IMG/VR virus record: IMGVR_UViG_3300048588_000110
Span: 1 to 40,332 of that record
DNA length: 40,332 nucleotides
Strand: one strand, 5' to 3'
Source of the DNA: a virus
Position 1 is the first letter of the stretch, and every line of letters begins with the position of its first letter. Under the pieces are notes generated by a model. It saw only the letters and a list, made by a program, of their open reading frames with translations, did not search any database and was not told where the DNA came from. Of this stretch, positions 1 to 40,332 are shown piece after piece. The position numbers and the translations under genes are program-made.

Positions 1-163
1 GCCCTGCATAAATTGCGGCCTGGATGAATGCCGGGTCATAACCGGCAAAGCCATCTCCAAAGATCAAATGACCAAATAAGCTGAATAATAGAAAGGTGAA
101 GATGGCCAGGGGTACAGACCAGACAAAGTCCCATAGTTGTAGATAGAATTTTATTTTTTTCAT
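1..163 (-). CDS. Small membrane protein, truncated at window edge (holin-like?)
   Basis: Reading leftward from an ATG at 163-161, 54 codons are open and run off the left edge. The protein starts MKKIKFYLQLWDF, followed by a hydrophobic stretch at about residues 12-36 that can span the inner membrane. The start overlaps the stop of the upstream spanin-like gene as ATGA, so translation is probably coupled. The position, directly after an XhlA-like and a spanin-like gene, suggests a lysis role such as holin. Only the N-terminus is visible, so this is an inference from context and hydrophobicity. An endolysin gene is not in the window and may follow to the left. Confidence 0.55.
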   Translation of the reverse strand, partial: MKKIKFYLQLWDFVWSVPLAIFTFLLFSLFGHLIFGDGFAGYDPAFIQAAIYAG

Positions 164-672
164 GTTGATTGGATTTTTGATTTTAATTTCTCCTTGACTA
201 CAAAAAAGGTAATAGCTGAACATATGGCAATAGCAGCAATCATAATCCAAAGCCTGTTTTGAGCTTTGTGTTTCCATACATCCCGATCGCGCTCCAGCAT
301 AGTTATTTTCCCTTCCAACGCCTGAAGACGATTTTCAAAAGCTTGCACAAATTTTTTATCAATTATTTCGATGGTGTCCCGTACCAATCGATCCTTGTAG
401 TGAATTTCCTTGTGTCGGTAGTGGGTTGCAACGGGTACGAATACGCTGTCATAAATGACTGTGTCTTTAAGTATGGTAGTATCCCTTCCTGCCCGATAGG
501 TAGTATCGTTTTTTTGGGGATAGGTTTTTACATACCATCGAATTAGGCTATCTGTAGCAATCTGGGATTGCTGAATCTTTCGGATGGCTTTTTTTTCTTT
601 TCTGGTTAAGTCAGGTGTTTTACATGAAGTGAACCAAAAGACCGATGATAATATGATCAGAAATAGTCTCAT
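160..672 (-). CDS. Lipoprotein with C-terminal membrane segment (unimolecular-spanin-like)
   Basis: This 170-residue protein begins MRLFLIILSSVFWFTSC, a short lipoprotein signal with lipobox FTSC and the lipidated cysteine at residue 17. The middle (about 55-103) is rich in D, T, V, Y and probably beta-stranded. Residues 105-138 look like a coiled coil, and 141-159 form a hydrophobic helix followed by lysines. A lipid anchor at one end and an inner-membrane segment at the other is the layout of unimolecular spanins such as phage T1 gp11, which fuse the two membranes at lysis. I start it at the ATG 672-670 because this gives a clean signal peptide and an ATGA overlap with the gene before; an in-frame extension upstream would bury the signal peptide. 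Function is inferred from architecture and neighbours. Confidence 0.7.
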   Translation of the reverse strand: MRLFLIILSSVFWFTSCKTPDLTRKEKKAIRKIQQSQIATDSLIRWYVKTYPQKNDTTYRAGRDTTILKDTVIYDSVFVPVATHYRHKEIHYKDRLVRDTIEIIDKKFVQAFENRLQALEGKITMLERDRDVWKHKAQNRLWIMIAAIAICSAITFFVVKEKLKSKIQST

Positions 673-986
673 TTTTTCAATATGTGTTCCAGGACAAACT
701 GAAAGATTGCTGCAGCAATAAATCCAGCAGCTGTCCATAGGAGATTTAAATACCAATCTTTTTTTGCCCGATCTGCTTTTAGGCTCTCAAGCTCTTTAAG
801 AATACTTTCGTTTTGCTCTTCCAACTCTGTGATTCTGGCAATTAATCCACCGTCTTTGGCTAAATCATTTCCCATTAGGGCACCCAATACTTTTTCAAGA
901 TTGGTACCCATGCCATCAACTTTTTTCTTGATGTCATGAATATCATTTTGCATCGATACGAACTGTGTTTTTTCCTCCGGTGACAT
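669..986 (-). CDS. XhlA-like coiled-coil/membrane protein
   Basis: A 105-residue protein with a hydrophilic, heptad-like N-terminal part (about 10-75, MQNDIHDIKKKVDG onward, then ELEEQNESILKELESLK) and one C-terminal membrane helix (about 79-99) followed by HILKK. This is the plan of XhlA-type proteins, which accompany holins and endolysins in phage lysis cassettes. The start is the ATG at 986-984; a TTG at 992 is the only earlier option. It lies 13 bases after the tailspike stop and overlaps the spanin-like gene by ATGA. Being next to the tailspike and spanin-like gene supports a lysis role, but many small phage proteins share this plan, so the family call is tentative. Confidence 0.65.
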   Translation of the reverse strand: MSPEEKTQFVSMQNDIHDIKKKVDGMGTNLEKVLGALMGNDLAKDGGLIARITELEEQNESILKELESLKADRAKKDWYLNLLWTAAGFIAAAIFQFVLEHILKK

Positions 987-999
987 TTTCAAATGAGTA

Positions 1000-3684
1000 T
1001 TAGGTAAATGAAATCAATCCGCTGTCAATAAGTTTATTTCTAAGATTTTCGTATGATGAACGGAGATTCTCATACGCTGTTCTAAGGTTGTTTACATCAG
1101 CCAGTGCTGCATACACTGCCCCCGTCTGAGCATTATCAATACCAGAATAGGCTGCACTTTCATCATCAGCTGTATAAGATGCAATTATTTGCTGTGACAC
1201 CTGACTATTTAATTTTAAACGGGTACCGGCATTATTGGTGAAATAGATGTTGTTATTATCTGCTTCAATTGCACCAGCTTCCGGAGTAGTTAACAAAGCA
1301 CCGGTTAAATTAAATTTGATAGGGGCCCCGCCAGCTGCAGCAGTACCTGCAGGGGCCTCAATTCTTGCAGGCAATTTCATGAACTCCTTAGTACCGAATA
1401 TGCCAGTAGTTGCCGCACCACCGCTAGAAAATGAAACAAATTGAGAATTGACACTACTCCATGTAAACTGCCTTACCCTTACTGATGCTCTTTTTTCAGT
1501 GCCAGTAATTCCAGTTAGCACTTTAATGGGTACTCTTAAAATACCACTACCAGCAGCTTCTAAATTTCCAATTGCAAAAACAGAACTCATTAAACCTTCA
1601 TCACATACAATAGAATTTATTGAACTAGATACTGCAGCCCCGCCTGAGGTAACTAATGGGATAAATCTTTTTACCAGTTTCCCAAGACTGATTGGGTTTG
1701 AAGTAACATATCCCCCCTCTAATTCAATCTCAAATGATAATCGATTTGAGCTAAATCCAGTATAATTACCAATATTTATATAAAAAGTGTCCTGTGTGCC
1801 TGTAAGATTAATATTGAACCAATCAGAAACGTGCTCGATTGCTGCTCCAAAAATTCTAGTTCCAGCATACCTTTGACCTCCAATTACTTGAAAAACTGTA
1901 TTAGCATCTGTAATTGCTGTGCTACCTGCTATACTTACTCCGTATTCATTTACAATAGCCTTATTTACATTATTATGCCTGAGTCTTAGCTGTTTACCAG
2001 TAATGGCATTTATTTCTAAATGGTCAATTGCTGTAATCAGACTATCTACTGTCAGGCTTTTCAAAATAGGAGCATCATTTAGATAGTATGGCTTAACTGG
2101 ACCAGTAAGTGTGCCGGCTGCCCATATAGCATTATTGAAAACCAGTTTATTGACACCAGCTGTGGAAGTGGTTATGTTACCCAGTATTCGCGAAGAATTA
2201 AAAGTCACAGATTTGGCCGTATTCCCTAGTCTTACTGCAGGAGCATATGAATTATCAGGGTATGAGGTCGCTACAAAACTCCCATTTAGGCATACATAAT
2301 CACACCCCTCAAAATCGAGACAAAAAGCAGTTGTACTGATATTTCTTTGATGTGCCTCAGTGTATAATCCATTAATAACAATGCCCTGTCCCGTACATTT
2401 TAATATCGTTCCTGGGCCTTCTCCCCACATGCCATTAAAAATAACCATTGTTGAATTAACATTGTAGGCAATTTCATCCTCTGCAGTGTTAAATACGTGC
2501 ATGTTTGACCTTTCACCAGTGTTTGAACCAAATTCATGGTAAAAATATTGGAGTTTCTGGCCGGCCATATTATCAATTTTGGTATTGTAGCAAGCGTTTT
2601 GTAAAAATCCTCGCTGCATATTTTGGAACATGATATTCTCAAACTTCATCCCAATACCATTAACAGCGAGAATACCCAGTTGATTTAGCGAGGATTGCCT
2701 GTCTTGCAGTGATGTGAGCACGCCGCTAGAATTGACCGTATTTTTACCACAGATAATGAAGTTTTTCATTGAAACGCCCATCTGGTCACGGTTAGGAGAA
2801 AGGTTTGCTGGATTTCTTCTTATGTTGATATAAATAACGGCACGCAATTCTGCTGCATCAAAATCTCCGAAAATCCTGGTGTTCATTTCACCAACTATAT
2901 TGAATGGCCTTCTATTGGTATTTTCTCCCACTAATGTCCAGTTAGGGCTGCTCCACCAATATCCTATAGCCAGTTCCGCTTCAGATAAAATACGAAAACC
3001 AATTAACCATTGCCGGGTAATTCTGTAAGTCCCTCTAGGAAAAAATAAAGTATATGATCTGCCAATTGAACAGTAGGAAGTCGCCTTATCAATTGCATCA
3101 ATATCATCATTTACGCCATCACCTTTGGCCCCGAATTGCTTGATGCTTACTTCAGTTGCATTAAACATTGCAATGTACCGCCCAGTAGCCTCACCTGTCA
3201 CCTGAATAACAGAACCACCATCATCAGTGGCCGTACTGGATTCATCCCAGTAATATAAATTCCCACCGCCATCATACGCAGTATGATATCCAAGTGTCCT
3301 AACAATATTAAACGGCTTGCCTTTTTTTGCTTTTAAGGCTGCAACTGTTTGTAATGTTTCAACAAAGGTTTCTTTCTTGCCGGATGGAAAAACATTCTCC
3401 CAGATACCACCACCTGCAGCAATAAATGAATTTATATTATCTGCCACACCGCTTGACTTCCATACAAATACACCAATATCCTTAACCAGAACTTTGTAAG
3501 TATCTGATCCCTCCTGGTCCATCAATTGAGTAGTAGTATCGACCTGAAGGATACCACGGTTACGAATTTCATCAGCCAGTTCATCCCGCAGGTCAGCGTC
3601 CTGTGTTGGCGTGATGCTCCTGGGCATTGTTTTCGTTCTGATAACTGTATTGTTCCGGCCCTTTATTGCTGAAATCTTTGCCAT
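1000..3684 (-). CDS. Tailspike / receptor-binding protein (pectate-lyase-like fold)
   Basis: An 894-residue protein. Residues 1-175 form a particle-binding head with several beta-rich stretches. At 179-194 is the motif VSIKQFGAKGDGVNDD, the hallmark of the N-terminus of phage tailspike/pectate-lyase-3 beta-helix domains, which bind and often cleave surface polysaccharide. The following 350 residues have the N- and I-rich strands expected of a right-handed beta helix. Residues from about 530 on look like a beta-sandwich or trimerisation region, and the extreme C-terminus has a short heptad repeat (YENLRSSYENLRNKL). It is the last large structural gene before the lysis genes. Enzyme activity cannot be asserted because no catalytic set can be identified by eye. 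Its start ATG overlaps the stop of the preceding gene by one base (TAATG). Confidence 0.85.
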   Translation of the reverse strand: MAKISAIKGRNNTVIRTKTMPRSITPTQDADLRDELADEIRNRGILQVDTTTQLMDQEGSDTYKVLVKDIGVFVWKSSGVADNINSFIAAGGGIWENVFPSGKKETFVETLQTVAALKAKKGKPFNIVRTLGYHTAYDGGGNLYYWDESSTATDDGGSVIQVTGEATGRYIAMFNATEVSIKQFGAKGDGVNDDIDAIDKATSYCSIGRSYTLFFPRGTYRITRQWLIGFRILSEAELAIGYWWSSPNWTLVGENTNRRPFNIVGEMNTRIFGDFDAAELRAVIYINIRRNPANLSPNRDQMGVSMKNFIICGKNTVNSSGVLTSLQDRQSSLNQLGILAVNGIGMKFENIMFQNMQRGFLQNACYNTKIDNMAGQKLQYFYHEFGSNTGERSNMHVFNTAEDEIAYNVNSTMVIFNGMWGEGPGTILKCTGQGIVINGLYTEAHQRNISTTAFCLDFEGCDYVCLNGSFVATSYPDNSYAPAVRLGNTAKSVTFNSSRILGNITTSTAGVNKLVFNNAIWAAGTLTGPVKPYYLNDAPILKSLTVDSLITAIDHLEINAITGKQLRLRHNNVNKAIVNEYGVSIAGSTAITDANTVFQVIGGQRYAGTRIFGAAIEHVSDWFNINLTGTQDTFYINIGNYTGFSSNRLSFEIELEGGYVTSNPISLGKLVKRFIPLVTSGGAAVSSSINSIVCDEGLMSSVFAIGNLEAAGSGILRVPIKVLTGITGTEKRASVRVRQFTWSSVNSQFVSFSSGGAATTGIFGTKEFMKLPARIEAPAGTAAAGGAPIKFNLTGALLTTPEAGAIEADNNNIYFTNNAGTRLKLNSQVSQQIIASYTADDESAAYSGIDNAQTGAVYAALADVNNLRTAYENLRSSYENLRNKLIDSGLISFT

Positions 3685-4100
3685 TAGTAATAAATGTTTG
3701 AATAAACAATTGAATAAACGTTCTGCTCTTCGACTACCCCGGTGTACACACCTATTACATAAGGCGGTGCTGTCTGGCCACGGTTCAATTTTAATTTGAA
3801 ACTCATGGGGCCGATTAAATTTTCCAGGGTGCCAATCAATTGGTTATCAGGATCGCTGTTCCATACGGTTATATACTGGTTTTTATTATTGGCTACGCCA
3901 ATCATTTCCTCATTGACATTATATACATCAACGGGATAGCCTGGTACATCATCCCCTTCCAGGTCTTTCAATGGCAAGTAAACCTCAGTGGTTGGACATA
4001 CACAATGATTTTTGTAATGGTTATACAGGCCACCGTTTACTTTGACGGTAGTATCAACGTAGTCGCAATTACAAAATCCATTATCATAATATCCACCCAT
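3684..4100 (-). CDS. Hypothetical structural protein with paired cysteines
   Basis: A 138-residue protein of no recognised family. It opens MGGYYDNGFCNCDYVDTTVK and carries two CxC pairs near the N-terminus (CNC at about 10-12, CVC at about 33-35), then a beta-rich, Y- and V-containing body ending in IVYSNIYY. It sits between a zinc-ribbon protein and the tailspike, with a 3-base gap to the former and a one-base stop/start overlap with the latter, so it is translated with structural genes. A role as a tailspike adaptor or virion accessory protein is only inferred from position. Confidence 0.7.
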   Translation of the reverse strand: MGGYYDNGFCNCDYVDTTVKVNGGLYNHYKNHCVCPTTEVYLPLKDLEGDDVPGYPVDVYNVNEEMIGVANNKNQYITVWNSDPDNQLIGTLENLIGPMSFKLKLNRGQTAPPYVIGVYTGVVEEQNVYSIVYSNIYY

Positions 4101-4103
4101 AGC

Positions 4104-4364
4104 TTACCAGCGCCCGATTGGGCATTTTTCTTCAATTACCAATGTTTTTTGACGGCACGGGCAATGACAAATTTTGCAGCTTATAACATCTTCATAGGCG
4201 CCTCCGCTGTCTGTCAATTGCAGTATTTTACTGGTGCCGGAATGGCCACATTTTGAACAGGTTCTCAAACGCAATTCAGAAAGTGCATCCAGTGCCGGGC
4301 TGGTATCGATGTACTTCAGTTTACGGCCCCAGCCGACCATAACCCGGAATAACCATTTAATCAT
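4104..4364 (-). CDS. Small zinc-ribbon-like protein
   Basis: With the start at the ATG 4364-4362 the product is 86 residues. It has CSKC at 36-39 and CKICHCPC at 63-70, a spacing that fits a zinc ribbon or similar metal-binding knuckle. The chosen start overlaps the end of the preceding connector-like gene by eight bases (ATGATTAA). The frame is open much further upstream inside that gene, but the upstream part looks like an antisense-of-frame shadow; an ATG at 4382 is the other reasonable start. It has no catalytic motif. Its place among neck and tail genes suggests a virion or assembly protein, but the function is unknown. Confidence 0.6.
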   Translation of the reverse strand: MIKWLFRVMVGWGRKLKYIDTSPALDALSELRLRTCSKCGHSGTSKILQLTDSGGAYEDVISCKICHCPCRQKTLVIEEKCPIGRW

Positions 4365-5049
4365 AGCATCCACAGTTTTCATCTTCGTCATAGATACCCA
4401 TGACAAGATTGGTTTTGCGTTTATATGGGGTACCATCAGCAGAACAATCACACGGTTTTCTATACAGCGGATAGTCTGCATAATTTTTACACAGCCAAAC
4501 GTGCAGGGCTTCCTGCAATGGGTCAATCCGGTCCATCAGCTTCTTATCCATTGCCCACTTCATGGAACCCAGGCCAGGGGTTACACTGGTGCCTGCTGGC
4601 GTCATAGCGCCACCCTGGGCCTGTTTATGTACAGCGCCCTCGCTGGTGAATTGCACAAAGCCCTCCGGAAGCGCCACCAGCATAACGCACTCTGCAATGA
4701 ATTTCCACAGCAGTTGTTTCCAAAGGTTTTGATTGGCAGTATTGAGAAACTCTGCTGCATTTACGATCATACCGGCTTGCAGTGTCACATCACTAGCGCC
4801 TGGATATTTGTCTGCATTGACTTTTGTCTGCAGATCAGCCAGGTTATCAGCGGTCACCACTGTATTCTTTTGATTGACCAGGTGTTCATAAAAGTCATAG
4901 CCCAGGGCTTGCCTGCCGAATCTTTCTTCCGCAATAATTATGGCATTGGAAATCATTTCCGGATCCAGGGTATGACCTTTGTGCGCATGGAAGATCACTT
5001 CATCCGTAGTAATCAATACAGGCCGCTGCAGGTTGTTTATTTTATGCAT
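4357..5049 (-). CDS. Head-tail connector-like protein (DUF6712-type, tentative)
   Basis: A 230-residue protein directly after the portal gene, a place usually held by head-tail connector or neck proteins. The N-terminal half (about 30-130) is helical, including ISNAIIIAEERFGRQALG and WKQLLWKFIAECVMLVA, as in helical connector folds. The C-terminus is rich in C and D with CDC and CGC pairs. The start is chosen as the ATG at 5049-5047 because a good Shine-Dalgarno lies six bases before it; a GTG immediately upstream would be too close. It overlaps the portal stop. The link to the DUF6712 family is from memory and uncertain; the connector role is inferred from position and size. Confidence 0.6.
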   Translation of the reverse strand: MHKINNLQRPVLITTDEVIFHAHKGHTLDPEMISNAIIIAEERFGRQALGYDFYEHLVNQKNTVVTADNLADLQTKVNADKYPGASDVTLQAGMIVNAAEFLNTANQNLWKQLLWKFIAECVMLVALPEGFVQFTSEGAVHKQAQGGAMTPAGTSVTPGLGSMKWAMDKKLMDRIDPLQEALHVWLCKNYADYPLYRKPCDCSADGTPYKRKTNLVMGIYDEDENCGCYD

Positions 5050-6451
5050 CACCTACCTCCTTTGTATTTGCAGGCTTTGCCGCCTTTAATTCGTGCAGGT
5101 ACTTCTTACCAGTTGCTGAATCATCAGCTGGCAGGCCATTGGCTTCACGCACTTCATTAACAGTTGCCACGGTTGCGATATCAACCTCATGTAAGCTGTT
5201 AATCATAGCCGTTCCTTTGATGGCCAATGAAATACCATCTGTTTGGAAGCCTAACCACTCACCGGCAATTTTCAGAATGTGTGACCACACATTATTGATC
5301 AGATGGGTTTGCGCTGGACCAATTACGTTCAGCTGCTTAACCTCAAAAATTTTACTTAGAAATCCGCTGCCTTTTCCCAGGCTGCTATTACTTACCATAC
5401 CGGCCAGCACAGCATCCCATTCATTAGCCAGAATGATCTTTTGCGACCAACGGTCGTCACTTTCCAGGTAGCTACCGTCCTTTGTTGTATCAAAGGAATG
5501 CCAGTCACTGCCATCAATACCTTCCTCGCTGGCCACTACCATAACACGACCACGCTTACCGTCACCGGTATGCGTTTTAACTACATCTTTTCCAATACGG
5601 GTCGCTTCACCCTGGCCCAGGTTGCCCTTTAATGCCAGCACTCCACCGATCACCATATTGTTTTCAAAATTGTCCAAGTTATACCTGGCACCCTTGTACT
5701 CCAATACCTGGTAAATAAGCGAAGAAACGCTGGAAGCCATGCCATAATGGTCATAACCAGCCATTGAATTCTTATACCAGATCATGGTCCGCTCAGCACC
5801 TTTTTCATCTTTCAACCAGTTTTCTGATTCTGGCATCGTGGGGTTATACAATGGCAGCTGTTTGGCTTTCTCAATTTGCTCCTTTGTTAGGCTGTGCCCC
5901 TGACGCAAAAACAATTTTGAATGAATGGCCTTTCTTACAATGCCATTTTCATCCGGCTCCATCAGGCGCCACTCCAAAAAGTTGTGAACATACACAAACA
6001 GTTTTTTGGCACCAGCTACAGTCATGCGCACTATTTCAATAGGCGAATTACCATAGGTGAAGAAACTTTCAAAAATCTGTTTGTTTACTTCAACGCAATC
6101 CTCATTTTTCAGGTTCATGCCTTTAAGCATCTCTATAAACGCAGGCGGGAGGCCCTTGCCCTCCATGTCAACCATGCCAGTACCAGCGCAATAATCACGC
6201 TTTGTTTTAATGCAGGCGCCCTGAGTGGTGCTCAATAACCGGGCTTCCAGTAAGATGGTCCCAAAATTGTCCTCAGCCCCCAGGAAAGGCAGGTATTTAG
6301 ATTGATTGACGAATGAAAATGTACGGCCCCCAATATCCCAGGGGATTGGATTATTGGCGCTTATCTGTACGCTGTTTGACACCGGCTTTGTTGCCTTCTT
6401 TTGCTGCACCGGCTGGCGCTTCTTTTGCTGGGTTGGTTTCTGTGCTGTCAT
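5042..6451 (-). CDS. Phage portal protein
   Basis: A 469-residue protein with the character of HK97-type portals: an N-terminal basic Q/K-rich arm, a body containing YGNSPIEIVRM, a central stem-like part, and the C-terminal motif VNEVREANGLPADD, which matches the typical portal ending 'VNE-R---GLPP'. Portals form the dodecameric ring through which DNA enters and leaves the head. The ATG at 6451 is preferred; a TTG at 6460 is the only close alternative. The start lies inside the end of the preceding gene (about 100 bases of overlap), which is unusually long. In this phage the portal follows the major capsid gene rather than the terminase. Confidence 0.85.
   Translation of the reverse strand: MTAQKPTQQKKRQPVQQKKATKPVSNSVQISANNPIPWDIGGRTFSFVNQSKYLPFLGAEDNFGTILLEARLLSTTQGACIKTKRDYCAGTGMVDMEGKGLPPAFIEMLKGMNLKNEDCVEVNKQIFESFFTYGNSPIEIVRMTVAGAKKLFVYVHNFLEWRLMEPDENGIVRKAIHSKLFLRQGHSLTKEQIEKAKQLPLYNPTMPESENWLKDEKGAERTMIWYKNSMAGYDHYGMASSVSSLIYQVLEYKGARYNLDNFENNMVIGGVLALKGNLGQGEATRIGKDVVKTHTGDGKRGRVMVVASEEGIDGSDWHSFDTTKDGSYLESDDRWSQKIILANEWDAVLAGMVSNSSLGKGSGFLSKIFEVKQLNVIGPAQTHLINNVWSHILKIAGEWLGFQTDGISLAIKGTAMINSLHEVDIATVATVNEVREANGLPADDSATGKKYLHELKAAKPANTKEVGDA
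5056..5063 (-). promoter_or_regulatory. Strong Shine-Dalgarno before the connector-like gene
   Basis: On the minus strand AAAGGAGG lies six bases upstream of the ATG at 5049-5047. Such strong matches are rare in Bacteroidota and in this window, where most genes start by overlap with the gene before. It decides between the ATG at 5049 and the GTG at 5052. Confidence 0.55.
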
Positions 6452-6704
6452 CGGTGTCAATCTTTAAAGCGTTATCAGTTGGAACTGCCTCTACTTTGGG
6501 AAGTGTTTTTGCCAACTTGCTTTTTTGCAATTCATCCAGTGTTGGCAGTGGATCTTCAAATAAGCGAAGCAGTGACGGGCTATTGCTTTGCAATGCCAGT
6601 ATGGCCAGGTCATTCAGTTCATCCTGTGACCGTTGGCTTAAAGCCTGGCCACTCTTACCGAATGCGATAACAGTGGCCAGGTATTGATCTTTTACTTTTA
6701 CCAT
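6351..6704 (-). CDS. Hypothetical small protein before portal
   Basis: A 117-residue protein. The N-terminal 55 residues (MVKVKDQYLATVIAF onward) are mixed alpha and look folded; the rest is a charged, low-complexity tail rich in K, E, T and A ending KAGVKQRTDKRQ. It starts 11 bases after the stop of the possible tail-tube gene and its last third overlaps the portal start in another frame. Without it there would be about 265 bases with no gene between two structural genes, which supports it being real. Function unknown. Confidence 0.55.
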   Translation of the reverse strand: MVKVKDQYLATVIAFGKSGQALSQRSQDELNDLAILALQSNSPSLLRLFEDPLPTLDELQKSKLAKTLPKVEAVPTDNALKIDTDDSTETNPAKEAPAGAAKEGNKAGVKQRTDKRQ

Positions 6705-6715
6705 GATGATAAAGA

Positions 6716-7303
6716 TTAAGCACCAGGCACCAGCAGGGCTTCCAAACTGGCCCAGGTACCAGTATATTCAAACAGGTCACGGGAATACTCACCTTTGATA
6801 ACAACGTTTGCACCGTTGAAATCATCAAAGAGTTTGCCGGACGTACCATCTGAACCTTCCATCTTCACGCTGAATTTTGGAATGCTGGCTGCATTTACAA
6901 TTTTCTCACCCATCACAAAGATTTTTCCATCATTGTGACGAATGATCAGGCCCAGGCCGCAGCAACAACCGGCTGCATCCAGGGACTGCAGGAAGGTGGT
7001 CAGCCCCTGGCTCAATTGAGGCAGCTGAGCGTTAACGGTATGCTCGTATTTTACCGAGCAGCCGGTTACGGTATGTGCCCACAGGCGCTCAGCTTCTTTC
7101 TCCTGAAATTTAACAGGATAAAATACAGCTGTATTGGAAACTCCTGCAGCACGGGCTACCGCTGTGTATGGTTGTTGAACACCAGAAACAGGTGCAGCCT
7201 GGGTGAAATCAAAATCAGCCGGGTCAAAAATCAGTATATCAGAAAGCCCGCCTGTAACACCACCACAGGCCCGGTTATAGCTTTGTAATTGAACGCAAGT
7301 CAT
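6716..7303 (-). CDS. Structural protein, possible major tail tube
   Basis: A 195-residue protein located between the major capsid protein and the portal. The C-terminal half (PKFSVKMEGSDGTSGK, FDDFNGANVVIKGEYS, FEYTG) has the short alternating strands expected of a beta-sandwich tail-tube fold, but I could not match a family. It contains an unusual run of three cysteines (AAGCCCGLG at about 110-118) and several other cysteines. The size suits a tail tube protein, and no other gene in the window is a better candidate for that essential part. It could equally be a head completion or decoration protein. Confidence 0.6.
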   Translation of the reverse strand: MTCVQLQSYNRACGGVTGGLSDILIFDPADFDFTQAAPVSGVQQPYTAVARAAGVSNTAVFYPVKFQEKEAERLWAHTVTGCSVKYEHTVNAQLPQLSQGLTTFLQSLDAAGCCCGLGLIIRHNDGKIFVMGEKIVNAASIPKFSVKMEGSDGTSGKLFDDFNGANVVIKGEYSRDLFEYTGTWASLEALLVPGA

Positions 7304-7347
7304 TTTGAATGATCTTTAATTTTTAAAAATTGGATTTCTTGATTTAT

Positions 7348-7380
7348 GGGGAAACCCCTGGACGTTTTATTACGTCCAGG
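7348..7380 (-). terminator. Hairpins spanning the capsid gene stop codon
   Basis: CCTGGACG at 7357-7364 and CGTCCAGG at 7373-7380 form a perfect 8-base inverted repeat with an 8-base loop that contains the capsid stop codon (7370-7372). Overlapping it is GGGG AAA CCCC (7348-7358), a second small hairpin. No T run follows on the minus strand, so this is more likely an mRNA-stabilising or partial terminator structure downstream of the highly expressed capsid gene than a full terminator. Confidence 0.45.
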
Positions 7381-8398
7381 CGGTCATTGCTACTACCATG
7401 TGCTCAGGCAGTGCTATCTGAGTACCGGCTTTGAGGAACATCCGGAAATACCACTGCATTTCCTTCTGATCATACCACACTTCCAGTGCGGTTTTGCCGT
7501 CCTCACCTTCACCATATTCTGCATCCGTAGCGAAAACAAAGTTTCCACGCAGGGTGAGAATGGCTGCATAACCAGCTGATCCTTTGATCTCACTGATAAT
7601 TGGGGTCCAAATGGGTTCAACCATGATCGGAATACCCTTGTATGCCAGGGTTTTGATACCGCTTTCCAGCAGGGTATATCCGGATGATTCCAGGCCCACA
7701 GAAATCAAATAATCCTCATAGGCGCTGGCAATTTCTTTGCTCACATAGAAAGCCTTCTGATTGTCAGCAAAGCTGTACATCAGCTGGTTTTGTTTGTCAT
7801 GCAAAGATTTAATCAGGCCGTATGCTGCAGCCGGACCACCAGCAGCTGCATAATCAGTACCATCCGCAATGGTCACTGTTTGCGCTGCAGGAATTACGTT
7901 AGCAGCTATATAGCGCTTAATCCACTTGAACACGCCGTCAAAGATGCTGGTTGACCACTGTGCATTCACAGGTGCCACACGATCAACGTCTCCGAAATAG
8001 CTGTTACTGGCCACGTCCAGCATAACTGCCTGCTGGAAATATGGCAGGATTTTGTTGCCGAATAACGGGTCGTTATTCCGCCAATCTTTCAGGGCGCCTT
8101 TATAAAACTCGTTACGGCAAAACTGGGTTGCACCATACACTTCATCAACACTGATCTGCCTGGTGCTGGCACCCACTACTTTCTTGTAGTTGATATCACA
8201 ACTGGCGTCACGGCGCTGTAAAATGTTAGCGGTCCGGCGAATGTCAATGATAGGACGTTTGGAAACAACGTTATCCATCAACGTGAATTCGTTCAGGGTG
8301 CCGGTGTACGGAAAGCCCTGAGGAATAATATCAGCGAAGGCAGGCGCAATGATGCTCTCATGAAACGCCAGGCTGTCAATTGCAAATGTTTGAAACAT
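7370..8398 (-). CDS. Major capsid protein
   Basis: A 342-residue protein, the right size for an HK97-fold major capsid protein. Features that fit are an N-terminal LTLMDNV/NEFTL-like arm region, a central DRVAPVNAQWSTSIFDGVFKW segment, an A-rich stretch, and the C-terminal part with KGIPIMVEPIW and RGNFVFATD, which resembles the P-domain strand pattern. It follows the prohead protease and decoration-like gene in the usual head order. About 40 non-coding bases precede it. A hairpin spans its stop codon, fitting high expression. Confidence 0.8.
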   Translation of the reverse strand: MFQTFAIDSLAFHESIIAPAFADIIPQGFPYTGTLNEFTLMDNVVSKRPIIDIRRTANILQRRDASCDINYKKVVGASTRQISVDEVYGATQFCRNEFYKGALKDWRNNDPLFGNKILPYFQQAVMLDVASNSYFGDVDRVAPVNAQWSTSIFDGVFKWIKRYIAANVIPAAQTVTIADGTDYAAAGGPAAAYGLIKSLHDKQNQLMYSFADNQKAFYVSKEIASAYEDYLISVGLESSGYTLLESGIKTLAYKGIPIMVEPIWTPIISEIKGSAGYAAILTLRGNFVFATDAEYGEGEDGKTALEVWYDQKEMQWYFRMFLKAGTQIALPEHMVVAMTAWT

Positions 8399-8440
8399 GG
8401 ATATTGATTAAAGAATTTTAGAATCGGGTTTCTTTACTGG

Positions 8441-8830
8441 TTACGCATTTTTTTGAGTATCCCAGCGACTGATATTGCCAGCTGCTCCAATCTTGAAAAT
8501 TGAACCATCTGCCACAATACCGTTGGAAGTGATAACAGTGGCCATCACATTCAGGCCTTCAGCGCTGTTCAATCCTGCGGTGCTTACAGTTTTTGCACCA
8601 GGGGCACCGGTTACAGTAATTGTGTCACGAACTTCACCGCCAAAATTGTCGGTTACACGGACACGCACTTTCTTCAAAGTGTCACCTGCAGGAATGGTAC
8701 TTCCATCAGTAAAAACCACTGTGTTTGCACCGGCATTGTACACGATTCCAACGGATGGTGTAAAACCAGCCAGGTCCGCTGAGTTCCGGTAATTGAGCAT
8801 GTTGCTGTTGTCTATTGCTTGAGCTCCCAT
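8441..8830 (-). CDS. Head decoration-like protein
   Basis: A 129-residue protein of beta-strand character (TLKKVRVRVTDNFGG, RDTITVTGAPG, NVMATVITSNG) between the ClpP-like protease and the capsid gene. This is the classical place of lambda gpD-type decoration or capsid-stabilising proteins, and the size is similar. No definite family motif could be read, so the role is inferred from order and size. Confidence 0.6.
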   Translation of the reverse strand: MGAQAIDNSNMLNYRNSADLAGFTPSVGIVYNAGANTVVFTDGSTIPAGDTLKKVRVRVTDNFGGEVRDTITVTGAPGAKTVSTAGLNSAEGLNVMATVITSNGIVADGSIFKIGAAGNISRWDTQKNA

Positions 8831-8880
8831 TTGGAAAAAAATTTACAGATTAAAAATTCGGGTTACGGATTACGGATGAA

Positions 8881-9972
8881 TTAAGCCTTACGGAATCCAC
8901 CAATTGCTCTGGTGTTATCATCCTTGTTTTCACTTTGGGTTTTACCACCCTTCAGCGTAGTGAGTTCTTTTTTTAAGTCCTCATTTGCAGTCTGCAGGTT
9001 GGTGATGGTTTCCTTAAATGAATCAGTTACTGCAGTGGTAACGTCCTTCACCAGTTGCTCACGCTGCTGGCTCACCTGGTTGCTGATTTGGGTTTCAATT
9101 TCAGTGGCCAGGCTCTCAAAATGAGGTTGCATAGTGTTGGCAATTTGCTCAGCCAGATTAACAGGGGCACCACCTTCGGCAGTGTTTGCAGGCTGGATGC
9201 CTTTAATGGCATTAAGCATCTGCTCAAAAAACTTTTTCATTTCAGAAAACTGATTTTTAATTAAAGACTTGGTGTTTTCGTCCTCCGGAATAGGCGCCTG
9301 TACGGCTTTATTGTAGGCATTGAGGACGGCGGTATTGGAAAACTGCCAGCTTTCTGGCTTGATAACAGAATTGAACACAGCATCACTGGTGACGTTTTTA
9401 ATGAAGCCCTTTTCCTTTGCTTCATTAGCAGTGAACCATGTTTCGTTATCCATGTACTTTGTGATATCCTCCTTACGCATACCAGTAGCCGATGCGTAGA
9501 AGTCACGGACGGCATCATTGAATTTCCTCAGGGTCTTGGAATAGTTTTCAATGGTGTTCACATCTCCGTAAATTCCCCCGCTAACATTGTGGATCATGAA
9601 CCAGCTGTTAGCGCTCATGGTTGGATTGTTGCCAGCCATAAGTATGTAGGTCGCAGCACTCGCAATAATGCCACGGCCTTCCGTGTTTACAGTTTTCCCT
9701 TTGGCCTGCATGTCTTTAAGCAGGTCATGGATAGCCATTGCGTCACCCACATGACCACCAGGACTATTTACATAGATGTTGATGGTTTTGGCATTGCTGG
9801 CCAGCAGCTTGTCCCGTAAGGATTTGAATGAAACGCTGGTTTCGTCACCGTACCAGTTCCGCAGAATTTCCTGGGTACTGGCGTCCACAATATCGCCGTC
9901 AATGTGAACTTCCAGCGTATCATCAGTCTGGTTCCGTACTGCAAAATTGAAAACTTGTAGTGTCTTTTTCAT
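8881..9972 (-). CDS. ClpP-like prohead protease with C-terminal scaffold-like domain
   Basis: A 363-residue protein. Residues 1-200 form a ClpP/SppA-type serine protease: VNSPGGHVGDAMAIHD near 68-83, the nucleophile serine in GIIASAATYI (about S105), the histidine in WFMIHNVSGG (about H128), and an aspartate at about D175 in YMDNETWF, giving a Ser-His-Asp set. Residues 210-363 are helical, Q- and E-rich and look like a scaffolding domain (EQIANTMQPHFESLATEIE, DLKKELTTLK). Such fusions mature the prohead by cutting scaffold and capsid. I start at the ATG 9972; a TTG at 9981 would add three residues. It is the first gene of the head module. Confidence 0.85.
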   Translation of the reverse strand: MKKTLQVFNFAVRNQTDDTLEVHIDGDIVDASTQEILRNWYGDETSVSFKSLRDKLLASNAKTINIYVNSPGGHVGDAMAIHDLLKDMQAKGKTVNTEGRGIIASAATYILMAGNNPTMSANSWFMIHNVSGGIYGDVNTIENYSKTLRKFNDAVRDFYASATGMRKEDITKYMDNETWFTANEAKEKGFIKNVTSDAVFNSVIKPESWQFSNTAVLNAYNKAVQAPIPEDENTKSLIKNQFSEMKKFFEQMLNAIKGIQPANTAEGGAPVNLAEQIANTMQPHFESLATEIETQISNQVSQQREQLVKDVTTAVTDSFKETITNLQTANEDLKKELTTLKGGKTQSENKDDNTRAIGGFRKA

Positions 9973-9983
9973 AGTTGACAATT

Positions 9984-9991
9984 CAAATGTA
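9984..9991 (-). promoter_or_regulatory. Possible -7 box before the head module
   Basis: The AT-rich gap 9973-10042 contains TACATTTG on the minus strand, a perfect match to the Bacteroidota -7 consensus TAnnTTTG, 11 bases before the protease ATG. No TTG lies 17-23 bases upstream, and the leader would be only a few bases, so this is weak evidence for a head-module promoter. Confidence 0.3.
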
Positions 9992-10042
9992 GTATTGAAT
10001 TAATACTTTTTTAATTATTTTAATTCAAAGGGTGCAAAAAAT

Positions 10043-10267
10043 TCACACCCCCTTTTCCTCACATTTTTGGCAGGCATACCGGGCTTGATTTTCCGTCACT
10101 CCCAGCTTGATACTTATTTGTGCATAGCTGGCTTGTTTCTGCCTGAGCAGGCACACCTTCGCACTTTTAACAGCATCCGGTCCAATGATGGCAACAAATT
10201 GCGCCCAGTTGCTCATGGCAATTTCCTGCAGCTGGCGGTCCAGTATGGTCATTTTCTGATCACTCAT
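10043..10267 (-). CDS. Small HTH (sigma-region-4-like) protein
   Basis: A 74-residue protein whose C-terminal half (QASYAQISIKLGVTENQARY) reads as a helix-turn-helix like those of sigma-factor region 4 or small phage regulators, ending in CQKCEEKGV. It overlaps the stop of the tape measure gene by ATGA and is followed by the AT-rich gap in front of the protease gene. A regulatory role at the tail/head module boundary is possible, but small HTH proteins also serve as assembly factors or small terminases in phages, so function is open. Confidence 0.65.
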   Translation of the reverse strand: MSDQKMTILDRQLQEIAMSNWAQFVAIIGPDAVKSAKVCLLRQKQASYAQISIKLGVTENQARYACQKCEEKGV

Positions 10268-13200
10268 AAAGTGCCTGTTTTAATTTGCTTAACTTCTTTG
10301 TCCTGGGCTTCCGTTACGGTGGAAGTGCGCTGCACTACCTGCAGGGTGCGAACCTGGTTAGATACCGCTTGAATAGCCATTGCCTGCTCACGCATGGTGT
10401 CCAATATCTCAGCTGTCTGGTTGCCTGCTGCATCACTCAGTGATACTGCAGATGGAACGAATACCGGTGCCTGCAGACGCTCGCCTACCTGGCCACCATA
10501 CTCAAATTTGTTCAGCCTGGCGCCACGGTCAAATGCCACGCCACCACCCAGTTCATTTAATTTGCTGGCTATCTGGCTTTGAGTGCCGCTGATATTATAC
10601 GTCCGGTTTTTCGGTGCATTACGGGTACGGATAACCGCTAATTCATCTACCTCAGCCTCGTATGACTGGCCTTTGAAGGTGAAAGGGGTGCCACCCTTGC
10701 TATGAGGTTGGCCACCGAATTTACCACCCTGAGTAGGCACATCACCTGGCTTACCACCGAATTCAAATTTTTGCTGATTGATCTGGCTCACCGTATTGGC
10801 ATACCGGGCAATGGCCAGGCCTGAAAGCACGGCCCCCATGATGGCAGCTACAATAGGGTTACCAATGGACCACACGCTGGACCAGATATTGGCCAGTTCC
10901 ATCAAGAAAGCAATCTTTGCCTCCTTCCGTTTGGTTTCCTTTGTTTTCTCAAACGCTTCCTGTTCCAGCTTCCGCTTCTTTGCTGCATACTGCTTTTCAA
11001 TAGCTTCCTGTTCAGCTTTACTGCTGGCTAGGTTCATCACCTGTTCCTGCTCAATATCCAGCCGTTCAATGGCCAAGCTCAAACTATCCTCTATCCGTGA
11101 ACGCTCTGCATCAAAATAACCGTTCATTGCATCAGTAGCCAGGTTGTATGACGCTGTGATGGCATCTGCCAGCATCTTATCCTCATTGCTGCCAGCTTTA
11201 AAGCCGGATAATTTTCTTACTCCAATCTGCAGGGCACCCTGTACGCCATTGATCTCCGGACGCTGTGCATCTGGCAGTGTATAATCTGCAGCCAGTTCCT
11301 CCGCTTTTTGCTGCTGGCGCTTTACAGCATCCAGGTATTCATCCTGACTGATTAAGCCTTGCTGCAGCAGCTGTTTCTTTTTGGCTACTTCAATGTTCAG
11401 CTTTGCCAACTCAGCGGAAAGTATGGTACGGGTTTCAGTACGGTTGACTTCATCCAGCTTAAACTTCCGCTGTTCCTCCGTCAATTCATCATTTTCCAGA
11501 ATGGCCTGGCGTATTTTACTGAAATAAATCTCGTACTCCGTCAGCTGGCGCTTTTCAGCCCGGTCAATATCCTGCAGCTGGCTGGTAGCCAGGGCAATTC
11601 GATCAGCACGCAGTTCAGCTTCAATGGCCAGGATAGCCGCTTTGCGCTTGTCAGCATTTTCCCGGCTTATCTGGGTGAACTCTTTTTCCAGCTGGTCAAT
11701 CGTTTCATTGAACTTCACCTGGGCTGCCAGTATGGCTTCCGTTTTACTTACTTCAATCCCAGCACGGTCCTGGCTGCTAAGATTAGGATCCTGCAGGCTT
11801 ACAGTCGCAGATGATTCTGCCTGGGAGGTTTCTGCATCCAGCAGCTGTCTGGCAGCACGCTCACGCAGCTTGAAAATGGCCTCATTGGTTTCCTGCTCTT
11901 GCTCAATCCTATTAAGGCTCAACTCTGCATACTGTTTACGTTCCTCACTGTTCCGGGCTTTCAGCAGGGCCAGCTTTTTATCGATCGCCTGCTGGTTGAT
12001 CACCAGAATATTACGCAGGTAGGTTTCCTCGTCAATTTCATCCTTTAACCGGCGCTGTCTTTCTTTGGCCAGGGCTTCATCCCGCAAAGCATCAATGTCC
12101 TTAAACTGGTTTTGTATATCAACGTCCAGCCGATCAGCCCGGCGCTTGCCCGTTTTCTTTTCTTCATCCGTCACCACTCTACCGCCACCGGTTTTTTTAT
12201 CAGTTGTAGGCTTACCCAGCGCTTTGTCAATAAGCAGTTTGTTTTTCTCTACATCATTGACAATCTGCTGCTGCTCATTGATGTTTGCCTGCAGTATCTT
12301 ATCCAAGTCCCTCAGCTGGCTAACATTGTCCAGGCTGGCACCTATACCTTTGGCCGCTGCCAGGAATAAACTGTTAAGGAATGGGGTGTCAGTGGTTTCT
12401 GCCAGCTGGTCCAATATGCCGGTATCAATATCAGAAAGGTCCAGCCCTTTGCCGGTTTTTAATGCGAACTGCACATCCTGTTGAAGTGTCTGCAGGCTTA
12501 CCAGCTTTTGGAACTCCCGGGATGATCTCGCTGCAGCAGCTTCAGCCAGGGCTTTCGCATACAGTGCCTCATTGTACTTTTCCAGAATAGCACGCCCTTT
12601 ATCCATTTCAATGTTTTCCAGGGTCAGGCCTTTCAGGTATTCTGGGTTAAGTGCAATTAATTCATTCAGCGCCCGTTGACGGGTACCCAGCGCCAGGGTA
12701 TTATCCCGGATGATGCTGAGGTAAGTTTGCTCCTTTGCAATGGTTTCTGTGACGGATTTTCTGGCTTCATTCTGCAGTTCATTCATTATCCGGGCCTGCC
12801 TGTTTTGTTCCCTCAGTCGGTTGCTGGCTGCATTTAATGAGTTACCATAGGCCACCGTAGCAGCAGTGAGCAAGGTGATACCTGTTAAGATTAGCCCCAG
12901 TGGTGTCCGACCGATAACAATATTGAAACGACTGGCTGCAGCCGTCACCAGTGTATAGGCTCCATTCAGCAGAAACAATGCAATTTTTTGGGCTACCAGT
13001 AAAGGAGTAAGCAAACCCATCAGCACGTAGTTACGGGCAATGAGCAGGTTATACCCGATCATGGAAGCATTGAGTAAAAGCAGGTTTGCATTTTGGATAG
13101 CCCAATTCACGGCGAGTGCCCCCAATAATACCAGCAATGTAGGCAGGTTGGCAATCAGCAAGGATATGGAACCAGCTACGGCCAGCATCAGCGCCTGCAC

Positions 13201-14997
13201 GGCTTTGTTATTACCCAGCAGTTCAAACTGTTTCCTGATCTTATCCACGGTTGCTCCAAACGTCTGCTGTTTCTGGTTGGCGCCGTCAACGATCGCATTG
13301 GTATCTGCCAGGGCACCGCCTGCCAGTTTGATCTTTGCCCGGAAAGTATCTGCATTCGCACCCAAAACACCCAGGGTTTGAATTACCCGGATGCCACGGG
13401 CCTCAGCATCTGCAAAGTTTTTACTCAGTTCATCAAAGGCACCACCATTACCGCCCAGGTTCTCAGCCAGCTGCAAAAGTGCTTCCTGAGGCGCTGTTCG
13501 CAAGGTTTGCGTAAATTCCTCCACGGACTTGCCGGCCAGCTTTGCATACTTTGGAACGTCCTGGCCGATCTTACTTAATACCTGTACCACGGCGCCGCTG
13601 GAAACTTCACTGGATTGGCCCAGTTCTTCAAATCCTGCAGCCAGTCCCAGCACAGAATCCAGGCTAATGTTTGCCGTCCCGGCCACACCTGCCAAACGCT
13701 GGGAGAAATCAATCAGGAATCCACCGGATGCCACGCCAGCATTGGCCAGTTCCACCAGTCCGTTACCTATTGAACGAACGGCATCACCTGTTACTTTGCC
13801 ATCTTCCGAAAAGATGTTCACCAGTTTTACCAGGCTCTCCGTTGATTTTTCTACGTCACCCAGTTCCTTACCGGCCACCAGTACCAGCTGATCAATAGCA
13901 GCCGTCACCCCGTCAATATCTTCCGCTGCCACGCCGGCCTTCGCTGCTATGATGGCAATATCCGTGAGCCCTTGCAATGAGGTACGGGAATCAATCTGCT
14001 TTAAGCTGTTCACCACTTTGGCGGTCGCTTCCTCCGTAATACCCAGAATCCGCTGCAGGTCCACAAACTTATCGGACAATTCTGCATTTAGGTCAATGGC
14101 ACGCTGTACACCGCCCAGGGCTGCCTGAAAACCTACATACCCCAGCACGAAATTACTCAGCTGGTTTTTAGCATCTTTGAAGCCAGCTGCCAGGCTGGCC
14201 GTAATTTGATTACCCACATCACCAGTGCCCCTGAATTCTGCTTCTAATTTGCCTACCTGCTGGGTGAGTGCAATGGCTTCCTTACGGTTTTCAATGAGCA
14301 TGCGTTCAATAGCCTGCAGGCTACCATCACCGGCCACTTTGGTTTCAGAAAGTTCCTGCTGCAGCTTATTAAACTCTGAATTGAGGTCTGTCAACCTGGT
14401 TTTTGCTTTGGTTATCTGGCCACCTATCAGATCATCCAGCCCCATTGACTTAAATGCCTGCACGATACCGCTGGTATATTCTCCCACCAGCAGGCCATCA
14501 CGCTGAAACTGGCGCCGGAAATTTTGCTCTGCTGCTGCCAACTCCTGCAGCTTTTTAATGGCCTGGTCATACTGCAGGGTATTGCCCAGGAAAGTCACCT
14601 GGCCACCAGCTGGTGCAGCCTTCACCAGTTTGTACAATTCACGGTACTGCAAGTACAATTCATTGTAACTGCCTGCAGCTACTTTTGCAAACCTGGCTTG
14701 TTCCTGCAGGCGCTGCTTTTCCTGCTGCTGCAGCAGTGCCCATGCTTTGGCCTCATTCTGCATTTTCAAGCGCTGGTTACGCAATTCCTGTTCCTCCACT
14801 CGCAGCTTTTCCGTAGCCTGGCGCTCCTTTTCCAGTTCCTCACTGGTACGGCTACCTTTGCCGGCCATCTTATTCAGGGCTTCTTTATTTTTCCTGATCT
14901 CAGAAAATGCCGTATTGATATTGGTTAACTGGCCTTGCAGTTCCTCATAGCCAATGGACCGCAGTTCATAAATTTTTGTCAGTTGTGATTGTGCCAT
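10264..14997 (-). CDS. Tail tape measure protein
   Basis: A 1577-residue protein, by far the longest in the window. It begins with a coiled coil (about 1-140, LTNINTAFSEIRKNKEALNK), then a phage tape-measure core (about 290-590, with ITASLAAGFKDAKNQL and repeated AAKAGVAAEDIDGVT-like helices), a hydrophobic multi-helix segment at about 595-720, long charged coiled coils at about 930-1370, another hydrophobic stretch near 1400 (LMELANIWSSVWSIG) and a glycine-rich C-terminus. It sets tail length; at about 1.5 angstrom per residue this predicts a tail near 230 nm. The hydrophobic segments fit ejection into the inner membrane. It is the last tail gene in transcription order. Confidence 0.9.
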   Translation of the reverse strand: MAQSQLTKIYELRSIGYEELQGQLTNINTAFSEIRKNKEALNKMAGKGSRTSEELEKERQATEKLRVEEQELRNQRLKMQNEAKAWALLQQQEKQRLQEQARFAKVAAGSYNELYLQYRELYKLVKAAPAGGQVTFLGNTLQYDQAIKKLQELAAAEQNFRRQFQRDGLLVGEYTSGIVQAFKSMGLDDLIGGQITKAKTRLTDLNSEFNKLQQELSETKVAGDGSLQAIERMLIENRKEAIALTQQVGKLEAEFRGTGDVGNQITASLAAGFKDAKNQLSNFVLGYVGFQAALGGVQRAIDLNAELSDKFVDLQRILGITEEATAKVVNSLKQIDSRTSLQGLTDIAIIAAKAGVAAEDIDGVTAAIDQLVLVAGKELGDVEKSTESLVKLVNIFSEDGKVTGDAVRSIGNGLVELANAGVASGGFLIDFSQRLAGVAGTANISLDSVLGLAAGFEELGQSSEVSSGAVVQVLSKIGQDVPKYAKLAGKSVEEFTQTLRTAPQEALLQLAENLGGNGGAFDELSKNFADAEARGIRVIQTLGVLGANADTFRAKIKLAGGALADTNAIVDGANQKQQTFGATVDKIRKQFELLGNNKAVQALMLAVAGSISLLIANLPTLLVLLGALAVNWAIQNANLLLLNASMIGYNLLIARNYVLMGLLTPLLVAQKIALFLLNGAYTLVTAAASRFNIVIGRTPLGLILTGITLLTAATVAYGNSLNAASNRLREQNRQARIMNELQNEARKSVTETIAKEQTYLSIIRDNTLALGTRQRALNELIALNPEYLKGLTLENIEMDKGRAILEKYNEALYAKALAEAAAARSSREFQKLVSLQTLQQDVQFALKTGKGLDLSDIDTGILDQLAETTDTPFLNSLFLAAAKGIGASLDNVSQLRDLDKILQANINEQQQIVNDVEKNKLLIDKALGKPTTDKKTGGGRVVTDEEKKTGKRRADRLDVDIQNQFKDIDALRDEALAKERQRRLKDEIDEETYLRNILVINQQAIDKKLALLKARNSEERKQYAELSLNRIEQEQETNEAIFKLRERAARQLLDAETSQAESSATVSLQDPNLSSQDRAGIEVSKTEAILAAQVKFNETIDQLEKEFTQISRENADKRKAAILAIEAELRADRIALATSQLQDIDRAEKRQLTEYEIYFSKIRQAILENDELTEEQRKFKLDEVNRTETRTILSAELAKLNIEVAKKKQLLQQGLISQDEYLDAVKRQQQKAEELAADYTLPDAQRPEINGVQGALQIGVRKLSGFKAGSNEDKMLADAITASYNLATDAMNGYFDAERSRIEDSLSLAIERLDIEQEQVMNLASSKAEQEAIEKQYAAKKRKLEQEAFEKTKETKRKEAKIAFLMELANIWSSVWSIGNPIVAAIMGAVLSGLAIARYANTVSQINQQKFEFGGKPGDVPTQGGKFGGQPHSKGGTPFTFKGQSYEAEVDELAVIRTRNAPKNRTYNISGTQSQIASKLNELGGGVAFDRGARLNKFEYGGQVGERLQAPVFVPSAVSLSDAAGNQTAEILDTMREQAMAIQAVSNQVRTLQVVQRTSTVTEAQDKEVKQIKTGTL

Positions 14998-17315
14998 TAC
15001 GCAGGTATATCAGTGGTTAAACAAATAAGGGGCTTGTACTTTTGGTCAAAGCTGTTGCTGGTCAATGTATCTGCCAGCACGCTGGTATCACTCGGGAAGG
15101 TTGCTTCCTTGTCTTCAATACTCAACGGCTCTACATAACGCAGCACGCAGTCCGTTGACTGTTCCATTAATGGCTTATAGCTATTGATGGCAATGAGTTC
15201 CCACTTATGGCCACCCAGTAGCTTATACTCCCGGTGCCGCTGGTTGCAAACGTCAAAATTGTTCAATTTGAGTGAGGTGTTATAAATCATACCCCTTCGC
15301 ATATTGGCCAGGCGCTGCCAGAAAAAACGTTTCAGCAGGCCACGGCCCACATTGAAGCCTCCGGTGCTGTTTGGGATGGCTTCATCACAGTAACTAAACA
15401 CCGGGTCATTTTCACCGCCCAGGTTGTAATTGACGGCAAACATCATGGGGAAGTCTGTACGCTTTTCCTGATCAAATACCCATCCATAGGGCTGAATGCC
15501 TTTATACCAGCACATCTTTGGCTGTATGGTGTTATCCGCTTCACGGCCACTGGTATCTGATCGGTTTTCCGGGACAATGGCTACCATGTACGGTGGTTCA
15601 CCTGCTGGCTCCCACTGGCGCACCAGATAGTGCATAGTCGGACTAAAAAACCGGTTTGCATATTCTTTTTTCCCAGCCTGGTATCTTTCTGGAAGCACGT
15701 ACTTTGAACTGGCCAGGCGTAAACTGTACCGGTCCTGCACCATCTTGATAAGCCCATCCTGGTTATCTTCTTTGAAGCAAAAAATCAACTCCCTTTCTCC
15801 TTCATCCAGGTACTCAATCACGCTGTCCTTGCTTAAATCCTGCTTATATGTCCAGTCCACGGTCTGGCCATTCCAGTAGCCCGTCCGGTCTGGCAAATTG
15901 CCGGTTAAGCTATACGCATGCGCAGGCTCTATGCGAACGGTTTTTGAAATACTGTCTGTACCAAACTCTAAATTGAAGGCATCCGTCACACCACGCAGCA
16001 GGTCCAGAAACTTGTGTTTCTTCAGGCCATTGTAGTTTTTAAAGTCAATGGTCCCGCCCAGGGGTATGCGAAAATAATCCAGTTCAAATGCCACCACCTG
16101 AATAGAGAAATTGGCCCGTCCCAGGCTGCTGGCGAACATATACAGCTGGACCTTTGCGGTGATAACATCACCCGGGACCACGGCTATGCTGGCAAAATCT
16201 TCTACCGTGCCGGCCTGATCACGGCGCCCAATAACAGGCGCATTTAGATTAACCAGTTCCGTTTCACGAAACTGAACCCCGTTTTTAAACCAATGAATAT
16301 GTAATTCACTCCGGCTATTCGCTGCCACGGTCGTGTCAACAATGGCCTGAAAGTGAAAGGTTGCATCCAGGTTCCCATAGTCGTACGCTGGCAAATAGGT
16401 CCACTTCATAGCCAGGTTGACTGCATCATACACATAGGAACCATTATTATCAAAGGCGCCATTCGTGCTGTCATTGCTTACCTCACAATCAATGTATTGC
16501 TCTGCAAAATCATCCTCAAATACCACGGCCCTGTCTGCTTTGGCCAGAAAATCCAGGTTATCCAACCGGGTGCCATCACTGTACAGAAAACTACCATACA
16601 CCCACGGCGTCACAGCACGCCGGAAATAATCTGTTTCAAAAAAGTCGCTTTCTATTTTGTACCCTGCCAGCTTAAAGCCCCAGTACAATATCCAATAAAT
16701 GGAAAGGGATGGCCGCATATAATGTGGTGACATGCTCCAATCCAGCACTTTTGGCGGTGGGTCCATCACATAATTGCTATACCCTTCATCCATAGTTTGG
16801 CTATGCCGGAAAGGAGCAAAAACATACGGCAATTGAGGGTCCCGGCCATCAAATGCCCAGCTGTCAATGATGCCCTCTTTGGTAAACAAAAAATTGACAT
16901 GCTGCAGTGCATCAAACAGCGTAGTTTCCCGCAAAGAAATAATCCAATCCGCATTATCACCATAGAGGTCAAAGTCATAGCTTATGGGGTTACGGCGGTG
17001 CCGGGCACGCTTCCGGAATGCTTTGCCCACCAGCAATTCATACCCACCGGCTTCAATTACTGCAGGAACAGGCTTTGAATAGCGCTTATCCTCCGTCATG
17101 TCCAGCACGTCCGGATTGTGCAGCCCATTGCTCAATTTGCTGTTGAGTGTAGTTGCAGGCACGGTGATATCCAGGCTGCTGGCGCTTCTTTTTTCCTGGA
17201 AGTTCTTAACGTCCTCCACCTGGTAACTGATTGCAATTGGCAGATCATCCGTCTGCTCAATATCAATTTCCTGGCCGTCTATGGTTATGCGAACATATTT
17301 GCTTTTTTGGCTCAT
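14997..17315 (-). CDS. Large tail protein, probably distal tail/hub
   Basis: A 772-residue protein next to the tape measure gene, with one-base stop/start overlaps at both ends. The N-terminal 130 residues (YVRITIDGQEIDIEQTDDLP, then SSLDITVPATTLNSKL, AFRKRARHRRNPISYDFDLYG) look like a distal-tail beta domain. The rest is aromatic-rich and beta-stranded with no enzymatic motif seen. The gene is of the size and place of a baseplate hub or tail-tip protein in Bacteroidetes phages. Function is inferred from neighbours. Confidence 0.65.
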   Translation of the reverse strand: MSQKSKYVRITIDGQEIDIEQTDDLPIAISYQVEDVKNFQEKRSASSLDITVPATTLNSKLSNGLHNPDVLDMTEDKRYSKPVPAVIEAGGYELLVGKAFRKRARHRRNPISYDFDLYGDNADWIISLRETTLFDALQHVNFLFTKEGIIDSWAFDGRDPQLPYVFAPFRHSQTMDEGYSNYVMDPPPKVLDWSMSPHYMRPSLSIYWILYWGFKLAGYKIESDFFETDYFRRAVTPWVYGSFLYSDGTRLDNLDFLAKADRAVVFEDDFAEQYIDCEVSNDSTNGAFDNNGSYVYDAVNLAMKWTYLPAYDYGNLDATFHFQAIVDTTVAANSRSELHIHWFKNGVQFRETELVNLNAPVIGRRDQAGTVEDFASIAVVPGDVITAKVQLYMFASSLGRANFSIQVVAFELDYFRIPLGGTIDFKNYNGLKKHKFLDLLRGVTDAFNLEFGTDSISKTVRIEPAHAYSLTGNLPDRTGYWNGQTVDWTYKQDLSKDSVIEYLDEGERELIFCFKEDNQDGLIKMVQDRYSLRLASSKYVLPERYQAGKKEYANRFFSPTMHYLVRQWEPAGEPPYMVAIVPENRSDTSGREADNTIQPKMCWYKGIQPYGWVFDQEKRTDFPMMFAVNYNLGGENDPVFSYCDEAIPNSTGGFNVGRGLLKRFFWQRLANMRRGMIYNTSLKLNNFDVCNQRHREYKLLGGHKWELIAINSYKPLMEQSTDCVLRYVEPLSIEDKEATFPSDTSVLADTLTSNSFDQKYKPLICLTTDIPA

Positions 17316-17887
17316 TAGTTCCGGATTGTGGTTACTTCATTAGAAAGTTTAAACTGTATTTTGACCTCATACAGGTACCTGCCATTGGGCTTTATTTTCT
17401 GGCGCTCATTATCAAGTATGACAATTGGTAGATAAAAGCGCTCATTCGTGAAGGGGCTGCTTTGTTCTATCCAGGCCATAGGGCTATCAAAGAGTTCATC
17501 CAGCCATTCCTGCTGTTCCTCACCATAAAGAATGTTCACGCCCTCATACACATCATTGGCCTTGATATTAAAGCGCTGAATGCCGTGACGGGTATAATCA
17601 TGCGGATGGGTGCCAGGGGTTTCAAATTCTTCACTCTTTACCTGGTGCTGCAGCTGCTGTATATCAAAGTCAATGGCATCCATTGTACCACAACCATTGA
17701 CAAAGTGGATCCGCACGGTATCTGAGCACCGCTTGTGCAGCACGTTCACCGTACTCCTGGCGACCATTGTGGTGCCATCTGTTGCCATTAACTCAATAAA
17801 ATACTCAGCCAATTCTGTAAAATCCACTGAGGGGAAAATGCTTTGCAGATTGGCCGGACCGTTTGGTATGTAGTTTAAAACTGCCAT
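17315..17887 (-). CDS. Tail protein of unknown function
   Basis: A 190-residue protein starting MAVLNYIPNGPANLQSIFP at the ATG 17887-17885, two bases after the stop of the preceding gene; an in-frame extension into that gene encodes implausible sequence. It is beta-rich with acidic patches (QQHQVKSEEFETPGTHPHDY, YGEEQQEWLDELFDSP). Stop and start overlap with the following large tail gene by one base. It sits in a run of tail-tip genes, so it is probably a baseplate or tip component; no family recognised. Confidence 0.65.
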   Translation of the reverse strand: MAVLNYIPNGPANLQSIFPSVDFTELAEYFIELMATDGTTMVARSTVNVLHKRCSDTVRIHFVNGCGTMDAIDFDIQQLQHQVKSEEFETPGTHPHDYTRHGIQRFNIKANDVYEGVNILYGEEQQEWLDELFDSPMAWIEQSSPFTNERFYLPIVILDNERQKIKPNGRYLYEVKIQFKLSNEVTTIRN

Positions 17888-17889
17888 GT

Positions 17890-19425
17890 TTAGGATATAA
17901 ATGCAGATGCAGAAAATGAATTCGTGTGATTTAATTTGAGGGATAAATACGCTCCGCTGGCCGTTGCAGTGGGTGGATAACCATTGGTGCCAGGCGCTGG
18001 TGCTACTCCAAATGAGTTCCATTGCGCCAATGTAGTACCGTTCACTGCATCCCTCAATTTTGTTGCAATGGTGCTAGGCGTATCTCCGGCCACGGCTGTG
18101 ACGGTAATAACATAGCTGTACACACCGACTGTATAACGGTTGCCAGGGTTCACGTTTGGCCCAATCAAAAAAACTTGTGTACGGGTACCACCTACTCCGG
18201 TGCTCGTGTTGCTGGTTTGTGTGATGCTAGGCGCTGGCGCCTGGGTGAAGCTGGTTGTGGCCGCTGCACCAAAACGATCATCGTCACAAACAGGTGTCAA
18301 CTTCAACGTATGGCCACCAGCTGTGATGCCACTTATGGTGAAAGGTATGCCTGCCACGGGTACACTGGGACCACCGTCTAAACTATACACAAAACTGGGT
18401 GGAGTGCTATTAAGGAAAGCCCCCACCTGGATGGTATCTGCACCGGTCTGCGTAATCAGCACGCTGTACACTTCAAAAAAGCACAATTCTGCAGCTACAT
18501 CAACGGTAATATCAGCAGTAAACTGGGTACCCTGAGCACAGCCAGATATAGGCGTAATTCTTACGGAATGTATGCCAACGGATAGCCCTGATAGCTCTAT
18601 GCTGGGTATTGGTGTATTCTGTACCACTCCACTATCCACCTGCACGTTGAAGCTGCTGGGATTGCCAGTATATTGCCAGTTCAGGCTTATAATCTCACCA
18701 ATCTGTACCACGGATAAGGAGGTTACGGTAGAATTGATAAAGCCATAACTGGCGCCGCTGTTTGCCTGACTGAAAGTGCTTTGCCCGAAATACTTATAAT
18801 TCAGGCGAAGGTTAGGGCTGCACCGCTGGTTTTCTGTATCAATAACCGGGTAAAAATCACTACTCCCCAGGGAAATATGGTAGCGCTTAGGCCTACGGCT
18901 CAGTGGATAGCAGTTGGCTGCAAATGGGCTGGCCATATACCGGCTCAAATGATCATCCAATTCTGGCTCGTGATGGTGTTTCAATGCCACATTGAGCACA
19001 AAAAAATCGGTGCTTTGATATCCTCCACCAGCAACCGGCTCCACTTCCATTGTGCCCTGCACGGGTACCGGTCCCTCCGGAATGATTAAACCATCTGCAT
19101 CAAGCTGGCTGTCCCTGAATCGGCAATACACCCAAACGAATGCTTTATCAGCATTCTGCACCAGGTTGCTGTCTATGGGTGCCAGCACTTTCTGCAGGAA
19201 CTCCTGGCAGGCATCAGCAATATCAAACTTCCAGTAAGAATAACTACCCAGTGCATTTTTTGAATGGTACTGAGTTTTGCTGAGGGTTTTATAATACCGG
19301 CCATTGAAGTACAGGTCACAATACACCACCTTTGGCGTACCTGGTGCAGTCACATCAAAAATGATAGGCCGGTAGGCGCTTTTTATCGCTTGTGGGTCAG
19401 GCCCTAAAACATTGGTAATTGCCAT
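17890..19425 (-). CDS. Tail-tip protein with Ig-like repeats
   Basis: A 511-residue protein. Residues 1-225 form a conserved-looking domain (FDVTAPGTPKVVYCDLYFNG, HHHEPELDDHLSRYM, RPKRYHISLGSSDFYPV). Then come at least two related Ig-like modules (about 240-310 and 325-385), each ending in a matching strand pair (GLSVGIHSVRITPISGC and GITAGGHTLKLTPVCDD). The last about 100 residues include AGDTPSTIATKLRDAVN, a motif seen in several phage structural proteins. Ig-like modules on virions often bind surface glycans weakly. It overlaps the preceding tail completion gene by one base. A tail-tip or side-fibre role is inferred. Confidence 0.65.
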   Translation of the reverse strand: MAITNVLGPDPQAIKSAYRPIIFDVTAPGTPKVVYCDLYFNGRYYKTLSKTQYHSKNALGSYSYWKFDIADACQEFLQKVLAPIDSNLVQNADKAFVWVYCRFRDSQLDADGLIIPEGPVPVQGTMEVEPVAGGGYQSTDFFVLNVALKHHHEPELDDHLSRYMASPFAANCYPLSRRPKRYHISLGSSDFYPVIDTENQRCSPNLRLNYKYFGQSTFSQANSGASYGFINSTVTSLSVVQIGEIISLNWQYTGNPSSFNVQVDSGVVQNTPIPSIELSGLSVGIHSVRITPISGCAQGTQFTADITVDVAAELCFFEVYSVLITQTGADTIQVGAFLNSTPPSFVYSLDGGPSVPVAGIPFTISGITAGGHTLKLTPVCDDDRFGAAATTSFTQAPAPSITQTSNTSTGVGGTRTQVFLIGPNVNPGNRYTVGVYSYVITVTAVAGDTPSTIATKLRDAVNGTTLAQWNSFGVAPAPGTNGYPPTATASGAYLSLKLNHTNSFSASAFIS

Positions 19426-20027
19426 TAGATGGTTTCACTTTTGGTTTGCATAAAAGTTTTATCGATCTCCCGCTGATAAGCATTATCCAGCACCCGGTCC
19501 ACCCGTCTGCTGCTATCGTTCCAGGCTGTTTCAATGGCTTTCAGGCGCCGTCCGTTGCTGCTGTACTGGCTGCTACCCTGGGAAGGCATACCTTCCCGCT
19601 TATGTACGTGAGCAGTAGCGAAGGCAGCACGAAGCGCTTCCTGATCAGAAAGCCCTTTGAGCATGAAATACCGTTTCAGGCCTTCTATGTACGCACTGGT
19701 GCCACCGTTCCCGGTGGATCCGGAAAACGGTATTCTGGCCGGTGAAACACCATCATTCAAAATCTGGCCATAAAAAAGCGCTTCCCCTTGCATGATGGTA
19801 GTATTTCCCAGGCTGAAGTCTGCCGTCAAGCTGCGTTCCAGGGTACCGGTTAAATAATGGCCCTGGGCACGCAATTCCTCACGGATGGCCTGCTCAATCA
19901 CCTGCCTGGCACTCTGTAATATTTCGATGTTATTTCTCACAGCGCTTTTAAAAGATTTTCCTGCTTTTTCAACTCTACCATCACCGGCTGCAGTTGCCGG
20001 TAGTTTTTTAATATTCGCTCCCTGCAT
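19425..20027 (-). CDS. Tail completion-like protein (HK97 gp10-like, tentative)
   Basis: A 200-residue protein with the feel of gp10-type tail completion proteins: an N-terminal helical part (KSFKSAVRNNIEILQSARQVIE), the motif GHYLTGTLERSLTADFS, then FYGQILNDGVSPARIPFSG, and a basic C-terminal helix. The motif 'TG-L--S' followed by 'Y---L--G' is what such proteins show. It shares one base with the following gene and its first about 90 bases overlap the end of the preceding gene in another frame. The only ATG that fits is 20027-20025. Confidence 0.6.
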   Translation of the reverse strand: MQGANIKKLPATAAGDGRVEKAGKSFKSAVRNNIEILQSARQVIEQAIREELRAQGHYLTGTLERSLTADFSLGNTTIMQGEALFYGQILNDGVSPARIPFSGSTGNGGTSAYIEGLKRYFMLKGLSDQEALRAAFATAHVHKREGMPSQGSSQYSSNGRRLKAIETAWNDSSRRVDRVLDNAYQREIDKTFMQTKSETI

Positions 20028-20203
20028 AGCCCACAGGCTGCATCCAAATGACTGCCTGGCTCAATATAGGTGCCCCATATCTGCATGAGGTATTCCATGG
20101 TCGTGTCCTGGCTATTGGCCTGAGCACGGGCAATCATATTCAATTCCAGTATCTCACTGCGATACTCCGCTGGAATCATCAGTGCTATCTGCTTTAGTGT
20201 CAT
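19937..20203 (-). CDS. Small hypothetical protein with CxxC
   Basis: An 88-residue protein (start ATG 20203-20201; a TTG two codons earlier is possible). It is helical, with MTLKQIALMIPAEYRSEILE and a C-terminal CGLCRERILKNYRQLQPVM. Small proteins of this type are common in tail regions of Bacteroidetes prophages but I know no function. It overlaps the preceding gene by 50 bases and the following one by about 90, more than any other pair nearby. Confidence 0.6.
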   Translation of the reverse strand: MTLKQIALMIPAEYRSEILELNMIARAQANSQDTTMEYLMQIWGTYIEPGSHLDAACGLCRERILKNYRQLQPVMVELKKQENLLKAL

Positions 20204-20465
20204 TATCAACCAGCTTTATTTTGAAATATTCGCACACTTTGCGCTGCAGGCGAAGTGGTGCCATGTGAGGGAATTTTCTACGCAGCTGCCTGGCATACGC
20301 ATTGATCTCACGAAGCCTGGCCACGGTAATACCCATACGCTCCGCTGCCAGCTGTTCACGCATGGCTGCATCAACTTTATCAGTTGGTTGTTCATCCGGA
20401 AAAGCTGCTGCAATATGTGCAGGCAGGCGCCGATCAGGCACAATAGGTGATTTTGGTGTTTGCAT
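20154..20465 (-). CDS. Small hypothetical protein (KFPHM motif)
   Basis: A 103-residue helical protein with a proline-rich N-terminus and the core REINAYARQLRRKFPHMAP, then LQRKVCEYFKIKL and an acidic tail. The 'KFPHM--LR--RKV-EYF' pattern recurs in small proteins of Bacteroidetes phages, function unknown. Its start overlaps the stop of the preceding gene by one base. It and the next gene could be partners in tail assembly, inferred only from position. Confidence 0.65.
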   Translation of the reverse strand: MQTPKSPIVPDRRLPAHIAAAFPDEQPTDKVDAAMREQLAAERMGITVARLREINAYARQLRRKFPHMAPLRLQRKVCEYFKIKLVDNDTKADSTDDSSGVSQ

Positions 20466-21037
20466 TATTCTGGCAGTTCAATGGTTGGTGGATAATCGGT
20501 AATATCACAGCCCACAAAGATTTCACCAGTAAACTGCAGCCGTACACCTGAAAGGCGGTTGCTGCTAACGTATGAAACCGGGTCAATGAAATACCGTTGC
20601 TGTCTTACTCTGAACTTACTGGTTGGGTTGTTCACCGGCTTAGTAACGTCCATCAATACACGAACAAAGTCAAGTGCTACCTTACCCATTCGGTCCCATT
20701 CATCAATGGCATCATCACCAGATTTTCCGGTTTGGGGTACCGGGTTTTTAACCTGGCCGGATGCATTGTAGTGAGTAGTATCCAGGAAGAACATGGTGAT
20801 GGAAACTTCTTTGTAGTCATTCAATACGCCTACCTCTCCGATCAGCCTGGGCGTCAGCATAGCTGCCACCGGGAAAGCTGCTTTATTGTTGGCAAACTCA
20901 TGGGTAAGTTCCTGTACTTCGTCCTGGTTCAACTCAGCGCCGTTCCTGGCCAGTAATTTAAACCGGCCTTGTACGGCTATACTCTGAGCAAGTATAGCCG
21001 TAAACAAGCGCTCAATATGGGTGAATGGCTGGTTCAT
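20465..21037 (-). CDS. Tail-region protein, possible tail terminator
   Basis: A 190-residue protein with an N-terminal helix (HIERLFTAILAQSIAVQGRF) and alternating strands toward the C-terminus (YKEVSITMFFLDTTH, SGVRLQFTGEIFVGC). The size, mixed alpha/beta pattern and place among tail completion genes would fit a tail terminator, but no motif proves it. It has one-base stop/start overlaps with both neighbours. Confidence 0.6.
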   Translation of the reverse strand: MNQPFTHIERLFTAILAQSIAVQGRFKLLARNGAELNQDEVQELTHEFANNKAAFPVAAMLTPRLIGEVGVLNDYKEVSITMFFLDTTHYNASGQVKNPVPQTGKSGDDAIDEWDRMGKVALDFVRVLMDVTKPVNNPTSKFRVRQQRYFIDPVSYVSSNRLSGVRLQFTGEIFVGCDITDYPPTIELPE

Positions 21038-21498
21038 TAGGCATCACTTTTTTTAGGTACTGCCTTCATGCCGCCGACTGGCTTACCCACGGTATTTTCA
21101 TACCTGGCCAGAATATCCGCTTCCACCTGTTTACGCAGGCCAAGCGTTTCAGCATTCCATGCTTCGCTCATAACCTCACAGTCCTCCATCAAATCACTGT
21201 ACGCTTCCAGCTGCAGGGAAAGGTCCAGCATGCTGCAGTTTTCCAGATTGTTGTTTAGGATGCTATACTGCATCATGCTCACCGGGTCACCGGCTTCCAA
21301 TTCCAGAATAGCCTTGTAGTCTGCAATACGAATACCCAGGGCAAGCGGTGATTTTTTGCGCAAAGCACTCTTTGCCATTGCCATCCATCCGGGCGTCAGG
21401 CGCTCATGCGTAAAAGGTACTTTACTGAGTTCAGTGACCAGTTGGTCCTGCATGTCTTTTGCCAGGTTCATAACTGGCTTCGGGGATTGTGCGTTCAT
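21037..21498 (-). CDS. Hypothetical helical protein
   Basis: A 153-residue, mainly helical protein (LAKDMQDQLVTELSKVPFTH, LRKKSPLALGIRIADYKAI, EAYSDLMEDCEVMSEAWNAE) with a basic C-terminus. Family not recognised. Its ATG overlaps, as ATGA, the stop codon (21497-21495) of the -1 frame extension of the upstream tail chaperone gene, not of its zero-frame product. This coupling supports the frameshift extension being translated. Confidence 0.65.
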   Translation of the reverse strand: MNAQSPKPVMNLAKDMQDQLVTELSKVPFTHERLTPGWMAMAKSALRKKSPLALGIRIADYKAILELEAGDPVSMMQYSILNNNLENCSMLDLSLQLEAYSDLMEDCEVMSEAWNAETLGLRKQVEADILARYENTVGKPVGGMKAVPKKSDA

Positions 21499-22396
21499 TT
21501 TTTTCGTTTTTGTTTATTAAGCTGGGCTTCCTGGTCCAATGCCTGGGCCTCGTTTAACTCTTTTTCCTCACTGGCATACAGCAGTACATCAAAGGCGCTG
21601 GCTGCACGGGCGCAATCAATACTGTTCATATTGCTGCCAGGGATATCAAACACTTTGGTTTTTGCTATGCTTTTCAGAAAATTTATCCAGCCATAGCGCT
21701 CATAGTGGGCTGCACTGAAACGGCCATCTGATCGGACACGGCTCGGGAAGAAAACTGCAAAGTGTTGAGATATAAATTCACAGAACTGCTCAAAAAAAAA
21801 CCTACAGCCAGGGCTATATCCATAGGCAATTGTTTCATCAATTCCTGGCGCTCACTGCCTTCATACATAAAGCTGGCCTGGTACGGCTCCCCTTTCTTCC
21901 GGAAATAGATGGCTGCCAGGCATACCAATTGCTCCCACTTACTGGCGCCCAGATCAATCAGGTTTTTAATGATCTGTTTGGCATCAATAAATTCTCCGAA
22001 GGTCATTTCTGAACCTTGCTTTAATTCCGGTGGATGAATAACCCATTCCTCCCCCATAAACTGGTAGGACGGCTGCAGTTCAATCTGTGCCTCATGCTCC
22101 ATGACCTGGGCCACGTTGGCGTAATAGATTGATGCAATTTCCTCAATGAACTCACTGGCCTTTAATTCTTCTACGGTGAAGCCGGAAAAAAAACTGAACG
22201 TGCGGAACATCTTTTCAAACTGAAAGTGCATCACTTCCAGTTGTTTCTCAGGTCCTTCCGGCATCTCCAAAATAGAGGTGAGCATGGCATCCAAAAGGTT
22301 ACCATGCTCTTGCTGAAATGCTATTCGTTGCCCCAGTGTCATTTCAGATAAACTGCTGGGGAAAGTGAAAACCTTATTGTTGATTTTTATTTGCAC
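21495..22396 (-). CDS. Tail assembly chaperone, frameshift fusion product
   Basis: The zero frame runs from the GTG at 22396 to a stop at 21683-21685 and gives 237 residues (MQIKINNKVFTFPSSLSEM start). At 21802-21791 the minus strand reads GGT TTT TTT TTG. A -1 slip on the T run continues in an open frame for 99 more codons to a TGA at 21497-21495, giving a 300-residue fusion. The extension (HYERYGWINFLKSIAKTKVF, then DIPGSNMNSIDCARAAS, DVLLYASEEKE) looks like normal protein, while the zero-frame tail (SVSVQPTMSAMAG-like) looks random. Short and long products made by -1 slippage are the rule for tail chaperones such as lambda G/GT. The GTG start overlaps the preceding gene; the next in-frame ATG would remove the conserved N-terminal strand. 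Chaperone identity rests on this feature and position. Confidence 0.75.
21791..21802 (-). other. Slippery T9 run, programmed -1 frameshift site
   Basis: Nine consecutive T on the minus strand (A at 21792-21800), read GGT TTT TTT TTG in the zero frame. It contains the T TTT TTT heptamer. Both the zero frame (35 more codons) and the -1 frame (99 codons) are open beyond it. Ribosomal or transcriptional slippage would serve; an error in counting the homopolymer is the alternative. Confidence 0.7.
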
Positions 22397-23249
22397 GGCT
22401 GGAACGGTTTTTAGTGGACTTAGGTTCGTTACCTACTTTGTCTGCAGCTGCCTGTTCAGCGCTTGCTGCTTCATTCGGCTTGATATCGTCCAGCCCGTCC
22501 GGGAAAATAAATTCGTCGTGCAAAAAATGCCCCCCCTCTTTAGTTACCTGGATAATATCACCCAGTTTAATACCCTGCTCTGCCATCACCGGGTTCATGT
22601 CAAGAATCTGCTGTGTGACTACCACGTCAATCATTTCTTCATCATAATAGTCATCTTCATCCTCAGTGGTACTGTCACCGGTAATAACAGGCGCCTCACC
22701 GGCTTTCTGCTTATTCGCTTCCAGTTGTGCATGGATGGATTTCTCCTGGGCTTCAAACGCATTGCGCTCATTAATGGCTTTTACCACTTTTTCCAGGTAT
22801 TCCTCCGTAATTACTGCATCCTCAAAGTCCTGCATGCCGGCTTTCTTTGCAACTCCACGCAATACCAGAATATCATCCGTGATGGTCATGCTATGCAGCA
22901 CACCACGCAGTGAAAGCGTTGGCAGTTCGGCATACAGGCTGTTAACCTTTTCTACATACTGCAGACGGTCTGCCTCACCAGGTTCCAAGTCCTCAAAGTT
23001 TACTTCCTTGCGGTGCTCAATTTTCTCACCCATAAACTCCGTAATGGGTTTATACTCCTGGTCACTTATCCCGTGCTTAGGGGTGCTACCTCCCAGGAAG
23101 TGCAGGCGGTTGGCTTGTTTCTGCAGGGCTGCATGGATGCCAACATAGATCAATTGCGAATTAGGGTCGCTGAGCAGTGCCTTGATTTCATCCATAGCAT
23201 CTTCCAGCACTTCCGCTGCGAGCACATAGTTTTTTTGAAGGTCTTGCAT
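22374..23249 (-). CDS. Acidic protein of unknown function, first gene of tail module
   Basis: A 291-residue protein. The N-terminal 170 residues are helical (AEVLEDAMDEIKALLSD, then LIYVGIHAALQKQANRLHFL), the middle is strongly acidic (STTEDEDDYYDEEMIDVVV), followed by a small beta-like part (LGDIIQVTKEGGHFLHDEF) and a basic, low-complexity tail (SKTKNRSS-like). No family recognised. It is the first gene leftward from the AT-rich gap and overlaps the chaperone gene by 23 bases. An assembly or scaffold-like role would fit the composition, but this is a guess. Confidence 0.6.
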   Translation of the reverse strand: MQDLQKNYVLAAEVLEDAMDEIKALLSDPNSQLIYVGIHAALQKQANRLHFLGGSTPKHGISDQEYKPITEFMGEKIEHRKEVNFEDLEPGEADRLQYVEKVNSLYAELPTLSLRGVLHSMTITDDILVLRGVAKKAGMQDFEDAVITEEYLEKVVKAINERNAFEAQEKSIHAQLEANKQKAGEAPVITGDSTTEDEDDYYDEEMIDVVVTQQILDMNPVMAEQGIKLGDIIQVTKEGGHFLHDEFIFPDGLDDIKPNEAASAEQAAADKVGNEPKSTKNRSSRANKNQQ

Positions 23250-23336
23250 AAAGATTGCGTTTTTATTGCTTTAATGTTGAGTAAAAGTAAAATTTATTTT
23301 AATTGGAATTGAATTAATTTAATTACTTTGAGGCCT

Positions 23337-23406
23337 CTAATTGGTTTAGGGTGAGCCTTATGTTTTTCTACGGTTATGCCTGGTGTTTCAACACCGGGCT
23401 TTTTTT
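23337..23406 (+). ncRNA. Candidate small RNA or terminated leader
   Basis: A possible promoter (TTG at 23303-23305, 17-base gap, TTACTTTG at 23323-23330) is followed within 80 bases by a good intrinsic terminator (23379-23406), with no plus-strand gene between except a 19-codon frame beginning at 23360. The transcript would be about 70 nt. No experimental or family support; it could instead be an attenuated leader of the cassette. Confidence 0.3.
23379..23406 (+). terminator. Rightward intrinsic terminator, left edge of cassette
   Basis: CCTGGTGT, loop TTCA, ACACCGGG (one G-T pair), then C and seven T (23400-23406). No T run on the other strand. It is close in sequence to the terminator at 25670-25698. 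Confidence 0.75.
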
Positions 23407-23473
23407 ATGTCCATCATAAGTGTCAAGTATGTTCAATTGACAAATTGACAACCTGTATCAATTTGCTATTCAG

Positions 23474-23508
23474 AAAAAAGATTGCATTTTTATTAAAAAA
23501 AGATTGCA
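23474..23508 (+). repeat. AAAAAAGATTGCA direct repeats
   Basis: The 13-mer AAAAAAGATTGCA occurs at 23474-23486 and 23496-23508, 22 bases apart (two helical turns). A related copy, AAAGATTGCGTTTTTATT, is at 23250-23267, and AAAAAACATTGCA (one change) lies at 24921-24933 before the second cassette promoter. In both promoters the box ends seven bases before the TTG. It may be an UP-like element or a regulator site. Confidence 0.5.
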
Positions 23509-23514
23509 AAATAT

Positions 23515-23553
23515 TTGTTTGTTTGGTCTCACAAACGTTACTTTGCTGTAACA
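23515..23553 (+). promoter_or_regulatory. Promoter P1 with dyad GTTAC-N6-GTAAC
   Basis: TTG at 23515-23517, 20-base spacer, TTACTTTG at 23538-23545 (Bacteroidota type, consensus TAnnTTTG). The -7 box lies in the dyad GTTACTTTGCTGTAAC (23537-23552). The ATG of the first cassette gene follows 23 bases after the box. The same layout occurs at 24940 and, inverted, at 40249. Confidence 0.7.
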
Positions 23554-23567
23554 AAATTGAAAACGCC

Positions 23568-23996
23568 ATGACAACGATGACCATTGACGAACTGAAACGC
23601 ATGATTGCAGATTACACTGAGGTAATTGACCGTATAGTGAATGAGTGCGAAACGCACAAATCAATCTGCAAATCAGATATCAAAGCCATGTACAAGGACA
23701 ATAACATTATTGAGGTTGGCAGTCTGTACACCATTGGCATTGACGACCAGGGCCGGACCATGCTGCAGATAGTTACTTCTCCATGCCTGTTTAGCGATAA
23801 GGCAAAGGATGAAATTTTAAGCATGACATTCCGTGATGGATTTGGCCAGGTAGTTACCCCAGTTGTTTACAATGAAAGAGACTGGCACCTGAACCGCCTG
23901 GAAGAAAATCTGAAAACCTTAAAGATGCTCAATGCAATGGTTGCCAGCTTACGTGACGATCTGAACTTTTTAAGCAAAATAGCCAACGCCAGTTAA
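23568..23996 (+). CDS. Hypothetical protein, cassette gene 1
   Basis: A 142-residue protein starting MTTMTIDELKRMIADYTEVI at 23568; the frame is open further upstream, but promoter P1 lies there, so the ATG just after it is preferred. It has an N-terminal helix pair, a central beta part (VGSLYTIGIDDQGRTMLQIV) and a C-terminal coiled-coil-like helix (RLEENLKTLKMLNAMVASL). Family not recognised. It is the first gene of the plus-strand cassette; a hairpin follows it. Confidence 0.7.
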   Translation: MTTMTIDELKRMIADYTEVIDRIVNECETHKSICKSDIKAMYKDNNIIEVGSLYTIGIDDQGRTMLQIVTSPCLFSDKAKDEILSMTFRDGFGQVVTPVVYNERDWHLNRLEENLKTLKMLNAMVASLRDDLNFLSKIANAS

Positions 23997-24003
23997 TCAA
24001 CCA

Positions 24004-24025
24004 GGCCCAGGGTGACGCCTGGGCC
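24004..24025 (+). terminator. Hairpin between cassette genes 1 and 2
   Basis: GGCCCAGG and CCTGGGCC form a perfect 8-base stem with a 6-base loop between the stop of gene 1 and the start of gene 2. No T run follows, so it is more likely to stabilise the upstream message or cause partial termination. Confidence 0.45.
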
Positions 24026-24039
24026 GCAATACTACCACC

Positions 24040-24417
24040 ATGCAACGAATTACGATACTGCAGGCCAGGCTGAACAAACTGGCCAACATCTTTGACAAGG
24101 CACCGGTGCAGAAAAAAAAGCAGATTGAATACCGGGCACGCTTCACTTACTGCAATGCCATAATCAAAAATGAAATGAAGGCAATCATGGCCACCCGGAA
24201 GGTGATCATTACCATAGAAAGCCATCCGGACCAGCTGGGGCGCCAGCAGTTTTTTGCCCATTGGATTAGTGAGAATATCGGACCTAAGTTGAATGAAACC
24301 GGTATCCGTGGCCAGGCATTTTTTGCAAAGGTTGATGAACATATTGCCAGGTGGAGATCCCTGGGCTACTATGTGATAGTTGACGACCGCACTCAATTAC
24401 GTAATCATAAAAATTAA
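24040..24417 (+). CDS. Hypothetical protein, cassette gene 2
   Basis: A 125-residue basic protein. Residues 1-55 are helical (QRITILQARLNKLANIFDK) and the rest has a beta-alpha pattern (TRKVIITIESHPDQLGRQQ, ISENIGPKLNETGIRG, SLGYYVIVDDRTQLR). No enzyme motif recognised. It lies 43 bases after gene 1 behind a hairpin and five bases before gene 3, so it is transcribed from P1. Confidence 0.65.
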   Translation: MQRITILQARLNKLANIFDKAPVQKKKQIEYRARFTYCNAIIKNEMKAIMATRKVIITIESHPDQLGRQQFFAHWISENIGPKLNETGIRGQAFFAKVDEHIARWRSLGYYVIVDDRTQLRNHKN

Positions 24418-24422
24418 ACCAG

Positions 24423-24656
24423 ATGGAACACAAGGACTACGTTGAACTAAGAAACAAATTGGAACCTCGCAGAGTTGAGTATGCCGTTGAACAGCTGAAG
24501 AAAGCCGGCAAACAGATACACTTCCAGGACCATAACACCGTGCAGTTTTGGCACAATGACAACCTCATTACACTTTACCCTTATACCGGATGGCATACCG
24601 GCAAAGGAATCAAAGATGGCAGGGGTATTGCAAACCTTTTAAAGCAGTTGAAATGA
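24423..24656 (+). CDS. Small conserved phage protein (YPYTGWHTGKG motif)
   Basis: A 77-residue protein with helix LRNKLEPRRVEYAVEQLKKA, then strands containing VQFWHNDNLITLYPYTGWHT and a C-terminal KDGRGIANLLKQL. The pattern 'YPYTGW-TGK---DGRGI--LLKQ' is one I have seen repeatedly in small proteins of Bacteroidetes phages and mobile elements; function unknown. Its stop overlaps the next start as ATGA. Confidence 0.7.
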   Translation: MEHKDYVELRNKLEPRRVEYAVEQLKKAGKQIHFQDHNTVQFWHNDNLITLYPYTGWHTGKGIKDGRGIANLLKQLK

Positions 24657-24937
24657 ACCAAATTGAACTGCAGCACATGGAAGTATTTAGCTTCAAGGAT
24701 GGCCCCAGGGTATCATCCATAAAGCACGCAGAAATTACCGCCCAGGTAGCACACCTGTTTTCAGCCTGGTGCAGCTTGCATGGATTCAAATACATTTCTG
24801 ACATTAATCTATGGTTTAATGAGCATGATGTGAGAAAAAATGCTTACGGTGATAGAATACTTTATTCAAATGATGATTTATATAAGGTATTTCAGGACGA
24901 ACTGTCCGGTAAAGTAGGTAAAAAAACATTGCAATAA
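24653..24937 (+). CDS. Hypothetical protein, cassette gene 4
   Basis: A 94-residue protein starting MNQIELQHMEVFSFKDGPRV at the ATG 24653, overlapping the stop of gene 3 by four bases; the frame extends upstream inside gene 3 but that part is implausible. It is mixed alpha/beta with aromatic residues (FSAWCSLHGFKYISDINLWF) and a basic end. No family recognised. Promoter P2 begins at its stop codon. Confidence 0.6.
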   Translation: MNQIELQHMEVFSFKDGPRVSSIKHAEITAQVAHLFSAWCSLHGFKYISDINLWFNEHDVRKNAYGDRILYSNDDLYKVFQDELSGKVGKKTLQ

Positions 24938-24939
24938 AG

Positions 24940-24978
24940 TTGCGTGAATCATTCCGTTTCTGTTACTTTGCTGTAACA
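24940..24978 (+). promoter_or_regulatory. Promoter P2 with dyad GTTAC-N6-GTAAC
   Basis: TTG at 24940-24942, 20-base spacer, TTACTTTG at 24963-24970 within the dyad GTTACTTTGCTGTAAC (24962-24977), followed by AAAATT. It drives the DUF3560 gene, whose ATG lies 27 bases after the -7 box. AAAAAACATTGCA precedes it at 24921-24933. Confidence 0.7.
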
Positions 24979-24996
24979 AAATTAAAACGCAGGTAT

Positions 24997-25638
24997 ATGA
25001 ACACTTATTCAAAGTATTGCCCTAATGTATTTTTAGCAAAGTGCGACCAGCAGCATGAGAAAGGCGCTACCATTACCATGACTACCAGGTACGGCCAGGA
25101 GCACGACTGCATTGTATTTAACCTGATATTTGAGCGTGACGGCTTTTATTACTACTCCGTAGTACGTGCAGATGGCTTTAACGTCCAGGAGTGGGCACGG
25201 CGCAAAGCTGAGCGCCTGCAGGGGTACAGCCTGACCGCTGAGAAACAAAGTGATAAATTCTGGCAGGCCTCCAACGAAGGCGCTGAATTTTTACGCCTGG
25301 CTGAACCTATTAAGATAGGCCACCACAGTGAACGGCGACATCGGGCACTGATTGAACGGAACCACAACCGGATGGATAAGGCGGTGCAGTTTATGAAGAA
25401 AGCCGGTGAGTATAACAGCCGGGCCAGCTACTGGGCCAGCAAAGCAGACACCATCAACCTGAGCATGCCGGAAAGTATTGAGTTGTATGAGTACCAGCTG
25501 GAAGTAGCGAAGGCAAAGCACGAGGGGCTTAAAAACGGCACTATTTCACGGGACCACTCTTATAGCTTAACTTACGCTAAGAAGGAAGTGAATGAACTGG
25601 AAAAAAAATTGGCCCTAGCCAGGCGCCTATGGAGTTGA
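24997..25638 (+). CDS. DUF3560 domain protein
   Basis: A 213-residue protein starting MNTYSKYCPNVFLAKCDQQH at 24997, directly after promoter P2; longer in-frame starts would lie in the promoter. It has the signature of DUF3560 proteins: SDKFWQASNEGAEFLRLAEP, then IKIGHHSERRHRALIERNHN, RMDKAVQFMKKAGEYNSRAS and INLSMPESIELYEYQLEVAK. The C-terminus is coiled coil. DUF3560 is widespread in phages and mobile elements of Bacteroidota and its function is not established. It ends the cassette just before a terminator. Confidence 0.8.
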   Translation: MNTYSKYCPNVFLAKCDQQHEKGATITMTTRYGQEHDCIVFNLIFERDGFYYYSVVRADGFNVQEWARRKAERLQGYSLTAEKQSDKFWQASNEGAEFLRLAEPIKIGHHSERRHRALIERNHNRMDKAVQFMKKAGEYNSRASYWASKADTINLSMPESIELYEYQLEVAKAKHEGLKNGTISRDHSYSLTYAKKEVNELEKKLALARRLWS

Positions 25639-25669
25639 TTGTTGTTTTTAATTTTAAATGATGAATCTG

Positions 25670-25698
25670 GCCGGGTGTTTCTACACCTGGCATTTTTT
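25670..25698 (+). terminator. Rightward intrinsic terminator, right edge of cassette
   Basis: GCCGGGTGT, loop TTCT, ACACCTGGC (one G-T pair), then ATTTTTTAT. It follows the DUF3560 gene and its T run reaches the stop codon of the oppositely oriented terminase gene. It resembles the terminator at 23379-23406. Confidence 0.75.
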
Positions 25699-27061
25699 AT
25701 ACCCAGTCCAGCGGATTGGGTTTCCCGGATGGCCTGGGTTCAGATGGCACTGCACCTACTTTGATATTCTTTTTGCGCTTCATTTTGCGGTGAGTGGTTA
25801 CCCCATACCGTATGCCGTCCTTAGCATGGTTGTTTTTATCCTCAGGGGTATCAGTGGGGTTTTTATCCTTGTCCAGCTTCCAGGTATATTCCTGGTTTTC
25901 CTTCCAGATGTTTTTTGAATTGACGGTGACATAGTTTTCCATGGACTGCAGCTGCTTAATTCCAAACAGCACACTGTCCGGACCTTTATCAGCTTCCATT
26001 ACATTGAAGCCTTCATCCTTCAGTTCTTGTATGGACTTTGGTTCGCTGCTGTCAGCATATACTGGGGCACGCCTGGGCACGCCTCGCAGGCGCATGAGTG
26101 CAGCCAATTGCGGATTGGTTAAGCCTACCTCATAAATTGTTTCCCGGTAAAAATTGCGGTTGTTATGGCTCTTGATTTCAATTAGTGCAACCGGATCCTC
26201 ACTATACCCGAAGTCCAGGCCATAGAAGGATGGCCAGGGTAAGCTGTCAAAGAATTCATCCGTTATCGGTTTCCAGTTCTTGTAAATACGGCCACGGCTA
26301 CCTTCTGACACCATACCCAGCACGTCTATGTAATACATATCCGGGTTGTAAAACTGGCTATTCGGGTCACCGTAGGAAAGAAATTTCTGGACCGTTTTGG
26401 GGTTGAGATTTATTAGATTGTCCTGGTAGGTGGTATGGATGATCAGGACGTCTGGGTTTTCAATTGGAACAGCATGGTAATAGGGCAATGGTTTGCCATC
26501 CGGCCCCAGGTCCGTGCAGTCCTGCAGGGTGAAAAACCGCTTTATCAGCCAGTGGTTTTTTGACGGTGGGTTGTACAGGAACAAAATTTGAATGTTCTCA
26601 ATCCGGTTGGTCCGCACACTATCATCCAGCTTGTTCACATCTTCCTCACCGTTTTCATCCGCTTCCTCAATCAATACATGGGTTAAGCCGGCCAGGGATT
26701 TCAATTTTGCGGACCGGTTGGCAGCTGTTTTTTTGAAGCCCTTTGAAATGATGGTATTGCCAGTTGGCCGGTAGGTAATTGACATTTTAGTGTCGTTAAT
26801 GTCAAACAGTTCTTCATCAATACCATTGGCTTCAATCCGGTCCTTAAAATCTTGGAACAAGCTGTCCCGTATATCACCGAAAACGTTACGCAGAAAGCAG
26901 CCTCGGAAGTAGGTGGGCTGCATGATCAGAAACAGAAAGTAATCCGTGCCAAAATGCGAACGGCCACCGGCACGTCCACCCCATACATGAATATACCTGG
27001 CCTTCGTGCTGAACACGGGCTCAAACTTCTCATTGAAAACGAAGTGTACATTATTTGCCAT
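25697..27061 (-). CDS. terL: Terminase large subunit
   Basis: A 454-residue protein. The ATPase half has a variant Walker A GGRAGGRSH at 28-36 and Walker B-like THVLIEEAD at 127-135. The nuclease half has the three acidic residues of terminase RNase-H-like folds: D283 in FYGLDFGYSED, D337 in VYADSSEPKSI and D415 in NNHAKDGIRYG. It cuts and pumps phage DNA into the prohead. The pattern fits the Terminase_3/PBSX-like group. Its start overlaps the end of the small terminase gene by 11 bases. Unlike most phages, no portal gene follows; instead there is the plus-strand cassette. Confidence 0.9.
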   Translation of the reverse strand: MANNVHFVFNEKFEPVFSTKARYIHVWGGRAGGRSHFGTDYFLFLIMQPTYFRGCFLRNVFGDIRDSLFQDFKDRIEANGIDEELFDINDTKMSITYRPTGNTIISKGFKKTAANRSAKLKSLAGLTHVLIEEADENGEEDVNKLDDSVRTNRIENIQILFLYNPPSKNHWLIKRFFTLQDCTDLGPDGKPLPYYHAVPIENPDVLIIHTTYQDNLINLNPKTVQKFLSYGDPNSQFYNPDMYYIDVLGMVSEGSRGRIYKNWKPITDEFFDSLPWPSFYGLDFGYSEDPVALIEIKSHNNRNFYRETIYEVGLTNPQLAALMRLRGVPRRAPVYADSSEPKSIQELKDEGFNVMEADKGPDSVLFGIKQLQSMENYVTVNSKNIWKENQEYTWKLDKDKNPTDTPEDKNNHAKDGIRYGVTTHRKMKRKKNIKVGAVPSEPRPSGKPNPLDWV

Positions 27062-27422
27062 TCATCCGTCTGAATTCTACTACATGCTTTGTTTCCGTGG
27101 AGATCGGCGCCCCATCTGGGCCACTGCTTTCAATGGCCTGTTTGGGCTTGCCTTCCATCCTGTCCAGTAAAGCGTTTAGCGCCTGCACATCACCCTTCCG
27201 GGCTTTCTCAATCAATTTGAGCACAGCGATATCCAGCTGGGTAAGTTTCTGCATCTTACCAGTGAATGGATTTTTTTGCGCCTGCTTTACTTCCAGCCAT
27301 TTCCGGATGATGGTTTTTGCACTCAGTGCACCTTTGGGACGTCCCTTTGGGTTTAATACCTCTCCTTTGGCTGGGGTGTACAGCTGCCCGCCGTTTTTCC
27401 CCTGACGCATCTTACCTGCCAT
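27051..27422 (-). CDS. Probable terminase small subunit (DUF5681-like)
   Basis: A 123-residue basic protein with an N-terminal GKNGGQLYTPAKGEVLNPKG and RPKGALSAKTIIRKWLEV, a 'NPKGRPKG' motif typical of DUF5681 proteins, which are commonly found just before large terminases. The middle is helical (LDIAVLKLIEKARKGD, VQALNALLDRMEGKPKQ). By position it is the DNA-recognising small terminase; the family itself is not proof. Confidence 0.7.
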   Translation of the reverse strand: MAGKMRQGKNGGQLYTPAKGEVLNPKGRPKGALSAKTIIRKWLEVKQAQKNPFTGKMQKLTQLDIAVLKLIEKARKGDVQALNALLDRMEGKPKQAIESSGPDGAPISTETKHVVEFRRMNGK

Positions 27423-27428
27423 AACTTA

Positions 27429-27938
27429 CTATTTTGGTACCCAGGCCTGGCTGAACTTATGGTTCTCAATATCCAGGGCTTTGAAAACATTTTCTTTGAG
27501 CAGCAGTTCCACTTCATCCTTAGTGCCGCCAATCTGTTTGGCTATTTCCTGCACTGAATAGCCGTGCTCCTTATGTACTGCAGTGATAAGGTCATGCATC
27601 TTGACTGCTATGTGACTGCCTTTGGCCCGGTTTATCCGGACCGTGAGCAGCATCCTTTCTGCTGGGGTAAGGTCCAGTACAGCACACGGCGCCAGGCCAT
27701 TGTAACGGGCCTGAACGTCTTTATCATTGGAGGATAAAAACCAGCGGTGAAAGCCGTCTATGATGATGCCGTCTGCAGATACCAGCAGGGGCTGGATCCA
27801 CCCGTTGGTCATTAGGCTAAGTTTGAGCAGCTTCATCTCCGGTGAGAATACCACATTCGGGTTGTAATCATTGGCTTTCAGGTTGGCCACCTGCAGCCAT
27901 TGGATGGAATTGATAGGGTCTTTAAATTGTTCGGTCAT
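27429..27938 (-). CDS. ParB-like (IbrB-type) protein
   Basis: A 169-residue protein. Residues 10-100 resemble the ParB N-terminal domain: VANLKANDYNPNVV, then GIIIDGFHRWFLSS at 58-70 (the 'DG-HR' box). A helical C-terminus with a probable HTH (GYSVQEIAKQIGGTKDEVEL) follows. Together with the PP-loop protein at 28741-29850 it matches the IbrB/IbrA pair known from E. coli and its phages. Its ATG overlaps the stop of the GNAT-like gene. Role unknown; DNA binding is likely. Confidence 0.7.
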   Translation of the reverse strand: MTEQFKDPINSIQWLQVANLKANDYNPNVVFSPEMKLLKLSLMTNGWIQPLLVSADGIIIDGFHRWFLSSNDKDVQARYNGLAPCAVLDLTPAERMLLTVRINRAKGSHIAVKMHDLITAVHKEHGYSVQEIAKQIGGTKDEVELLLKENVFKALDIENHKFSQAWVPK

Positions 27939-28333
27939 ATAATGATTGTTTTGCGCACGAATGTGATGCCGTTCTTTTCGCTTTCAGCAATGAAACGGTT
28001 TTTCAAATAAACAGGCAGGCTCATGGGTGTACAGAAAGCCGTGACAATTACGGACTGCATACTGTTGTGTGCATGGTCAATCACCAGGCGCTCACGGTGC
28101 TGGAATAGCTTTTTATACAAGCCCAGCCCCCGGTAGTTTGGCAGCATGAAATCTGTTTTATACCGGATGCTATTGCCATTGATGTGGTAAGCTGCCACGC
28201 CCACCAGCATATTATTCACCCGGACACCGATATAAACAGTGCCAGGCAGGTTTTTCACGGCCACACGCTCCTTCAGCATGAGGTTACGAAAATTGATTTC
28301 CTTAAAGCGGATCAATTGGATTTTTACGTCCAT
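27935..28333 (-). CDS. GNAT-like acetyltransferase
   Basis: A 132-residue protein starting MDVKIQLIRFKEINF at the ATG 28333; a TTG four codons earlier is possible. The pattern fits GNAT N-acetyltransferases: strand VYIGVRVNNMLVGVAAYHI, then TDFMLPNYRGLGLYKKLFQH at 60-79 with the acetyl-CoA loop 'YRGLGLYKKL'. The substrate is unknown. It overlaps both neighbours (32 bases with the HNH-like gene, 4 with the ParB-like gene), so it is part of the coupled series that ends in the terminase. Phage GNATs are sometimes anti-defence or DNA-modifying enzymes. Confidence 0.7.
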   Translation of the reverse strand: MDVKIQLIRFKEINFRNLMLKERVAVKNLPGTVYIGVRVNNMLVGVAAYHINGNSIRYKTDFMLPNYRGLGLYKKLFQHRERLVIDHAHNSMQSVIVTAFCTPMSLPVYLKNRFIAESEKNGITFVRKTIII

Positions 28334-28754
28334 GTGCCATGTCAATTTTGGTCAACAATAGTTTGTGATACCACTCATTGCCCAGGGTTGCCGGGTCAAT
28401 TCTCAAAAAATCTGCATAATGATCTGGGTTATACCGGAAGCCCTTTGTGCTACCAAAATAAGCGCCCACTGATTTCCACTGAGTAGGCCGGTAGCCCTGG
28501 GCCACCATGACCAGGTGCTTTATCCATACACCAGGCTGGGAAAACCGGCGGTGCAGCAGCATGTGACACTCCACGCAGATGGGGCGCCCATCATACAGAT
28601 CATAATAATCCTCACAGTGGACCATGATCTGGCCACCTTTGCCACCGCATACACTGCAGCAGGCTCCTGAAACATTTGGCAGGCAGCCATTGGCTTTTTT
28701 AAAATCATAAATCCGCTGGCGCTCTGCGCCGGTGAAGCCGTTATAATCCTTCAT
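28302..28754 (-). CDS. HNH endonuclease-like zinc protein
   Basis: A 150-residue protein with CSVC at 33-36, IMVHCEDYYDLYDGRP around H46, and ICVECHMLLHRRF at 59-71. Two CxxC knuckles framing an H-E-D segment and a CH---H ending is the plan of HNH (beta-beta-alpha metal) nucleases, but the exact catalytic H-N-H set is not certain. HNH proteins next to terminases are known to take part in DNA packaging in HK97-like phages. It overlaps the PP-loop gene by 14 bases. Confidence 0.6.
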   Translation of the reverse strand: MKDYNGFTGAERQRIYDFKKANGCLPNVSGACCSVCGGKGGQIMVHCEDYYDLYDGRPICVECHMLLHRRFSQPGVWIKHLVMVAQGYRPTQWKSVGAYFGSTKGFRYNPDHYADFLRIDPATLGNEWYHKLLLTKIDMAHGRKNPIDPL

Positions 28755-29850
28755 ATTCCAGGTCTTTTTTGGTGATGGTTACTTTTGCCTGTATCATTTG
28801 CTTTGTGCCAGATACCACGGCTTTGAATACGTGCAGAATTGGATATCCACCCAGGTTACTGCTGCCTTCCTTCATCGTTTTCTCCCTGATTTTTCTGCAG
28901 GCAGTTACATACCCCTTAAACTTTTTGCGCTGGCCAGCGTCCGGTATGTTTTCATCAATGTATTGCATGATGCCGTCCCAGGTGGGTGGATATTTGTAAA
29001 AGATGGCATCCCGGTCCAGGTCTTTGTAATAGCGCTCCTGCAGCAGCATTTCCGGCCAGATAGAAATGATCTGCTCATAAAACTTTGGGTACATAATACG
29101 AATGTTCCCGAACCGCTTGGCGCTTTCTGCTACCAATGGAGTAGCCACCCGTAAAGAGTGCCCGGCCAGCATTTGAGTGTCATAGGTATGGCAGTAATCA
29201 ATCCCTTTCTCATAGAAATAACGGAAAATATCTTTCTCCGTCCAGTCATAGATGGGCTTAACCACCTTTACATTGGGGTTGCCGTCTGAACTGGTGATAT
29301 AGTTGTCATACCGCTTATTGGTAACGGATTGCAACCTCACCAGGCTTTCATCTGCACGGATGCCCATTAAGAAAGCAATCTTACCCTTTACTCCCTGGAA
29401 GAGAAAACTATCCATTGAGTTTTGGCTGTGTACCCGGTCCAGCGGGTCTGTGATGGCATAGTCTGGTTTGGGCCTAATCCATGGACGGCTGGGGTCCCAT
29501 TGGATATAAGTGCCTACCTGTCCGAGCACGAATTTTATGGAGTGCTGCTGTACAGCATAGTACTTAAAGTTGTACCTGGGGTTGGTCCGGAAAGTGTTGA
29601 CATAATCAATCACATCATCCTGTATCACTTCCTCGTCCCGGAAAATAACATTGATCGGCCTGGTGATGCCACGCTGGTCATACACTTCCTCCACCAGCTT
29701 CAAAACGGCCAGGCTATCCTTGCCACCAGAAAATGACACCCAAATAGAATCAAAGGTGTCCAGCACATAATTGATGCGTTCCAGGGCTGCATCATATACA
29801 TTCTGATCAATGTACCGGCGCTTTTTACTATCTGCCTTCACTTCACTCAT
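28741..29850 (-). CDS. PP-loop / PAPS-reductase-like protein (IbrA-like)
   Basis: A 369-residue protein with PP-loop SFSGGKDSLAVL at 39-50, which binds ATP and releases pyrophosphate. Other family marks are FLMGIRADESLVRLQSV and VVKPIYDWTEKDIFRYF, both typical of the IbrA/DUF3440 branch of the PAPS-reductase family. The C-terminal cysteine motif of true PAPS reductases is not seen, so it is probably not an assimilatory enzyme but an adenylating enzyme acting on a nucleic acid or other substrate. Its ATG overlaps the stop of the upstream ParB-like gene. Confidence 0.8.
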   Translation of the reverse strand: MSEVKADSKKRRYIDQNVYDAALERINYVLDTFDSIWVSFSGGKDSLAVLKLVEEVYDQRGITRPINVIFRDEEVIQDDVIDYVNTFRTNPRYNFKYYAVQQHSIKFVLGQVGTYIQWDPSRPWIRPKPDYAITDPLDRVHSQNSMDSFLFQGVKGKIAFLMGIRADESLVRLQSVTNKRYDNYITSSDGNPNVKVVKPIYDWTEKDIFRYFYEKGIDYCHTYDTQMLAGHSLRVATPLVAESAKRFGNIRIMYPKFYEQIISIWPEMLLQERYYKDLDRDAIFYKYPPTWDGIMQYIDENIPDAGQRKKFKGYVTACRKIREKTMKEGSSNLGGYPILHVFKAVVSGTKQMIQAKVTITKKDLEYEGL

Positions 29851-30452
29851 GCCTGCAGCTTTTTAATTTCAGCCAGGATAAGCTGGCTAATGGTACGATC
29901 ATCATCCTGGCTGCCCTGTTTCAATTGTTTAATCCAGGCCATCCAGGCATTGTACTCGTCCGTATCATTGAAAATGATGTTATACTGTACCACGTTGCCA
30001 CGTTCAGCGCCTTCCTCAGCCCCTGAGTTGTTTTGAGCGCCATCCATTTCATCCGGGTCTTGCAGATTGAAGTTTGGAATTTCCAGGCCGAAGTCTGCCA
30101 GTTCTCCCATGTCCCACTCATTGGCCAGCATGTCCCAGTTCCATTCACCATTCTGCACATTGTCCCGTATGATGATCTCACGCTCCTTTTCCTCTGTGAG
30201 GCCACTCATGATGATAACCGGTATTTTCTTTTTACCGATCTCCACTGCAGCACGGTAGCGCATATTACCGCCAATGATTACCAGTTCACCCGTCCGGTCG
30301 CTCACCAGGCAGGCCCGTGCTTCAAACAGTTCCGGATTGGCCCGTAGGCTGTCGCATAGCACCTGAAAATCTTTGTCTTTAATGGTTCTGGGGTTGTTAT
30401 CCAGCAGCTTTAACTCCCCTACTTTTTTTTCCGTGTGGGTTACTTTAATCAT
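29847..30452 (-). CDS. ParB-like nuclease-domain protein
   Basis: A 201-residue protein with a ParB/Srx N-terminal domain: KLLDNNPRTIKDKDFQVLCD, ELVIIGGNMRYRAAVEIGKK (box GGNMRYR at 61-67), then IPVIIMSGLTEEKEREIIIR and DNVQNGEWNWDMLANEWD. The C-terminal part is a small separate domain with a conserved-looking VVQYNIIFNDTDEYNAWMAW. Proteins of this type accompany methyltransferases and PP-loop proteins in phages; some ParB-like domains bind CTP. It opens the coupled series leading to the terminase, after an AT-rich gap that may hold a promoter. Confidence 0.75.
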   Translation of the reverse strand: MIKVTHTEKKVGELKLLDNNPRTIKDKDFQVLCDSLRANPELFEARACLVSDRTGELVIIGGNMRYRAAVEIGKKKIPVIIMSGLTEEKEREIIIRDNVQNGEWNWDMLANEWDMGELADFGLEIPNFNLQDPDEMDGAQNNSGAEEGAERGNVVQYNIIFNDTDEYNAWMAWIKQLKQGSQDDDRTISQLILAEIKKLQA

Positions 30453-30506
30453 TGGCGGTTGTTTGTATGGTACGAATTTAATACGAATTAAATTAATTCA
30501 CAGCAT
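30453..30506 (-). promoter_or_regulatory. AT-rich gap before the ParB/terminase series
   Basis: The 54-base gap holds a short direct repeat, TACGAATTTAA and TACGAATTAAA (plus strand, about 30470-30492). It resembles an operator or promoter spacer, but no TTG/TAnnTTTG pair could be assigned. Confidence 0.25.
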
Positions 30507-30830
30507 TTATGAAACATTAGGCTCCTTTACATGCTCCTGAAAACCATCTGCATTGACGGCGCCCCAGGTACGCATACGGTTAATGTTCATTTTTTCCTCA
30601 ATGTAAAAGTTGATCTGGTGCCAGTTCATTCCATAGCGATCAGCTGCACCAAATAACAGCAGAAAACAATCAGCAAATTCATGTGCTGCTGCACCAGCAC
30701 GTCCGGCTTCAATATCTGCCAGCAGTTCATCCAGTTCTTTTTTCAGGTGCTTTATGCAGCTTTCCGGGGTTGCACTTTTGATAGTTTGGCGCTGCCAGCG
30801 GATGGCTTCTTCAAACAGTTGCTTTTCCAT
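30507..30830 (-). CDS. MazG-like nucleotide pyrophosphohydrolase (DUF550-like)
   Basis: A 107-residue all-helical protein with SATPESCIKHLKKELDELLA and AAAHEFADCFLLLFGAADRY, giving the 'E--E' and 'E--D' metal-binding acidic residues of MazG-type folds, and a C-terminal KMNINRMRTWGAVNADGFQE typical of the DUF550 branch. Such enzymes hydrolyse (d)NTPs to monophosphates and in phages may adjust nucleotide pools or degrade alarmones. It lies 2 bases after the stop of the preceding small gene. Confidence 0.75.
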   Translation of the reverse strand: MEKQLFEEAIRWQRQTIKSATPESCIKHLKKELDELLADIEAGRAGAAAHEFADCFLLLFGAADRYGMNWHQINFYIEEKMNINRMRTWGAVNADGFQEHVKEPNVS

Positions 30831-30832
30831 GA

Positions 30833-31096
30833 CTATTTTTTTAATGCGTTTAGATTAAGAAATTCCATAAAAATTATTATCTCTTTTAAGCAGATTGAAT
30901 CAAAAACAATTCCTTGGTCAGATTGGGTAAAACAGTATTTCTTCCAGGGAGGATAGTAAAAGACGGTAGCCAGCAGTGATTTATTTTTGCGGTTAAAAAC
31001 ATTATACAATTGCTTTCCATTGAAGTGCTGGCCATCTGCTTTTTTGAATTCCAAAAATTTGCTGGTCTGGATTATTGTGCTGCTCTGTTCTGGCAT
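30833..31096 (-). CDS. Small hypothetical phage protein
   Basis: An 87-residue protein with beta-rich centre (LLATVFYYPPWKKYCFTQSD, GIVFDSICLKEIIIFMEFLN). The pattern of 'FYP-W--Y-F' followed by 'F-S-CL-EI--F' recurs in small accessory proteins of Bacteroidetes phages; function unknown. It lies two bases after the ASCH-like gene, within the same transcription unit. Confidence 0.6.
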   Translation of the reverse strand: MPEQSSTIIQTSKFLEFKKADGQHFNGKQLYNVFNRKNKSLLATVFYYPPWKKYCFTQSDQGIVFDSICLKEIIIFMEFLNLNALKK

Positions 31097-31098
31097 AA

Positions 31099-31785
31099 CT
31101 AAATTTTTACTGTTTTATCATTTAAAAATTGCTCTCTTATAGCTGGCAGTTCATCCGGGCCAATTTCTTCAAACTCAGTACGGCTTACCCATTGGCCAGG
31201 GCTGTACTCATGGTACATGCCGCACCACAATTCAACCCACTTCCTTTCAAGATCAAGAATTCCATCTTCATAATCCAATTCTGTATCCAGTCCTTCCTTC
31301 CAATACTCATTGGTTGTTATTTCTTCCAGTCGCTGCCAGCTGCAGTCCTTAACTCTCAGAAAAAATCGGCAGGCCTCTTTTGGCATAAACAGGCTAGGCT
31401 TCCAGTTCCAATCCACTGGTTCATTGTTAAAATCTGCCCGATAAATAAATAAATCACTGTAATCCTCGCATCCGCTTATTGGTTCAAATCCGGGTATATC
31501 AGTTGATTTTGCCCAGGTTTCCCTTACCCAAATAATATCACCTGGTGCAGCTGGCAGGGCTGGTCCCATCTTACCGGATAATGGGCCAGATGTATAAATC
31601 TGGGTGTACCCTTTTTTGGCAAACTGCTTTAACTGTTTACTCATTTCATTTACGGGTATAGGCAAAGGGAAATGCTCATTGAAAACAATTGGCTGGGGCT
31701 TCATGGGGCGCCTGGTCACCGTCTTGCGTCCTTCCTGAATAGCCTGCACCATTTCGGTCATGAATAATTTGGGGATAAACTTCAT
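31099..31785 (-). CDS. ASCH-like domain protein
   Basis: A 228-residue protein starting MKFIPKLFMTEMVQAIQEGR at the ATG 31785, one base after the stop of the methyltransferase gene. The segment MVQAIQEGRKTVTRR with later GDIIWVRETW is the usual opening of ASCH-related phage proteins (PUA-like fold, thought to bind nucleic acid). The long middle and C-terminal part has aromatic residues and an acidic stretch. In E. coli an ASCH protein hydrolyses N4-acetylcytidine; no such activity can be claimed here. Confidence 0.65.
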   Translation of the reverse strand: MKFIPKLFMTEMVQAIQEGRKTVTRRPMKPQPIVFNEHFPLPIPVNEMSKQLKQFAKKGYTQIYTSGPLSGKMGPALPAAPGDIIWVRETWAKSTDIPGFEPISGCEDYSDLFIYRADFNNEPVDWNWKPSLFMPKEACRFFLRVKDCSWQRLEEITTNEYWKEGLDTELDYEDGILDLERKWVELWCGMYHEYSPGQWVSRTEFEEIGPDELPAIREQFLNDKTVKI

Positions 31786-31786
31786 T

Positions 31787-32503
31787 CTAAGTAGTTTTAA
31801 AATTGATTGAAAATTGTGCGGTATATTTTTTGAATCTGGCTTCCTGGTCATTATAATAATCTTCATCTATCTCTGTACCCCAAAAATCAAAGCCCAAACT
31901 GTAAGCTGCAATTCTTGAAGAACCAGAACCTAAATGAGTGTCAAGTATTTTATTGCCAGGTTTAGCAAATTTTTCGATCTGCCATTGATATAATACAACG
32001 GGTTTCTGAGTTGGGTGTATTCTTTTTTCATTTTTTCTCTTATCTCCTTGCTGTACATGGCCTTCGTTTATTGATTTACCTTGAAACATGCCACGCCACA
32101 TAAATCTAAAAATGTCAACTCTGTTGGTCATTGAATTATACGCCAATTCGCAGTTGCTTTGGTCGCTGCCGTCATTAACCTTATCCCATACAATTCTGCC
32201 AGGGCCAAAGGGTTGCTCATAGTAATTACACCCCCAAATAATTTGATTTTTTGAAACTCTAAATAATTCAGTAAAGTATTCACGGCTGGCTGGCTGGCTG
32301 TCCCAGTCTTTTTTCAAATAATTGCCATCAGGGACAAATAGCTTACTTCCGTTTGCTTGTTTTACGTGCTTTGATCGGTTTTTGCCACCATGTTCTCCAC
32401 GCCCATATTCTGGATCAACGATAGCTAAATCAAAATAGTTATCAGGATAGCGTTTCATCATTTGCATACAGTCCTCATTAGTAACTATGCTTATTGAGTT
32501 CAT
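31787..32503 (-). CDS. DNA methyltransferase (N6-adenine/N4-cytosine type)
   Basis: A 238-residue protein with DPEY at 30-33 in the place of the usual DPPY catalytic motif, HPTQKP at 163-168, DTHLGSGSS at 188-196 as the S-adenosylmethionine loop, and EID at 211-213. Motif IV before motif I gives the beta-class order. The second proline of DPPY is replaced by glutamate and the SAM motif is DTHLGSGSS rather than DPF-GSGT. It probably methylates phage DNA to avoid host restriction. No cognate restriction gene is nearby. Confidence 0.8.
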   Translation of the reverse strand: MNSISIVTNEDCMQMMKRYPDNYFDLAIVDPEYGRGEHGGKNRSKHVKQANGSKLFVPDGNYLKKDWDSQPASREYFTELFRVSKNQIIWGCNYYEQPFGPGRIVWDKVNDGSDQSNCELAYNSMTNRVDIFRFMWRGMFQGKSINEGHVQQGDKRKNEKRIHPTQKPVVLYQWQIEKFAKPGNKILDTHLGSGSSRIAAYSLGFDFWGTEIDEDYYNDQEARFKKYTAQFSINFKTT

Positions 32504-32517
32504 CTTGTAGGGTTAAA

Positions 32518-32549
32518 CCCTGCAGCAACCCGTCACGATCGCTGCAGGG
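32518..32549 (-). repeat. Inverted repeat between methyltransferase and upstream gene
   Basis: CCCTGCAGC at 32518-32526 and GCTGCAGGG at 32541-32549 form a perfect 9-base inverted repeat with a 14-base loop, in the 53-base gap before the methyltransferase. No T run follows on the minus strand. It may be a partial terminator, a processing stem or a binding site. Confidence 0.5.
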
Positions 32550-32556
32550 TAGTTAA

Positions 32557-33291
32557 TTAATTCGCCCAGATAATAGGCAGTTCATTCATTTTTGCCACTT
32601 CCTTTTCCAGAATTTCCTGCTTTCTGCTTTCAATCAACTCCAACAGTTCTACGGATTCAAACCAGAAACGCACGGCTGCATCAGTTGCTTCCAGGCAGAT
32701 TTCAACTGAAAAAATTACGTCCTCAAATCCTTTGAAGATTGGTATGTTCAGCACAAAAAATGTAGGAAGGTTCTCAGCCTGCACTGTCTTATTGAATGCC
32801 AGGTTTTTGTTCCCACGCTGGTCGCTTTCCTGGGAAAGATCAGATGCCGTTTTTACGTTCATCCGGGTGTAAGCATCCACCAGTTTTTGATACTGGCCCT
32901 GGTCATTAAAAAAGCGCCGGTTAAATTTCAGCAGCTTCAGCAGTTGCTCCCTGGTGAATAGATGGTTCTCGTTAATGTGGAACTGTTTCAGTTCATTGGT
33001 CAATTCCAGCTTTCCAACTACATGGGTTCCATGCTCATGGTTGGGGTTAGTTGCCAGGCTGATTGTCATATTTTCACGGTCAACAATTACAATGCTGGTT
33101 TTTTTATCTACCATTTGCTGCAGTTCTCCAATGGCTGGCCCAGCAGTATAATACCGGTGCTCATAATAGATGGCTGGGGCGCCGATGGTGCCTGCTATGC
33201 TTAAACTTTTGATTGCAGGTATAGGCGCAGCCGTCCCTTGCCTTACTTCAAACTCATTGCCGGTTACATTAAAATTCAGTTTCTGTTCCAT
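32557..33291 (-). CDS. Hypothetical protein, possibly DUF2303-like
   Basis: A 244-residue protein. The middle (FTREQLLKLLKFNRRFFNDQ) is helical, then comes LPTFFVLNIPIFKGFEDVIF and VEICLEATDAAVRFWFESVE, a pair of strands and a helix resembling DUF2303 (YfdQ-like) phage proteins of unknown function. It ends with a long helix. The similarity is weak and recalled from memory. It lies in the accessory block between the resolvase and the methyltransferase. Confidence 0.55.
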   Translation of the reverse strand: MEQKLNFNVTGNEFEVRQGTAAPIPAIKSLSIAGTIGAPAIYYEHRYYTAGPAIGELQQMVDKKTSIVIVDRENMTISLATNPNHEHGTHVVGKLELTNELKQFHINENHLFTREQLLKLLKFNRRFFNDQGQYQKLVDAYTRMNVKTASDLSQESDQRGNKNLAFNKTVQAENLPTFFVLNIPIFKGFEDVIFSVEICLEATDAAVRFWFESVELLELIESRKQEILEKEVAKMNELPIIWAN

Positions 33292-33322
33292 TTTTAAAAT
33301 TGATTATTGGTTAAAAAAAGAG

Positions 33323-33736
33323 TTACATCACTTTGCGGTGGATGAATAGCCGGGCCTGTTTTTCGGATGGTAGCAGGCGCCTGGTTTCCAGCAGGTAGCC
33401 ATCCTCGTCATATATTTCCATCATCTCCGTTTCATGGTTGGCCATGTGGTACAGGGTGCCATCCACTTTTTTCTGCTTAGAACGGATCTCGTGCAGCAGC
33501 ATGTTGTTTTCAATGGCCAGCGGATCCATCTGCAGCTTAAACTCTTTCATGGCGCTGGCTTTCTTTTCGGCCAGGTCAGAAAGTTTAATGGAATTGTCAG
33601 CCAGCAGTTCACGCTTGGCAGTCACTTCTTCATCCGTTAATGGTTTCAGGTAGGTGGTGTTTTCAACCTTTTCACTGTTAGATTCCATGATCGCCTTTCT
33701 TTCTTTGGCGCTCACTTCAGGCATAAATTGTTGCAT
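33323..33736 (-). CDS. Hypothetical coiled-coil protein
   Basis: A 137-residue charged helical protein (ERKAIMESNSEKVENT, LSDLAEKKASAMKEFKLQMD, then ENNMLLHEIRSKQKKVDG) with a C-terminal DEDGYLLETRRLLPSEKQAR. No family recognised. An ATG 16 codons later is an alternative start. It is 31 bases from both neighbours in the accessory block. Confidence 0.65.
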   Translation of the reverse strand: MQQFMPEVSAKERKAIMESNSEKVENTTYLKPLTDEEVTAKRELLADNSIKLSDLAEKKASAMKEFKLQMDPLAIENNMLLHEIRSKQKKVDGTLYHMANHETEMMEIYDEDGYLLETRRLLPSEKQARLFIHRKVM

Positions 33737-33767
33737 GATTTTAATATTGAGGGTTAAAAAAAACTGT

Positions 33768-34211
33768 TTAAATCCCGTACACCATCATTGCGGCATCCCG
33801 GGAGTGTTCATTGGTTTGTTCCTTCCAGCCGGTGATCTTTTGGAAGGTCATGGCCGGTAGCTTGGTCCGTACATTTTTCGGGTGTACCAGCATGTACTGT
33901 ATCTTATGATCATCCAGAAAGTCCTGCCAGATACTGCAGTCCCGTTCGATCGATCCGGCGCCCTTCATCCGTTCTTTGCCGGTATCCCCGAACCAGGTGC
34001 GCTTCCGCGCATCTTCCAGCCGGACCACCACGTTGTCAATGCCGTGCTCCGTTGCATACTGTTTCACGTAAAACAGTGCATGGTGTATTTTCATACCACC
34101 AACTGATTCAAAGCGCTTGTTATACCCATCCCATACCGCCAGGCCGGTTTTAGTACCAGGGTCAATGCCTATCCAGTACCTGGGTCCAATTTTTTTGGCA
34201 GCTGCTTTCAT
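33768..34211 (-). CDS. RuvC-like Holliday junction resolvase
   Basis: A 147-residue protein with an RNase-H-like fold: YWIGIDPGTKTGLAVWD at 12-28 (D17), VVVRLEDARK at 61-70 (E66), and NEHSRDAAMMVYG at 134-146 (H136, D139). These are the acidic residues of RuvC-type resolvases. In phages such enzymes cut branched DNA before packaging. Its ATG overlaps the stop of the small lipoprotein gene. Confidence 0.85.
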   Translation of the reverse strand: MKAAAKKIGPRYWIGIDPGTKTGLAVWDGYNKRFESVGGMKIHHALFYVKQYATEHGIDNVVVRLEDARKRTWFGDTGKERMKGAGSIERDCSIWQDFLDDHKIQYMLVHPKNVRTKLPAMTFQKITGWKEQTNEHSRDAAMMVYGI

Positions 34212-34408
34212 TGCTTGTGCATTTTTTTCCAGAATTTCAAAACGTCCTTTGTTGAGGTGCCGGTGCCAATGGTTCCGGGACTGGTGCAGGTCTTACCGTG
34301 CCTACGGTATGCCTGGTTAGCTGGGCTGCAGGAGGACAAAAAAAGCAGTACAATCAATGCCTCAACAATCAGGCTAATGGTCACTGTTTTCCAAAATTTG
34401 CGTGTCAT
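34208..34408 (-). CDS. Small lipoprotein in the early region
   Basis: A 66-residue protein starting at the ATG 34408: basic start MTRKFWK, hydrophobic helix TISLIVEALIVLLFL, lipobox LSSC with the lipidated cysteine at 27, then a short polar tail with one more cysteine and a basic end (FWKKMHKQ). It is probably exported and lipidated. It sits between a helicase loader and a resolvase, away from the lysis genes, so a role in superinfection exclusion or envelope protection is as possible as lysis; function unknown. Confidence 0.65.
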   Translation of the reverse strand: MTRKFWKTVTISLIVEALIVLLFLSSCSPANQAYRRHGKTCTSPGTIGTGTSTKDVLKFWKKMHKQ

Positions 34409-34499
34409 TTCGTGTTTATTTGGGTTAAAAACTGGGTTGCATGTGTAGGCATAGGGCACGGACAGATACGGCGCTCAGCAGGCTGGTGATGGCTCTCAG

Positions 34500-35351
34500 C
34501 TATATTCTACGGTCATGGCCTGGTAGTTCGATAAAATTGAACATCTCACGCATCCGGCTCCGTACCCTGCTGTCATACTTTTGCTGCAGTTCATTACCGG
34601 TCAAGTTGGTGGTGCAGTGGAAATACTTAAACACCGCCTTGTCCGTAGCTTCATCATAAATCCGGCTTATTACCCGTGCCATCACATTCTCACGGTTGCC
34701 AAAATGGTTTTTGATTTCCTCGTCACCCAGATCATCAAAGCAGATACCGATGGGTGATTGGTAGAAAAATTCCGGTGTAGGCTCACAGCGCCACGGCTGG
34801 CTGAAACGGGTAATAACTGCATCCCCATCTGCCTCAAAAAAGCTGGTAATTCGTTTGGTCGGCACTACCACGTAAGAGCGCCCAGGCGTCCGGCTAAATA
34901 ATTCCATCAGTACGGTTTTGCCGGTACCCCTCACCGGGCTGCTGAGCATTAAGCCCTTCCGGAAAGTGTAATTGTGTTCCTGGCCATCATGGCCTATGTA
35001 GGTCTGCTGTTCAAAAGCTGGGTCACCGGTAAAATACAGCAGCAGCAGATCAAATACTTTGCGGTTGTTATCATCCACGGAAAACCTAAATGGCAAGCGC
35101 TTTGCACGTTCCCGCAGTTCAAACAGCAGCTGGTCCTTAGTCCATGGTTTTTTCATTTGCTCAATGGCCTGCAGGCGCTGCTGCTCAGCTTCCTGTTCTT
35201 CCAGCTTTCTGGCTTTCATCATCCGGGCACGGTACAGGGCTGCCTGCACTTCCGTTTCCGTCAGCTGAATATGGCTATAGTCCTCGAAAAACTTTTGTTC
35301 CATTTTCGGCATCAGCGTGCTCAATGGTTGTGGTTCGTTGGTTTGCTCCAT
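34500..35351 (-). CDS. DnaC-like helicase loader (AAA+ ATPase)
   Basis: A 283-residue protein. An N-terminal helical, Q- and E-rich part (30-75) is followed by an AAA+ core: Walker A SSPVRGTGKT at 137-146, Walker B IGICFDDLGD at 201-210, sensor TTN at 247-249, and arginines in SRVRSRMREM at 261-270. The closing FNFIELPGHDRR is typical of DnaC/IstB-like loaders. It presumably loads the host or phage replicative helicase. Its start overlaps the initiator gene by 77 bases in another frame. No DnaB-like helicase is in the window. Confidence 0.85.
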   Translation of the reverse strand: MEQTNEPQPLSTLMPKMEQKFFEDYSHIQLTETEVQAALYRARMMKARKLEEQEAEQQRLQAIEQMKKPWTKDQLLFELRERAKRLPFRFSVDDNNRKVFDLLLLYFTGDPAFEQQTYIGHDGQEHNYTFRKGLMLSSPVRGTGKTVLMELFSRTPGRSYVVVPTKRITSFFEADGDAVITRFSQPWRCEPTPEFFYQSPIGICFDDLGDEEIKNHFGNRENVMARVISRIYDEATDKAVFKYFHCTTNLTGNELQQKYDSRVRSRMREMFNFIELPGHDRRI

Positions 35352-36102
35352 TGGTAGTATGTTTTTTGGTTATCAATTTTCCTTCCCGGTAATCGCGCTG
35401 CATCCAGTTCTGGATGGTAAGTGCCCAGTCCAATTTTTTTTGGCCATTGCTCATTGACCAGGTTAAGGCAGCTTGATGGTAGTGGTGTAAGTCCGCGGTA
35501 TCAAAGGGGTGTTTACCCAGAAAGTACATTTCAAGGTTTTCAATATTGGCATACGGCGAAGCGTCAAACAGATGTTTATTTTTTTTATAGGCGGGTGTAG
35601 CCGGTGCAGCCGGCTTCTTTCTCTCTACTTCTTTATCGTTCTTTTCATTCTTATCATTCTTTTCATTCTTTTCATTCTTGTTTATGTCTGTCTGCTTTAC
35701 TGTTTGCTGTCCGTCTGCTTTGCAATTTGCTTTACTGTCTGCTTTACTATCTGCTGTATAATCTGCCTTACTATCATCCTGGTAATCATTGTAACAAACT
35801 ATTGATAACAAAGTAGTTACATTGTTTTTTTGCCTTACTATCTGCCCGTCCTCTTCCAACTCAGTTAAAAAGCGCTCAACCTTACCACGGCTCCACTGCC
35901 AGCGCTGGCCCAATTTTTCTATGCCGAAGCCTACCTGGCCACGTTTGACCGTTACTTTGATACCCCTCACCCGGAAATACCCGGTTTCGTGATTGGCTAA
36001 TAAAAGGAGATCAACCCAGGCCATATTCCTGCAGAAAGGCTCTGAGAAATAACTGGCGTTATCCATCATTTTGCGGTGCAGCTTTATCCATCCTGCATTC
36101 AT
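35275..36102 (-). CDS. Replication initiator-like protein with variable linker
   Basis: A 275-residue protein. Residues 1-105 start MNAGWIKLHRKMMDNASYF and contain a winged-helix (GFGIEKLGQRWQWSRGKVERFL), as in phage replisome organiser / DnaD-like initiators. Residues 108-160 are a low-complexity linker made of D-S-K-A-D units and N-E-K/N-D-K units. The C-terminal part (170-275) has a small conserved domain (YFLGKHPFDTADLHHYHQAA, LDWALTIQNWMQRD). It probably binds the origin and recruits the loader encoded next to it. Confidence 0.75.
   Translation of the reverse strand: MNAGWIKLHRKMMDNASYFSEPFCRNMAWVDLLLLANHETGYFRVRGIKVTVKRGQVGFGIEKLGQRWQWSRGKVERFLTELEEDGQIVRQKNNVTTLLSIVCYNDYQDDSKADYTADSKADSKANCKADGQQTVKQTDINKNEKNEKNDKNEKNDKEVERKKPAAPATPAYKKNKHLFDASPYANIENLEMYFLGKHPFDTADLHHYHQAALTWSMSNGQKKLDWALTIQNWMQRDYREGKLITKKHTTNGANQRTTTIEHADAENGTKVFRGL
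35635..35790 (-). repeat. Short tandem repeats coding for the initiator linker
   Basis: The minus strand holds imperfect 9- to 15-base units coding for N-E-K/N-D-K (about 35640-35685) and 12-base units related to AGCAGACAGTAA coding for A-D-S-K (about 35695-35785). Such repeats can change length by slippage without changing the frame when whole units of three bases are lost. Confidence 0.6.
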
Positions 36103-36137
36103 ATCCAGTTTTCTTTTGCGTTATGCAACAATATTAC

Positions 36138-36153
36138 AATGTTTTTGCAATAT
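36138..36153 (-). repeat. 16-mer repeat shared with the early promoter region
   Basis: AATGTTTTTGCAATAT (plus strand) lies here, upstream of the initiator gene, and again at 40259-40274 upstream of promoter P3. It is AT-rich but exact over 16 bases. A weak -7-like box, TAATATTG, is next to it on the minus strand (36129-36136). It may be a regulator site. Confidence 0.4.
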
Positions 36154-36157
36154 TTAT

Positions 36158-36349
36158 TTAAAAAAAATTTATTTGCTGGGAAGGCTTATTCGGTGCAATG
36201 TTCAGCGCCTGCAGCTGCTGGTCCACCCGGCTTTCCAGGCGCCTGGCTTCCCGAAGGTTGCTATCTGTACGGCTGCTGAAATACTTAATTTGCGCCTCAC
36301 GCATAGCCTGCACCAGTTTAAAAAAATCAGTCAATTGCTGCTGGTTCAT
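36158..36349 (-). CDS. Small conserved helical protein
   Basis: A 63-residue helical protein (MNQQQLTDFFKLVQAMREAQ, then NLREARRLESRVDQQLQAL). The 'FF-LV--MR-AQ--YF--R----L--A--LE--VD' pattern is one I know from small proteins beside phage replication genes in Bacteroidota; function unknown. Its start lies inside the end of the helicase gene (23 bases of overlap). Confidence 0.65.
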   Translation of the reverse strand: MNQQQLTDFFKLVQAMREAQIKYFSSRTDSNLREARRLESRVDQQLQALNIAPNKPSQQINFF

Positions 36350-38000
36350 TCGTAGTTTTTTTGTTGGTAAATAAATCCATCAGTTCATCAATAAATTCAT
36401 CCTCAATGCCATCATTGCCACCAGTTACCGCCTGGGCTATGGTTTTCTTCTTTTGAATTAACTCATAGCAATATTCGTCAATGGTATTGCGTCCCAGGAA
36501 GTAGGTACACTGCACGCTGTCATGCTGGCCAATCCGGTGGGCACGATCCTCACACTGCTCACAATCTGCAAACGTCCAGGGAAATTCTACAAAGCCCACC
36601 CGGGAACTCGCGGTTAAGGTTAACCCCACGCCTGCAGCTTTGATACTGCAGATAATTACACGCATGTTCGGGTCTGTTTGAAAGGCGTCAACGGCCTGCT
36701 GACGCTGCTCATGGGTTACCCCTCCGGCAATCATACCAGCATGAGGATAGGCAGCTTTCAATGCCTGGGCCACTTCCTTCAGATGGACAAACAGAATCAC
36801 CTTTTCACCTGCATCCAGAATTTCATCCACGTAATCACGTACCTCATTCAATTTGCCCCTGGCGCTTATGTTTTTCAGTATGCCCATCTGTACCATAACC
36901 TCACCCCGCAGTTTCCGGCGAATCTCTGCATCCGTGCAGCCCTTAATCTCTTTGAGGTATTTCACGAAATGGTTTTCAGCAATGGTGTACTCATTCCGGG
37001 TGGTAATATCACACCCCAGTACCTGGCGCATTTTATCAGGCAGGTCTTTCAGTACCTCTTTTTTCTCTCTACGGAAGAAACAGGTGGTATGCAGCCGGTA
37101 GTTTAATTCACGCAGATTATTGGCCCCTGAACCACCATCACAGTACCGTCCCATAAAATGCTTATACCCACCAAAGTCACCCAGGCGCTGAATGATGTGC
37201 AGCTGGCTCACCAGGTCTTTCGGTTTATTGATTACCGGGGTACCTGTCAATGCCAGCACGTACTCCTTACCCTTTGCCAGCCCCATCATAAACTTGGATT
37301 GTTGAGTGCTGCCATCTTTGCACCGGTGACTTTCATCAATAATCACACTCTTAAACAGGTCAATGTTGGCATTGAATTTTATGTGGTTCAATCGCAGGGG
37401 TGCATCTTTCTCTTTATAAATGCCCTCCACGAAATACTTTTTCAGGCTTTCATAGTTCACAATAAACACATCAACCAGGCCCATTTTTGCATACTGCTGC
37501 CAGGTTTTCTTCACCCGGTCATTCAATACCATTGCCCGGCGGTTGGTCCATAACCCCCACTCCCGTTTCCAGTTTTCTTTCAGTGTAGCAGGGCACACCA
37601 CAATGCAGGGAAAGGCATTGGCGCCTTGTACGATTCCAATGCTTTGCCCGGTCTTACCCAGGCCTGGCTGGTCCCCAATGATCAGGCGCTTTAATTCCAG
37701 CCCCCTGGCTATACCCTGGCGCTGGTAAGGGAATGGCTCACGTTTAAGGGCAATGTCAAAATGAACATCTGGCAGCGGTGGTATATCATCCCAGATTTCA
37801 GGCCGGTTGGCAATATCATCATCCAGCACATGGAACTTTTTTTTCAAGGCATTTACCTCTGGGGTACGGTCCAGCGGGATGGTCCAGGTTTTAGTGCTAT
37901 TGTTCCACTTGGAGCCCGGTATCTCCTTTACCGCTTTTACTTTCAGATAGTCATAATCAAATTGCACCAGGTACCCCTGGGGAGTTTCTTTGATGGTCAT
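36327..38000 (-). CDS. SNF2-type DNA helicase/translocase
   Basis: A 557-residue protein. Residues 1-60 resemble a HARP-like domain (GSKWNNSTKTWTIP). The SNF2 motor follows: Walker A IIGDQPGLGKTGQS at 107-120, DESH at 222-225, TGTP at 252-255, and motif VI QCEDRAHRIGQ near 505. This arrangement resembles SMARCAL1-type annealing helicases, common in phages. It probably remodels forks or drives recombination with the neighbouring exonuclease. It overlaps the next small gene by ATGA. Confidence 0.85.
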   Translation of the reverse strand: MTIKETPQGYLVQFDYDYLKVKAVKEIPGSKWNNSTKTWTIPLDRTPEVNALKKKFHVLDDDIANRPEIWDDIPPLPDVHFDIALKREPFPYQRQGIARGLELKRLIIGDQPGLGKTGQSIGIVQGANAFPCIVVCPATLKENWKREWGLWTNRRAMVLNDRVKKTWQQYAKMGLVDVFIVNYESLKKYFVEGIYKEKDAPLRLNHIKFNANIDLFKSVIIDESHRCKDGSTQQSKFMMGLAKGKEYVLALTGTPVINKPKDLVSQLHIIQRLGDFGGYKHFMGRYCDGGSGANNLRELNYRLHTTCFFRREKKEVLKDLPDKMRQVLGCDITTRNEYTIAENHFVKYLKEIKGCTDAEIRRKLRGEVMVQMGILKNISARGKLNEVRDYVDEILDAGEKVILFVHLKEVAQALKAAYPHAGMIAGGVTHEQRQQAVDAFQTDPNMRVIICSIKAAGVGLTLTASSRVGFVEFPWTFADCEQCEDRAHRIGQHDSVQCTYFLGRNTIDEYCYELIQKKKTIAQAVTGGNDGIEDEFIDELMDLFTNKKTTNEPAAID

Positions 38001-38278
38001 GCATTTCGATTGAATTGGTTATAAAATTTTCTCCGGCTGTCATTGCCGTGCAGCTGTCTAATGGAATTAATGTTCACCAGGCACCGTCCTTTGCGGTCCT
38101 TCCGTAGTATGTTTTTCACGGTTTTATACTGGCGCCCACTGGCTGGGAAAAAACCTACTGGCACCTGCTTACCTGTGTACAGTTTAAAGCCGTGGATGCC
38201 GTTGTGATTGGTTGCTGGCAGCAGGTACTTCCCCTGCAGCAGCTGGCCCAATAGATTGATGTTGGTTGTTCGTTTCAT
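37997..38278 (-). CDS. Small basic hypothetical protein
   Basis: A 93-residue, highly basic protein (RQYKTVKNILRKDRKGRCLV, NDSRRKFYNQFNRNA) between the exonuclease and helicase genes, overlapping both by one to four bases. No family recognised. The charge and location suggest nucleic-acid binding in the replication/recombination module. Confidence 0.6.
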   Translation of the reverse strand: MKRTTNINLLGQLLQGKYLLPATNHNGIHGFKLYTGKQVPVGFFPASGRQYKTVKNILRKDRKGRCLVNINSIRQLHGNDSRRKFYNQFNRNA

Positions 38279-38937
38279 CAGGCAGAAATTTTAAAGTCAT
38301 TGAATAGTGTATAGTACAGCCAACTCAGTTCGCTGTACAGTTCTTTACCTGCTTTGAACATTTCATCACCCCTACGGATGGCAACTTTGAAGATTTTCAG
38401 ATTAACCTTAGACTGGCCAATCAGCATAAAGCGGTCCACGCCTTCAATATCCATGTACAGTGCCGCCTGGCGGTTGTACTGGTAATTCCAGATACTTTCA
38501 ATAAACTGCTTTTCAGTAGTGCAGGCAGTGGTTTTCAGATCGGCGCAAATGTCTAGGGTTGGCTTGGCATAGAAATCCCACTTACAGCGGTAATCCATTT
38601 TAAAATCCATCCCCAGGTGGTGGACCGGCATACCGTAGGCAGTGCTCACTTTTTGCCCTTCGCTGTACTGGTGCAGCTGCTTACAAAATGGATCCTCCAA
38701 AAATTTACGTTTCATCTGTACTGCCAACTCCCACTGATCAACCGGGTACACAAAGCCATCCAGGGACCTGGCCAGAAAGTCAACTTTGTGGGGCTCGGTG
38801 AGCATGGCATCCAGCAGGCTGCCAAAACGAAAGGCATTTTCCAGGTCCAGTACGTACCCAGGCCCGTACAGATATTTGTACAAGGCAGTGAGGTCAGAAT
38901 TACTAACCTCACGCCTGTTATAATATTGGTCCTTCAT
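38278..38937 (-). CDS. PD-(D/E)XK exonuclease-like protein
   Basis: A 219-residue protein with RFGSLLDAMLTEP at 37-49, CKWDFYAKPTLDICADLKTT at 118-137 (D121 and the D-L-K triplet D133-K135), and NYQYNRQAALYMDIEGVDRF at 151-170. This is the motif set of RecE/YqaJ/Cas4-like exonucleases (PDDEXK). It probably resects DNA ends for phage recombination, together with a single-strand annealing protein that I do not clearly see. The gene lies three bases after the coiled-coil protein gene. Confidence 0.8.
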   Translation of the reverse strand: MKDQYYNRREVSNSDLTALYKYLYGPGYVLDLENAFRFGSLLDAMLTEPHKVDFLARSLDGFVYPVDQWELAVQMKRKFLEDPFCKQLHQYSEGQKVSTAYGMPVHHLGMDFKMDYRCKWDFYAKPTLDICADLKTTACTTEKQFIESIWNYQYNRQAALYMDIEGVDRFMLIGQSKVNLKIFKVAIRRGDEMFKAGKELYSELSWLYYTLFNDFKISA

Positions 38938-38940
38938 TGG

Positions 38941-40197
38941 TTATTTCGTTGCACGGTTAACCGCCTTCACCACAGAATTGTACTCCACATACTTGCTTTC
39001 AATCCGGGTGCCGTCCTTCTTAGCAATATCCTCCGCATACTTTTTCATGGCATTCAGGGTTTTCTTACCCATATCCTCAATGGTCATTTCAGCACAATTG
39101 CGCATGTAGAAGAATTGAAAGATTTCAGCCCATCCAGCATGGTGCTTAACAACTATCTCAAAGGAATTGCGCACTTCGCCCACCTGCTGCATAGCCTCCG
39201 CAGTTTCAGCCGTTTGCTCAAACATGGCCACCGCCTGGCCCTGGGCTTTCTGCAGTTGTGCCTGCTCAGCCAGTTTCTTTTCAGCTTCCTCCCGTTCCTG
39301 CTTAATACGCAGCTGCTCAGCTTCCTCCCGCTTGCGTTTTTCATCCTGCATCCTGGCATACTCCGCTGCGTCACGTTCCTGGGCTTCTTTCATTTTCAGC
39401 AGTTCATCCTTCAACCCTGGCAGCTTTTCCAGCAGTTCATTTTTCAGCAGATCAATGTGGGTTTTAAAGCTGGTAAAGAAAGCCTCAAACGGATAGGCTG
39501 TGTGGGCTTTCGGCTGCAGTTCCAGGTAATCTTCCTCTTTCAGCAGATCAAACTGCTGGCGGGGTAATTCATAAGCAATAACCTCATGCAGTTTTTCTCT
39601 GGGGAATTCTGTTTTCAGGCCACTTAAACCGGCTTTCTTATCATCAAAATTTTCCAGGGTAATTTCACTAAAGGCTTTTGTCAATGACTGTTTGCGCCGG
39701 TCTTGGAAGGCAAGCAAACTCCTGCCAATCGTTTCATGCACCCAGGCAACAAACTCAGTACGCTGGCCCTGGTGCTTAAATTTCAGTTCTGCCAGGCGCT
39801 TGGCTTCCTCATTCCTGCGAATCACCTCAGCAGCCCAGTCATTCCGAAAATGCTGCAGCTGGTTGGGTATGCTGTTGGCAGACTTGATATCCAGTTCCTT
39901 TTCATTGCTGGTGTACAGTTTTTTGATTTCATCAAAAATCTGGGTAATAGGTGCCCGGTCATTCTTCATGCGTTCCAGGGTCTTATTGATTTTAACCAGA
40001 TAGCCCTTGATGCTTTCATCCAGCTGCTCATTCATACCCAGGCCTGCCTGGTCAAGTAACTGTTTGCCGGCATTCATTGCAGCCATCCGGCTATTTACGT
40101 GCTGCTTTAATACAGGGCCAGCCTGCTGAAACAGCTGGCTAGATTGCTCAATAATGGCCAGTTCCTGGCTCATTGGGGTTTCTACTGTTGTGCTCAT
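38941..40197 (-). CDS. Coiled-coil protein, first gene of the early operon
   Basis: A 418-residue protein. The N-terminal 130 residues are helical (IIEQSSQLFQQAGPVLKQHV); residues 270-325 form a strong charged coiled coil (ARMQDEKRKREEAEQLRIKQ). The last about 75 residues make a compact domain (IVVKHHAGWAEIFQFFYMRN, then CAEMTIEDMGKKTLNAMKKY). I do not recognise an annealase motif, but it is paired with an exonuclease as such proteins often are. It starts 22 bases after promoter P3. Confidence 0.65.
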   Translation of the reverse strand: MSTTVETPMSQELAIIEQSSQLFQQAGPVLKQHVNSRMAAMNAGKQLLDQAGLGMNEQLDESIKGYLVKINKTLERMKNDRAPITQIFDEIKKLYTSNEKELDIKSANSIPNQLQHFRNDWAAEVIRRNEEAKRLAELKFKHQGQRTEFVAWVHETIGRSLLAFQDRRKQSLTKAFSEITLENFDDKKAGLSGLKTEFPREKLHEVIAYELPRQQFDLLKEEDYLELQPKAHTAYPFEAFFTSFKTHIDLLKNELLEKLPGLKDELLKMKEAQERDAAEYARMQDEKRKREEAEQLRIKQEREEAEKKLAEQAQLQKAQGQAVAMFEQTAETAEAMQQVGEVRNSFEIVVKHHAGWAEIFQFFYMRNCAEMTIEDMGKKTLNAMKKYAEDIAKKDGTRIESKYVEYNSVVKAVNRATK

Positions 40198-40211
40198 TGC
40201 GTTTAAATTTT

Positions 40212-40249
40212 GTTACAGCAAATTAACGGAAAGTCACGTTATTTTGCAA
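40212..40249 (-). promoter_or_regulatory. Promoter P3 of the early leftward operon
   Basis: On the minus strand: TTG (40249-40247), 20-base spacer, TTAATTTG (40226-40219), in GTTAATTTGCTGTAAC (40227-40212), a near copy of the dyad at P1 and P2, followed by AAAATTTAAACGC. The ATG of the early operon is 22 bases after the -7 box. It is the third copy of this arrangement in the window. Confidence 0.7.
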
Positions 40250-40258
40250 CTTTTTTTT

Positions 40259-40274
40259 AATGTTTTTGCAATAT
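40259..40274 (-). repeat. 16-mer repeat copy 2
   Basis: AATGTTTTTGCAATAT, identical to 36138-36153, lying 10 bases upstream of the TTG of promoter P3. Confidence 0.4.
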
Positions 40275-40282
40275 ATTTTTAA

Positions 40283-40308
40283 CAAGAAAGCCCGGACTAA
40301 TTGCCGGG
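40283..40308 (-). terminator. Leftward terminator at the right edge
   Basis: On the minus strand CCCGG, loop CAATTAGT, CCGGG, then CTTTCTTGTT. The stem is short and the T run interrupted, so it is moderate. It suggests that another leftward gene ends right at or beyond the right edge (stop codons occur at 40317-40319 and 40313-40315 in different frames). Confidence 0.5.
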
Positions 40309-40332
40309 GTAATCAGTTATTGATAAAGGTCT

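Follow-up and report, generated by a model that had tools for sequence, protein, structure and literature searches.

A conserved run of nine T at the -1 frame junction of a putative tail assembly chaperone gene in Bacteroidota-type phages

Background

Recoding in tail chaperone genes is textbook ribosomal frameshifting, and short and long forms of one N-terminal domain encoded in a tail module are the signature of a tail chaperone. In phage lambda, gpG and gpGT form such a pair. The tail-module gene described here resembles G/GT in its short and long forms with a common N domain and in the -1 relation of its two frames, but differs in that its presumed slip site is a conserved T homopolymer found in any codon register, in that no sequence or fold match was obtained, and in that the tape measure gene is not adjacent.

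Bacterial RNA polymerases slip with high efficiency at nine A or T (PMC5009743), and a 9A/9T length conserved among homologues has been described as a mark of purposeful transcriptional slippage (Baranov 2005; PMC1088944). Transcriptional slippage at approximately nine A or T is known from Thermus thermophilus dnaX, Shigella mxiE/spa13 and IS elements (PMC1088944, PMC5009743), where, as at the present locus, a conserved run lies at the frame junction and no stimulator was found. Those are bacterial or IS genes, however, whereas the present gene belongs to a phage tail module and to a very large family. Searches of the open-licence literature found no phage tail chaperone for which transcriptional slippage had been reported.

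Results and discussion

Layout of the locus

The window, meaning the whole 40,332-nucleotide stretch analysed, comes from an IMG/VR virus record; its relevant features and those of related loci are listed in Table 1. Two overlapping frames in a -1 relation, giving N and N+C products as in lambda G/GT, predict a short and a long protein with residues 1-201 in common. The short form, which ends in an unselected tail, would result from normal decoding, and slippage on the T9 run, the sole homopolymer of nine or more in the window, would give a long form of 300 aa whose C-terminal domain, 99 residues in length, is conserved. The first-pass annotation had already described the T9 run, the 99-codon extension with its ATGA stop-start overlap, the 300-residue product and the filling by the extension of a 184-base gap otherwise free of genes; each of these is present in the sequence.

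Table 1. Coordinates of features at the locus and in related elements (window positions unless a locus is named)
Feature	Coordinates	Strand	Remarks
Zero-frame ORF, 237 aa	21683..22396	minus	start GTG at 22396; predicted short form: residues 1-201 common with long form plus 36-codon tail
T9 run (putative slip site)	21792..21800	minus	zero frame GGT TTT TTT TTG; context GTAGG-T9-GAGCAG at 21800-21792
-1 frame extension, 99 codons plus stop	21495..21794	minus	open 21794-21498, stop 21497-21495; joined to residues 1-201, predicted 300-aa long form
Upstream gene, 291 aa	22374..23249	minus	3' end overlaps slip-gene start; same neighbour in most relatives
Downstream gene, 153 aa	21037..21498	minus	ATG (21498) overlaps -1 stop as ATGA
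Tail tape measure protein gene	10264..14997	minus	6.5 kb downstream of slip gene; PHROG 25337, E 2e-39
Satellite-like element, ~15 kb	L067:2868-17112 (same region in L072)		genome from host family of Chitinophaga tropicalis
Separate short N-domain paralogues	L045:11898-12497, L066:6525-7181, L020:12462-13226		

Two groups of homologues

A first group of 30 split-frame copies (partly redundant) was recovered by scanning viral and bacterial collections; they come from IMG/VR contigs and from prophages, including those of Chitinophaga tropicalis, a Flavihumibacter MAG and Chryseobacterium lathyri. When genome contigs were scanned, a three-sequence alignment gave no match and a seven-sequence alignment gave three prophage loci. 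All 30 split-frame homologues contain exactly T9, in one register (G[GC]T TTT TTT TT[GA]), followed by a zero-frame tail of 19 to 55 codons and an extension of 88-103 codons, and the extension has homologues wherever the N part does. Only one other same-strand run of at least nine T occurs in the 567 kb of these loci, and the presence of T9 at the junction is far beyond chance.

A second, very distant group was reached with a structural model of a first-group relative (L046), whose fold search matched uncharacterised phage proteins, including one of Nonlabens phage P12024S. INPHARED returned no match to first-group proteins used as tblastn queries, and only the Nonlabens phages were reached, by the fold search. 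Profiles of the two groups align over almost their full length (hhalign, E 4e-10). The corresponding gene of Nonlabens phage P12024L (JQ823123) follows the terminase and carries T9 at the same -1 junction, in another codon register than the window; its extension has a conserved GW motif and includes the separately annotated 55-aa gene 41. Genes 40 and 41 of this phage (L073:23946-24640), annotated as two hypothetical proteins, are therefore probably one slippage gene annotated as two.

Members of the second group come from two cultured Nonlabens phages and from hundreds of environmental contigs; two overlapping scans gave at least 561 and at least 592 relatives, of which the best 80 of each were read. 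Among 172 loci read (redundant, and a sample skewed to sequences near the queries), the run was T9 in 126, T10 in 34 and T8 in six; in the other six the contigs ended upstream and the context was also T9 or T10. These sequences fall into 45 clusters at 70% identity and represent all three codon registers, and the offset at the junction is -1 at T8, T9 and T10 alike. Elsewhere at these loci 18 other same-strand T9 runs were counted in 733 kb, a looser avoidance than in the first group. A fold relative in Flavobacterium phage 6H (L074:9900-10927) has an extension-like -1 ORF and no T9, with a stop at a T6C run.

Selection on the two frames

Between moderately diverged sequences, dN/dS in the overlap is 0.05-0.5 in the -1 frame and 0.76-4.7 in the zero frame. 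Both the N part and the extension are under purifying selection, which on the extension reaches the run itself, and the zero-frame tail is unselected. The extension had been proposed to be real protein, which the dN/dS values and the homologues bear out. The zero-frame end had been judged not protein-like, and the values in that frame agree, although its length is 36 codons after the last common Phe and not the 35 given. Aligning homologues, the check suggested at the time, showed the T run conserved in all 30 split genes and, in the overlap, purifying selection on the -1 frame but not on the zero frame. On the tree (FastTree protein tree with Fitch parsimony), no third-position change was counted in any of the three slip-site Phe codons; at other conserved Phe columns the count is 5-11.

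Fused and duplicated forms

Four homologues (L045/L019, L046, L066 (L058) and L067 (L062)), representing three lineages and one satellite-like element (L067), have a single uninterrupted frame and no T run. At the junction their residues are spaced as in the -1 product, with four between the flanking V/L and E/D. The fused L046 protein is confidently predicted to fold as one protein (AlphaFold2, pLDDT 94.6, pTM 0.89), with a helix of residues 191-211 bridging the junction. In two of the fused genomes, L045 and L066, the same pair of neighbouring genes also flanks a separate short gene paralogous to the N part (E 6e-15 and 2e-47); as an exception, no second short gene was found on the available stretch of L046. 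One genome, L020, has both a T9 split gene and a short paralogue. The short paralogue is thus present in two of four fused but only one of 30 split genomes, a modest excess (hypergeometric p ~0.03, hand calculation). Short and long forms therefore come about either through slippage or by means of two genes, which is what a need for both would predict.

A programmed two-product gene

The locus is almost certainly a programmed two-product gene, best read as relying on slippage at the homopolymer. That the slip was probably programmed had been proposed from the window, and the conservation of the run, the frame-specific selection and the fused homologues all point the same way. Because homopolymers are error-prone and single-frame homologues exist, a sequencing or assembly error, or a decayed gene, might be considered; however, other samples yielded near-identical contigs with the same T9, which is also present in isolate genomes and two cultured phages, and both parts of the gene are under purifying selection. 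An error is rejected above all because homologues with runs of 8, 9 and 10 hold the same -1 offset, and this explanation is considered exceedingly improbable. Homologues in a single frame, together with reads of 8 or 10 T, had been named beforehand as the outcome that would indicate an error; single-frame homologues were indeed found, but they lack the T run altogether and hence give no indication of an error. An independent start that would make the extension a gene in its own right is also very improbable. In the Nonlabens phages 55 aa of the extension are annotated as a gene, but the earliest candidate start in the -1 frame of the window lies approximately 140 bases inside the extension, most relatives likewise have no start near its beginning, and the fused homologues make one protein of the two parts.

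RNA polymerase or ribosome

The slippage is probably mainly transcriptional. RNA polymerase would add a T (or drop two), and ordinary translation of such mRNAs would produce the long form. Four arguments favor the polymerase: nine T persist although seven would be enough, run length remains close to nine in every register, conserved RNA structure is absent, and the length agrees with the published nine-A/T criteria (PMC5009743, PMC1088944). The run of approximately nine T is of conserved length among homologues and independent of register across all three, and no conserved RNA stimulator accompanies it. Specifically, no conserved structure was found around the run (mean z -0.23 downstream and -0.09 upstream), and no Shine-Dalgarno-like element stood out upstream when inspected by eye. 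It had been pointed out from the window that a plain homopolymer would permit transcriptional slippage; the T run has proved to be the conserved element and is now the central point.

Ribosomal -1 frameshifting on the T_TTT_TTT within the run, which would follow lambda G/GT except that no stimulator accompanies it, is unlikely, although several points speak for it. A T9 run of any register unavoidably includes the heptamer in frame, so that ribosomal slippage would be possible everywhere; the one lineage with T8 uses the register in which the heptamer requires at least eight T; and the literature treats the known tail-chaperone shifts as ribosomal events (PMC5009743). The window's register, however, would need only seven T, yet there are always nine, and nine is the preferred length across three registers. 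The third slip-site Phe codon extends past the heptamer needed by the ribosome in the window's register, and one of the bases kept could change without altering the amino acid in the -1 frame. The lack of a conserved downstream structure and of an evident upstream element also argues against the ribosome. Taken as a whole, the reading of slippage on T9, mainly by RNA polymerase, giving a short/long pair like that of tail chaperones, appears fairly likely.

Possible function

The two products most probably serve a long-tailed Bacteroidota phage as its short and long tail assembly chaperones, a role suggested by the gene context, by the two-product logic and by a satellite-like element that pairs the gene with a tape measure. 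The syntenic module order is terminase, upstream gene, slip gene, several small genes, a 772-aa protein and tape measure. The chaperone label had been attached to the gene from the outset and is reasonable from context, but neither sequence nor fold searches connected the gene to known chaperones: Pfam and PHROGs returned no family match to the slip-gene proteins, described chaperone families included, and Foldseek against the PDB with the L046 model gave no match at E <= 0.001, and so none to solved chaperones. The gene thus appears to work like lambda G/GT while not being assignable to a described family.

The satellite-like element of L067 and L072 lies between ordinary host genes and contains integrase-like and replication-like genes, a fused long form, a tape measure gene and a small terminase gene (terS); no capsid, portal, large terminase or other tail gene was recognised in it. 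A 2026 paper reported that PLE satellites encode their own tape measure protein and a putative tail assembly chaperone (PMC12987554). L067 apparently resembles PLE11 in having both, and this pairing of the fused form with a tape measure supports a chaperone role. Unlike the present elements, PLE11 comes from Vibrio, and PLE chaperones resemble HK97 2OB9, to which the slip-gene family has no such match.

A programmed two-product gene with another task, for example a neck or baseplate assembly factor, is rather improbable. It would accord with the absence of family or fold matches to chaperones and with the position of the gene among unnamed tail-module genes, 6.5 kb from the tape measure gene and not directly before it. 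Against it stand the occurrence, within a tail module, of a short and a long product built on one N domain, and the satellite-like element, the only place where the gene is near the tape measure, which keeps the two together without any other recognised tail gene.

A broader scenario for the chaperone reading, slightly favored on balance, is that a large Bacteroidota-type phage family sets its short/long chaperone ratio by polymerase slippage on T9, in place of the lambda-type ribosomal frameshift, that some lineages have moved to a fused gene with a short duplicate, and that a satellite has acquired both the long form and a tape measure gene. If true, phages can set the ratio of structural proteins at transcription, and split hypothetical genes in phage annotation would be explained. 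A run of T8-T10 between an N domain and a GW-containing C domain could also serve as a sequence mark for tail chaperones missed by current family libraries.

Between positions 5042 and 27061 (minus strand), the window has an unusual module order of terminase, slip gene, tail-module genes and tape measure, then protease, capsid and portal. An ORF near the portal gene (4104-4526) has weak relatives directly downstream of the slip gene in two other loci (L022:5479-5733 and L024:11397-11654).
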